From Protonemura montana (taxonomy: Eukaryota; Arthropoda; Insecta; Plecoptera; Nemouridae), in assembly GCA_947568835.1 (NCBI GenBank), contig OX387611.1, positions 6,700,001-6,764,000 on the forward strand: DNA of 64,000 nucleotides, in the 5' to 3' direction. A program made the position numbers and the translations under genes. The notes beneath the pieces were generated by a model that was not told the DNA's origin, ran no database searches, and saw only the letters and a program-made list of their open reading frames with translations. Below, piece by piece: positions 1 through 64,000 of this stretch; position 1 is the stretch's first letter, and every line of letters starts with the position of its first letter.

Positions 1-1899
1 TTCATTGATTTTGTCGGAAACAAAAAGAAAGCTTGCTTGTGAAGAATATTTGCCGGTACCAACTCGCAGAGCGGTGACTGCATCTTGTTGGCCAAAACGC
101 AATCCAACAGAATTACACTCAAACATTCCCAATTGAAACTTAGGACCGATTAAAACCTCAGAATTGTCTCTATCAGCATCTATTAACGACTGGGAGAGTT
201 TTCTAACAATATCTTCTTTACTTACATTGTGAATTGAAGTGGAATCACTCAGTGAAGATAAAAAGCTGACTATATTTTCAAAAAATCCAGTTTCTAGGAT
301 GGTAGCCAGGCCCCATGGAAACCCTAGAGTCTTGCTGACATTGCCTTTGTCAAGTCCAAGAATGGCCGATGCCTCACATTGCATCGCCCGAATTGTGACA
401 TTTCCTCGGAGGGCGCCATCTTGGAACACGCTGGTTTTCACACTGTTGGCCAGCTCGAGATGGCGGTCGACGTAGAAACCGATTCCCTCGTCGAACGCAG
501 ACCCGACAGTCAAGCTGCCATCGCATTCCAAGATTTCCACCACAGAACAAGCGTCGAGAACTCGATCAGCGCTTCCTGGAGTTCCGTCCAGTAACTTGCT
601 CAACGTGGTAGAGTGGCCTTGGAGGGATACTTCCTTCGCTAAGATTTTCTCTCGGGACGCTTTCTTCAATTGCGAGAACAGGAATTTGTCCTTGTGATTC
701 TTAACCGATTCCTGGAACTCGCTCAATAACGTGCCAACTGGAAAACTTTCATCATTGGACAACAACACAATAGGAGGAGATTCTCGTATGGCAAGCAAGT
801 CTATGACAACGTTAAAATAATCGACGTGCGGCAAGGAGCTCCAGCTGTCAGTGCAGATTACGATACTCTTAAGGTCTCCTTTCTGCCACTGTTTAAGAAG
901 GGCAACTTTGTTGGCCAGCAAGCTTTTAGAATCAAGCACCAACAACTGGTCTCCTAAAACCTGGCAAAGTTTTGTGAGGCTCAGCCGAAAGGAGCTCTCA
1001 CTTGATTGGACGTTTACAACCTTACAATCACCCATCACAGAGGTTCTCAGCAGCTCGAAGGCATCTTCCTCGAAGTCAATGCCCAAGAGGTGTTCCTTTC
1101 TAATTTGATTTGAAATTATCTCCAAGACCGAAGCCTGCAGTAGGTCGTTGCCCTTATGTAAAACCTCGACCTCGTTGCTTTTCTTCCACCAAACTGTCAC
1201 ACGGCGCAGAAAACAATCGGAAAGAATTTTCAAATCGACACCCTGGATAATTTTGCTGTCTATTTTTCGCAGTTCCTTTTCAATAGCCACTTCAAGCCCG
1301 CTTGAATTTGGCTGTCCGCAAAACAATCCAAGTCTACCCAGAAACATCCTTCCCTCTTCACCAGCATTGCTGAAACAATCTAGCATGTCATTGTCCTCTT
1401 TAAAGCTGAACACTTTTCCCGAACCACACCAAACGAACTCCTCCGCTTTACACAACGTCTTACGATCTCCGTTCTCCAAAGATGCACTGGCCTTGGTGTT
1501 GGTAAAAAGCACAAACACACTCTTCTCAAAAGTCCCGTCAAACAAAGTCCCCTTAACCGCAGTCGACATGGCCTGCTTTATTTCAAGGTACGACTCAAAA
1601 TATTTCGGAAGCGAAAAGTCCCCCTTCGAGTTTTTCAGCGCGACTCGTTGTACTGGTCTATTAGCTTTGTGTTTTAGTTGCACGAACAAGGTTGTCCAGG
1701 TGTCTGCTTCTGGCAAGGGCTTAAACCGGAAGACCAGATCGTCGAGTGCACCTGCGCCCAGGACGTTTGTGCCGAGCTGAAACTCGAGGCCGCTGTTCAG
1801 CCCACGGAGGAAAAGCAGGGCTGCCAGGTTGACCTCGAGCTGCTGGCCCTCGGTCGTGGCAAAGCCTGCCGTCTTCTTGTACGTCAACGGCAACTCCAT
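1..1899 (-). CDS. Large protein with N-terminal nuclease-fold-like domain (5' part only)
   Basis: The minus strand is open for 633 codons from a Met at 1899-1897 to the window edge, so the C-terminus is missing. Residues E17/E22, then D53-D54 in the strand GALDDLVFRF, then Q74-x-K76 in FVQLKHK give the order E...D...QxK seen in PD-(D/E)xK nucleases of the Mrr and Cap4/DUF4297 type; a strand ending in T-N follows near residue 133. Arthropods have large ankyrin-repeat proteins that start in a similar way, so ankyrin repeats may follow outside the window; that is recollection plus inference. I see no Walker A motif in residues 150-633. A pyrimidine tract and AG lie directly before the ATG (1900-1915), so this Met may sit at the start of an internal exon, although an in-frame stop shortly upstream limits extension within this stretch. 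A coding gene is likely; the function is uncertain. Confidence 0.72.
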   Translation of the reverse strand, partial: MELPLTYKKTAGFATTEGQQLEVNLAALLFLRGLNSGLEFQLGTNVLGAGALDDLVFRFKPLPEADTWTTLFVQLKHKANRPVQRVALKNSKGDFSLPKYFESYLEIKQAMSTAVKGTLFDGTFEKSVFVLFTNTKASASLENGDRKTLCKAEEFVWCGSGKVFSFKEDNDMLDCFSNAGEEGRMFLGRLGLFCGQPNSSGLEVAIEKELRKIDSKIIQGVDLKILSDCFLRRVTVWWKKSNEVEVLHKGNDLLQASVLEIISNQIRKEHLLGIDFEEDAFELLRTSVMGDCKVVNVQSSESSFRLSLTKLCQVLGDQLLVLDSKSLLANKVALLKQWQKGDLKSIVICTDSWSSLPHVDYFNVVIDLLAIRESPPIVLLSNDESFPVGTLLSEFQESVKNHKDKFLFSQLKKASREKILAKEVSLQGHSTTLSKLLDGTPGSADRVLDACSVVEILECDGSLTVGSAFDEGIGFYVDRHLELANSVKTSVFQDGALRGNVTIRAMQCEASAILGLDKGNVSKTLGFPWGLATILETGFFENIVSFLSSLSDSTSIHNVSKEDIVRKLSQSLIDADRDNSEVLIGPKFQLGMFECNSVGLRFGQQDAVTALRVGTGKYSSQASFLFVSDKINE

Positions 1900-1959
1900 C
1901 TGGAGAACAGGGAAAGGATATTGTAACACATGGGTGCTGCTGCCATTTCTGAGGGTGGT

Positions 1960-3162
1960 CAATTAAGGAATTTATGTAAAAATGATAAATAATGTTAACT
2001 AGCTAAGTAACTTTGTGGTCAAGTTTGTTAGAGCTGACTCTTAACTGTTTTTTTTAGGGTGTGTTTCAAAAAAAGGATCAGACCGGTCAGCAGAATAAAG
2101 AATGTGTAAGTAGGAATCGCAAGCCTACCACAAACATTGAAGTTCTAATGACTGTTAACTAAATAATAATATACCTGAGATGGTCTGATAGTCCAAATTT
2201 AGCATGGCAAAACAATTTTTAATCTGACATAATGGAAAACTTAGCATTTATATTTTAAGTTAGAGCAAATAAAGTGATATTTTAGCTTTATAAATTCATT
2301 TAATGAATGCTGTCAGCTCATTTCAGGCAACACAAATGACAATTCAGTCAACCCAATGTCTCCAATGTTTCACAATTACATAAACCATACTCCCAAACAA
2401 ACATGAGCACAGAATATTTTAATATGGCACTCCTGATCTTATCGGAACCAGACTTCTCGCTGGAAATTGTGCTTCTTCTCGGTTACGACCTAAACGACCC
2501 AAAAGGTGGATTACAAAACGCTAAGCCAGTCAACCTGGTTAACCACAGATTTAGGTATCGGGTCCCAGCTGCAATCAGATCGAACCGATCCGTTTACGGA
2601 AAACACACCCAAACACCAACTTGCAATCGGATTTTTACGGCAGCTTGAAGCTTTTATCCCTCCACTTCTTACAAAATACAATGTCAATATGGCTGTCAAA
2701 CAACAAGTAGCTGCGAAAAAAGGACGGGTCTCTGCAGCCTTACCTTCTAGGCGTGGCCCTGTCCAGAGAAGGCCCAGACTTTATTTTTCTCGAAACTATG
2801 GTTGATAAGCATGCTGCTCTGATGCTGCTTTGGAGGTTAGAAACAGGATGCCAGCCAGGCTTTCTGGTAAAAAAAGTAAGACTTTAGACAGGATACTCAT
2901 GCTTAAACATTTCCTTATCTTGGTGAACTCACCAAACTGGCTGTTAGCCAACATAAAGGATTTGCTTGTTTAACCCGTCTACTACGCAGTATGCCGACAC
3001 GTATTAGCCGACACCAATGAGAGTATCTTTGCCAATGAGCGTTGACATCAGAGCGGCGAATGACCTTCTATGAAGTGATGTCACTCGGAGCAGCTGTTGG
3101 GGCGAGTTGCTTTCAAACTAAAATCTTATTTCAATCTGTGCAAGCACACTCAACGGTGCAAG
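1960..3162. other. Gene-free interval
   Basis: Upstream of the first gene. Short overlapping frames at 2403-2805 have no recognisable domain, splice context or protein-like composition. I see nothing I can name here. Confidence 0.5.
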
Positions 3163-3700
3163 TGAATGAATGAATGAATGAATGTTTTTATTTAGCTATC
3201 AAGCTATTGATACAGGTTAAGATAACAAAGGAACATCTTGATAAAGATGAAGAACAAATATAAGTATAATAATAGTTTTAACATGGTAATAGCAATAGAT
3301 AATAGTAATAGTTTTAACATAATAATAGTAATGTACAGTAACAGCTTCAGGGGGTACTCCAAAAGTTGTGAATATCAGTACTGGATGGTTTCCAGTTTTT
3401 TTTTGTCCCTAATTATTTTTAGACATTCTCGTCGGAATGATTGTAAATTAGGTGCGTCCCTGACTTTATAAGGAAGTTTATTAAATAGTAGCATGCCTTT
3501 AGAAAATATAGTGTTTTGCCAAATGAGGTTGAAGTTCTATTTACAGTTAAATTTGTGGAGTTTCTAGTATTATGCAGCGCTGCAGAAGTCCATTCCACAT
3601 GGTGAATTGTTTTTCTAATATTATATACTTGTAAAATCTCAGTTCTAAATTCAGTGATTGTACGTAACTACTTTCATAGTTCTTTTCATTTATTTACTAA
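3163..3700 (-). mobile_element. LINE 3' end remnant
   Basis: Minus-strand frame at about 3510-3365 reads SKGMLLFNKLPYKVRD followed by a FRRECLKII stretch, the pattern found at the C-terminus of non-LTR retrotransposon reverse transcriptases (LFNKLP...VR...F). It ends in a short 3' UTR and a (TTCA)n tail at 3163-3185, as expected for a LINE 3' end. Upstream sequence carries stops, so the copy is dead and 5'-truncated. Confidence 0.7.
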
Positions 3701-4079
3701 GTGGTCATTTACTAAAATTATCACGTGTTACAAATTTTCATCAACTCTGTTTTTAAATAAAATGCATTTATAATTTCAACGTAACGTTTGTAGTTTAGTT
3801 TTAAAATCGGGATACCGCCCGTCGAACCCTTGTTTTGCTTTCCGCCGAACTTTTGATTTTCATCGAAACATCAAGGGAAAAACCATGATCATAAAAAAGT
3901 ATAATTAAAATAGCGTGCACACAGAAAAAATTCCCATTATATCTACAAAATAAAAATAAACAAAGAAGGGAAAATAAACGTACGAGGTCTTCAACATTAT
4001 ATGATAAGAAATATCAAAATTATAATTCGACGCCTTTTCGTACATCAAAGATGGTGCAGGTTTTTTTAGCGACGCCCTA

Positions 4080-4783
4080 CAGAAAGCAAACTGGCGTTCT
4101 AAAAACCGCTTTTTCCAACCAAGCGTTTCTCTTCTTTCGCGTGTTAGTTCCGCGAGACGCATCTTATCCACGCTAATGCCAACAACTTCTTCATTCCACT
4201 GAATATTTTCTCAGCGTGCGTTCACTACTGGGGGCCAGACTGGCCCACTATTGCTGGGGCTTGGCAATGTCAATGCTTCATTACAGAAAGTTTTCTAGCG
4301 TGGCTGGGGCGTCGACCATAACTCACCTTCTTCTCAAAGTAAGCGCCTTTGCTTGGGGACTGCCTCTTGTTCTTCTGATCGTCTTGCTGTCTTGGGACCA
4401 GAAAGATCACTTTTGCACGCCGAACAAAGCTACGCACCTCGTATTCTACCTGGTGCCTGGTATCATCATCGTGCTGCATTAACTTGGGGCTCCTGGTCGG
4501 GGTGCTGTTCCATATCGCAGACAAGTGCGGTACAGGACAGGACAAAGAATTGCAACGCCACAATGTGGACGGACAGGAATTGATGAAGCGCAGGCTGAAG
4601 CAGACCGTGCTGATTTTCTTCTTGTTCGGGATTCCGGCAGTGTTTGAGATGTTTGACGACATCGGAGGGACGCACTACGGATGGTTGGACTACGTCAACA
4701 ATATCCTGGATACTATTCAGGGATTCGTCTTGTTTCTGTTCTTTGTCGTAATTTGCCCCGAAAACGAGGGAGGCCTGGAATGA
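4080..4783 (+). pseudogene. Broken adhesion-type GPCR fragment (helices 2-7)
   Basis: Three frames together match the seven-helix region encoded at 52.8-53.6 kb. Matches include RETHLIHA (versus RETHIIYA), HYCW...LHYRKFSSV (versus VLQYRKFSSV), HLLLKVSAFAWGLPLV, RRLKQTVLIFFLFGIPAVFEMF and the IQGFVLFLFFV helix 7. Breaks: a TAG at about 4145, a frame change at about 4230-4240 and a one-base insertion near 4478 that throws helix 5 out of frame. The extracellular part, GPS module and first helix are absent. No introns are visible in this piece, and the live paralogue also has this region in one exon, so retroposition cannot be told from DNA duplication. Dead copy with good confidence. Confidence 0.85.
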
Positions 4784-5855
4784 TAAACTAGGCTTTTAAA
4801 TGTTGCGTATTATTTTATATATACAATAGATATATTCTTTCCGATTTTTTCTTAATTTTGTCTTTGTCTTGTACCTATGTATGTAACCTAAAATTTCACA
4901 GTGAGTTTTTTTTTTTCTTTTTACAATTACGCCACCCAGCACAATGTCAATCGTATACAGACTATTTATTTTTGGCTTCGATCACGTAATGGAACTTGTA
5001 ATTATTAAGGCTCAAGTCTTCAAATTTTGGAAGAAAATCCGTCGAAAAAATCTCTCGCTAACGCGTTTCACATAATCGACCGAACGACAGTATTTTATTT
5101 TATTTATTTTATTTCCGTAACATACATGTTATTACAGTTATACTTCGTCAAACAATATACAATTATTAATCATCATTAAAGAATTCTTCTATGTTATAAA
5201 ACTCCTTGCCCATTAGGTAAACTTTCACTCTTTTTTTTTTAAGTTTTTGGGGCTGTCTATGTCTCTTAGACTATGTACACACTAGCCAGCCTGTATATCT
5301 TAGAAGCTGTCACATTTGTTAAAACCAATATTTCTCTGTTCATAAATCAAGACTCTCATGTACACAGCACTAGGTCCAGGCAACTGCCAACTTGCCAGTC
5401 ACATAAAACGGTTAACGGTATACCCTAGTCAAACGAAAACACGATCACACTAAAACAACTGTTCAACCATAATTTGTCACACTAGTCAAACTCACTTTCA
5501 AGATGTGCACTTTAATCAATAGACTTGCCACCACCGGAAGTGCAGGTACCATTCACAGAATTTAACATGCAATGTGTGCAAATACACTCCTAATTCTATG
5601 AAATAATTGGTGTGAACAAAACGAAGACATTTTTCGCTCACTTTTCAAAGTTTCCATATTCCTAGTAATGTATATATTGTAAATATTGTATATATTATAT
5701 TATAGTATATTCCCAGTGTTAAATCGAAGCGATGAGATGTGCTGAAGCGATCGATTCGTCTCCAAATGACGAGGACTTATCAATTTCATTATGATAAAGC
5801 AATGAAAGCCGAAGCCAAGGTGATAAGTTTAACATGAAAAATGCTAGTCAAAAAT
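4784..5855. other. AT-rich gene-free interval
   Basis: Low-complexity A/T stretches and no supported frame. The stretch near 5095-5170 resembles a degraded retroelement tail but cannot be assigned. Confidence 0.4.
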
Positions 5856-5857
5856 AG

Positions 5858-6271
5858 TTTCTGAAGTTCAGCAACACTGCGCTGAGTCAGGTATTGGATT
5901 GGTAACCATCATACACATGACCAGTTCTGTTCGGGAGAGAGGTTGGAGCGATGAAAGTAAGCACAGCAACTTTACTCGCCTTACTTATCAACCTCTCGAC
6001 AGCATGGATTTGTGGAGGAATCCTGTTGTTCGCGTTGTACCGCCCTTCGGAAGGGACGTTAATCCGGAGTTCCTCTTGGTGCTATTCGACAAGAATATGT
6101 TACGTGCCGGCACCGGATTTCACCTCCTCCATTCTGGGCTAGGTTAGGTTCATCGTCAGGTTCATTATCATTCTCATCACCATCCTCGTCATCATCCACT
6201 CATACCGACGGAATTATATCAGTACCGTATGGCCAGGTGTCAAAACAGTGCGTCATTAAATACAATTATCA
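5858..6271 (+). mobile_element. 5S-rRNA-derived SINE, copy 1
   Basis: Head (from about 5860) carries the 5S rRNA-like internal promoter: a GTTCAGCAACACTGCGCTGA-type A-box region and a GGATTGGTAACC variant of the 5S C box GGATGGGTGACC. The body includes the family core CTTCGGAAGGGACGTTAA and the tail ends in a GTGTCAAAACAGTGCGTCAT-type motif. The head order matches SINE3-type elements. Lies just downstream of the NRF-6-like gene. Confidence 0.85.
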
Positions 6272-6378
6272 ATAGAACAGAACTAGCTGCGATTCTATGT
6301 TAAGTAAAACTAACCATTTAACAGAAATCAAATTACGTCATTCAACATAAAAGCTAGCCATTGAGGAGCAGGCAAGAT

Positions 6379-9300
6379 TTAAATTTCAGGTTTAGGTTCA
6401 GAATTCAGTTTTTGTCGTGGGAGTAGCATCCGTTTGAAGATGAGACGAATCGGCGCCTCCACTGTCAGGTACATCGCCAGAGCGATGAGTAGGGACCAGC
6501 AAACGTCAGCGAAGAGCAGGATGGACTGAAACGTGACATAGAAGTGGCTGGGGGAAGGCGATTCACAGACATGAAAAAGGGGCAGAAAACACTTTGATCT
6601 AGAGGAGACGTGTGTTTGACATGTAAAATATTACTTTTACTCGTTACAGTGCCACAAGAAAAGATGGTAATTTGATTTGCGGCTGTCAAATAGTGTCATC
6701 GTTTTGTTGAAAGGCAATCAAGTCAGCAAATTTTTGTGACTGCAAGTTGTTTTCATTAATTTTTCCATTTCTGAAAGAACCATGAGATACGTAGGTATCC
6801 CTTTCCGAAGAAAAATTGCGGCCGGGGATCCCTAGTTTTATTTGATGAACACGAGTTCATCACACGAGTTTGATGCACCTTTGCATGAAATTGCCTATGA
6901 AATTGTCTACGCCCCCAGGTCCCAAAATTCTTTACTTTTGGTTGTCCTTTTTTTACCTGGGTCCCCATCCCGCCCCTTCAAGCATTGCGATCGCTCCACA
7001 CTACATCGCCTCTGCCTAACACTATCAAGCTTGTGCAGCCCGTTGCAAGCAACAGGAATCTCTGATGTGCGGACATGCAAGGATTCATGCAAGGATCAAC
7101 AATGTCATGGAGGTAGAATGCATTGTTTAGCTTTTCGACTGGTGTAATGCTGTCATGCTTGGTAGTTAGTTGGTTTGGTACTCCAAGATCGTATTTAGTA
7201 GAGATAATAGGCAGTAAAAGACCGCCACAACGTTATGACGGTCAAATCTCTGCCGTATCATGCAGATGGAGAAAGGCAGGTTGCATTCTCACAAGAAGTG
7301 AGTTGGCTAAATCTGCGATAGGGCTATCAATAAGTCTACGTCGGGGTAGAAATTGATTGTAGTTGCTTTGGTTGGTTGGTTGTACTCACTCCGTTGAGAA
7401 CGTTGACGTGAATAGGGCTGCGAGTGCTCCCCAAGCGAATCGTTTGGATCACCAAGTGGGCCAGAAACTGGCAGTAGACGAGTTTGCCGAGAGCGATCAT
7501 AGGCGACCAAGAGAGAACGGCGCCGACAATAGCTAGAAGTCAATGAGGGGTCGATAAGAAGATGACAAACGCCCGTTACAAATATCGGTTACAACTAATG
7601 TAGCTAAACTGTGACTCTAATGGCCAAACGCCTGCTCTGATTTCAACAAAATGTTCAGAGCAGATTTACGTGTTTTCAACTTAGACTTCTTAGGTTTTTC
7701 AACTAAATCGGTTAAATAGTTTTGAAACTATTCATGATTTTTCAACTTTTCAAAGATGTGCAATACATAAAAATTAAGTGGTTGTGAAGTATGTGTTTTC
7801 TTCCTCTTTTTCTTCAAAAGTTTCCCGCTTAATTTTGTCAATTTTGGCTGTTTTAATACCTCGCTACGCACATTTTACAATGCAAATCAAATTGCGTTCG
7901 CAAAGCTCCAGTAAAACTTTTAACACCACACTTTGGCCGAATTCCTGTGGCAAGCTAACAGGCGACTCATCCAAAGGTTTGGCGTGCTAGAAACACCAAT
8001 TCACATGATATCACCGAAGTTAAGCAACACTGCGTTGAGTCAGGTATTGGATGGGTGACCATCATACACATGACCAGTTCTGTTCGGGAGAGAGGTTGGA
8101 GGGATAAAAGCTAGTAAAGTAACTTCATTCGTCTTACTGATCAACCTCTCAACAGCATGGATTTGTAGAGTAATCCTGCTGTTCGCGTTGTACCGTTCTT
8201 CGGAAGGGACGTTAAGCCGGTGGTCCCTTTGGTCTTCGACAGGCGTAGGCTACGTGCCGGCACCGGGTTTTCCCTCTTCCCTTCTAATTTAGGTAAGGTT
8301 CATCATCGTCCTCAACCTCATTTACTCATTCACCGAAGCCATTAGTCCAGTGCCAAATGGCCAGGTGTCAAAACGGTGCGTCGTTACACCCCAATAATCA
8401 TGATCAACAAGCGACTTACAAGACTTGTTGAAAACGGTAGCGACAATAATTCCACATAAGCCGACAGCCCAGCCGATGCGATGAATGCCAGCGTAGAGCG
8501 CTGCCTGGAGGGCGTCGTACTTCCACTCGGGGTCGTAGAATTGCATAGCGGGCAGGACAGAGACGCAGCAGACGAGGATGGAAAGGACCAATCCCAGGTT
8601 GGCCTTCCACTGCAACCAAAGAGATATTTTGTGACATGGATATATATACCTTCAAATCACGGTTTAAAAATTAAACCCCCATCCTTCCAGATTGAGATAT
8701 TAAAAGACGTTTAGGGCAGAAAAAAAAATGAGTGCTGTGAAATAAAATGTTATGTGACAGAGCAAAAACCTTTCTAAATAAACTTAAAACTATAAAAACA
8801 CAGAGCGAAGTCAAAAGTTTTGTGGTGTAGAAATATATTACAATTTTTTTTAAACTCGGATAGTGGTTTAAAACTTAAGATCGCCATCGATATATGTTCA
8901 AATTTTACACGAAAATCAATCAAACACATTGACAGCAAGAAAATGTTTTTTTTTTTAAGTGACAGAACAGTGCCTTCTTGAATAAATACCATATTTGAAT
9001 ATAAATTTCAATTTTTCTTTCTTGAGAGTAGGTATATGAGAAATTCAATTGTAAACCTTTTAAAATATCACAAAATTAGCAGAAATTAATTTGAATTTTC
9101 AGCAGAGTTTCAACCAAGTTTATCTTGATGTTGATAATTTCGGTCATAAGCAAGAAGATATGAAAACTCTTTTGAAAAATTCCCACTTACAATGGTGTGT
9201 TGTCATAGTTACCGTGTAGTTTTTCTTGTAACCACTTGTCCGGTACAGCAAGTAGCCTGTAGCCATGCCAACGAAAAACGATCCAGCGCGCATGTGCGAC

Positions 9301-12300
9301 TTGATGTAGGTCGCCCGAAAAGCGGGGGCCATCCGAGGGGCCGCGAAATTTCTGTCAAAATAAGTGTTTTCAGTTGTAAAGACATAAAAAAAAAAATATA
9401 TATATATATATGTGTATTGCTTGGTTGTCTTGGCCGGCGTACTGGATAGTTTTCCGTACTGGAAACACCGGTTCTCGTGAGATCACCGAAGCTAAGCAAC
9501 AGTGCGCTGAGTCAGGTATTGGATGGGTGTCCATCATACACATGACCAGTTCTGTTCGGGAGAGAGAACCCTATCTATGGTCTTTGGGAGAGAGGTTGGA
9601 GGGATGAAAGTTAAGCAACACTGCGCTGGGTCAGGTATTGGATGGGTGGCCATCATACACATGACCAGTTCTGTTCGGGAGAAAGGTTGGAGGGATGAAA
9701 GTTAAGCAACACTGCGCTGAGTCAGGTATTGGATGGGTGACCATAATACACATGACCAGTTCTGTTCGGGAGAAAGGTTGGAGGGATGAAAGTTAAGCAA
9801 CACTGCGCTGAGTCAGGTATTAGATGGGTGACCATAATACACATGACCAGTTCTGTTCTGGAGAGAGGTTGGAGGGATGAAAGTTAAGCAACACTGCGCT
9901 GGGTCAGGTATCCAGGAGCCTGGAGTAATCCACACCTAACGGGAGAGCACTTACTCTGGATAGAAATAGTACAGGGGATCGTTCCTAGCGATGAGGGTGA
10001 CGAGGAAAGGCACCAATGCCGAGGCGATGATCAACGCGGCCGCGATGCACATTCCTGTCTTGGGGTGCTTGTGCATCACCGGCACCACGAGGAAGCCAAC
10101 GATCGAGAGGTGCATGACGCAGGGCATGAACCAGCTTTGAATCATGCACTGGAAACAACAATATGTTAATAGGATAATTCCTTATCAAAACAACACAAAA
10201 ATACTAAAAATTTACCAAACAAAAACTATTTTAAATGGGTTTTGAATGCTAAGTAAAGGGCAACTGAAATTTCCCAACGTTTCGTTACATGTACTAGTTA
10301 CTTCTTCATGGGTTAGAGCAGTCCTGACAATTGTCCGATAACAAAAGAACCACATAAAATTATAACAATTACCTAGTTCAAGCTTCCTAAATGCATCTAA
10401 ATAAAATAATCAGGGTCAATAACATAAAAACTAATGTATTTTGTATTTTCTGAAATAAAATCCCGAAAAAATTGGTGTTTTTTTACTAACTAACCAATTA
10501 TATGTATGGAAAATTTAGTTGGAAATTTAGTTGTCCTTTACTTAGCATTCAAAACCCATTTCAATTAGTTTTTTTTTAACTAGTGCTAAGGCTAAATTAA
10601 GTAGACATGAGTCTAAAAACCATTAAAAAGTGACCTGACCAAATTTTATTCTTAAAAATTCTTAAAAAGTAGGCCTAGGGCAGAATAAAACAGTTGTTTT
10701 GAAAGCGTTATGTCGCACCGTTCATGCGCAGTAGCCGTCTGAACTTTGGCACTTTAACGTTTGGGTTCTGGCTAACGATCCGTTGAAGACAATGAAAAAT
10801 TAAAGACACAGTTAGAAAGCTGAAAAAATTCTTCTTTGTTCGTTTTGAATTTAATATCATACTTGAATAAAGTTACCTAAAATATGACTTGAATAATATA
10901 TACTTACAATTTCGTGGCCTTTTACGTAGTTGTTTATGTAGAGCAGGTTCCCCCACCAGTTGTTTAGGCAGTTGTCTCTCTCGAGGCCTACCACAAGGTT
11001 CCACATTGGTCCCTCGCCCACGTGGTACAGCAAAGTGGAGTAGAAGGCGACCACCAGCATGTACACCGGGGTCAATCTGTGGAGGAACGTACCGTTAAAT
11101 AACGCTTACAACTGGATACGCTTTCCCTCATAAAGGTTCTTTATAAATTTATATATTTCATTTTTAGAATCCCTTGTAGTTGCACACTTGGAATCCTAGA
11201 GGTCAGAATCGGTCAGATTTGCAAATCTGAGTTTTCGTAACAGCTGGGGATTCCGAATTTGGTCAATCTTTTAACACTACAAAACTACACATAAAAAAAA
11301 AAAAACGAGTCAACCATTTTGAAAACCCTCCTTTCGAAATAGTATCCAGTGATTAAACTTTTTTTATGAACACATTTTTCAGAAAATTTGCACCGAAATA
11401 GATTTTTTTAATTAGTTCCTAAAAGAGTGACATGTCAACCCCAAATGAAGAAGAAAATAATTTTGTTTTTTCCCTGGATTTCCCTTAGAAAAACACTATT
11501 ATAATCCAAAACAACCCCTGTATTGTTGAAATTACCTGATATATCTCACAATCAAGGCAAGAAGTGGATTGACTTTCTGCTTGTCGAGAGTGCGGCACAG
11601 AATGTAGGCGACCAGGAGCCCACTGATGGCGAAGAAACTGTCAACGGGCACGTCACCTTTGTAGATGATGATCGAGTAGAACCGGCCGTATTGCTACAAA
11701 TAACAAACAAAAACAATCATTTAGCTCCACTTCCTATTTACGTATAAAAATAATTTAAAACTCGCTTTAGTTATTTATGTGACTTTATTAACAAATATTG
11801 ACTTCCTTATTATTATCAACACTATAACCGTCTCAAAAACTGATGCCCAAACGTCCCCGTTCGGGCATCAATTTTTGAGATGGTCATAGTGTTGATAATA
11901 ATAAAATACCCCGCGCATTGCAAGCGTTTGCAATTGAAATAAGATTTCATCCTAATATTGACTTTCTTATATTATTATTATATAATATTTTTATTCGACT
12001 ACATGCACAGGAGAAAGAATTGGCTGTTTGTGATCTGCTTATTCCCTATGCCAGCAGAGGTTCTTGCGGTCGAAAATGATTCTAATACATCTAAAACAAA
12101 ATTAGTGTATAAACAAAAAGTGTGTCTATGACTGCTAATATTTCCTATTTTGATATTTTGAAGAAAAAAAAACGGAACGGTTGAGTTCTTGAAAACGAGT
12201 AAAGATGCACATAATTAAAGGAAAAGCGTTTCACTCTCATTTACGCAACTTCCATCTCCCTGAAAATCAAGTCATCGATACGCACGAGCCAATTTATTCG

Positions 12301-15300
12301 TGAATAACCTGCAGTTTGTTGACAGGATGAAATTGCATTAAAATTGCATCGACATTGCACTATGAAGCAGATGTGACGCTGGAACATGGGGGGGGGGGGG
12401 GGGGGCAAAATCCATTAATGACACTAAAACTTCGATAAAAGCTTGCCGGTGATTTAATTGGCAAGACAAATTCAAATGTATAAGTTTCAATAGAGAAATA
12501 ATCAATCGGGTATCTAATTGTAATGCACTTGAACTTTTGCCATTCAGCATTTCCTCGGAAAGAAGATTACGGTCAGATTATCGCTCGCACATAGAAATTT
12601 TATAAACAAATTAGAGCACCCGACCGGCAATTGGGAGGTCCCGGTTTCGTACGCCCAGTTCGGTTGCACATTTCTAGCTTCCTTTCCAAATTAGATATGT
12701 TTTTTTCGATGATAGTGATGCGAATTATGGCTGTACAAAGTTTGTGTCCAATAAACAAACACAAACTGCATGGATATAAAAAAATAGCTGGCTGATTATT
12801 ACCCTTTCAATGAAGTCAAAGTTCTGGACAGGTCCGGCGATAGAGAAAAATACGCTGTGGTACAAGATAATGAGGTACATAGAGATTACGCGCAAGCCGT
12901 GGACGCAATCAATGCTGTGATCCGACGTGTCGGAAAGAGCAATCTCGGAGAAGTTCTTGCGCATTGAGAAGCAGAGCAAGTAGCCGATCAGGTTGTTCAC
13001 TGCAGGGGCAGAAGGGTACTTTAGTATAAGTAATCACAACAACTAGGTCGGGAGATGTTGGCATTTTTTTTGGTCCTAATTGTAGGGAAAACCAAAAATT
13101 CTGAACACTATACTTACTCTTGGACGTGAAAGTTTTATCTTTAAATCTGGATGACTCGTGAGTTTGACGTTTAACATCGAGTGGTCAGAGTTTCTAGAAA
13201 CTTATTGGGCAGCAGTAAAACAGCAGCAAAACTGCTCCTAATGTCAAAAGTATCTTCAGAGCCGTTTGCAAAAATTGGTGACACGTTTCGTGCATTGCTC
13301 TTTTCGTTAGAAACGTTTCGTGCAGAGCCGTAGTTTGGGTGTACGCATACATATATATATATATATATCCAAGTGGCGTTTAACAAAGTTTAAAACCACA
13401 AAAAAAAACGATTTTTATTTGGAAACGTAGACTTGAGAAACGCATGTCAATATCTCGATTTACTAGTTAATTTGTACCTACCACTCTAAAATCTAAACAT
13501 GCTCTTCAAAATTTTATTTAATTCGTGTAAAATTTTGTAGACTTTTCAGCTTCTGAAAGGTAGATTTGAGATGAAAACTACTCTTTCTTTGTTCTGTTTA
13601 ATAAATCAATTTTTTTTTCTACCAGCCGTTTAGAAAAAGAGCAGAGATCCTTCCCTCTTTGCCGTGTTGATGTCATCGGTACCAATTCAATGCGTGGTGG
13701 GGCGGAATAGACTACATACTACTATTGTTTTTGCCTCAAATTTTCTTGAGACAAAAACTAGAGTATTTTCTTGAAATTTTTCTTCTTTCTGGAGCTGAAA
13801 AGTTGAAAATCCTGTCGAGTGCTCTTCATTTTCCTCTCCGGCACGCCTCTTTGTTAAAGAGCGCTTTTGACACAATGTGACATTTGCTGTTGAAGACTTG
13901 ACAAAGAAGGAAGTTATTTCAAAAGTTATTGCATTCAAGCGTATACTTATTGTCTACTTCTGTGCGTACTACCTTCATCTTGTCGGTCTTGGCGGTAGCT
14001 GAAGTCGAAGACGGTGCTGCCGACGACGACGACGACAATCAACGCCAAAACAACGCTGCAAAGGAAGCGTCGAAGTTTCGACAATTCATCTCAAAGCATC
14101 ATAGCAGAAGCTTGGCATGGACGCTATAGCCGGAGAATGTGTCGCAATGTCGTCATCAAGCACTGGCTTGGCATGGACGCTATAGCCGGAGAATGTGTCG
14201 CGATATCGTCATCCACAAGCACTGGCTTGGCATGGACGCTATAGCCGGAGAATGTGTCGCGATGTCGTCATCAATACACAAGCACTGGCTTGGCATGGAC
14301 GCTATAGCCGGAGAATGTGTCGCGATGTCGTCATCGATACACAAGCACTGGCTTGGCATGGACGCTATAGCCGGAGAATGTGTCGCGATGTCGTCATCAA
14401 TACACAAACACTGGCTTGGCATGGGTTTTCGTCACGAATCTATTTTTTGCTATAAATTGATTAACAAGTGGGGTTTAACGACGCACTGTTTTGCAGACCG
14501 CGTACGCGTCAATAGGCTTATCAACAGTCAGATAAGGGGACTAAATAAGGGGATAAAGGAATTTAATATCATTAAATACGTTACCAGTAAGCGATGCTGC
14601 CGGCCGACAGCTGCTCCTCCTGGCGGTTGGTTTGGCAGGTCGACGCACCTAACGCAACGCTAACAACCCTCTGCGAATTGTTTCGCTCGGTTGCCACCAG
14701 GTAGAGGTTCAGCGAAGTCTCTATATCAGTGGACGAGCACGACGCCGGCACGCACAGCGCCCAGTTGACGACGTCGCGAGGAATCTTGTGACGGTGACCA
14801 TCGAACTGTAAAAAGAAAAACATTCGTGATACTTATTCATAGATTTTTTTGATGGTTTTTAAACTCATGTCTACTTGAATTATCCTTGGCACTAGTTTTG
14901 AGAAAAACTATTTGAAATGGAGTTTGAATGCTAAGTAAAGGACAACTAAAATTTCCTTTTTAGTTGTCCTTTGATTTAAGTTGTCCTTTAAGTTGTCATT
15001 TGATTTAAGTTGTCCTCTACTTAGCATTCAAACCCCATTTCAAATAGTTTTTCATATTCATGTACTTTGGTACTACCACGAACCGGCTAAATATCGGACA
15101 CTTCTTTTTTGTCTTAGTGCTGTTCGCTATATCAATGAATGAGTGACTGATTAATGATCGATTAGTTGGGTTTAAAGACGCAATTTTTTTTGACAACGGG
15201 CCATGTGGCTCTGCTCTAATGGCGTAGGTGAATAATAATAATGATAATTATGCACCTAGCCTAACCTAGAAAGGAGAAGAGAAACTTAATCCTGTTATAG

Positions 15301-17332
15301 AAAAGCACGGGGACCAACGGCTTAACGTCTCTTTTGAAGGACGGTACAACGTGAACTGCTAGGTTTCTCTACAAATCCATGCTGACGAGAGGTTGATAAG
15401 CAAGGCGAATTAAGTTGTACTCACTTTCATCCCTTCAACCTCACTCTGCCGAACAGAACTTATTATTATTATTTGTGGTGTTTAACGACTCACTGTTTTG
15501 ACAACTGGCCCTGCGGCACTGGTCTAATGGCGTCGGTGAATGAATGGATGATGATAAAGATGATGATGAACCTAACCTAGCTTAGAAGGGAGGAGGGGGA
15601 ACCCGGTGCCGGCACGTAGCCTACTCCTGTCGAAAAGCACCAAGGGGACCACCGGCTTCACGTCCCTTCCGAAGAACGGTACAACTCGAACAGCAGGATT
15701 CCTCCACAAATCCATGCTGTCGAGAGGTTGATAAGCAAGGCAAGTGAAGTTGCTGTACTAACTTTCATCCCTCCAACCTCTCTCCCGAACAGAACTGGTC
15801 ATGTGTATAATGGTCACCCATTCAATACCTGACTCAGCGCAGTGTTGCTTAACTTCGGTGATCTAACGAGAACCGGTGTTTCCAACACGCCAAACCGTTC
15901 GGTCCGAACAGAACTGGTCGGGTGTATGATGGACGCCCAGCGCAGTGTTGCTTAACTTCGGTGCAGTGATTAACTCCTGAACATTTTTTCAGTCGTTGAA
16001 AATCAAAAATTACTACCTTTATCGGGCCAAACTGTGGTTCTGCTAGTACTTACGATAATCCTGTCCCAGACCGAGCTTGTGGTCGTGTTTTTTTTTTCGA
16101 CTGTGCGTAGCGATAGCGTCACCCTCACCAAGCAATACTGAGCACGAACCGGCTGCGTCACAGCGACGCATCCGTCGAAGTCTCCCAGCTGGTACACGCT
16201 GCCAGAGAGCAGCCCGACAGCACCCTTAACACTGGAGTCCCACACTGAAATAGGAAAAAAGTGCCTTAAAAAAAAAAATTTTTGTTCCAGATTTGCTGAT
16301 ACCCGACGGTTTAATGTATTAGAAACACCGGTCCCAAAGTTAAGCGACATTGCGCAGGGTCAGGTAATGGATGATGATTGATTTGTGGTGGTTAACGACG
16401 CACTGTTTTGACATCTGGCAATGCGGCACTGGTCTAATGGCGTCGGTGAATGTGTGGATGATAGTGATAATGATGAACCTAACCTAGCCTAGATAGGACG
16501 AGAGGAAACCCAGTGCCGGCACGTAGCCTACTCCTGCCAAAGAACACCAATGGGACCACCGGTTTAACGTTCCTTCCGAAGGACGGTACAACGCGAACAG
16601 CAGGATTCCTCCACAAATCCATGCTGTCGAGAGGTTGATAAGCAAGGCGCATAAAGTTGCTGTACTAACATGCATCCCTCCAATCGCTTTCCCGAACAGA
16701 ACGGGTCATGTGTATGATTGTCACCCATCCAATACCTGACTCAGCGCAGTGTTGCTTAACTTCGGTGATCTCACGAGAACCAGTGTTTCCAACACACCAA
16801 ACCGTTCGGTGGTATTGGATGGATGGTTATAGGGTAGAACAGCTTCACTCGCCATTTTTCTTAGCCTCTTGACAGCATGTATTTGTGGAGGAATCCTGTT
16901 GTTCGAGTTCTACTGTCCTTCGGAAGAGTCGTTAAGCCGGAGGTCCTCTGTTTTTTATTTGTTAAAAAAATGGGCTATGCACCTGCAATTTTCCGTTTCG
17001 CCCTTGTAGACTTTCTTCAATACCCTTGTCATTAGCAACATATTCACCGACGCCAATAGCCTTTATTTGCCAGAGGGACTGGTGTAAAAACCGTGCGTGC
17101 AAAAATCAATATATTTTGACTTACTTTGCGTCGCCCATGATGTAGAATTGTTCAGATTATCGAGAAGCGTTTGACTGTCTTCCTTGCATTGAGAATTGTG
17201 CGAGTGAAGAGCTACGATGGGCAGCGTTGGCAAGATTTCCTCCCTGGGTAGCACGTCTGGGTCGGTAGCTGCCGCACTGGCCAACGCCACCAGCGCCATT
17301 ATGAGCCACGGCATGGTTCGGGGGAAACCCAT
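6379..17332 (-). CDS. nrf-6-like: NRF-6-like multi-pass acyltransferase
   Basis: Twelve exons: 17332-17125, 16244-16054, 14805-14585, 14055-13973, 12999-12803, 11693-11536, 11076-10908, 10148-9955, 9351-9213, 8609-8420, 7532-7390, 6547-6379; about 686 aa. All have GT-AG sites and the first ten junctions agree in phase. Residues 1-25 are a signal peptide. Residues ~65-205 are the NRF domain, with MWDSSVKGAVGLLSG, LGDFDGCVAV and the Cys pair around WALCVPASC. Residues ~235-665 are an acyltransferase-3 domain with about ten helices, including CVHGLRVISM...LYHSVF (conserved His), VDSFFAISGLLVAY, YCQFLAHLVI and the terminal LTVEAPI. C. elegans NRF-6 takes part in lipid/drug transport; the substrate here is unknown. 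The last junction does not fit: exon 11 ends in phase 0 and exon 12 needs phase 2, so a micro-exon, odd splice site or one-base indel is required. It is probably expressed, but that point decides whether it is intact. Confidence 0.9.
6940..7140 (+). repeat. Dispersed repeat D1, copy a
   Basis: About 190 bases that recur in inverted orientation at 19600-19800 (shared CTACATCGCCTCTGCC, GTGCAGCCCGTTGCAAGCAA and GGATTCATGCAAGGATCAAC). Lies in the last intron of the NRF-6-like gene. No coding capacity or terminal repeats found. Confidence 0.7.
7617..7990 (+). repeat. GGCCRAACGCCT repeat, copy a
   Basis: Intronic stretch starting GGCCAAACGCCTGCTCTGAT and continuing with a TTCAACTTAGA block, clearly related to 40640-41200, where the same motif forms inverted ends. 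Probably a decayed MITE. The right end is unclear here. Confidence 0.45.
7980..8407 (+). mobile_element. 5S-rRNA-derived SINE, copy 2
   Basis: Full-length plus-strand copy with 5S head (AAGTTAAGCAACACTGCG, GGATGGGTGACC), CTTCGGAAGGGACGTTAAGC core and GTGCGTCGTTA end. Its tail ends about a dozen bases before the donor end of exon 10 of the NRF-6-like gene, antisense to that gene. Confidence 0.9.
9395..9412. repeat. (TA)n microsatellite
   Basis: Short A-run followed by an alternating AT tract, intronic. A second AT tract of this type is at 13349-13368. Confidence 0.8.
9455..9925 (+). repeat. Tandem array of 5S-derived SINE heads
   Basis: Starts as an ordinary SINE head (ACACCGGTTCTCGTGAGATC), then the segment from AAGTTAAGCAACACTGCGCT through GGAGGGATGAAA repeats about five times with a period near 90-95 bases and no SINE body. 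Each unit keeps the GGATGGGTGACC-like C box. The array stops about 30 bases from the donor end of exon 8 of the NRF-6-like gene (9955). Confidence 0.85.
10221..10575. mobile_element. Fold-back MITE 'TGCTAAGTAAAGG', copy 1
   Basis: Ends are inverted copies of about 50 bases: AAAACTATTTTAAATGGGTT...GCTAAGTAAAGGGCAACT on the left and AGTTGTCCTTTACTTAGC...AACCCATTTCAATTAGTTTT on the right. There is no coding frame between. Intron 7 of the NRF-6-like gene. Confidence 0.8.
11205..11410 (+). repeat. Dispersed repeat D2, copy a
   Basis: Shares GAGTTTTCGTAACAGCTG, TTAACACTACAAAACTAC and a downstream TTTTCAGAAAATTTGCACC block with 17700-18110, and inverted with 34090-34575 and 54830-55325. Consensus end not determined. 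Confidence 0.65.
11816..11960 (+). mobile_element. tRNA-type SINE A tail forming a hairpin
   Basis: The tail block ATAGTGTTGATAATAATAAA...ACCCCGCGCATTGCAAGCG...GATTTCATCCTAATA is shared with copies at 37.3 and 60.0 kb. Here an inverted partial copy precedes it: ACTATAACCGTCTCAAAAAC pairs with TTTTTGAGATGGTCATAGT across a six-base spacer (stem about 35 bases, 11820-11895). Intron 5 of the NRF-6-like gene. Confidence 0.7.
12391..12406 (+). repeat. Poly-G tract
   Basis: Uninterrupted G run in intron 5 of the NRF-6-like gene. Length may be unreliable, as such runs often are in assemblies. Confidence 0.8.
12608..12690 (+). mobile_element. tRNA-type SINE B, copy 1
   Basis: Contains GAGCACCCGACCGGCAATTG and a degraded GGTTTCGTACGCC B-box, as in copies at 19047, 21375 and 42279. 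The CCCGA/TTGGG pairing would form an anticodon stem with loop CCGGCAA (anticodon-position triplet GGC). The 5' end is missing, so this is not a working tRNA. Confidence 0.65.
14111..14430 (+). repeat. Minisatellite, 56-63 bp units
   Basis: Five full units and one partial starting CTTGGCATGGACGCTATAGC at 14111, 14167, 14226, 14289, 14352 and 14415. Spacing is 56, 59, 63, 63, 63. Later units gain a TCAATACACAAG segment. Lies between exons 3 and 4 of the NRF-6-like gene, 50 bases upstream (in gene sense) of the exon 4 acceptor. Frames running through it are repeat artefacts. Confidence 0.9.
14901..15054. mobile_element. Fold-back MITE 'TGCTAAGTAAAGG', copy 2
   Basis: Short derivative of the 10221 element: the two inverted ends lie almost back to back, separated by three repeats of TTGATTTAAGTTGTCC type. 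Intron 2 of the NRF-6-like gene. Confidence 0.85.
15165..15460 (-). mobile_element. 5S-rRNA-derived SINE, copy 3 (head truncated)
   Basis: Minus-strand body and tail of the family (TTGACAACGGGCCATGTGGC end, decayed core near 15335). More divergent than the neighbouring copies, and the head is cut at the CCGAACAGAACTT block. Confidence 0.8.
15465..15965 (-). mobile_element. 5S-rRNA-derived SINE, copy 4 plus extra head
   Basis: Complete minus-strand copy to about 15900 with head, core and tail. A second partial head (TGGTCGGGTGTATGATGGAC...CAGTGTTGCTTAACTTCGG) follows to 15963, the same head duplication seen on a larger scale at 9455. Confidence 0.85.
16375..16812 (-). mobile_element. 5S-rRNA-derived SINE, copy 5
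   Basis: Full-length minus-strand copy, from the AACGACGCACTGTTTTGACA tail to the CACCAAACCGTTCGGT start. Intron 1 of the NRF-6-like gene, same strand as the gene. Confidence 0.9.
16812..17110 (+). mobile_element. 5S-rRNA-derived SINE, copy 6 (head decayed)
   Basis: Begins within the head (GGTATTGGATGGATGGTTA), then body with TCCTTCGGAAGAGTCGTTAA. Lies head to head with copy 5 and ends 15 bases from the exon 1 donor of the NRF-6-like gene. Confidence 0.75.
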
Positions 17333-17474
17333 CTCACCTGTTCTGGAGCAAGGTTCACTAGTGTTACAGATAGGCGTTGAGCAAGATTCGTAATTCGCCG
17401 TAAGCAATAAGCTCGAGCTCGGAGTCGCTAATCGCTTGACATCGACTGCCTCATTTGTTGCGATTTGCTATTAC

Positions 17475-17650
17475 AATTTTTGATTTGATTATTGGGGTTT
17501 AACGACGCACTGTTTTGACGACTGGCCATGCGGTACTAGTCTAACAGCGTCGGTGAATGAGTGGATGAATATGAGGATGATGTTGAACCTAATCTAGCCT
17601 AGAAGGCATGAGGGGAAACCTGGTACCGGCACGTAGCCTATTCAACAGAT
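17475..17650 (-). mobile_element. 5S-rRNA-derived SINE, copy 7 (3' half)
   Basis: Tail and part of the body only (AACGACGCACTGTTTTGACG...GGTACCGGCACGTAGCC). It stops abruptly where repeat D2 begins nearby. Confidence 0.75.
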
Positions 17651-17689
17651 TGACGCTTTTCAAAATCAAAAAATGTTATTTCGTCTCAT

Positions 17690-18110
17690 CGATACTCGCG
17701 TTGTAAAAGAGGCTGTTCTAGAAAATTTCCGGTGTTTTTCAAAAAAAAAAAATGAGTTTTCGTAGCAGCTGTGGATCCCAAATTGATTAAATCTGTTAAC
17801 ACTACCAAACTACATTTAAAAAATACTTGAGCCAACCATTTTAAAATGTTTTAATTATTAGTTGTTTCCAGTTTTTACAGATATTTCTTATGAAATGGAT
17901 TTTCCGGAAAATGTGCCCAAACATATTGCTGAAACAGTGGTTACCAACTCCAATTGTAAAATAAAAAAATATCAAAAAAATATTTTCAAATATTTTTTTG
18001 TTAAAACTAGTGCTAAGGATAAATCAAGTAGACAAGAGTCTAAAAACCATCATAAAAAAAAAGATTTTCTGTCCTGGATCCTCCAAAAAGACAATATGGA
18101 GGCGTAACAA
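17690..18110 (+). repeat. Dispersed repeat D2, copy b
   Basis: Contains GAGTTTTCGTAGCAGCTG, TTAACACTACCAAACTAC, ATGGATTTTCCGGAAAATGT, an AGTCTAAAAACCATCATAAA block and a CCTGGATCCTCCAAAAAGAC end. The same blocks occur in inverted order at 34.1-34.6 and 54.8-55.3 kb. Confidence 0.75.
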
Positions 18111-18129
18111 CCCCCTTTACTGGACATAT

Positions 18130-18290
18130 TAAAACTGGATCTAGGTACCGTACCTTTCGGAACGCAGGTCTTCAACTGTGTTGGCTCGAGGACGTCTTCA
18201 CTGTTCGCTGGCACATAGGTGCACCGTGAAACTGACTGCTCCATTCGGAGTGCAGCGATATTCAGGGTCAACGAAAAGGCTGCAGTCACT
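18130..18290 (-). other. Possible minus-strand exon, unassigned
   Basis: A TTTTTAG acceptor (about 18290) and an AAAG/GTACGG donor (about 18152) bound an open minus-strand stretch with MEQSVSRCTYVPANS and a downstream Cys. It lies about 0.8 kb upstream of the NRF-6-like start and could be a 5' exon of that gene or part of a lost gene. I do not recognise it. Confidence 0.25.
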
Positions 18291-18499
18291 AAAAATGAAC
18301 TAGTTTGACTTCTCCAAAGATGTTAATTGTTTGCAGAAACGAGCAAATAGAAACTGATTTTGCAAACCCGCTCATGCAAAGACAATCGTAATGATTACCT
18401 ATGAACCATTTTTTTGCATAAAGATCAAAAAGGTAAAATCAAGTCATCGAGCTAGTTTTTTATTATAAGTAACACTAATTTCCAAAAATGAATGACTAA

Positions 18500-18850
18500 A
18501 CGGTTTGGCGTGTTGGAAACACCGGTTCTCGCTAGATCACCGAAGTTAAGCAACACTGCGCTGAGTCAGATATTGGATGGGTGACCATCATACACATGAC
18601 CAGTTCTGTTCGGGAGAGAGGTTAGAGGGATAGAGGGAGGTTAGAGGGATTCGTGGAGAAATCCTGCTGTTCGAGTTGTACCGTCCTTCAGAAGGGACGT
18701 TAAGCCGGTGGTCCCCTTGGTGCTATTCGACAGGAGTAGGCTACGTGCGGGCACCGGGTTTCCGCTTATCCCTTCTAGACTATGTTAGGTTCATCATCCT
18801 CCTCATAATCATCCACTCATTCACCGACGCCATTGGACCAGCGCCTCCAG
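18500..18850 (+). mobile_element. 5S-rRNA-derived SINE, copy 8
   Basis: Clear head (GGTTTGGCGTGTTGGAAACA...GATCACCGAAGTTAAG) and core with CCTTCAGAAGGGACGTTAAG. A segment between head and body is shortened and the tail is cut at GACCAGCGCC. Confidence 0.85.
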
Positions 18851-19046
18851 AAAAACCGAAAACCCTGCAACAATCCCAATCTTTCGAGATACTACACGGT
18901 ATTCGAGGAATGGAGTCAGACGTTCTGTCCTGTGGCAATTGAATTAGCATCCAATCCTATAGTTCCTAAGAACTCGTCCATACGAGTCGCCTCAGCGTCT
19001 TCCCCCTTTGAGGGGATCCCTTATCCCACACGGCGAAAACTGTGGC

Positions 19047-19135
19047 CGGATAGTTCGGTTGGTAGAGCACCCGACCGGCAATTGGGAGTCGGTTCGTATC
19101 CCGGTTCGCTCGCACTTTTTTCCAGTCAGCTTCCC
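19047..19135 (+). mobile_element. tRNA-type SINE B, copy 2
   Basis: Best-preserved copy: GGATAGTTCGGTTGGTAGAG (A box), GAGCACCCGACCGGCAATTG, then GTTCGTATCCCGGTTCG (B box) and a TTCCAGTCAGCTTCC body. The cloverleaf is imperfect (D arm altered, extra bases missing before the T arm), so it is not called as a tRNA gene. Confidence 0.7.
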
Positions 19136-19598
19136 TTCCACCCATTGCTTGGAAAATCACTAGAAAAACCAAAATCCCTGCATTATAATTATTATTAACG
19201 CAGAGATGGACTAAGTCAGGAGGCTGATGGTTTGGTCATCCTTGGTTCGCAAAATATTCGCCAGCTGCATACCTTGACTCTGTTCACGATGTTGTTTCAA
19301 AATCACACCCTAACAAAAATAAACAGAAGATTATGCACCATATTATTATGATTAAAAAGTTGCTAAGCCTGCGGTAACATGAATTGAAAGATTTTAGAAG
19401 CTCTGTGAGATGATATTGGCTGAAACACGTCGAATGTACAGAATAATAATTTATTTATCTGAAATCATATTTTATCTGCATACGATCCTTCTCCCCTAGT
19501 ATTTCTCAGAACCCATCATCTAGCTAACACCCCCGCATGTGGACCACTACACTTCCCTCGCCATCTTTGCAAATTTAGTATAAAAGGCCGTGTTTTTG
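19136..19598. other. Gene-free interval
   Basis: No supported frame, splice pair or named repeat. Confidence 0.4.
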
Positions 19599-19599
19599 G

Positions 19600-19800
19600 C
19601 CAAGAAGGCATTCTACCTTCACGACATTGTTGATCCTTGCATGAATCCTTGCATGTCCGCACATCAGCGATTCCAGTTGCTTGCAACGGGCTGCACAATC
19701 TTTGATAGTGCGAGGCAGAGGCGATGTAGTGTGAAGCGATCGCCATGCAGCCGTGGCGGGATGGGGGCCACGGCAAAAAAAAATGCCAAGAAGGCAATGA
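19600..19800 (-). repeat. Dispersed repeat D1, copy b
   Basis: Inverted counterpart of 6940-7140. Frames running through it are repeat sequence, not genes. Confidence 0.7.
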
Positions 19801-20940
19801 AGTCTATAAGACACCGATAGGGCTTGGGTGAAGCGGTAGCATTTCCATAAAAGCCAACAGAGTAAGTGTTTTGGTGAACACCGGTTCTCGTGAGATCACT
19901 GAAGTTCAAAATCTCTTAAACGCCATAGCGAACAGAGGACCAAGCAGTCAAAAGTTATGGGCTCGAAAATTATTCGGAAAAATCATCATTCACTTTGTGC
20001 CTATCGTTTTAATAGTAAATAGATTAATCTTCTACCAATTTAACATAATAGCACTAAATTTAAGCAAAAACTGGGTGAAGTAAAAATTGCGTAGACTAAC
20101 TGCTTATTATTTAAAAGGAATTTCTTACACCGAACGGGGTTTTTCCACACAACAGCTTCTAGCAGTGGTTTTCCCTGGCCACTTCGGCATGCCGATTAAA
20201 TTAAACTTCTTTGCTTCAGTCATCGAGTTCTCTCCCGTCTCTCTCTGATTTGTCTGAAAGAACTTAGCACCTAATCTTAGCAAACTTGTCCATCTTTGTC
20301 CACTCTTACGTACTACCATCGTGCTAATGTTAAACCGTTATCGCGCTAAATCGCCGCCAAAATCGCCGCAAAAAATTACCGTTGCTACGAGGTGCAGTCG
20401 CCATCGTTTCGAGTGGCAGATTATTCGTACTTTAAACTGGCTTAAACTCGATAAAACTTTACTAATGCTATCCTCAAAATCGTTATATGTATCAACATTT
20501 TGAAAAGTAGTTATTCAATTTTAGAGATTTTTTAAAAAGGGCGGGTGCATGCGCTATCATGTGGTCACCACCGTAACTACGTGTTGCCGGCTCGCTTGCT
20601 CAGCAGAAAGTTTAACATTAATGATGACCCTCTGACTGTACATGCATAAACTGAACTATTCTTCTAATTTCCACCGTCACCCAGCGGGCACTGAACCCTG
20701 CATGCAGTACGTGACTAGTTTTTCTCTCAAAAATTAAAACCGCTTTATATTTGTATTGTATTGCCCAAAGACCCCTCTGGCAATTAGCGACACAAAAGGG
20801 ATTTCCCTGGCAGCTGTGCGCAGATATTTAAATTTCTTGATCACTGCAGCTGACAAGGCGTGTCAGGACAGCCAAATCGCGTCGCAATTAGTGAGCGGTG
20901 AAAAAGGCGAATCACATTAATCGTGCAGCATTCTTCCTTA
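19801..20940. other. Repeat debris, no gene
   Basis: A 5S-SINE head fragment at about 19862-19905 (ACACCGGTTCTCGTGAGATC). At 20608-20640 a GAAAGTTTAACATTAATGA block resembles the end of the fold-back repeat at 37.9 kb; 26022-26050 carries another such fragment. Confidence 0.45.
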
Positions 20941-20944
20941 ATTT

Positions 20945-21285
20945 TGAAATGATTGGGTCAGATATTGGATGGGTGACCATCACACACATGACCAGTTTTG
21001 TTTGAGAGAGAGAGATTGGAAGGATGAAAGTTAATACAGCTTCACTCGCCTTGCTTATCAACCTCTCGACAGCATGGATTTGTAGAGGAATCCTGTTGTT
21101 CGCGTTGTACTGTCCTTCGGAAGGGACGTTATGCCAGTGGTCCCCTTGGACTTCGACATGAGTGGGCTACGTGCCGGTACCGTGGTACCCATAATCATTC
21201 TTGATTAGGTACCGTTTTCACCAATTAATTCACCAATTCCACAAGATAACGAAACAGTGCGTCGTTAAACACTAGAAATTTAAAA
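20945..21285 (+). mobile_element. 5S-rRNA-derived SINE, copy 9
   Basis: Head from TTGGGTCAGATATTGGATGG, core TCCTTCGGAAGGGACGTTAT, and tail GAAACAGTGCGTCGTTAAAC. The middle of the tail is shortened. Confidence 0.85.
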
Positions 21286-21364
21286 TAAAATCTCGATCTC
21301 TTTCTCTGAATAGGAAACTAGTATCGGTATCGCTGTAAGTGTGAACAATGCTAGACGTTTACAA

Positions 21365-21541
21365 ACCGGCTATCCCCCGAAAGAGCACCCGACCGGCAAT
21401 TGGGAGGTCCCGGGTTCGTATCCCGATTCGGTTGCACATATATCCAGTCTAGCTTCCTTTCTAACTAGTACAAGTTACGAAACTTCGGGAAATTTAGTTG
21501 TCCTTTACTTAGCATTCAAAACCCATTTCAAATAGTTTTTG
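21365..21541 (+). mobile_element. tRNA-type SINE B copy 3 abutting a MITE half
   Basis: 21375-21470 has GAGCACCCGACCGGCAATTG and GGGTTCGTATCCCGATTCGG, a near-intact B box. 21488-21541 is the right end of the TGCTAAGTAAAGG fold-back MITE. The left MITE end is absent. Confidence 0.7.
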
Positions 21542-21929
21542 TGAAAACCTTTCCAGTTCTTCAAGCAGTCGTAATTTTTTTTGGTTAATAATCATCAAAA
21601 TATCTATGATTTAAGCATTTATCAGGGTGCTGGTTTAAGTCACTACCCTGTTTAAGATTGTTTTAAATGGTGTTGGTGAAATGGACAATCAGAACCTTTC
21701 TTCTTCCCTTTTCACCAAATTTATTTACCAACCTCTTAATATTCTTACACTCTGAATAAATATGAGTGAAATTTTCACTCTTTGAAAGAGTCACGTCTTT
21801 TTTGACTCATTCATGAGTGAATTTCACTTTGATTGACTCTTAAAAGAATTGTTATCCCACTCATTTAGAAAGAGTGAGCAGATATGAGTGGCAAAGATAG
21901 TTGAATCATTTTTCTCTTTCTGTAATCAT

Positions 21930-22391
21930 CTCTCTTTCTGTGTTTTGGGTTAGCGCGTTATAAACTATAAATTAATGTTGTTTAATATTAATATTAGTAT
22001 ATAGTATAGTAACCTGTATAGTAATATAGTATAGTTTAGCTCGTAGCACAAATGTATATATTTTTTTTGACAAGCCCACACACAAGTCTATCTTATGTGG
22101 GATTTTTCACTTCTTCAATTTTGTTTACATTCTATATGTTTAAACTACCTGTAAAATTGTGTAAAATTAAAAGAATAAATAAATAAAATAAATTAATAAA
22201 TTAATTAACAAGAGCGATAATAACTCACAAAGAAGTGAATTGGCGAACGCATGCAGATAGATTATTTCTTGCTTATGCGACCAAATTCGTTGACAAAGAT
22301 AATATCTGTACTAAAACACATGGGAAATACAGGCGTCAGCAACCTCGCTCTGGACGACTCTCTCACTTTCTGTGTTTTGGGTTAGCGCGTT
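21930..22391 (+). repeat. Direct repeats flanking a 430-base insert
   Basis: TTTCTGTGTTTTGGGTTAGC plus GCGTT occurs at about 21935-21959 and again at 22367-22391. The AT-rich stretch between looks like an insertion or local duplication inside the outer element. Confidence 0.6.
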
Positions 22392-22503
22392 CGAGTATTC
22401 ATGCGTCACAACGCGCGACAGTGTCTTCCAGTGAACGTATTTGTCCGTTACGCGGTGCGGTATGTGAGTCCACCCACTATCGCCAGTGTTCCTCTACGAA
22501 GCC

Positions 22504-23015
22504 ATGGGTGATGTTGAAAAGTTTGACATCGAGACCTTGCGTGTGTATTTAGTGGCGAATGGAGTCTCCGAGACGTTGGCAGACGCTATCAAAGGTAAGC
22601 CCTATTTTTCTTACTAAAATGATAAAACTAGTGGCATAATAGAGGCTTATTAGTTAATTGTACTGAAAGGAAATGTGTGCCAAATGATCAGTTTCGTCAC
22701 TATTCACTACCAAACACGGCCAAAATAATTCAATCTTGCACCACAGTCCACACATGTATTTGTTATTATGCAGACAATGCATGAGTTATAGGTTAAAAGA
22801 AAGTTTTTTATGTGGTTTTTAAACGCTTCTTTTTTTGTTATAAAGCATTCAAAACAATCAGAATGTTCGAATGTCAACGAATATCGACGGCAAGAGAGCG
22901 CAGTGATAGAGCTAATTGTTTTCCATTTGTCCCCAACAGTAAGGGCGGCAGCAGTGCCTCAACTGAAAGATCACCGACAGCTGTTTCTATCAAAAGCTGG
23001 GTGCAATTCGTTGAG
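22504..23015 (+). CDS. Possible small gene start, SAM-like (two exons)
   Basis: Exon 22504-22594 begins ATG and reads MGDVEKFDIETLRVYL then VANGVSETLADAIK, ending AAAG/GTAAGC in phase 1. Exon 22940-23015 follows a pyrimidine-rich acceptor, is open in the matching phase (PQLKDHRQLF) and ends at a GTATGT donor. Helix-like spacing and the LKDHRQL ending recall SAM-type domains, but the middle of such a domain is missing. It lies inside the outer element; the CGATCG element begins 12 bases after the second exon. It could be the element's own gene or captured host sequence. No downstream exon could be placed with confidence. Confidence 0.3.
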
Positions 23016-23026
23016 GTATGTACACC

Positions 23027-24993
23027 CATAGTTGGGGAAGATCGTTTTGAAATCGATCTTTTAAAAAGATCAAGATCGTCGTCAAAAAACGATCGCGATC
23101 GAAGATCGAAGTTCACGATCGTTTTTTTACGATCAAATTCAAATTCATTTCTATAAAAGATCAAGATCGTTTAAAAGATCGTTTTCGAAAAAAAATCATG
23201 TGATCAATAAAACTAATAAAAGTAAAACCGTTGAGTGTAGGTAGAGTCTCAACGTCAATGTTACAGACTCTGCGTGAAAGATGGCCGCAAAATGACTACC
23301 TTACCGACAAAAATGCAGATTATCGGAACATCACGTAAAGTGGAGCCACTGTCGTATGAAATTTAATTTCGATATTTCTCGTAGGTTACTCGCTTTTTAA
23401 TATCGTTACGTGCATATCAATCGTTGAGGTTAACATTGATGGAGATTTTTTGAGCATAAAAAGTCTCAAAAGCGAGATGGTGCACGCATATCGGCGTGCA
23501 ATGGTGTTTCTTACGTTTAATCGCGAATGCTGTAAGTGCCAAACTATTTCAAACCTCGGGGAACGGAACTAGAAGGTACGTTGAAAACACCGATTGGATC
23601 CCACGAAGAGTTCATAATGTTTATATCGTTACCTACCGTTTATCGGAAAAAGTTTAGGATGTATTGTTAAAATGCTCTGGTCATTCACTCTTACCTTCAT
23701 GTACCTTTTCAAATTTGAAGAGCTGGTGCTGTTAGATGCAATTTCCTTATGCACCGGCATCCACAATAAACACTTTACTTTGAAAACCACCCCGGATCGG
23801 GAACATTTCCCTCGTGGAGAAAAAAGAATTCCTTTACTTTTCCCGCGGCAGAGCATTGGTCTCCGTGGCCGCGAAATCGTGATTGACCACTTCGTCTCCG
23901 TCACCCAAATCAATCGAACTCATTTAATTTAAAAAACAATAATAATTTAACACGGCTTGCTTCGACCAAGCGGGAGCAACGAGTGGGTGGAAATTCTCAG
24001 TGGTACAACCGTGTCACATTTGATGAAGTTAAAAGTAAGTTAAGAACACATTATATACGAAAAATGTGAGAAATATTTTCTATGGTTGACATCGGTGATA
24101 GAGAAATGTTATGAAATTTCAGCAGAAAGCTCAACCTGCGAACTGTAACTTGTAACGTTAGGTCGTTAGCTTGGCTAGCAGCGTATTCGTAGGTTCTCTT
24201 GAATATCCATAGAGCTCGGAGTACCATCGACTCGCTTATCGCGCTTCTACCCTTTGTCGGTCAGCGCCGACAAAGCAACGCGACAGTATGGAACAAAGAC
24301 AACTACTGGGTAGAGGGTGGATTTTTTCTAGTTACCGAATGAGAAATTGTAGGCAAATTAGAACATTTACGACGAATTGTATGCTTGATAGGATGTATTG
24401 CCGTTTAGGATTTTTTGGCATAAAATCCCCCCCCCCCCCCCCCTCCCCTCCTACCAACAATGGCCCATTGGAAAGGTTTGCTGACAGCCTTTTGACCCTG
24501 AGCGCACACACAGCTCATTCCGAATGAGTCAATCACCAATATCCAGCTAAAACTCGATTTGAAAATGCAAACACATCTCTTACTGCTAAGTGCTAATACC
24601 CGTGTTAGTATCTTTTCGAAATAAGAACTGCTAGACTCAATATTTTCGATCGTCGCCTACGATTTACATGGAACGGATGAGAGAGTTGAGGCTAATGGGT
24701 TTCCAGCGTAAATTTTTGTCCAACAACCCAGCAAGAAATGATTATGGAAATGAAACGATCGATGCTCAAATTTCAATTGCCAAGTGTTGTTCAACAATAA
24801 ACATAAAAAAGGAACGACTGTGCAAACGATCTTGACCTTTTAAAACGATCTTTTAAAATGATCTTTTGAAAGATCGTAAAAAATTCGATCGCGATCAAAT
24901 TAAAAGATCGTGTTACACAAAAAAGATCGCGATCAGTTCGAAGATCAATAAAAAAGGATCGCGATCTTTTTAAAAGATCCTTCCCCAACTATG
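23027..24993. mobile_element. CGATCG-ended DNA element, copy 1
   Basis: Perfect terminal CATAGTTGGGGAAG on both ends in inverted orientation, flanked by ACC at 23024-23026 and 24994-24996 (3-bp target duplication). About 150 bases inside each end are packed with GATC motifs (AAAAGATC, CGATCGCGATCG, TTTAAAAGATC). The interior has a degraded relative of the 37.9-kb fold-back repeat (about 23230-23420) and no transposase I recognise. Probably non-autonomous. Confidence 0.85.
24427..24442 (+). repeat. Poly-C tract
   Basis: Run of C inside the CGATCG element; length may be unreliable. Confidence 0.7.
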
Positions 24994-25177
24994 ACCACGA
25001 AGGAGTGGAAATCACTCTTTCTAGTGTCAGTATATTTGACTCGTTGAAAGAATGATTTAAGTTCTTACTTTCAAAGGAGTGAATTTGACTCACATTGTGG
25101 TGGATAGCTTTTCATTATCGAAAGAGTGGAAAAATGACTCTTTTGGAGTGGAATTTGACTCATGTTATTTTAGCGTG

Positions 25178-26465
25178 ATACCTTTCAATAGCACGAAACA
25201 ATAATATTTTTATCCCTAGTAAAAAGACACATTTTTTGGTCACATTTTTTTATTTTCAGCATTACAAATAAACAAACTGAAGAATCTTCTGCAACATTAG
25301 GATTTAAAAAAATATTTTCTTATGAAAACTATTCTTTTCTATAAATTCTTCAATTCACAAGAAAATAATCTTTGCCGTAGTTATCATTCACGCTCGGTTT
25401 TGCAATTGCCCGTATTAACTCATTCTAATTGTACGGTACACATAACAAAAAAACTGTTATAGCTAAAAAATTAAGAATTTTATGTTCTTCAAAAGTTGAC
25501 ACGAGTCTAAAAACAATCATACAAATTCTATGTCTTTGGAGATTGGCTATTGAACCTTGAATCTTGACATTAAAAATAAGTTTCAACTGCGCAAATTACG
25601 AGAACTTTTCCTGTTGCTGAGATGAACGTCAACACAAATGCTACGACAGTAGCTACTGAATTAAATCTCATTTCATGGCACTTGAAATTTCTTGCCATTT
25701 CATGGCTGCTTGTAAAAAAAATTCTAGCCTCAGGACTAATTTAAATAATAAAACAATCAAATATGCTGTGAATGAAAAAAAATGGAGAATGCTTCTAGGT
25801 GGAGTCACCGTCGTTTCAAACGTTAAGAAAGTTAATTTTGTTATTTCTCGCAGATTTGAGTCTGGATTACACTCGATTAGTTTGTCTGAATGCTGACCTC
25901 AACAATAGATAAACATGTATTGACATTTGACATTTTAAATCATAACTATTTAATTTTAGAGGTTTGTAAATAAAAACGGTGGCAAATTCCTATCGTTACT
26001 TCTTGTTGCTGGTCTGTTTGATCAGCAGAAAGTTTAACATTAACGTTGGCCCTCTGAACATACTCGGTTATTTAGGGTTGAAATTTAAGGGTGGATTTTT
26101 TCACCCCCTAGCTTGACAAGTGGGCAATTAATGTATTTTTTCTTGTTAAGTAAATCACGATTATCATTTAAGAACTACAGTCCCATCCTTTCAGATTATT
26201 TTTTCAAACGCTAGAGTGAATATAGTGAAAGGCCGTGCGGGGCAAAAAGTAAAATATTCTGTTTTTGCATCCCCTGCCACGGGAAATCTGCTAGGTGTAG
26301 GGCAAAAACATTTAAAGAGGGTTTTTTATTTCTGGTGTTCTAAAACTCCTGTAAAGTTCGTCAAATTTTGAGATAGGGGAGGTTTTGTGCGTGGGCACTT
26401 GATGTGGCATGACCCAAATACAGTCAGGTGTATTGAAAATCATTAAAATCAAACAATATCCAAGC
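25178..26465. other. Gene-free interval
   Basis: AT-rich, with scraps of the repeats described elsewhere (AGTCTAAAAACAATCATA near 25504; fold-back fragments near 25795 and 26022). No supported gene. Confidence 0.4.
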
Positions 26466-26469
26466 GTAA

Positions 26470-26825
26470 TTAATGGATGGGTGACCATCATAAACATGAC
26501 CAGTTCTGTTTAGGAAAGAGGTTGGAGGGATGAAAGTTAGTACAGCAACTTCATTCGCCTTGCTTATTAACCTCTCGACAGCATGGATTTGTGGAGGAAT
26601 CCTCCTGTTCGAGTTGTACCGTCATTAGGAAGGGACGTTAGGCCGTTGATTCCCTTGGACAGGAGAAGGCTACGTGCCGGCACTGGGTTTCCCCTTCTCA
26701 CTTCTAGGCTAGGTTGGATTCATAATCATCCTCATAATCATCCTCTTATTCACTGACGCCATTAGACCAGCGCCAAAGGGTCAGTTGTCAAAACAGTGCG
26801 TCGTTAAACACCATAAATCAATAAA
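26470..26825 (+). mobile_element. 5S-rRNA-derived SINE, copy 10
   Basis: Plus-strand copy from the C box (GGATGGGTGACC at 26474) to the tail GTGCGTCGTTAAACACC; the first part of the head is missing. Ends about 90 bases from the 3' end of the odorant receptor coding sequence. Confidence 0.88.
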
Positions 26826-26915
26826 TCCAAGTGCAAAACAGGTCTGACATAAATTGAACTCAGTCCGTTTCTTCTGAACAGCTGTGCTTCGGTTGGCTTA
26901 AGTTGGAACTGCAAG

Positions 26916-29900
26916 TTACATGAGGCTATCTTGTGAGCCAGTAGCACTTGTTGAAGTGCTGTCAACCACAAACGTGTAGTATTGGTAGGATAAGTAGAGC
27001 AACTAGTAAAAACACAATGAAAGCATTTTAAAAAGTCAAAATGTGGGACACTTTTATCAATCGGTGTAATGTAAAGCTGGAAATCAAAGAGTATCTTGGA
27101 TTCAGAATGACATAATTTTATAACTAAAAACAATTAAACACCGTGGGAACAAAGAAGCCTGCAAATATTTTGTTTCGGTTAAAATTTAAACAAGAAACTG
27201 TTCCATTACTTAAAATATTTACTGCAATTCATTTATTTTTGTTGTATTTTTGTGATTTCCTCTGCATTGCTTTGGTCTGGCTTTTGGGACAGGGTACCAG
27301 TCCAAGGACTGCCCACCGCATTACTTAAGTCTACCCCGTGAGAGAAGATGGCAGGACAAGGACTGTTTCCTACATGTCTAAGTTACATAATCCTGTTACA
27401 AAAGATGAGGGTAGCGATATTTTGGGATGATAAAATGTGAAGCCGGTTCATCGTACAAAGATCAAAGAATAACAGTCAAAATTTACATTTTTCATATTAG
27501 CTAAAAAAAAGCGTTTTGGCTCGTTAAAGGCTGTAAAGCACAACTATATTAGCGGATATATCAGGCATTACTGTGAGGAGCGTTCCTACAGTGTTCCCTT
27601 GGCTCGCATGGCATCCTAAAAGACAGGTGGTGTCTGTAAAAAATGTGTCCACTTACAAAACGGAGTGAAACTAGTGCACATTTAATTTTTAGGATTCTTA
27701 CCTTTCTACAGGTTTCCAACGATAGTGGGATTCCTCCAGTAATGGTGATCACTAAAGGCTGGTTGCTAAACGACATGATGATCCGTAACGAACGCTTCAG
27801 ACTTGCAGGTGCTTCAAGCCAGTCGCAGACAAACGCAGAATCTCTCACCATTTCGCTCTGTCGGTCAGAATTGTATAAATTTTAGCAATCCAATCTTTGT
27901 CCTTTCATATCAGTTACGCAACTTTAATATTATGCCACAATAAGATCATTTCAGCATAACAAATATTTCTGAACATAATTACTATCGTCTATCAGACATC
28001 AAATAAAGTTGGTACGATTTCTACCACAAAAATTCTATTGTTGACTTGTTTGTAAAAGAGGAAAATCAATTCTTGCCTACACCCTCCCTAAAAACCCGAA
28101 TAAGCACGATTTAAACGGCGTTGATATGAAATCTTCTAATCTAAGTACAAAGAATAGACTTAGCGTGACAGCGTGATTAGGAGACCTGCTTACCTGATCG
28201 ATGACCTTGTCCGCAATTAAGAACATAAGAAGCAAGATCGTTGCGATACAAATTAACGCCACCAGCTGCCAAAGTGTTGCCACTTGGAAGTGAGTAAGCT
28301 GTCCGTGAGAAAAGGAATTGTATTAATTGGGTAATTCCATTTCAAATCAACCGTCTAATAAACAATCACCTCCAGTACTCGATCAAACTTAGTATGATGA
28401 CGACCACATCATTCCTATTGTTGACATAATTTTTGCCTCTGAGTCAAATGGTTCGCCTGGTACGGTTCGAAAACGGCGGGATGGCACTGAATTTTGAGGG
28501 GCGCGCACCGCTTTTCTTTCTCAAATTGTGTCGGCTGTAGTTAAAGGGGCATTTACGCTTCAAAATTAATTTGAAACCATCGATTTGGAAAATTTGATAA
28601 TAATATTTAGACTTTAAAAAAAAACTCCTGTCTCCACGGCCGTTCGTGCAGAAACTGCCAAAGTCCGCGTTTTTCGGCTTGGGTGCTTAAAAAAAATCTC
28701 CTATAAGAAATAACCCATAGTGCTTTCTCGACCCCTAGCACCTAGACAAACCTCTGATCAGATAAAATTAAAATAATTTAGCATAGTCCTCCATTCTTAC
28801 TCTGTTTTGAAATAAATTTGCTTTATGATACAATTATTCGTTTAGCCTCGGTAAGCGAATTATCGCAGGTATGTAATCAGCATGTTGCATATTTTCGTGC
28901 AGTACCGCTCTGAGCGTGCTGCGGCCGAGCCGTAGCGGCAGCGACAGCGCTCCGAAGGGATGACTCAGTAGGGAAGGGATAGATTTTTGGCGACTTTGGC
29001 CAACGGAGCGGCCGCAGGGAAAGACAGTATTCTACAAGAGAATCGTACTCAGCTCGCAGATCGTGCTGCGCAAAAAGCCAAAAATATTAGAAAAAAAATT
29101 GCAAATCCATATTTTCAGAAAACTCTTTTAAATAGGCCAATTTCAATTCATACTACGGTTAAACATCAATGGTAAAAATTAATTTTGAAGGGTAAATGCC
29201 CCTTTAAGGAAGATGAATGAAAAACAATTTACTTGAAAGATATTAAAATGTTGTTTCATAAAATATAAATTTCGTTTCTAAACAAAGATGAAAAATTCCT
29301 CCCACCCTCTTTTAATTATTTCTACCTTTTTATCTTTCAAAGCGGTATTTTTTTATTTTCTTAAAAAATATTTTTTCGATAGCTATAATTATAAACCCAA
29401 TTTTTGTAAGTTTCAGAGTGGGACAGCGAGGGAATTTTGATATAAAAATGAAAAAGGATCGTCGTTACAATGTTCTAAACTGAATATTGAGTATAATTGG
29501 GTGGCTTTCAGGAAGAACTTGAAGTACAGCTTTAAAAGGTATTTAATATCCTTCGATTAAAACACAAACACACAAAAGTGAATCGCGGCACACCTTCAAT
29601 GCTCGCGCCACACGAATAAAAAACCAATGATGAATGGTGGCCCACTAAGAGTGCTCACGCCACCAGAATTGCATGTTTTTACGTGTGTTTACGAGTATAC
29701 CGAGTATACAGCACTAGACATGGTTAACTTTTATGCGAAAGAAAAGTATGCCTACATATAAAAAGGCTCCGGATAGAACAAAACTTATATTTGAACATTT
29801 TATACCGCGCCGTTCGTGCGCATTAGCAGTCCAGACTAGCGCACTTTTAAGCGTTTGGTTCGCCTTTCACCACGTTTGGACCTTTGAGCTCAAGATTCAT

Positions 29901-32900
29901 TAAAGATAACTGAGAATTAAAAAAAAAATAATAAAAGCTGAGCAAACTTCGGTGAGGTAAAGTAGAAAAAAACACATACAAATATGAAAACTACCCTTAA
30001 TGAACAAACATCCCCTAAATTGAAAAGAAAAATAATTTAACTACCCTCTTTTCAACTTGACGAAGATTTAATGAGAAATCACCAAAAAACTGATTACATT
30101 TTTGAAATTCTCGCGATGAAGAACGCGCCTGTTTTTGAGTTATCATCTTTCTTCTCGAATAAATGAGTGTAGTAGGAAAATCAGCACATCTCATAATTGT
30201 GATATTCTTACTTGATTCCGAAAGTGGGACAAATAAATATCTCAAAAACTATCCCGAATTCTATTATAATTTTGGTATCCTTTAATTAAAAACGTTATTT
30301 ATCTTTTTTAAATCGTCCATTTTTCGGTTCCAACTTACTTCCATTTTGCTATTTGCGGAGTAATTTTGTTCGAATATAGTCATGGCATACTAAAAAAAGG
30401 GAGTAAAAAATTTGCTGACCGAGAGATTTTTTGGATTTTTTAAATCTAAAAATACAGCAAAATTCAGTTTTTTCAGCCGAAAAATAAGTTAATCTAAAAC
30501 ATATATGTATATATTTTGTTTCTATAGACTTACATGTTGGATCGAAAATATGAAAAGCCCCGAAATAATCGTGAACCCCAATAGAATCTGCGTTAGCATC
30601 AAGTCGAACGCTGGCCCAATCAGTGATACAAATCTAGAAGAAAAAAGATCAAAGTAATTATCAACTGGTTATCAAAGAGCAACTCTCAGATCAGTCCTAT
30701 GCAGGTTTCAACTCCATCACCTGACAATAGCTTGATGATGAAGCACACAGTTGTGCAGGACGATCGCCATTTCATTGCCGACTTCATCATAATATTCTTG
30801 TCCTCGCTTTTGCCATGTTCCAAAATACGAAATCTTCGACGTCCTCTTTAGGGAAGATTCTCTCAACAAAGTCAAGTTGTGACAGAGAAGTTCAAGGTGT
30901 GACCAAGCTTGTACCAAGAAGGTCAACAAAAGCATGGCACAAGGAAAAATAAAAGCAGAGCCTAAAATAAAGAAGGCGTTCCATCCGACTAGGGTGATCT
31001 CGTAGAATGGCCACGCCTTTTCGTTGTAGGGGTACCAAGCACTGCAAAGTAAAACGTGACTTCGAATGTAGTACAGCGGATGTCATGGGAGAAGGTTCTT
31101 TCGAGTACACCGCTTCTAATAACCAGTTTATCAATCGGTACAGGTATGTCATCGTCAAGTAAACCTTGTGTGAAGTGCGCCTTAGATCTTACAGACGGGG
31201 ATACAGTGAAGTGCATGGAATGCAACGCAGATCTGTATACGCGTGTGCCGGTGTGAAAAAAATCGGTTTAGAATTCCATCAAAATCTCAGGACAATTAAT
31301 CTAAATTCCGTTGCGGATCCTGTAAAAAAGGAGACACGCCTCCGGTGCTCAAGTCAGACACTTCATTTCACTTTTCGTTTTTCTGGGGCCTAATTAATGA
31401 GCTCAAAGCTGAAGTAAAGGGGCCCCGAGAAGATTTTCGCGAAGACATTCGGGAAAGTCTGAAGGAAATTCGTGAAGATCTATCTTCGGAATTGAAAGAT
31501 CTCAAGGAAGAGGTTAGTGACCAAAAGAAAACGTGCGAAGAGAAGGACGCCGAAGTTAAAAACTTGCAGTTGCATGTGAATAAACTTGAACAGTTCACGC
31601 ATTATAAGAATTTAATTATTGACAACGTTGAGCAGCTAGATGGAGAAGACGTATAAGAAATCGTGATCAATCTCGGCGGTCTCCTCCAAGTCGCTCTAAA
31701 ACGAGAAGACATTGAAGCAGCGCACTGTCTTCTTTCGAGGAAAAATAAATACGTTCCTAAGATCTTGGTCCAATTTAATTCGCGCAAAATAAGAGACGAG
31801 ATTGTAAGTGGGACAGTAGGGTTGCCATAAAAAAAAATTCGGAAGGCGGGACAAATTTTAACAAACGAAAAGTAGTTAGGCCGGAGGCTCGGGGGACAGA
31901 AAGAGCCCCCCAAAAAATAAGGGTGTGGATATGAGAACAGGATTTGAGGGCCATTTTTAGCAAATTTACGCGTTTTAGATACATTAAGGTTTTTCTTGGC
32001 ACTTGAAATCCTGAGTCATATTTATGCATCAACTTTCAATTTATCAGCAGGCAATTTAGGTATAATTCGTATAACTATTTAAAAAAATATATATATAACC
32101 ATAGATTTAAAAAAAAATTATGGGCGACAGTTCACGTACAATCATAATGTTATTGGCACAATAAGAGGAACAATTAGCTATTTATAAGGAGCAATGCAAA
32201 TGCAATGTTAGATTTCGCGATTTTTTAAAAGAATATTACGATCGAGCGGGACGTTCGTCCCGTTCCGCTGGACTTTTGAGTGAAAAGCGGGACGTATGGC
32301 AACCCTAAGTGGGAGGCGTCAAACCGTTGATATCACTAGCTCCTCTTTGGTTAGTGGTAAAATCCGCGCCCTCATGTATTTAAGTGTGCGCCTCACCCGA
32401 TTCTACAGCGAATTACTGTGGCAGTGTAAAATTCGTGCTTAGGAGAAAAACTATAAATATCAAATTGGTCTGGTGTAAATTAGCGAAAAATCTTGTGCAG
32501 AAAGATGATTGCACGAAACAAGTTATTAAAGTCCTTTCATTCTCTGATATAAGCAAGTTGTAATTACCTCGCATTTATGTTGCCAGACCCTGATTCAGAT
32601 GATCACAATTTATTAAATGACATTATAGTTGACTCAGAGACTAGTGACCTCGGCGAATGGTTCGAACATGCAAATGATGTAATGATTCTTCACATTAACA
32701 TCAGATCAATACGCAAAAACTGGAACCAGCTGCAAGTACGATTCAAGTCCTTATTGGTAAACTTGATGTATCAATTTTAAGCGAAATATCGTTTGAAACC
32801 GAAAATGATCACTTTGAAATAGAGGGATATAATTTAACATTTATAGTTCGTGAGGGGCAAACAGGTGGTGGTTTCGCAATATTTGTCAGAAATTCTATTC

Positions 32901-34762
32901 GATTTCGATCCAATAAAAGTATAGACAAGAGCGATTCATGCGAGTGCGTGCGTGTCGAGATTGTGGTGGGCACGATTGATTACATAATTATCATAGTCTA
33001 CCGGCTTCCAAGTGAAAGTAAAGTAGTTTATCAAATGCTTGCTGCTTTGCACAACAGAAAAGTAATACTTTTTGGTGATACAATTATTGACCTGCTGGTC
33101 AGGAATACCCATTGGTGGGTCCAAGCTCACATGTGAAACAAAATGCAGATTCAAGCGCGTATTCCATCTATTTCTGCAATAATCGAGTAAGTCAGCAACT
33201 ATTGTCGGAAGAAAACTTTGACTTTACAACGTGCACTGCTGGTTGCTCAATCATTCGGCATTAGGAGACATAAGAGGAATCTTGTTCGAGATGTTGTACC
33301 GTTGTTTGGAAAAGTTTTGCCAGCGGTGCTTTTGGAGCTCTTTGACAGAAGAAGTGTATTCCTCGACTTCATATAAAGATCCGATCAAAAGTCAGAGAGC
33401 AAACAAGTGAGTAAAAGTATGCCAAGTTCTCTTTTAAAGAAAAATCCATAGTTTAATTTCAAATCAACGGTTAGTGTGTAACTAGAGAACTACGTATCTG
33501 AGTGTACTGATGATTTTGAGATGTGAAACATTTTAACAATATCGTCATTGTGTATTTCTTTGGTTACTTACCGCAAAATAAGTGATTTTGTTGGTATCAA
33601 AAAGGGCAGCGAAAGAGCGCACATGCATATATCCAATATCCAAACTACAAAAAAAATTTTGAAGACTGCGTCGCATATCTTCTTTCTTAACCACGTGTTT
33701 TTATGAGCTTGTTCTGATAATAAACTTGCGCACTTTTTCATCGCTTCAAAACTTTCGACCGTTTCTTGAAAGAGGTCGCTTTGGTATATCAAGCTGCCGG
33801 AAATTGCGGTGCCCATCGCTATGATGAAAGATAGTATGATTGGTTCCACCACAACCAAGAACGGCTCCCCAGCGGAGGTGTAGGCTGCCATCGGGAACCC
33901 TATTATTGTCACGTACCCCCAAGTTGCAAGGGTTAAACGTGCATTCCAGTAGCGAATTCTTGATGGAGGTGTTTTAGTGGCTTTGTCAAGAGCTGGCCAT
34001 AAACCTGTAGAATGGCAATATGTATTAATTGTTAATTCTTTTAGTAGTTCTTATGTTTCTTGGGTGATGTGGCTTACTTAATGGGATTGTCGTGTCTCCA
34101 TTATTTTTGTCTGGGGGATCCAGGGAACAAAATCATGTTTCTTGTCTTTAATGGGTTGGTTCAAACTGTTTTAGCAACGAAGAAAATCTCTTTTAGTGCA
34201 CATTTTCCAGAAAATCCATTGAAAAAGATATAAATATATATATACTAGTTACAACTTTAACAGATGTTTTTCAAAATAGTTGGTCCAAGTATTTTTTTAA
34301 TGTGAAGTTCGGTATTGTGAGCAGATTGAACAAATTTGAGATCTTTAGCTACAACAAAATCTCTTATTTTTGTTTTTCAAAAAAAAAATCCCCGCAAAAA
34401 CGCCTTGACCAGGCTCTTTTACAACGCGTGTAACTATGAGAAGTAATTAATTTTTGACTTTGAAAAGGATCGATCTGTTGCCAATAGTGTGTTAGTGTGA
34501 TGAGTTTTTGTTTCTTCGCGATCGGACAAGTATTTGGGCCGATCAAGTGAAGATCAGGACGCGAGACCGTGATAAAAATCATATGTCGAGTAGTGAAAAA
34601 AGTAATTTAATTTTGTTGTGTTTTCTCAAAGTTGTACGCACCTTGCTGATAAAGAATCCATCTGCAGATGTAAACGTAGTTGCCTTCGTCAGAAGTAAAA
34701 GTGTTGAATTCAGCCAACTTTTCACGGATAAAAGATTTTAGCGTTTTGTAGAATTTGTCCAT
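26916..34762 (-). CDS. Or: Odorant receptor (7tm_6 family), complete
   Basis: Seven exons: 34762-34642, 34004-33572, 31041-30721, 30633-30534, 28298-28194, 27857-27702, 27002-26916; 440 aa. All junctions are GT-AG and agree in phase (1,2,2,0,0,0); three phase-0 introns near the C-terminus are the usual plan of insect chemoreceptor genes. Family features: AWYPYNEKAWPFYEI (the W-Y-P-F/Y-x motif), NCVLHHQAIVRFVS before helix 5, FLIADKVIDQ at the end of helix 6, then FVCDWLEAP, LRIIMSFSNQPLVITITGG and the final LSYQYYTFVV, matching the SYSYFTVL ending of odorant receptors rather than the TY...QF of gustatory receptors. Such proteins are olfactory-neuron channels that work with the co-receptor Orco; this one is too divergent to be Orco, and its ligand is unknown. 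Introns host a TTAA MITE and a LINE. No disabling change seen. Confidence 0.92.
28545..29203. mobile_element. TTAA-flanked MITE, family 1
   Basis: Inverted ends AGGGGCATTTACGCTTCAAA / TTTGAAGGGTAAATGCCCCT (about 30 bases, near-perfect) directly between TTAA at 28541-28544 and 29204-29207. TTAA duplications are typical of piggyBac and Kolobok. The interior has a GC-rich GCGGCAGCGACAGCGC stretch and no long frame. Lies in intron 4 of the odorant receptor. Confidence 0.85.
31140..33260 (+). mobile_element. CR1/L2-type LINE, ORF1 plus start of ORF2
   Basis: ORF1 from about 31147: MSSSSKPCVKCALD with further Cys pairs (PHD-like finger, degraded), an acidic coiled coil (REDIRESLKEIREDL), then KNLIIDNV and KILVQFNSRKIRDEI as in LINE ORF1 / baculoviral FP-like domains. 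It is interrupted at 31814-32306 by a MITE and resumes at 32307 (RALMYLSVRLT...LLWQCKIR). ORF2 begins about 32577 with an endonuclease domain (HINIRSIRKNWNQL, CVRVEIVVG, RLPSE) and carries several stops and frame changes; no reverse transcriptase follows. Antisense within intron 2 of the odorant receptor. Confidence 0.85.
31814..32306. mobile_element. hAT-like MITE inside the LINE
   Basis: Ends CAGTAGGGTTGCCAT and ATGGCAACCCT are inverted. The flanks AAGTGGGA at 31806-31813 and 32307-32314 are an exact 8-bp duplication, as for hAT elements. Removing the element and one duplicate would restore continuity of the LINE ORF1 reading. GC-rich GGGACG blocks occur near both ends. Confidence 0.85.
33265..33365 (+). 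mobile_element. Decayed 5S-SINE body
   Basis: GGAATCTTGTTCGAGATGTT and the following CCGTTGTTTGGAAAAGTTTT block align to the family body GGAATCCTGTTGTTCGAGTT and CCGTCCTTCGGAAGGGACGT. Heavily mutated; in intron 2 of the odorant receptor. Confidence 0.55.
34090..34575 (-). repeat. Dispersed repeat D2, copy c
   Basis: Inverted relative of 17690-18110: GGGGGATCCAGGGAACAAAA, CATTTTCCAGAAAATCCATT, then TTTTTGTTTCTTCGCGATCG and GGACAAG. Sits in intron 1 of the odorant receptor. Confidence 0.7.
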
Positions 34763-34891
34763 TTTATCTTCCTTAATGTCGAAGAATTGGTCTATCGTAA
34801 TAAAAACACTGTTTTGTCACTGGATTTTGAACTTTGCTGTGAGAAAGATTCGAGGACAATCAAAGGAGTTAATATGTATAATAAATCGTAT

Positions 34892-34900
34892 GCTTTTATA
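34892..34900 (-). promoter_or_regulatory. Candidate TATA box of the odorant receptor
   Basis: TATAAAAGC on the minus strand about 130 bases upstream of the receptor's ATG (34762). Position allows a 5' UTR of roughly 100 bases. The match is by motif only; no initiator is confirmed. Confidence 0.3.
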
Positions 34901-34904
34901 GTGG

Positions 34905-35975
34905 TTTTTTCATAGTTTGTTATTTTTAGCAGCCAAATATCATTTGTCTAGGTATTTAAAACTAACCCAACACAATAGAAAGCAAAAGTTTTAAAGTTTA
35001 TGTAAATAAAAGTGCACAGGTTATGTCACAATTTTGTTTTTGAAATAATTCAACGTGTAAACTGGTGAGGCTTAACTGACATTGCAAGCAGCTCTGAATA
35101 CTATTGATTTTTTGTTGTTTGTTGTTTTTGATTGCTGGATCGCGTGTTACTAACACGCTCACTATTTCTACGAATTTTGCCTACTTACTTCTAACAAAAA
35201 GGGTATGGCAGTCATTACTCAAGACGAAGAGTTAAATATTAAAAATGGGAAAGAAAAGGTGGGAATTCAATAGGTTATGTTGGTGTGTGATGGTTTTTCT
35301 TGTGACATTTTTTGGGACGCTCGATACAGAATATTACACAAAAAGAATAAATTCAAGCACACATTACAAATTACAGTCATTGAAAGCAATTTTGACACAA
35401 GATAGAAAATAAAACAGTAGATATTTTCCCGACTGTTTGAATTCATCATTTATTATTCACATTTGTTTTACGTTAGGTGTTCCTATTCAAAACATAGTGT
35501 CTCATGGCGATCCAATTTAATACGTACGCATGACTTCTAAGAGGCAGGAATCGTGTTGATTTGTTTTCTTACGCATCTTGAATCAATATTGAGCAAGGCA
35601 AATCTGATTGGCTCTGGCTTAACGAAAACATGTAGCCTCTCTGAGAAGGTTCCCGATGTACTAAAATATCCGTACTGCTATAATATTACCTATATAAATG
35701 AATGTAGAACAGGGCTGAAGCATGTCACTCAACACGCTTATCAAACACCGCATTAGTACTTGAATATAGCTTGTTTATAGAAATAATGCTTGTAACTAAC
35801 GAATGGCTCACATAAATGGTTATTCAGGTTCATGACGGCGTTTGACGACGCATTCCATCTGATCTTGGTGCAATCCTACATCTCCAGCGTTGCGCCTTGC
35901 ATTCTGGGCGTAGTTGCAATCACATATGTAAGATTAATAAAATCTATCTTATCTAATTTTGTTGTTACCTCTTGC
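34905..35975. other. Gene-free interval upstream of the receptor
   Basis: AT-rich, no supported frame or repeat. It would contain the distal promoter of the odorant receptor. Confidence 0.4.
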
Positions 35976-35977
35976 CC

Positions 35978-36512
35978 AGTTGCCCAGTTGAACACGTGAA
36001 AGTTCCACTGGGGCAGAGTCACATGACCAGTCGAACACGTGAAAGTTGCACTGGGACAGAGTCACATGCCCAGTCGAACACGTGAAAGTTGCACTGGGGC
36101 AGAGTCACATGCCCAGTCGAACACGTGAAAGTTGCACTGGGGCAGAGTCACATGCCCAGTCGAACACATGAAAGTTGCACTGGGGCAGAGTCACATGCCC
36201 AGTCGAACACGTGAAAGTTGCACTGGGACAGAGTCACATGCCCAGTCGAACACGTGAAAGTTGCACTGGGACGGAGTCACATGCCCAGTCGAACACGTGA
36301 AAGTTGCACTGGGGCAGAGTCACGTGCCCAGTCGAACACGTGAAAGTTGCACTGGGACAGAGTCACATGCCCAGTCGAACACGTGAAAGTTGCACTTGGA
36401 CAGAGTCACATGCCCAGTCGAACACGTGAAAGTTGCACTGGGACAGAGTCACATACCCAGACGAACACGTGAAAGTTGCACTGGGACAGAGTCACATGCC
36501 CAGTCTGCCCAG
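35978..36512 (+). repeat. 43-bp tandem array with CACGTG in nearly every unit
   Basis: Twelve or so head-to-tail units of 43 bases (CAGTCGAACACGTGAAAGTT then GCACTGGGACAGAGTCACAT). Units differ at a few positions, mainly GGG[A/G]CAG. The E-box-like palindrome CACGTG is present in all but one unit (ACACATG near 36165). No spacers, so it is not a CRISPR-like array. Confidence 0.95.
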
Positions 36513-36599
36513 ATTTCGTGTGTTTCTTAATATTTTTTATATATCACGAGTGAAACGTTTTGCTTATCCATCCACTGATGAGCTGAGCAAACATAAATT

Positions 36600-36655
36600 A
36601 ATATTGTGTTTAACGATGCACGGTTTTGCCAACGAGCCCTGTGGCCTGAGCTAAC
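36600..36655 (-). mobile_element. 5S-SINE tail fragment
   Basis: GTTTAACGATGCACGGTTTT followed by GCCAACGAGCCCTGTGGCCTG matches the family 3' end. Similar scraps lie at 46925-47025 and 50285-50362. Confidence 0.55.
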
Positions 36656-37295
36656 CTGCAGGAAAACGGAAGCTCGTTGTGATTTGGAATTGACGTTGGT
36701 TTGTGGAAGTGATCTGTGTGTGGGGGAGTTTGGACACAAGTACATGTTTGTCGTTATGTATTTTGGGGGTAAAAAATACTAATTTCTTGAAGCAAATTTC
36801 TTGAGAAAATACTTTACCAAGCTGAGCTCATCGACCCAAATCCATGATTTAGAAAAACTAACTCTTTCTTTACGCATCGTGTTTTTTATTATAGTGTTGA
36901 TTATCGTGCATATTAAAAAAAAATTGTTGCCTTTGTCGTCGTCTTTGATTTGAAGATTTATTTTTGTGACAGATGCGGTTTTTTTTATAAAAATATTTCA
37001 CAACATTGAGTTATCTTAAGCAAAATGAAGGAAAGAAAATGAAGCTTTTTAAGTTAACAAACTTGTCCTTTTTTCCTTTTTTTTTAAGTGTGCCCCACGC
37101 AAGTTGTGGGTTTAGTTTTCTTTAACGTTATTACATCATCTTGCTGAAAAAAGTCTGACTACCTATCAATCATAGATGTGGCTTTAAAATTATTTACTTT
37201 TATCAACTGTAGAAAACACAAATAATTTTTTTAATCTTCCTATGTCACCTTGAAGAATATTTCTAAATTTTCTAAACCTGCTCTAAATTACAAAC
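36656..37295. other. Gene-free interval
   Basis: AT-rich; nothing recognised. Confidence 0.4.
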
Positions 37296-37299
37296 GCTT

Positions 37300-37440
37300 G
37301 CAAGGCGCGGGGGATTTTATTATTAAGAACACTAATAACCTCTCAGTAATTGATGCCGAAACGGAGAATCGAATCCCGATCTCCACCTGTCATGGGTAGG
37401 TACTGCTCTAACCAATTAAGCTACTTGAACACATAATTTT
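37300..37440 (-). mobile_element. tRNA-type SINE A, near-complete copy
   Basis: On the minus strand it reads AAGTAGCTTAATTGGTTAGA (A box), GGTGGAGATCGGGATTCGAT (B box), then ATCAATTACTGAGAGGTTAT and the AATAATAAAATCCCCCGCGC...TTGCAAGCGTTTGTAAT tail. It links the tRNA-like head to the tails at 11.8 and 60.0 kb. Confidence 0.75.
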
Positions 37441-37925
37441 TAAGAGTATTTTAGTGCATTTGATGAGAATTACATATCTCATAGATTTCATACAAATTTG
37501 GCTTAAAAAAAAATTACCGTATTATTGACTCGTACGGTTGTTCACGTATGTCTTTCCGTGACCGTATCACTTTTCAAGACAAGGTTCGATGTCCCAGAAT
37601 TTGTTCTTTTTCAAATGAAAGCATGTCTTTTATATCTTACTCGTGACCGAGAAGAATCTACGACAAGGGAATTATCACCAAATCAGACCTAGTTTGCAAT
37701 AACATCACGGCCGACCAAAGTCTGTCAAAAGTTTTGATAACAACTTCCAATGGCACTCATACCATTGGACGCAGTGTTGAAAAAACACATAATTTTACTG
37801 TTCTAGAAATTCGGTATAGTTGCTTGAGTATACATAATTATATTGATAAATGCTTATCTTATATTGCCGTGAAAAATATTCCTGGGCGTAATTATATCAA
37901 CAAAAGTGGGTGACTAAGTATAGCA

Positions 37926-38371
37926 TCGTTGAGTGTGCAGGTTATAGGTAGAGGCAGAATGTTAATGTTAAACTTTCTGCGTGAAAGATGACTGCCAAAT
38001 TACTTCTTTACCGAAAAAAATGATGAGTACTGGAACACGCCGTTAAGTGGAGCCACTGTCGTATGACATTTGGTATTAAAAAATATCGAAACTAAATTTC
38101 ATATGACCCCTTAATGGCGTGTTCTGGTACTCTGCATTTTTGTCGGTAAAGTAGTCATTTGGCGGCAATCTTTCACGCAGAAACTTTAACATTAACGTTC
38201 TGCCTCTACCTAGAACCTGCACACTCAACGATTTGACATTAACGTTCTGTCTCTACCTAGAACCTGCACACTCAACGGTTTAACATTAACTTTCTGCCTC
38301 TACCTAGAACCTGCACACTCACCGATTTGACATTAACGTTCTGCCTCTACATAGAACCTGCACACTCAACG
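37926..38371. repeat. Fold-back element with terminal tandem units
   Basis: 37926-38230 is an inverted repeat: CGTTGAGTGTGCAGGTTATA... on the left, ...TAGAACCTGCACACTCAACG on the right, with GGAGCCACTGTCGTATGACA near the centre. The right terminus is then repeated three more times as 47-base units (38231-38277, 38278-38324, 38325-38371). Related sequence at 23230-23420 and fragments at 20608, 25795 and 26022. Confidence 0.85.
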
Positions 38372-39280
38372 ATAGTTCTCTATAGGACGATGTTTGGTAT
38401 TTAGATTAATTAGTTTTCTCTTGGGAGGCCGATGCTAAATCGTATTTCAGTCTGTTTGAAGCTCAGAGGCATAATACATAAGATAAAGAAAGGACTGATG
38501 CCTGAATATATATGTCAGAAAGAATAAATATGAATGTAAGTAACAGAGAAAATAGCAGAAGTAAAAAAAGGGGAGAAATCATTGTTAAATATTTTAATGG
38601 AGAAGAAGTAATATAGAAGCAGTATAGAAGAAGCATTGTGTTTAAAGGAGTGAAAAATTACAATTGTTAACCAGGAGATATGAGGAAATTAGTCATAGAA
38701 ATGTTTATGTTAAGGTTAAAGAAAATGTTGATAGAAAAATAGGGAAAAAATGTGGTAGAGTAGAATGAAACTGGATGAGCTAATTGTTTATGATTATGAT
38801 TTAATTTTGTGTTATTATCAAAATCCTATATGAGAGTACAACAGCTAATGTGAAAAAATGTATTTCATAATAGCATCTGCTAAATAAAAGTATTACATAC
38901 ATACATAGGAAACGTTTATTCCATTTTATACATAATGAAAAAAACACATTGAAATCATCACTCGCTTGGCTGTGACCGACTTTTCCAGTTCTAGTATCTA
39001 ATTTACAGTTAAGTCATTAGTAGCTACGAGTATCATTTGCATGAAAGAGCAACATTTATTTTAAGATCCACATAAAATGCATTGTACGTAAAACCTAATT
39101 CAAACATCAACATTCTCGTGATCCCTCTATCTCCGTGAAATTCAAGCGACGCACAAGAGATTAAGTACCAAGTTTTACATGCTTCCCTCGTCTTCATCAT
39201 CGCAACCTCCCGATGATCTCATTGTCGTTGTCTTTCATGATTTTCAAGGTTTGAAAACTGGCTTGGACTTTCAACGGAAT
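38372..39280. other. Gene-free interval
   Basis: Purine-rich then AT-rich sequence with no supported coding frame. Confidence 0.4.
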
Positions 39281-39284
39281 TTTC

Positions 39285-39380
39285 TTTTACTTTCCTTGTT
39301 TTTGTTTCGTCGCGATCGGACAAGTGGTGTGGCCGATTAGTTGTATCCAATAAACCTAGACATAGACCTGAGTGAGCACC
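39285..39380 (-). repeat. Dispersed repeat D2, 3' fragment
   Basis: TTTTTGTTTCGTCGCGATCG, GGACAAGTGG and GGCCGATTAGTTGTATCCAA match the right portion of the 54.8-55.3 kb copy, about 265 bases upstream of the plus-strand GPCR start. Confidence 0.65.
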
Positions 39381-39642
39381 CGACACAACAACTTTAAATT
39401 GACAAGACATCCCTTGTTCGTGACAGTTATGCTTCGCCACCCACGATAACGACGCCAGTCGTCACTTATTCCAAGAAGGCCATTGCTAGCCCGAGGCGAT
39501 AACGCTACAAACGCTAGAGACGAGGGGTTTTCACTAGCGAAAAGCCAAGGCTGGGTGCCTACAGTTCAATTGCCAGTCAAGTAGCATTGCATTTAGTTGT
39601 GATTCACATTCCAAAAAAAAAGGTGCAAATCTGAGAAACGCA

Positions 39643-42600
39643 ATGCACACCGCGGCTCTGGTCGTGTTTTTAGCGGCCGTCTTTTGCGTTCCGTGCCGAT
39701 CGGATGGCGAACGTTGCGTGGAACATCTGCAAAACATCGGCGCGGTCAAGATTGACATTGACAAGCCGTTGAGTTACTATGCAGCGTGGATTCGGTGTAC
39801 TGAGAATGGACTTGATTTCTTGGTCATTTACAAGCAGCTGAACGAAGAGGAGAAGGCTCTTTGCGGTGACCAGTTGGTGCCCTACGCTGTGCCTGATCGA
39901 GAGAGTTCTTACCCAGTTAATGTGAGTGTTTTCAAATATTAGTTTCTAATAACCCATTGCGGTTCCAGTCCACTGAAATTGCTTTTCAAAGGTGCGGATT
40001 ATGCTCCGATTCCAGAGGGTTTTGGTGAACCAAACTAAGGGGGTTCTTATTGGGTTCTAATTGGGTTCTAAGAGCTTGGCAATCTGTGCTCGGTTGCAGG
40101 ATCGTCAATTTTCACAAAACAAAAGATAGCCAAAATATAAGGTACATAAAGACTTGCTGAGTTTTTAAATAACCAGGCTAGAGCATAGAATCCAGCCAGC
40201 TGATCTTTAATAACCTGGATAGAGCATAGGATCCAGCCAGTTAATCTTAAATAACCTGGATAGAGCATAGGATCCAGCTAGCTGATCTCAAATAACCTAG
40301 ATAGAGCATAGGATCCAGCCAGTTGATCTTAAATAACCTGGATAGAGCATAGGATCTAGCCATCTGATCAATATTGAAGCCAGGCAATCCATTATTGGCA
40401 ACAGGTAGGAGTCCCTAAATCCGATATGATATCAATGCTAATTTTAAGGTGTTGAAAGATATTTTCAACCTATTTTGATCATTAATACTGTTGGATCGGG
40501 TACTTACTCGGGTCAGTTCGGTTTTAACTCGGAACTTCCCGACTTGCAAGCAGTCATTGATGATCGTAGAGAGTGAAAGGAAATCTTCAGTTTCACACAC
40601 CCCAGAAAGAAAAAACTGTTTTTTTTTTCAGTTTGTTTGAGCTCTACCGGCCGAACGCCTCGTTTGATTTGAACTAAATTTACAGACTTAATTTGTTTGT
40701 TCTGAACTTAGATTTTTCGCTTTTTTTTAGCTAATTTTGTCGAATAGATGCGAAACTATTCAAATTTTTCAAACAATTTTCATGTTTCCACGAATTTCCA
40801 TGACAACGTCTTGAAAAATGTTAATGGAAACACCGAAAGAAGCATGCGGCCTCCTCTTTGCAAACCTCGCAAGCTATTTTTCGTATTTCCGTTTAAATTT
40901 GCAAAAAGGTAGTCAAAGAATTTGTCAAGAAACGTCGAAAAAGGTATATCAAATTCAGAAATTGAGCTGTCTTTACTAAAACTTGACTGTTCTTTATAAA
41001 CTCCATGAAGTGCAGTTATAACATATGGAAATATTTTGAAAATTTTGAATCGTTCCACAATTATTTAACGTGTTTTTCTAAAAAATAAAAGCGACAGGTT
41101 CAAAATGGACGTGAAACAAACAAAATGTGCTCTGCAAATTTGGTTCAAAACATAGCAGACGTTTGGCCGCTCAACACGGACGGACACACAGAGGTGCTTT
41201 TTTTCTTCTGGGGTATGTGAAATTGACGATTTCAGCTACATCAGTCACTGCCACGCGGTATTTGGTTGGCAAACGACTGGTTCTACTCTTAGAGTATTTT
41301 TCTAATTGCTTTCAGATCGAAGGCTACGGCTGTCTTGGGGTCAATCTCACTTCCGGACAAACCGTAACGGTCAGCGACGACCATGAGTTTTCCTGCATTC
41401 TGTGTCAGTATAACAACGTGAAATTCCCTTTGAACACAGTCAAAGCTTGTAAGCATCACCGTGGTTGTACGGAGCGTGGCGAGCGAGGTGACATCTTCAA
41501 TTGAACGACCCCAAAGAAAATATATTGCGTTTGTTTTGTTTTTATTTTCGGCTGGTTCTCTTTCAAGAAATTTAAAGCACACATTTTTGCGTTTTAACCG
41601 AACTTTGATATTATTATTATTATTATTATTTATTTATCGACAACCGAGGCAATCCGCAAATGTGATATAATTCAAACATGGTATATATAAACGTGAACAA
41701 TTCAAAACATTAATTACAAAATTAAACTTAAATTAAGATTAAATTAATGCAGTAAATCTATAAAATGCGGTATATTTTCGAACTTTTTTTTTTTAAAAGC
41801 TAAAATTATACTGTTATTTAAAAAAGGTGATAAGTGTGACCCTTCAAATGACAAGCCTGTTTCAATCCTACCTACGTTTTTTTTTTTTAAGTTTTAGAGA
41901 GAGTCATCTTTAGCCGTGTCAGCCCTTTTTTGTTGTTGCCAAAACAAGCTGTTATCGGAATTTAGATTCCAAAGAGGCAAATCAACAACTCTTGCTGTCA
42001 GTCACCTTGAATAGAATTTGAAAGGCTATTGATAAAAAAAAAAAAATAATTCAGGTTTGTCATGTGAGCTTTCAAGGGAATTTGACCGTGTCAGCCACGC
42101 GATCTTGAGCGACAAATTAACTAAATGTGGTACACGAGGAATTGGCAACTCCTGGATGCTACCTTATCTAAATGATCGGTCATAAAATGTAGAAATAAAA
42201 GCATCATAAATGGAAATTCTCAGTGATCTTGAATTAACACGAATATTAAGTAAAGAAATAATAAACGCTCAATCTAGTGCGCCCGGATAGCTCAGTCTGT
42301 AGGGTATCCGGCTAGCTATCGGACGGTATCAAAATCATAATCCGGTTCGGTCGCATATTTTCATCTTCCAGATCCCTAACGTACAAGTGAACGTTTCCGC
42401 GTTCGAATTGCATATTCCGATATATAAGTACATTTAAAATGATCGAATATATTCGAGTATATTGTGACGGATCTACACGATAACGCGGGCAATTGTCTAA
42501 GTTCAGAGCAAACAAATGTGCTCTGCAAATTTCTTTCACACCGTAGAAGCTAGAGCAGGAACAGGAAAAAAAAACTAACGAACAGACAGACGTGACTTTT

Positions 42601-45600
42601 TTCTAAGGTATGTGAAATTCAAGACATCACTTCGCTCGCTACGCTTATCAATAAACCTAGCTGATTAAAGTTTAGAGAATTTAAATTTGACCTGCAAATT
42701 TGAAACTGTTAAATATTTTTCCAGACGATGACCGAAGTTCAAGCAGTTACTTTCGAGTGGAGCTGACTCAAACTGAAGACTACGTGAGAGACTATCTTAC
42801 TGAGGACGTTTCAAATGAGGCCATCCTCGCCGAGGAGCTAAATCAATATCTCGAACCCGTATTTCCACAAACTAATTACTCCAAGCAGTGGATGGACGAG
42901 AGCCAGCGTTTGCATGTCGAGTTCCTGGTCTCCTCGAAGATCTTGGCATCAATAACCACAGGCGACGCAGAAACCAGCATCTTTGGCGACACCTTCTCGA
43001 TGAGAGTCGATGATGTTGGATTCTGTTCAGAAGGAGAGACGGTCGACGTCGATGGAACCGTCACTCATTGGCCGAAAATATATTTGTGCAAGTATTCTTG
43101 TAACTTTTTTTTATACTGACAAATACTTACACAATTTTATCTACACGGGCTTCGCAAACGCATTGTGAGTTGCGTCGTGAGATGAGCGTATCGATATTTT
43201 ACAACGAAAAAATGTGAAGCCGTTCCTTGGTTCATATCAAAGTAAAACATTTAAAATTAAAAAAAAAAAAAAAAGTTTGTATTAATCCCATGTTTCCAAG
43301 ATGATTGACCAAAAGAGAGGACCGCAACAAAAAATAAAAGATAAAGACGATTGAATGTTGACAACACAATCTTATTTCCTTATCTTCTGGTCTGGTCTGG
43401 TGGTTATCTTCTGGTTCCGGTAAGGAGGGTCTTCTGGTTGGTTTTCTTCTGGTTGAAATTTTAAACTCTGCCGTCTGAAGTAACTGGAGAACAAATCTAG
43501 ATTAATACGATGACCCCGTGACGGTCAATTTAAAAAAAAAAAAAAAATGGTTGAATTGACATGGAATGACCCTATAGGGAAAAATTAAGGTAGTATTTTA
43601 GGTGTAATACAAATTCCGAATTACTCAACTCAATACTCTCGGGAAATACAAGGCGATATCAAAAAGTTTTTTCTGAGTTTCCCACAAATTTCCCTCAGAA
43701 GTATTTCTATCGAGTATTTTATTAGTGACTCAGCAACACGTAAGAATGAAGCCATGCAAAACGATTTACTTCATTATCGAAATTCATGTACCAACCAAAC
43801 GTTCCATGTGAGCTTCGATGACCCGACTATATTCATGGCCTGGATTGTAAAAATAGGAGCATCCTGCTGAAAAATCTTACGTAAGATCTTGTAAGATCTT
43901 ACCAAGATCTTGTCAAGAAAAACTTGCAAGATCTTGTGACAAGATCTTATAAGATCTTGCAAGATCTTGCCACGATTGTTTAAGATCTTGCCAAGTTCTT
44001 ATAAGATCTTGCCAAGAACTTGCCACGATTGTTTAGGATCTTGCCAAGTTCTTATAAGATCTTGCCACGATCTCATGAAATCTTACTACGATCTGATAAG
44101 ATCTTGTTTGAAGATCTTGCAAGATTTCCTTAGATTCATTGTAAAATGGCACGGAAAGGCAAAGTAGGTTTACAAAAAAATGAATGCATATTAGAGATGC
44201 TACCAAATGTATTTTAAAATTGCAAAACTGTATGCACTGTATAACAAATTACAGAAATTGCAGTTTAGATATACTTTCTTCTCTCCAACAACTTCAAAAC
44301 AGCTTCAAAACAAAACAAACAAAAATCAGATAAGAATTGAAAATCAGCAATTACAAACTATCAATGCCCTATCTTTTGTAGGATGTAAACATGAAACAAA
44401 GTTAAGAAAAAAATTGTCAAATAGAATCAAAGCTCTATTATTTGAAAAATATAGTATAAGAATTTTATGAATGCAATTCAGTATACCTATATAGGTGTTC
44501 CCAAAAATAAAAATAAAATACTTTAAAACTTGGCAAATAAAAATCATGAATGCCTCATATAACAATAAATATTTTAAACAATATTAAGATAAAAATGGTA
44601 AAAAAGAACCCTATAAGAAACTCTGATTGAGAAATATAATAAGTATGCAAAAATAATAACCTAAATCAGCACAAAATTCAAACAAGGTACTTAATGAACA
44701 TGAAGAGAAGAGAGGAACGGCCGGCCAGGAAGTGCAGTGCATCCTCTGTCAATAAGGATGTCTTACTGTATCTGTAAAAAAAAAGTAAATGTGTAAAAGC
44801 TTTGTTGCCAGACAAATAACATCCAAAACAAATAAATAAGAGCATCTGTTTTCTAAATTTTTTAAATCTGTGATATACTTTTTTTCAATGAATTACTGAT
44901 TTTACAGAGTAAACAAATTTGTTTTTGTTGTACTATCACAGAATAATAACAGAGGTGGTAAGTAAATGGATTTAGATATGCCATTGTTTGTGGTTTTGGG
45001 ATTTTTTATTCAAAAAGCCTCATTTAGCTGGATTAATTATAGAACTATTTTGATTCTAGGAATCCTTGGCAAAAATATAATTTCTTCTTGATATTTTGTT
45101 TATGCTGTCAAATCCATCAAACATTTTACCTTGAAAAAGCAACTAGCACAGGTTACAAAATGTTGGTAAAGCAGTTTAAGGGGCCCACCAAGTAGTTTTT
45201 TTGGAGTACTTGTATATTATGTGAGGAATATCAATCAATGAGACTGCATTAAAAGACTTTAAAAAAATTAGCGTCTTAGAAATCGCAAATGTTACCAAAT
45301 GCTATTTAAATAGATAGTACGAACATAGATTTTGGAGGAAAAATTCAAATTAACTTACCATAATCATTTTTCTTCCAATGGAGCTTGGAATGGAGGGCAG
45401 AAATAAGTTGGGACATCACACCATGGGCATGGAATCTCAGAGGTTGTTGCCACCAGCCAGGAGAGATTCACAGCACTGCAATAAAAAATGTGCGGTTTTA
45501 AAAACATGGAAACAAGCATCATTTGTACTAGCACCTCCTGATCAATAAATGCCACCATAGGTTACTGAAAATTAATTGATTATTGTAGTTGCATCCTAGC

Positions 45601-48600
45601 AAACTTACCAAGAGTTGTAAAATTGTCCGTTGACATTGCAACGCTATCTTCAAGCGATATAGCTGCTTCTCCTGTGGACAAGGGCAGCTTGTCAGGTAAT
45701 AAAGTGGAGCATTTGTCTTCCAATTCAGTACTGATGAACGTAGCAACGTTTTGAGCTCCAAGACTGAAAAAGTAGGGAGCATGTTGATAAGGTGATGTTT
45801 CCAATTTGCTTCTAGACAAACGATATTCGTTTGCGTTAAACGATAGCGTAAACGATAGCGTTTGAATGTAACAGTGATGCGTACCTTCAAATTACACGAA
45901 ACAAATCAATTGAAAGGTCTCCCCTATTAACTTCAAACCCCGACGACAAAAAATGCCACAATGCAGACGGTAAAAATGACTTCATATTTATAACAATCAC
46001 ATTGCCGAAAAAGACAAATAATTTGTGCAATTAGAGACTAAACAAAGCAACGCGACACGACGCGACGCGACACATCCCCACCAGTCGAAATCTAGTTCAT
46101 ATTGAGGAACGCTGCTCGCTACGAGGATCATTTTGCAAGTCTGCTAAAATGCATATATAGCCCGGCTAATAAAGAATGAGTCGTTGGAGTCTAGTTTTCT
46201 TATCTGCAACAGCAACTCGAGTATGAGTTCAACTTGAGTAGATGCACTACATTTCAGCATCAGCACATTTTTTCTCTTGACAGAAAAGTAAAGAATTGCT
46301 GTTGAGATAAATGAAAGAACTATAACAAGGTATTGGTCCATCGCGCCACTCTTTGTCAGCCGAATGTTTCACACACATGTCACCTATCACCAATGACCAT
46401 GTTATGATTATACAATGACAATTATTATAGCCGAGCGTTAAATTGGAATCCAGTCATTTGTTTTGTTTATACCTGAGATTCACTGTGAATGAAAAAACAC
46501 AGTAAATTCACTGTGATTATAAGAGAGTGTTCAGAGATAATTTATTCTTATTGTATTTGTTCTTACCAAAATAACAACTTGCATAACAGCGAAACGTATA
46601 CACAAAATAACCAATATTGTATAGGTTCGCCAAAAGAAAATCTTGAGTGCAAATTCTACAAAGTAAATGTATGTACCGTATTGACTATAAGTTTGTTTCG
46701 TACTTACTTGTGAATTCGAAAGTCTTCGTTGGTCGAAAACACAGAAGAAAGTACGCTTGTACATAAAGCTAATTCTTCGAATTTGAGAGTTTAATTCTTC
46801 GGAAATCACATAGGGCCCAGCACCAATGTTTGATAAAGCTCTCATCCACGTAGAGAAAAGCACACGAGGCATTTTTGAGAACAATACCTTCCGTGATATT
46901 TGCTATAGTTGCATAATAACACAGTTGATTTATCAAAGTGTTCAACGACGCACTATTTTGCTAACAGCCATCGTTGTCAGCAGCCTAAAGACGTCGGTAA
47001 ATCAGTGGATGATGATGGTGTTTATTGTAACATAGGATTGAAAAGGTTGTGCATTGCTAAATGCAATGCAAAATTCCTGTGGAGTTTAAAATAATTCCGT
47101 ACAAACCTCGGATTGAAATAAATATAATTAAACATTTACAATAATGTGCATCTTGTGGTACAAAATGTACGACTCTGTGAGAAAATAATAAAATGTAAAT
47201 TTATTAGTAGAAAGATTAAATATCAGTTGAAAGGCCAAAATTCGGTCCCAGTCCAACAATTGCCACATACCTACTAAACAAAACTTAGCATGCGAATTTA
47301 TCATTTAGAATGAAAAATAGATATATTGCACTACTATAGAGCCCGAATGGAGAATCGCATCATATATTCACATTAAACCGACATTCAGCTTATCACCGAA
47401 CGGTTTGGCATGTTGGAAACACCGGTCCTCGTGAGAACACCGAAGTCAAGTAACACGCGCTGGGTATTATATGAGTGACCATCACACACAGTTCTGTACC
47501 GGAGAGAGGTTATAGAAACAATGCGTCGTTAAATTTCACAGTTTTACGAGGTATTGTTGTCACAACGACCCCTAAGTATAATGACGTTGTAAACCTTTCT
47601 GCAGAAAAAGTTACAACTGGATTATGGTCCAGTTGTCCAGAAACTCAGAATCAGAGGGATCAGATCCAGAACCAGAGCATCCAACAAGACAAACATTAAT
47701 CTCATTTGTGTGCTCTCCATTCACGAGTGCGTTTTCTCACCGAGCAAGATCTTGCAGTTATCAATTATTATTTTAGAAGACTTTAAAGTCGGAAACGCAG
47801 AATTCTGCGTGCAAGATCTTTCAAGAATCGCAACACAAAAAAAATGATTTCAAGAACTTGCTAAGAACTTGCCAAGATATCGTTTCCTTGCCAAGATTCC
47901 AAAAATCTTGCAGCTATGTAAGATCCCACGGGACCGTGTCAAGATCTTGTCAATTTCTTACCAAGATCTTGAACAAATCTTGTCTGAAGTGAAAAATCTT
48001 AGATGTTTTCAAGAAATTGCCAAGAAATTGGCAAGATCTTGCTTCTTGCCAAGATCTTGCTAAGAATTTTCAGCAGGGCATACCCGTGTCCTCGCCCCAC
48101 TCCACTGCACGCCACTGATCTTCAGATTGCTAAAAGTAAAGACCTAGAACCTTAAAGATGTATCAGTTATAACCTTGTAACTATATCAGTATTCTTATAA
48201 GATCGTTGTATTACATTAAATAATACATAGAAAGCATGCCTTTAAAATAATATAAAAAAAGCTCGACAGATTTAAGATTAAAAAAAAAAAATAAAACTTA
48301 GCTAAACGTAACAGTTTACAAAGCTCCCAAACCAAAAGACCACCGAATCTGAAATTAACTTTGATTGCAGCTACGGGTTACTACCAATACGTCACCAACG
48401 CGTCAACGGGCGCCATCACCAGGCGCAAATGTAGTTTCAGCAACGATATCTTCCACGGCGAATGGCTGCCGAAGCTTTCCAGGTGGGAGCTCGTCTGGAA
48501 GGACTGCACTTCTGAAGAGAAATTCATCAACGAGGAGCATTACATTCAGTTCCTCAATTCATCTGATATAGAACGCCGCCACGCGAATGTACTGCACTAC

Positions 48601-50217
48601 TTCACTTTAGCTCCTGGAAACGCAACGACACTCCAGGAAGTCACACGCCTTGTGGATCGCAACGTTAGGGCACAAAACAAGTTGTCCGAGTCAATAATCG
48701 GCGACCTCATAACCATCACGGCGAGCCTCAAGCTGGACTCTGACTTCGTTGTAGCGTTAGAGCCACGTGCTTCTCTGGTAGTGGCCGAACTTAAAAACAG
48801 CATGTCTGCCGAGGGGTTTACGCTAGACGTCCAGTACTACGACTCTAATCAGCTAGACAATATCACGGCGAACAGGAAGCCGACCATTGAAGGAAACGCA
48901 CCGTTCGCGTTCGACGTTTCGGCTAGACTTCTGGAAGCTCACACACGTGTGGTCTTCGTAATCATCTGGAGGAACCATTTCTATGAGTATCTGGAAGATA
49001 AATTACCATCAAATCAATATCTTGAATTGACTGTAATTTTTCCACGCCAAGGCGAGGTGTCAGCGTGGTCGTTTGCAATGTACGGCAACCACTATGTCGA
49101 CATTACGTACGATACATCTGTGATGCTCTTTGGGTTTCCAGGCGGACCTACATTTATATTTCTCAACTGCGTTGCGTGGAGCAACGACCTCGCTGATTGG
49201 ACAAACCAAGGCTGCAAGAAGTTGTACACCGATGTAGGTAATTTCAGCACCTGTCGTTGCAGCGGCAAGTACTTTGTCATGAAGGACAGCGTTCCGATTG
49301 CAAGGTACGCTCTGAAGAAAGGTTTTGCAATGCACAACCTAGATTTTAACAACGACCTTTTTACCGACTTCTTTAAGGACAAACCTGGCCTGATGGTAGC
49401 TACCACCATCTTTTGCCTACTATCCGTATTTGGTTTGGGTTCCATTATTGGCACGGCCATTTTCTTTAAGCAATGGCGGGAAAATATGGGCCACAAGATT
49501 CTCCTGCAAATGATACTGGCACTGACTTGCAACCTAGTTCTCGGTTTCGTCGTCACTTTTAAGCGCATGACTACAGAGAGCATCGGCTGCTTGGTCTACG
49601 GGGTTCTGCGCCATTACTCGTTCCTAGCTATGTTCCTCTGGATGCTAGTGTTGTCTTGCCTCCAGCTAAAGAGGCTGACGACCGTTGCAGGAGCGAAGGC
49701 GACCTCCCACTTGCTCCTGAAAGTCTCGTTGTTTGCGTGGGGTTTGCCTTTGGTGCCCATAGTCATTCTCCTTGGTTTAAACCCAAGCTTGTACCAGACT
49801 GACCGGTTCGACCGAGGATACTGCTATCCCGAGGGAATCGTCTTCCAGATAACTGTCCAAGGACCGGCAGGAGCTGTCCTGTTTGTGAACTTTGGCATTT
49901 TCGTCAAGATCGTGATTCACATCTTTGACTGTTGTAACAAGAACAAAGTTACGCGTCATAGTAAAAATGAGAGGGCTGAGCAGTTAAACAAGTTTAAGAC
50001 CAGCATTTTTATGTTCTTTTTGTTCGGATTCAGCTGGGTCTTTCATATCTTCTCCGAGGAGCGTGTCCTCGTCAGCGACTTCCTATTTGAATATCTATTT
50101 TTAATGACGACCACCACGCACATATTCTCTCTAGCACTCTTCTTTGTAGTATTTCAGGAAAGTACGAGAAATAATTGGGACACTCTTAGAAGGAAGGCTG
50201 CAATAAAGAAACGTTAG
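39643..50217 (+). CDS. Adhesion-type GPCR with one GPS module
   Basis: Exons 39643-39921, 41316-41448, 42725-43099 and 48371-50217; 877 aa if the exon 3 donor is at 43100 (TT/GTAACT), the only one tried that keeps phase with exon 4. The stronger-looking GTATTC donor at 43092 would need an unseen exon. Residues 1-20 are a signal peptide (MHTAALVVFLAAVFC), followed by a Cys-rich ectodomain. The GPS-like module at ~529-559 has CVAW...W...C...CRC but no HL[T/S] cleavage tripeptide, so self-cleavage is doubtful. Seven helices span ~603-864, with the family marks LFAWGLPLVP in helix 4 and FFLFGFSWVFHIF in helix 6. A plasma-membrane receptor; ligand unknown. Paralogue of the convergent gene ending at 52535. 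Intron 3 is mostly a 4.2-kb transposable element. Confidence 0.85.
40165..40372 (+). repeat. 41-bp tandem repeat
   Basis: Five units of AAATAACCTGGATAGAGCAT followed by AGGATCCAGCCAGTTGATCTT, about 41 bases each, in intron 1 of the plus-strand GPCR. Confidence 0.85.
40640..41200. mobile_element. GGCCRAACGCCT fold-back repeat, copy b
   Basis: Left GGCCGAACGCCTCGTTTGAT...GAACTAAATTTACAGA and right (inverted) GGCCAAACGTCTGCTATGTT...GAACCAAATTTGCAGA match over about 38 bases. Right-end-like sequence recurs in intron 2 at 42490-42612 (AAATGTGCTCTGCAAATTT and GGTATGTGAAATT). Relative at 7617. Confidence 0.65.
42279..42370 (+). mobile_element. tRNA-type SINE B, decayed copy
   Basis: GCGCCCGGATAGCTCAGTCT (A box), a mutated anticodon region and CATAATCCGGTTCGGTCGC (B box). 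The arms do not pair well enough for a tRNA. Intron 2 of the plus-strand GPCR. Confidence 0.6.
44690..46872 (-). ncRNA. Possible spliced transcript inside the 4.2-kb element
   Basis: Minus-strand signals: an ATG-led stretch 46872-46712 (MPRVLFSTWMRALSN...) ending CAA/GTAAGTACG; an exon of about 155 bases between CTTTTTCAG (about 45764) and CTTG/GTAAGT (about 45609); an exon between TTTTTATTGCAG (about 45482) and TATG/GTAAGTTA (about 45361); and a last acceptor TTTTTTTTACAG (about 44773). The sites are strong, but no reading frame stays open across them: from the first exon it stops 13 codons into the second. Either a non-coding transcript, a decayed gene of the element, or chance. Confidence 0.3.
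47395..47545 (+). mobile_element. 5S-rRNA-derived SINE, internally deleted
   Basis: Head with GGTTTGGCATGTTGGAAACA joined almost directly to the GAAACAATGCGTCGTTAAAT end; the whole body is missing. Lies inside the AAGATCTTG element. Confidence 0.8.
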
Positions 50218-50591
50218 ACGAAACGAAGCTGACAGGATAAAGAAATGTATACTATTCCAGTTGTGGTTACGCATCGCGCGAACATCATTGATTGATTAGT
50301 CAGATTTAACGACACATTGTTTTGTCTACACGCTAACAGGCTCTGGTCTAATGGCGTTTGTATTACACCTAAAATACTAGTCTTGGGATAATAACAAGTT
50401 TTCAATCATCCAATTCATTCATTCATTGTTTCCAATTTTTTTCATCCAATCATTCATATGTTAAATGTGTATATACTAGGATTAGGGGCATTACCTGTAT
50501 AAAGTAACTATTGTTGATATCGTTGTACAATGACAACTAAAAGTATTATTATTATTATAATTATAATTATTATTCAACTTATCTAATTCCA

Positions 50592-50597
50592 AATAAA
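50592..50597 (+). terminator. Candidate polyadenylation signal
   Basis: AATAAA about 375 bases after the stop codon of the plus-strand GPCR. Other AATAAA copies follow near 50663, so the choice is uncertain. Confidence 0.25.
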
Positions 50598-50949
50598 ATA
50601 AGTGGTTTTAATAGCGTTAAAATGTGTCAACTAAGCGAGTGTTCCAGCGATAAAACTTCACCAATAAATAAAATATGAGTAACGATAATTTATTTTAACA
50701 TACTCCAAAGAACGAATATGTTTAAAATGTAAGTCCCACCTCAATCAGACAAATAATATTAATAGAAAATAAATTCTCGTAAATCGGTGTGCGACTCAAA
50801 ATTACGTCTGGTGAGATCGCAGTGAAATTCTTGCCACATAGCAGTGGTGGTAGGTAATAACCTGCTTCCAGGAGCCCATCGAGTGACTCGCTCGCTCTAA
50901 AATTCGACATGCCTCGACAGATAAGTCGGCTGGGTTCGCTTGGCATTAG

Positions 50950-51590
50950 CACATGTTCTTTGAATGGTGTCGGAACCCGAACAATAATATAGCCACACAA
51001 GGCTATACTTCCATTGCACCAACTTCTCATTGTAATCTACAAGATTGTCACCAACCAAATAGCATGGACCGAGCTTCAAAGTGGTATTCCATTACCTGGT
51101 CGAGTAGTGAGTCGACCAGACCACCCATACAAGCTGTGTATTCCAAGATTCACCTCGACTACAGGCTTGCATTCCATACTGGGGAAAGGAATACGGCTAT
51201 GGAATGAACTAAAAAATATAAAAGAGCTTCCAGTTTCAGTAATCAAGTTCAAGGCTCTACTCGACGCCGAACAGGTTGAAAAGGAGGCAGGAAATCTAAA
51301 TGATGGACACGCAGAGCTGGTGGTATTCTACGACCTGCGCCGCTCTAAAATCATAGACCAGCTACACCGGAGGAAAATCTCAACTACCGGGTATAAGATA
51401 ATTTTAACTAAAAAAACTAGCAGATTCTATGAAAATTGAAAAGAGGAACATAAAATCATTTACATTAATTTTACTAAGAGTAAATGACTAGTACATTATG
51501 TAAATATCTTATGTGACATTGTGACTGTATTGTAATTGCCACCGATGTAATTGTCAAAGCAAATAAACAAAGTTATTATTATTATAAGGC
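50950..51590 (+). mobile_element. LINE 3' end (reverse transcriptase C-terminus)
   Basis: Plus-strand frame 51014-51439 has the RT C-terminal pattern: RPDHPYKLCIPRF...LGKGIRLWNELKNI...VIKFKALLD. It ends in a 3' UTR and an AATAAACAAAGTTATTATTA tail at about 51562-51587. 5'-truncated. Lies between the two convergent GPCR genes and may contribute polyadenylation. Confidence 0.75.
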
Positions 51591-51599
51591 CCGAAAAGA

Positions 51600-52530
51600 C
51601 CTGACAAGTGTCACGAGCAGGCGGTCGAAAGCTTTTAATCATTTAATGAAACATTTTATCTTTACTAGATATCAATCTGATTTGTATCATATGTTCCGAA
51701 CATCAAAACTTGTTTTTTGGAATACCAAAAGTTTTCCAGTTTAGATCCTAGCTTGGGAACAGGAGGGCCAGCGTCAATGTTCAGCAAACCACCTGCAATT
51801 CGTGGTAACGGAGGATGACGGAAGCAACGGAGGCTCCACTTTCCAAAGAAGAAAAAAACAGGTTTAAAGAACAAAATAAGCTGAGTGTAATCTTCAACGG
51901 AACTTAAATTGCGTTGCGAAGGGCAGCCCCGCATGCCTTTTTCGACCAGGTGGCTCAAAATGTCTTGTCAAATCTGCGTCGTTATTTTTATTTTACTAAA
52001 TAACAATTTGTTAAACGATATAGTTTGCGTATTTTCCATATAGCACAAGGAGATTCGTAGACAATGGATGCGTATTTGCAATTTTATAAAGCAGTACATA
52101 AAATAATAAAAGATGTGATTTCACACAACTTCATCCACAAATACAACGATATATTACATTTAGCCACTAAATTTATTTGCCGAAATACGATTTACAAATT
52201 CCTGTCAGTGCTCTAAAAGTATTAAAATTAGGTAACATTAGGATACCTACTTTCTCACTTGGTAAACGCAAAAAAAAAACTTAAAATTGGTAAACGCCAA
52301 TTCATCCTGAAGTATATGCGATGTGCTCTTCTCCATGATCCCTTCATTACTTTCAAACTCTTTATCAATCTGTCCAACTATATTCCACTGAAACGTGAGT
52401 GTTGTCCTTCTGATTTTGAACCCGACTCTAAAAACAATAATAATTCTTTCAATTTTCTGGAAATTATATTTTAACAAACTGGTCTACAGTATGGAGGACC
52501 TTTTCACAGACTTTGCCGACCTGGACATCG
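51600..52530. other. Gene-free interval between convergent GPCRs
   Basis: Would contain the 3' UTR of the minus-strand GPCR. No further gene or named repeat found. Confidence 0.45.
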
Positions 52531-52534
52531 CGGT

Positions 52535-55500
52535 CTAGAGGACCGCGTCGTCACCAATCTCCTTTCCTCGTGTAGAATGCGCAGTGTACTCCACGACTAA
52601 CTCCCCGGATGCAGACGTGATTGCAAAAATGCTGACATCCGGCGATTCACTCTCAGCTTGGTTCACTTTCAATGTCGCTGGCTGCTCTGTTACCACAAGC
52701 CCGTTACCTTTCAAAGCTTTAGCTACTTTTTTCTTAGGCGTCTTTGGTTTGAAGAGTTTTGGCTTTGTGGTTTTGACCGTATTGACCGCAATCTTCTCAC
52801 CAAACAATAGAAATAGCCAAGAGGCTCTTGCAGAGTCGTCCAAAGCCACAAAAAATATATACATGACAAACCCTTGAATAGGGTCCAATATCTTGTAAAT
52901 GTAACCCAACGCGTCGCTGTGGTACCCGAGGTCGTTGAACATCTCGAACACAGTGGGAATACCGAAGAGGAAAAACATCATGGCAGTCTGCTTGAGTTGC
53001 CGTTTAACAACGTCTTTCTCCGATCCACCATGTTTCTTGAGTTCCTCGTCGTTCCAGAGACTACACCCGTTGGTCATGTTACGGATGATTGCTGTCAGCA
53101 ACCCGAGGTTTAGCAAGGTTATAACGACAACGGGAACCAAGTAAAGAGTGTAGTGCGTTAGTTTATTTGGAGTGCAGAAATAGAGTTTTGGATCCAGAGA
53201 TAACAGTACGACCAAAGGAATTAGTGGCACTCCCCAGGCCAGCAGGCTGACCTTTAAAAGCAGGTGAGAGGTTGATGACGCACCGACGACGCTCGAGAAC
53301 TTTCTATATTGAAGAACGGACATTACAAGGCTCCAGCAATAATGCACGAGCCTGGTGTAATGAACTAGAATTACAAAGATTATGAGCGGGACATTTAATA
53401 TTTTCACTTCTGCGTAGATGATGTGAGTTTCACGATATATGGTCAAGATCAGGTAGAGGAACGACGAAGCGGCGAGCTGCAACAGGATCTTGTTGCTGCG
53501 TTCCTGGCGCCATTTTGGAAATAAAATAGCCGTTAATGTGATGATTATGAAACCGCAGAAAGAGAACGAAGCTCCTTGAAAAAACATAATACTTGTACCG
53601 TCGAAAGTGGTGATCCTCAAAAAGTTTGGCATATCTGTGTACTCATAGATGATGATTTTCGAGACTTTTTGAAAAGCTATGTTGCACGTGCACGATACAT
53701 AATCTGTGTAAGCATTCAAGGTGCACAAGCTTTCAGTCCAGTTACTGACGCTATTGTCCCACGTCGCGCATGCGATCTTCACGTAGTCCTTCGGATCCTC
53801 GACAGGCTGGAAATATACTTCAAAGTTCGTAGCTTGTGGAAAGTTGTAGTCATAATCTTCAACACCACCAATCCCAATGTCTACGTACAAGTCAATCTGA
53901 CGGGAGTTAAAAACCGGAACAGTGGTCAAAGTGTACGGGTACGGAGACACGTTTAACGGGTATACCACAAATATAACCCGATTTTTAGCCAGCAAATAAT
54001 TAATGCTACTGACAAAAAAGCATGCAAAGGTAGGATTCATTTTTCGTACTGTATCGTAATTTGCTGTTGTTAAAATCTTTACCTCAGTGCTCTGGTTTCT
54101 TTCAAAGTAGACACCACAAAAAAAGTACGCAAATACATCTCTGAAATGCCCACCCAGGTGTCCGACCACCACGACTGACATCTCTGAAGTCGTAGCTACG
54201 TCACCGTGTGTCGAGAGGACAGCATTGGAAAACAGATCGCTGGCTACGTCGGAGTTCTTCGAGCTCCACTTGCGTTGGATTCTGGCGAAAATCAAGTGGA
54301 CCGGCTCGTTAGGATCATCGTAGAAGCGAAAGAATGCTAGGTCGATGTCCTTTATAATCCACACCATTTTGTCCGAGAAGATGGTGGCCGTGTCTGCCCA
54401 TTTCAGCATCTTGTGGTAAAGGTACAGCATTTTATAGGCCAGGTTGTCGGTGATGGGCATTAGCGACACGTTGTGTATGAGTTTCGCTCCTTGCTCGAAG
54501 AGGATGTCTGTGTCGTCGAAGGAGTCAGCGCCGATGCGTGCGTAGAGGTCGTCGTCAAACGTCACGACGCAGTACCTGGGAGAGTTAAGCGAGTGTTAGA
54601 AATAGTTGTACTGGGTTAGTGTTAAGGCATGAGGGAAACTGTAACATCGACTGAATCGTCATAACTAGGGCTTTGCAAAAACAGCTTCAGTTGCATTGTT
54701 CATGACCAAGACAGGTGTATGTATAAACAATGCTGCGACGTAACTAGCTTTGTACATATTTCATATTTTCCGTAAAATTTGAGCTTGTTTTTTTAATTAT
54801 TATGACTTGAGATAATAAAAGGGGGCAGTGTAGCCTCCACCTTCTTTTTCTGGGGGATCCAGGGAACGAAATCCCATTTTTTATTCATTGATTGGGGCTG
54901 GTAAAAACTGTTACAGCAACTAGAAAAATTTCTTTTAAGGTACATTTTCCGGAAAATCCATTTAAAAAAAAATGTATATAAGCTGGATAGATACAACTAA
55001 TAAGGGAGACTTTTCAAATATTTTGGCTCGAGTATTTTTTTCTATTTGTAGTTTGGTAGTGTTCTCAGGTTGAAGAAACCTGGGATCCACAGCTGCTACA
55101 AAACTCTGATTTTTTTTTAAAGAAAATCACCAGAAAAACGCCATGAAACGTTTTTTTTTCAACGAGTGTAATAACGACAAATAATATTTTGATTTTGAAA
55201 AGCTATCATATCTTGCTAAAAGTGTGACGAGTCGCCTAGTTTTTGTTTCGTCGCGATCGGACATGTGGTTTGGCCGATTAATCGTATCCAGTAAACCTAG
55301 ATCCTGAGTAAGCACCCAATACAACAGCCTTCATGGTACATTTTCTCAGATTATTATTACCCACATTTACACGCACAAATAATGTGAACCGACTTTTTTT
55401 GAATAAAATAATACAATGAAACTGCGTACCTGTACGCGATGTATCTTCCACCGGAAAGCGTCATGTTGACATTGGCTGACAGACTGCAATTGCATACATT

Positions 55501-58134
55501 GACTTCGTTCACCCGAACAATCCGACAAGCATCTGGCCTCCAAGCCGAGCTCTGCACGTCCCAGAAGCTGCAGCCCTGAGTCAGAAACTCGGACGGTTCA
55601 AAGTAAAGCTCTACATACAGCTCAGTACCCTCTGTTCCGTTCTTGGCCATAAGGATGACGTCCACCACGCGGCTACTGATGATTTGGTGGCCGATTTTCG
55701 GCAAAGGCAGCAACGCTTTATTGACCGGATAGAGCAGGAACGCGTAACGCTCTGTTAATTTAACAACTGAGAAGGGCACGTGAAGAACAAACGAGTTGTA
55801 GCTGTTAAAAATGGTATCGTCGTAGTTTTCTTGGAGTAAAGACGACATTTCGGAACCTCTCATGTGAAATGCGATGGGCCTCGAAGCGTCGTTCCTCATG
55901 GCATTGTTAAAAACTACATAATTATCCTCGCAACACAAGGAGTTGAACTCGTTGCTTGAAGGATTGTCATAGCGTCCACATTTGCTAACAACCAAGAGAT
56001 TTCGCACGTCTTCTACGACTTGTCGAACAGTCCTCCTTCTGAGTTTGTAATTTCTGTCTCCGGCGGGCGTCCAGAAGATGTTTGTCAGCAGGCTCATCGC
56101 TCTGCGCACAGTGTTATGACTGAGTGGGTAGTTCTGGAGAGAATGGATACCAAAGGCTGATATTGAAGTAAGAACTTGCGAGTCGTGCGGGTCACCTGCA
56201 AGCTTTTCTTCGTAATAAACTCCAGCATCATTGGAACGGTACCTGTAGATAATGTACTGGCCTCGTGTACGCGACATGTGAAAATTAGCAGACATGTTGC
56301 AGGTGCAAGCCCCAAGGAAAAGGTCGTCGTTTGTGACGCAATCTTTTGAGGTCCACTGGTTTTCAACAATGTTCCAATAGGCACACGCGTAGAGGGTGTC
56401 GTTCTTTACACCGTAAAACAAGCTAATAAGTTGGTCAATATTGTTTACTTTCAGGTTTTTGTTTGGAGGAGATAGAAGGACGTCAATAACGCGCATTTTT
56501 GTAACTTCCTGACCCTCAATGATGTTCGCGGCCTTGAGATAAGTGTTTGGGGGATAAAGAAGAAAAACGAAGCCGGAGTTGTTCTCGACTACAGACTTTG
56601 AAAACAACAATGAAATGTTCATTTGCGGGGAAAAGAGGAAGTTGTAGTCGATATCTTCTTTGGACCGAAAGAACTCCATTCCTAGCGAGTAGTTAGTGAA
56701 CATTCCAAAGCCGATAGGAGGGTCCCGGTTGTATGTCGCGATGTTAAAAGCCAAGCAAGACAGCAATTGGCTTCGCCTGCCAATCATGCTTCGACCCTCA
56801 CTTGGTATCAACCTGGCCATAATCACGCCGATGTCCTCGATAAGGTTATCGTTATCAGTGTCGGTCAGGGTTTTAGAGTCAAGACTCACAACGGTATGTA
56901 AATGACCAAGAAAAGTGGTGAGCAATTGGTTAGCTGTGTAGCCAGTACTACTGGTCATGTCTAGAATGTTTTCTTTATTTTTCTCAAAGTCCGTAGTGCC
57001 AGATTTAGAGCTTTCTGCATGAGCTGTGCCACGATCTATCTCCAAAGCCGGTGCCAAGTCTTCTTCTAACTCCAGAAGTACGAACTCAGTAATGTTATCT
57101 TCGCTGTAGTACCTATTATCGCAGTAACATGACACGTTCCTCGGAAATCCCGTGGTCTGTACAATAAAACACTTTTCTGTCGACCACTCCCTTCTGGATC
57201 CGTCCCAATGGACGCAAATGTGCTTTAAGTTCGGGACATACTTTTGCGGAAACCAACGGAAGATGAGCATGTCAAAAAACTGGGAAGTTGAGCACCAATC
57301 AGGATGTAAAGGGGCACTCCCATTAAAAATCACATCAACAACCTGGAACCGCTTGATTGGGAAGTCAGAAATTGGGAGAGGTAACAGGGACGTTCTGTTT
57401 TCTGGGTACACAACAAAACCAGCGTACTGGTTTGAAGTAACGGTGCACATTATAGACAAACTGAAGCCTGTTAAAGAATTAAAAATGTAATTACCACCGA
57501 AGCTGTTGTCGTTTTCTTCTAGGTATATAAACTCAAACGAAATCTTGAAAAGTCCTCCGGTCGAGAAGCTAAGATAATGACTTACATCATAAAAAAAAGA
57601 GTGCAGAACATAGTAAGGCATTTTCTTAATCGCTAGCAACGTCGCTTCCATGATATTTGACACCGCGATCAATTCGGTCGCAAGGTCATCGCTCGTCAGC
57701 TCACCTAGCGTCACAAACTCACTGAAGATATCGCACAGCTCTGACAATGAGGCATTTGTAGCATTTTTGACAGCCATCCGGTGCAGATGGTCAAGGATTT
57801 CTGTCATCGCTTGCAGCTTGGATGTGTTTTGTTTGGGTGCATTATTAGTTGGTAGGAGCAAATCCTTTTCGTCGAATTTCACTAAGCTAGTTGGTTCAAT
57901 ACCAGAAGATGCTTTGCTAGCTGTTGTCAGCGTTGATCCTGCACTTTGTTTCATCAAACGCTCTTCACTCACCACATTCGGTAGATCAGGTTTCTCGCTA
58001 AGAGAAGATATCTGAAAGTCCACGACGCTTGTAGTTCGAATGTCTGACGTTGATATTTTAGCATCTAGAGCAAGGGGCTTGGAGGACAGCAGCACCAGCA
58101 ACAGCACGACCAGACGTGAAGACATGTTGAGCAT
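52535..58134 (-). CDS. Adhesion-type GPCR with four GPS-like modules
   Basis: Two exons: 58134-55430 and 54575-52535, joined in phase 2 through GTACGC...CTCCCAG to give 1581 aa. The Met at 58134 is chosen because it starts a signal peptide (MLNMSSRLVVLLLVLLSS); an upstream in-frame Met at 58263 would add 43 non-signal residues. Four GPS-like modules end at ~338, 612, 883 and 1199, each C-x2-W...W...C...C-x-C (CVHW/CYC, CAYW/CTC, CSFW/CNC, CATW/CTC), each after a GAIN-like helix-plus-strand region with a YP or YPxN strand. None has the HL[T/S] cleavage tripeptide. Seven helices span ~1230-1495, with AWGVPLIPLVVLL (helix 4) and IQGFVMYIFFV (helix 7); the tail is Lys-rich, then acidic. A plasma-membrane receptor, ligand unknown. 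A donor-like CAA/GTAAGT at 59043 on this strand may belong to a 5' UTR exon. Confidence 0.9.
54830..55325 (-). repeat. Dispersed repeat D2, copy d
   Basis: In the single intron of the minus-strand GPCR. GGGGGATCCAGGGAACGAAA, CATTTTCCGGAAAATCCATT, then GGGATCCACAGCTGCTACAA, TTTTTGTTTCGTCGCGATCG and GGCCGATTAATCGTATCC. The longest copy and the best source for a consensus. Confidence 0.75.
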
Positions 58135-58367
58135 AACTGAATCAAACAACTTAAAAACGTATGTATTACGTTTTCGATGACGACTAGCTTTTCGTGGTTG
58201 CATAATTAGAGTGGCACGACTCGAATTCTCGGAACTACTTTGGGTTGCATGATATGCGGCCATATTCTTACCAACCTAACTAGTATTTACGGTATTGCGA
58301 TAGAGAAGCCATGGAAAACAAATAATGCTACATGACATTATTTTTTATTATTGGTTTGTTATCAGTT

Positions 58368-58390
58368 TTTTTTTTTTTTTTTTTTTTTTT
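58368..58390 (+). repeat. Poly-T tract
   Basis: Uninterrupted T run, just upstream (in gene sense) of the four-GPS receptor. Confidence 0.85.
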
Positions 58391-58892
58391 GTAGTTTATG
58401 GTCTATAGTTATAGGTTTCTGGCTTTTTAAGTTTTTTTCGGAGAAGACCTTGCTAATTTCGTAGAGCGTGGTAATGAAAACATGGTTTCATATACCGTAC
58501 GTAACTTTGGTGGTGCGAATATTTGAATGAAGAACAATCTACTGTTAAAGTGGTATTATTAAAAGAAAAAGAAACAAGCAAATAGTATTCTAAATTTTAA
58601 GTTAAGAAATAATGCATATTTATTTTTTAATCGGGCGGCTTCCGTGGAATTGCGGGTCACTTTTGTCCTTATTACCAAAAAAGTGTATAAATAAATGTAT
58701 ATTTGTATGTTAAAGAAATATATTTAATCGGTAAAACCTGCCCCCCCTCCCCCCCACCCAGACTGGGATAGCTTTCAGCACCCACTTATTAACCAAAACT
58801 ATTTTAACCTAACAAATCAACAAATTAGTTAGCAACCCTTACTTTATATATGTGTTTTCTCTACCATAGTCATTGTGCAAATGTGCATATCA

Positions 58893-58927
<35 letters not shown>

Positions 58928-60015
58928 CGTACACACACAACGAAAATAATACCAAAACTCTTTAAAAATTACTTCATTTGTGTTTATTGATTTTTTTTCT
59001 CGGCGCTCTTTATATTCATTGACCACTCCTAACTAGGACTTACTTGCGGTCCGCTCTGCGTCTGGTGTTTTCCTTCACTCAAAGGCCAGCCACAAAACTA
59101 TTCAAATCACAAAATCTTTTCTGCCCGTCGCTTAGAGCTATGTTTTCATCCTTTCTTCTGAATCCAGATTTTCTTGGTGAGAGGATGAGCTATGACTCTT
59201 TCAGGGCAGCACAATTCAGCACAAGACGAGTCCTAACAGTGTTGTAGCCAAATGCAATGCATACGGGACCTAAGACTTTCTTTTGATTTGTCAGCTTGTG
59301 ACGTCCCAAATATTGGTGACGTCACGACTCTCGTTACCTGCCCACCACGAATGATAGCGGCAGTTGGGTCTGACTCGCTCGAGCCGACGGGGCGGTGGAT
59401 CTTACCGATTTCTCGTTGGAGGAAAGTTATCTCATGCATTTCGTGGCTAAATGAGTGTGTGAAGTGCCTACCCTGAATTCGACACCTCTTGGAGGGATTT
59501 ACATCGAAACGACGACATCCTGGCGTGTCCTGAGAAGACGTCGGAGACAGTGCCCGCCCGCCGAGAACGAGTTGGGAAACGCGACTTATAGGAAGTGCGA
59601 TTATTTGAGTATCTCTATTTTTATATTAGCTATAAGAATTCTGCCTTTTATGTCCAGTTAGAAATGTATGTATTCGTTTTATATATCACCTATTGTAATT
59701 ACCAGCCATATTCTATGGAACTCACGGTCGACCTAGGTAGGGACAATATTACCTAGGGTACTGAATGTTCTATGTAAATTCAATGAGAAATCGGCTAAGT
59801 GGCTGTAAATTAGAAATTATAATTTGTTTTCTGGCCTGAAGACTGCTATCTTTTTTTAGCTCCTCTTAATATTTATCTGTCCTACCGGGAGGGCTTTCTT
59901 TGTTACAACTCCCTGTATCTGTCCCTGAAACAAAGTGGCGCCCTAGCCCCGAATCATTCTCCGAATTCGACGCCGACTGACCTCGGTCAACGACCGTATA
60001 CAGAGCTGCCGGGCC
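58391..60015. other. No convincing gene; poly-C at 58895-58925
   Basis: A C run of about 30 bases at 58895-58925 and a shorter one near 58741. Frames around 59044-59661 are short and unrecognised. The stretch 59043-59440 may include a 5' UTR exon of the minus-strand GPCR because of the CAA/GTAAGT donor at 59043. Confidence 0.4.
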
Positions 60016-60019
60016 GCTC

Positions 60020-60115
60020 TGGGCATCGATTTTTTAGACGGTTACAGTGTTGTTAATAACAAAATACCCCGCGCATTGCAAGCGTTTGCAATTTAAATAA
60101 GATTTCATCCTAATA
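60020..60115 (+). mobile_element. tRNA-type SINE A tail, copy 3
   Basis: GGGCATCGATTTTTTAGACG, GTTGTTAATAACAAAATACC, CCGCGCATTGCAAGCGTTTG and the GATTTCATCCTAATAC end, almost identical to 11861-11960. Confidence 0.75.
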
Positions 60116-60283
60116 CAGCAACGAATCCAACGTCAAATTGGAGTTATTCGAGTTTGACAGGAATTGTGACGTGATATAGCGTCACTAGAATCAGAGTGAC
60201 TGTGAGTATTCACAGCCTCATGGTTCTACTCCTTGGAGTACTGTCATTCTCATCAAATACACTAAAATTGTCTCAAAAAGCCA

Positions 60284-60400
60284 GTGTTCAGGTAGCTCAA
60301 TTGGTTGGAGCAACACCCGTGATAGGTGGAGATCGAGGTTCGAGTCCCCTTGTTGACATCGATTTTTAAGACGGTTGTAGTGTTGTTAATAATAAAAAAG
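60284..60400 (+). mobile_element. tRNA-type SINE A, head copy
   Basis: CAGGTAGCTCAATTGGTTGG (A box), GGTGGAGATCGAGGTTCGAG (B box), then CATCGATTTTTAAGACGGTT and AGTGTTGTTAATAATAAA, where it stops. The tRNA-like head lacks a normal acceptor stem, so it is not called as a tRNA gene. Confidence 0.7.
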
Positions 60401-61104
60401 GTCGTGGATTGTTTTGGTTTGAAGTATGCTCGTAGAGCTAAAAGATCGTATCGCCGACCAAGAATAAAATATTGTCGTTTTATGGAACTTTGCTATTTTT
60501 TAAGAAGTCAATCAATTGGTCTTGTGACACAGATACACCTAATCATTGTTCATTAGAAGCTGAGAAATGAAATTCGGACTACTAGTTCTTTTAATTGATA
60601 GTTCGACTTTTTAGAAAACTCTCCCCATTCCTTTTACTCTTTTTTTTTTAATTGCTCTAATAAATATCTATGCATCTACTACATTTTTGCCTATTTTTTA
60701 TATCATTGTTTTCTTTCCGTTTCGTTCGTTATTTTTCTAGCGTTTAGAGTTTCGAACACCTTCGTAGCCATCAACATTTCCGGCTCACTCTCCGCCATCT
60801 GGAAATTCTAAACTCAGTCAGCGGTTATCTGGCAGTTAGATTTAACTTAACTGGACATTGTAAAACCAGCCCTTAGAACAACCTAGTATTATTATCCGTT
60901 ATATTTAATTGCCTTTCATCGCGCTTGTCGCCCCAGTCGTTGCCTCTTCACCGATACTTATATTATTATCACAGATAGACATACACAGATTGTCCACTCC
61001 TATGCTATTGGAAGCTACGCGAAAGCTTTTGCCCCGCAAGATTCGCCCCAATCCCCTCACCAACAAGCTAAAATAGTTTGCCCTCTGGACACGGGATGGC
61101 GCTA

Positions 61105-61255
61105 CATTCGCTCCCTCTCAAGTATACTATCTGTTCCAAGCTTGCTCGGTCATCGGTCTAAAGTCCTTTCGCTCACATTCGCTCCCTCTCAAGTATACTA
61201 TCTGTTCCAAGCTTGCTCGGTCATCGGTCTAAAGTCCTTTCGCTCACATTCGCTC
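61105..61255 (+). repeat. 71-bp tandem duplication
   Basis: CATTCGCTCCCTCTCAAGTA through CTAAAGTCCTTTCGCTCA occurs twice with no visible change, so the duplication is recent. Confidence 0.9.
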
Positions 61256-61373
61256 TCAGCGCTGCCGCTATCTTACTGTATCCAGGCGATAACTGCAGCG
61301 GAGTTCGAGCAAGTCCAACATTGAAGAAAAATGTAAACATCCCAGAAAATAATTATAATGATGCTCTGGTGCC

Positions 61374-61505
61374 ATATTTGGGGAAGATCGTTTTGAAAGC
61401 GATCTTTTAAAAAGATCAAGATCGTCGTCAAAAAACAATCGCGATCGAAGATCGAAGTTCGCGATCGTTTTTTTTAGATCTAATTCAAATTCGTTTCAAT
61501 AAAAT
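61374..61505 (+). mobile_element. CGATCG-ended DNA element, solitary left end
   Basis: TTTGGGGAAGATCGTTTTGA followed by AAAAAGATCAAGATCGTCGT and GATCGCGATCG blocks is nearly the same as 23032-23140. No matching right end in the window. Confidence 0.8.
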
Positions 61506-61929
61506 ATCAAGTTGAATAAAAATATCAAATATCAAATATCTGCGTGGTTCAATAAGAAATCAATAAGAAATAGGATTAAGTACATAAAGGGTGATTTCTT
61601 GTTCCCTGCTTTGTTGTATATTTTCATTATTAGTTACACCGTTAATTAGTTCAATTTATTGCACCGAGAAGTTCAGTTCGGTACAGAAAGAATATTGTCA
61701 CAATGCACCTCAGAGCGATGTCATGAACGAGTTTTCTTAGCTATAAATCGTACACGAGATATGTCAAATCTAGTCGGCTGCTTATTTCGGCCAGTAAAAT
61801 GCTTGCTACTGAACTAAATTGTGATACCATATTGCAGCCCGTTAGACTCGGTGGATATTGCTTATATAAACACGCTTGGAAGTCGCTGTGAGCCTCTCAT
61901 TGCATAAATTAAAAAAAAACCACTCCGAT

Positions 61930-62520
61930 TAGATTACTCTTGCGATTACATGAAATACTATTTTGACCTTAATATTACTACATTGCCACTATCAACTCGC
62001 AGAGAACTCGCAGACTTTAGCTTCAAACATAAACTTGCGAACAACAACATTGACTGTCCATCGTTTCTAGCACGACTTAACTTCCTTGTACGCGTACCAG
62101 ACAGACGAGAAACACTCTCCCGTTCAGGGAAACAAAGAGCCGACAGGACAATGAAAACCTACAACAAATTCACCCAAGACAACCCCGACCTTGACTTACA
62201 CACAGACTCCCTAGATACGTTTAAAACTCGGCACAAGCAGAGGACAGCTAGTGGCCATGTTATGACATAAACTAGCATATTGAAATATATTAACATATAA
62301 AAATATTTAAACAAGAAATATACTCTATAATATTCGATAACATTATAGTGATTAGGTACAGCATAATATCCTTGTCATTATCTTAATGTTTTATCATTTA
62401 AAAATATTACTAATTGCTTATTTTATAATTATATTAAATCACACTTGTGGAATTTATATGTATTCTGTTGCTGATATGTAAATAATAATAACAACCTTTC
62501 ATGTACCTATCAGAGATGTC
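61930..62520 (+). mobile_element. LINE 3' end (Jockey/CR1-like)
   Basis: Frame 61950-62270 carries LPLSTRRELADFSFKHKL, then LARLNFLVRVPDRRETL, as in reverse transcriptase C-termini, followed by an AT-rich 3' UTR. 5'-truncated; the product is a 3' remnant, not a host gene. Confidence 0.65.
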
Positions 62521-62924
62521 GTGCATTGAGAGTAAATTGTTATTTCTTAAGGCCCATCATTCCCGCGGGTAAAATCGTTAAAAATGGGTCCCAAACGGGT
62601 ATATAGTGTTTGTATTATGTTAATGACAAGGAAAAATAAGTGCCGGAAAATTGGTGAGTTTTCCGGGAAAATTAAAAATCAAATCCTTTGTACAAGACAG
62701 CACCGCAAAAATATGAGTTAAAGAGTCCGCGATTTTTTTCCGTAGTGCCTGAACTTGCTTTTCTTAGACAAACAATTTTGGTAGTCACAGCTAAAAAATT
62801 GATTGAGATATCAATTTTCAAAAACTCTTTTATTAATCTCAAAAAGTTCCTGGTTTTAAACAGATCATCAGTTGCACAAAAAGTGATCCATTGAACTAAT
62901 GAAAAAAACATCTTAAAGCCTTAA

Positions 62925-63352
62925 AGCCCGGTTTACATGGGAGTATTTTTCTCGGCTCTCTGCCTCCGCAGTCTACCACACGAGAAAACTATGCCCGTGT
63001 AGACGGAAACTATTGCCAAACATGTGCTACCACAAGTCGGCACAAGAGACGTAGTAGATATCTGCCGCCGAGATTTTCGATTAGCGCATGTTCTATTTGA
63101 ACAGAGATCTACGTTGAAACCAACCAATCAGAAACGTTCCCGCGAGCGTGTCCGAAGCTGGCGGGGCTTGCCTAGTTGCAACTGACGTCTCCGAAGAGAA
63201 CTTGTGCCTATGCTGTAATGTGGAAACAGCAACGTACGCAATATTGTGCCAGCACTCTAGAGCAGCAAACTCGGCAGTAGACTGGCGCTGAGAGTCTACC
63301 GCCGAGAAGCGCCTGTCTACTGCCGAGAAAAATACTCCCATGTAAACCGGGC
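62925..63352. mobile_element. TTAA-flanked MITE, family 2
   Basis: Inverted ends of about 35 bases: GCCCGGTTTACATGGGAGTA plus TTTTTCTCGG on the left, mirrored on the right (CTCCCATGTAAACCGGGC). TTAA at 62921-62924 and 63353-63356. A second internal inverted pair (CTCTGCCTCCGCAGTCTACC and the CTGAGAGTCTACCGCC block) suggests layered fold-back structure. No coding frame. Confidence 0.85.
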
Positions 63353-63394
63353 TTAAGTATGCAGATTTCAAATATGTGTGTTTCATCGGGATCG

Positions 63395-63505
63395 GTCAAA
63401 CGATGTAGGTTCTGTTTTGTACAAGGTAAGTGCTTGCGAGGCACTACTTTTTGGGCTCGTCGAACCTGGAAACATTGCATATTGCATACATACAGGCTGA
63501 TGCTA
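63395..63505 (+). pseudogene. Possible piggyBac zinc-finger remnant
   Basis: VKRCRFCFVQGKCLRGTTFW followed by HCILHTY resembles the C-terminal Cys-rich finger of piggyBac-type transposases (RRCxxC...GK..RT.Y.C..C...C...Y), but the second Cys pair is missing. The nearby TTAA MITE is suggestive only. Low confidence. Confidence 0.22.
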
Positions 63506-63509
63506 GTGC

Positions 63510-64000
63510 CCGCTAGCATCCGATGCCAGCTACTTCGAGCGCGACCTTGCAGTCTTTCATGAGGCAGGAGAGTCTGCAATTGGTCTTATCGCTGTAATCC
63601 TCGAGTGGAATTTTTTAAATTCCCTAATGAATGAGCTGAGATTTGTAAACATAGCGCGCGATTTCAGAGTGTGTAGCAAGTATGATTTGCCTGCCAGACT
63701 TCAATTCCACATTATTATTTTGCGAAGGAGCGGGAGCAATTAGACATGTATTTCATTCGGGTTCTCCAATAGTCGCGATTGACTTATTGGCGCTACATAT
63801 TATTGGAGCTGTACATTATTTCTTCACAGATTGCAACACGGTACGCAAACGTCATTCGAGGATATAAAATCTTCAAACCATGTTCTGTTTGACGAAAAAT
63901 TAGCCAATTACCAGAACCGATCAGGAATCTGATATTTCACATTGCAACCATCGATACACAATTTATTTCTTATCTAAGTGAGGCACACGTGGGAAAATAA
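63510..64000. other. Gene-free end of window
   Basis: Short frames only; nothing recognised. Confidence 0.4.

Follow-up and report, generated by a model that had tools for sequence, protein, structure and literature searches.

TRC elements are DNA transposons of animals related to CACTA/EnSpm. SmTRC1 and the TRC elements of Tribolium and Aedes have ends that start with CCC and are flanked by a 2-bp direct repeat, which DeMarco et al. recorded for 7 of 14 SmTRC1 copies (PMC1636069). SmTRC1 is 4.5 kb long, was discovered as an intron-sized insertion, and carries a 54-bp terminal inverted repeat (TIR) with an internal repeat; the parts of that source drawn on here do not describe its tandem-repeat region as an array of palindromes (PMC1636069). 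The Hydra family Spongebob_HMa/EnSpm-4N1_HM is present in more than 50 full-length copies with the TIR CCCAGCCAACATTGAC, and its authors did not find the exact transposase frame; the sections of their report used here mention no palindrome array for Spongebob_HMa (PMC4298943).

Plant CACTA elements such as Spm/En and Tgmt* combine a short TIR with several hundred bases of subterminal repeats, which are closely spaced, lie in direct and inverted orientation, and are unequal between the two ends; deletion derivatives of these elements are mobilised in trans (PMC2613891, PMC8978399). The ATon families of Aedes aegypti are non-autonomous TIR elements shorter than 500 bp that insert at a specific AT dinucleotide, and their autonomous partner was not found (PMC3422177).

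The element described here lies within a 64,000-nucleotide stretch of Protonemura montana DNA (contig OX387611.1, positions 6,700,001 to 6,764,000), referred to below as the window. It is genuine mobile DNA of 4.2 kb and part of a young, apparently non-coding family (Table 1). The favoured reading, with a probability of about 0.72, is that of a non-autonomous DNA transposon of the cut-and-paste kind whose ends are TRC-type and which is moved in trans. As in TRC elements, its TIR starts with CCC (CCCT, as also in Tribolium) and its 2-bp target-site duplication is supported by empty sites, and its size and intron-like setting recall SmTRC1 (PMC1636069). The CCC start, the 2-bp duplication, the many copies, and the missing transposase frame are likewise shared with the Hydra family (PMC4298943), while short TIRs followed by long, unequal subterminal arrays and the presumed mobilisation in trans are shared with plant CACTA elements (PMC2613891, PMC8978399). 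It differs from TRC elements, which encode Transposase_21 and whose TIR sequences diverge from its own beyond the CCC start (PMC1636069), and from plant CACTA elements, which have a CACTA core, a 3-bp duplication, and other repeat motifs of 12 bp in En-1 and 17 bp in Tgmt* (PMC2613891, PMC8978399). Its TIR also differs from that of the Hydra family (PMC4298943). Like the ATon families, it combines TIRs with the lack of a located autonomous partner, but it is much longer and has no fixed AT target (PMC3422177).

Table 1. Parts of the element and its flanks, in window coordinates.
Feature	Position	Strand	Remarks
Whole element, 4,217 bp	43862..48078	+	Corrected borders; first base T, versus C in 22/23 copies
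Target-site duplication, left copy, 2 bp, CA	43860..43861	.	Backed by empty sites of sister copies
Target-site duplication, right copy, 2 bp, CA	48079..48080	.	Backed by empty sites of sister copies
Left TIR, family sequence CCCTGCTGAAAA	43862..43873	+	
Right TIR	48067..48078	-	
5' subterminal array of palindrome AAGATCTT	43874..44137	.	
3' subterminal array of AAGATCTT	47735..48066	.	6 exact, 10 with at most one mismatch (window copy)
Core without recognised transposase domain	44138..47734	.	Length near-constant across copies
Exon-like remnant in core, contains ...SLGAQNVATFISTELEDK...	45609..45763	-	CAG before, GT after; splice-like borders by eye; no Pfam family

The family is well represented in the window's own genome, where exact ends of the form CCTGCTGAAAAWTCTTR occur 109 times and a reversed-pattern control occurs 0 times. 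Some of these ends are unpaired, for example those at C14:6905412, C11:17383998, and C1:28527338. At least 25 near-complete copies span query base 31 or lower to 4203 or higher (35 of 1,396 candidates scored), and border and array counts refer to 23 paired copies from that genome. Copies are 97.7-99.6% identical to their own majority sequence, and the core of about 3.5 kb hardly varies in length among the 23. These further copies with the same ends support the proposal that the element moved as a unit. A literature search with literal sequence strings returned no transposon title among the matches listed.

Longer copies (L039, L040, L042, and a C15 locus) were considered as longer family members and set aside, as their extra length looks like nested insertions. 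Junction overlaps amount to 9 and 3, 8, and 16 bp in L039, L040, and L042, respectively, and to about 11 bp in the C15 locus; they are BLAST coordinates, with base-by-base inspection for the C15 locus only. Two further interrupted copies lie at C15:74033-82725 and C14:10266062-10274023.

The original prediction placed the termini CCTGCTGAAAA and TTTTCAGCAGG at 43863 to 48077. Both are present, and one terminal base was missed on each side: the base preceding CCTGCTG is C in 22/23 paired copies, with T in the window copy alone, and the base following CAGCAGG is G in 23/23. The family TIR is therefore the 12-bp CCCTGCTGAAAA, and the element runs from CCC to GGG. The two ends of copy L019 are 88% alike across 57 bp.

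At these corrected borders, a 2-bp match flanks 20/23 paired copies, a 3-bp match 1/23, and a 4-bp match 0/23. When flanks of different copies are combined instead, 13.8% of the 506 pairings agree at 2 bp, a background against which 20/23 has a binomial P of about 8e-15. Of the three exceptions, L014 has a 3-bp match, and L027 and L028 have none. Two sister copies have empty sites: for L020, which sits in a 5S-derived repeat, the uninterrupted 20-mer of that repeat is present seven times on the window's plus strand and carries one CA rather than two; for L029, an uninterrupted paralogue with 78/78 identical positions and a single TT. No empty site was found for the window insertion itself. The 4-bp GCAT duplication first proposed is wrong: at the earlier border a 4-bp match is found in 2/23 paired copies (the window copy and L033). 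Empty sites with an unduplicated GCAT had been named in advance as an outcome that would overturn it, and this outcome is reached by way of the sister copies, whose empty sites show a single dinucleotide. The appearance of GCAT on both sides arises because the window TIR starts with T rather than C, together with chance bases adjoining CA.

The duplicated dinucleotides also separate the family from several other groups. Tc1/mariner elements duplicate TA. This is also the duplication of PHISTA and ESTA (PMC12730594), and it occurs at 5/20 clean sites. ISL2EU duplicates AT (PMC4482050), which occurs at 1/20 clean sites, and the TTAA duplication of Kolobok and piggyBac, the former also having 5'-RR ends (PMC9587614), is not that of this family. 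The 3-bp duplication of plant CACTA elements is likewise at odds with the 1/23 count, as is their CACTA core with the CCCTG found here.

The dense arrays of AAGATCTT reported at both ends are borne out by motif counts. In the window copy, the first 275 bp contain 12 exact motifs and the last 345 bp contain 6, against 0 in the intervening 3,595 bp; if one mismatch is allowed, the counts become 17, 10, and 1. In 500 letter shuffles, the means for the two ends were 0.21 and 0.24, with a maximum of 2. With lengths taken up to a fixed anchor, the 5' array covers 285-493 bp with 10-27 exact motifs across the 23 copies, and the 3' array 358-391 bp with 6-9. Because the 5' array differs in length among otherwise near-identical copies, its repeat number is not tightly fixed. 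At 10.5 bp, the 5' array shows a weak phasing signal (approximate P 0.036) and the 3' array shows none (0.90); no claim of helical phasing is made, given that the best motif periods, 11.0 and 10.0 bp, were picked from 28 tried. The arrays share with plant-type CACTA elements the spread of direct and inverted repeats across several hundred subterminal bases, and they may be a binding platform, in agreement with the role of plant CACTA subterminal repeats in the portions of the source used (PMC2613891).

The original prediction also placed the element in intron 3 of a receptor gene; an intronic location is plausible, with the gene being of the secretin receptor type. By eye, it is flanked by a donor-like GT at 43847 and an acceptor-like AG at 48369-48370, and a downstream frame matches 7tm_2 (5.9e-22) and GPS (0.0013, below its cut-off).

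Frame scans agree with the earlier statement that the element has no recognisable transposase. The scans covered 10 of the 51 window-copy frames of at least 40 aa and, in L019, the 35 frames of at least 45 aa; none matched a transposase family. The best matches, to LRR_13 (E 0.0012) and to GPR158_179_EC (E 0.0039, below its cut-off), are weak and concern unrelated families. A possible capture of a GPR158-like gene, suggested by the latter frame, was not borne out by the longer frame of L046. An autonomous element whose core encodes an unrecognised transposase across several exons is accordingly improbable. Exon-like pieces with splice-like borders would suit it, as would stop-free frames of 139, 139, and 146 aa at three places in relatives, one of 207 aa in L041, and a few 150-bp windows with excess change at one codon position (e.g. 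24/13/37, 22/14/33). However, the 139-aa frame is broken across two frames in 4.2-kb copies with stops in nearly all rows, and the core shows no steady codon periodicity in the diverged relatives L041, L046, L048, L049, and L050.

The termini had at first not been placed in a known superfamily. A provisional placement is possible, as the TRC signature consists of a CCC start together with a duplication of 2 bp, and TRC membership is likely. The element is classed only as having TRC-type ends because no Transposase_21 was found in its scanned frames, and these short features could be produced by another superfamily too. A DNA transposon lineage beyond all named superfamilies, with varied 2-bp duplications and palindromic arrays, is improbable: no transposase is linked to the element, and its perfect 8-10 bp palindrome is unlike the plant CACTA motifs of the cited account (PMC2613891), but CCC plus 2 bp already fits animal TRC elements (PMC4298943, PMC1636069) and the genome contains Transposase_21 genes.

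There are five Transposase_21 matches, each with E 4.1e-7; they lie at C5:20804046, C8:74901, C10:58635, C16:23791064, and C30:3688, and their open frames measure 589-785 aa. Among the 100 of 109 element ends listed, the nearest to the C5 match is 1.9 Mb away and none lies on C8 or C10; the listed ends stop before the matches on C16 and C30. In this comparison, no Transposase_21 element with CCCTGCTGAAAA-type ends was seen. Other partners were rejected: by eye, none of the DDE_Tnp_4 matches listed (154 in all) and none of 19 YqaJ matches, compared with the listed ends, lies within a paired element, and CCCTGCTGAAAANV, the pattern of a partner that shares the 12-bp TIR but continues differently, occurs at 12 places versus 18 for the reversed control, as expected by chance.

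The THAP-domain protein P0001 was also rejected as the family's transposase. C15 loci L045 and L047 join the element's first 83 bp, after about 1 kb, to a 416-aa THAP-domain frame, yet a THAP-transposase element (presumably Kolobok- or ISL2EU-like) lying between the ends is very unlikely to be what the family belongs to: at C15:2247567-2259397, the THAP block interrupts the 5' array of a single element that is otherwise nearly complete and has TA on each outer side, the split array and about 11 bp of array at both junctions mark it as a later insertion, the other near-identical P0001 copies are all more than 90 kb from any listed end (by eye; a C28 copy falls beyond the list), and the family's duplication is neither TTAA nor consistently AT.

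For a non-autonomous transposon with TRC-type ends, a Transposase_21 transposase encoded elsewhere in the genome would cut at the CCC ends. Several copies of an element-encoded or host protein would bind the palindromic arrays and might help pair both ends, by analogy with TNPA on plant CACTA subterminal repeats. A further and rather doubtful extension is that, in this TRC/CACTA-type family, the end-recognition platform is an expandable perfect-palindrome array, with drift in the number of repeats at one end among near-identical copies, and that site number could set competition for a shared transposase; if so, a palindrome-binding partner protein is still to be found.

For annotation, the gain is that the borders of a family numbering at least 25 near-complete copies are now corrected. 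An unplaced repeat becomes a testable non-autonomous transposon with exact borders, a target rule, and a probable enzyme class. The length-variable array in near-identical copies would also provide a natural dose series, relating subterminal site number to CACTA-type transposition outside plants.

The element is a mobile unit that duplicates 2 bp of its target and belongs to a recently amplified family in the 258-Mb, 34-contig genome, in which the window is C14:6,700,001-6,764,000. A whole-element genome search (best 35 of 1,396 candidates scored) found at least 25 copies spanning query base 31 or earlier to 4203 or later, and partial copies are also present; these counts are lower bounds. The exact 17-base end pattern occurs at 109 places genome-wide, of which 100 were listed, versus 0 for the reversed pattern. 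In 30 loci (L009-L038), ends carrying at most one substitution in this pattern could be paired for 23 copies; the seven other loci, with no paired end within the piece examined (L013, L032, L034-L038), were not counted. Identity to the majority sequence of the 23 copies is 97.7 to 99.6%, lowest for the window copy, and identity between copies is 96.8 to 99.9% (median 98.5%).

The terminal inverted repeat (TIR) named in the original prediction reads as described in the window, beginning at 43863 and finishing at 48077. The base preceding CCTGCTG is C in 22 of 23 paired copies and T in the window copy, and the base following CAGCAGG is G in all 23, which places the termini one base further out on each side. 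At this corrected border, the flanks match over 2 bp in 20 of 23 copies, over 3 bp in one (L014), and over 4 bp in none; L027 and L028 match at neither 2 nor 3 bp. At the border first proposed, 4-bp matches occur in only two of 23 (the window copy and L033), and the predicted GCAT duplication is accordingly replaced by one of 2 bp. In a control that paired flanks from different copies, 13.8% of the 506 combinations match over 2 bp. In element orientation, the duplicated dinucleotide is TA (5), AA (5), CA, TG, or TT (2 each), and CT, CG, AT, or AG (once each).

Two empty sites of sister copies confirm the 2-bp duplication. Copy L020 targets 5S-derived repeats, whose uninterrupted form, a 20-mer carrying just one CA, is found seven times on the window plus strand, twice within Rfam 5S matches and three times in a 91-bp tandem repeat. 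For copy L029, within another tandem repeat, the flanks joined with one TT are identical at 78 of 78 positions to an uninterrupted stretch. For the window's own insertion, an empty site was looked for and not found. The terminal C and G, the flank matches, and the empty sites therefore define the window element with CA on each side. Its predicted movement as a unit is borne out by the further copies with the same ends, their 2-bp duplications, and the sister-copy empty sites. The predicted insertion into a receptor-gene intron stands as a likely one: the element takes up most of a probable intron of the plus-strand 7tm_2 gene, about 15 bp past a donor-like GT.

Positions of the element, window features, and related loci
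Feature	Position	Strand	Basis or detail
Whole element, corrected borders	window 43862-48078		paired copies, empty sites of sister copies
7tm_2 secretin-type seven-transmembrane receptor gene	window 48295-50214	+	E 5.9e-22
7tm_2 secretin-type seven-transmembrane receptor gene	window 52538-54595	-	E 2.9e-15
Four 5S rRNA matches	window 9441-9911, 15783-18614		above Rfam cut-off; 91-bp tandem repeat adjoins one
91-bp tandem repeat	window 9586-9911		three L020-site 20-mers
139-aa frame	L046:138-554		intact
Short form L043	C3:27068450-27069990		same ends, CA on each side, 148-bp repeat copies
THAP-protein block (L047 + L032)	C15:2247567-2259397		148-bp repeat arrays; sits inside 5' array
Insertion in copy on C11	L040:53-1835		1.8 kb; another THAP protein (E 1.8e-8), apparent 8-bp duplication

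The palindrome arrays described at both ends are present and are not due to chance. With up to one mismatch allowed, the first 275 bases of the window copy hold 17 occurrences of AAGATCTT, the last 345 hold 10, and the intervening 3,595 hold one, versus means of 0.21 and 0.24 (maximum 2) at the two ends in 500 letter shuffles. Among copies, the length of the 5' array varies between 285 and 493 bp and its number of exact motifs between 10 and 27, whereas the 3' array measures 358-391 bp with 6-9 and the core 3,497-3,571 bp. Tested at a 10.5-bp period, motif phasing shows weakly in one array and not at all in the other. Both ends carry a common 12-base repeat, except for the first base of the window copy, and in copy L019 they are 88% alike across 57 bp.

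Short forms of 0.98-1.26 kb with the same ends comprise L043, the only one read, and nine other pairs among the listed places. Each of the ten is less than 1 Mb away from a contig end, and they perhaps sit in shared subtelomeric blocks. The TIR variant with second base A, CACTGCTGAAAA, occurs at 125 places genome-wide versus 16 for its reversed pattern; among 100 listed places, it clusters on C7, C8, and part of C4 (C4:330000-740000).

As predicted, no transposase is recognisable: neither 10 frames from the window copy nor the 35 L019 frames of 45 aa or more matched any transposase family. Exon-like remnants are present. Five diverged relatives (L041, L046, L048, L049, L050) have no steady codon periodicity, although a few windows favour one position. 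A 139-aa frame intact in relative L046 also lacks stops at two further places (139 and 146 aa), whereas the 4.2-kb copies have it divided between two frames and interrupted by stops in almost every row. The lack of a transposase family in the scanned frames, the unsteady codon signal, and the breakage of this frame in the 4.2-kb copies make it very probable that the element is non-autonomous.

Tc1/mariner is a group with a short target duplication; it is ruled out by the duplication sequence, as are ISL2EU, Kolobok, piggyBac, PHISTA, and ESTA. A THAP protein 3' of the element's first 83 bases on C15 was rejected as the mover: it inserted secondarily into the 5' array, about 11 bp of which are repeated at both junctions, and the outer ends of the 12-kb locus both have TA. 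On C16, a fragment of this protein (P0001) and a YqaJ match are about 1 kb apart. ISL2EU is described as THAP plus YqaJ (PMC4482050), and this proximity on C16 would fit an ISL2EU-like family. Extra length in three other loci has the appearance of nested insertions. A partner that shares the 12 bases but continues differently did not exceed chance in the genome (12 places versus 18 for the control).

Animal Transposons Related to CACTA (TRC) are described with TIRs beginning CCC and a 2-bp duplication with empty-site support, the duplication being found in 7 of 14 SmTRC1 copies (DeMarco et al., PMC1636069); a Hydra element was placed in this group by the same two features (PMC4298943). The present element shares both, whereas TRC elements carry Transposase_21 and none was found in its scanned frames. 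It also resembles plant CACTA elements, with subterminal direct and inverted repeats over several hundred bases (PMC8978399), which act in cis and are recognised by TNPA (PMC2613891). The shared CCC start, 2-bp duplication, and subterminal repeats, with Transposase_21 lacking, point to a non-autonomous element with TRC-type ends that is probably, not provably, a TRC derivative.

Transposase_21, the domain of CACTA transposases, has five genome matches, all with the same score (E 4.1e-7, above cut-off); the open frames that hold them are 589 to 785 aa long. Among the 100 of 109 ends listed, the nearest to the C5 match is 1.9 Mb off and none lies on C8 or C10; the list stops before the other two matches, at C16:23791064 and on C30. 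The family was not found in print among the titles listed for literal motif and TIR strings (Repbase and Dfam being outside this scope), and no such element appeared among the papers listed for EnSpm elements having subterminal or palindromic repeats, or among those listed for animal CACTA elements having subterminal repeats. Systems of this kind are already known. Deletion derivatives of plant CACTA elements can use proteins provided in trans (PMC2613891). A TRC/CACTA transposase supplied in trans would probably mobilise the present element, and a protein putatively bound at many AAGATCTT sites may bring its two ends together.
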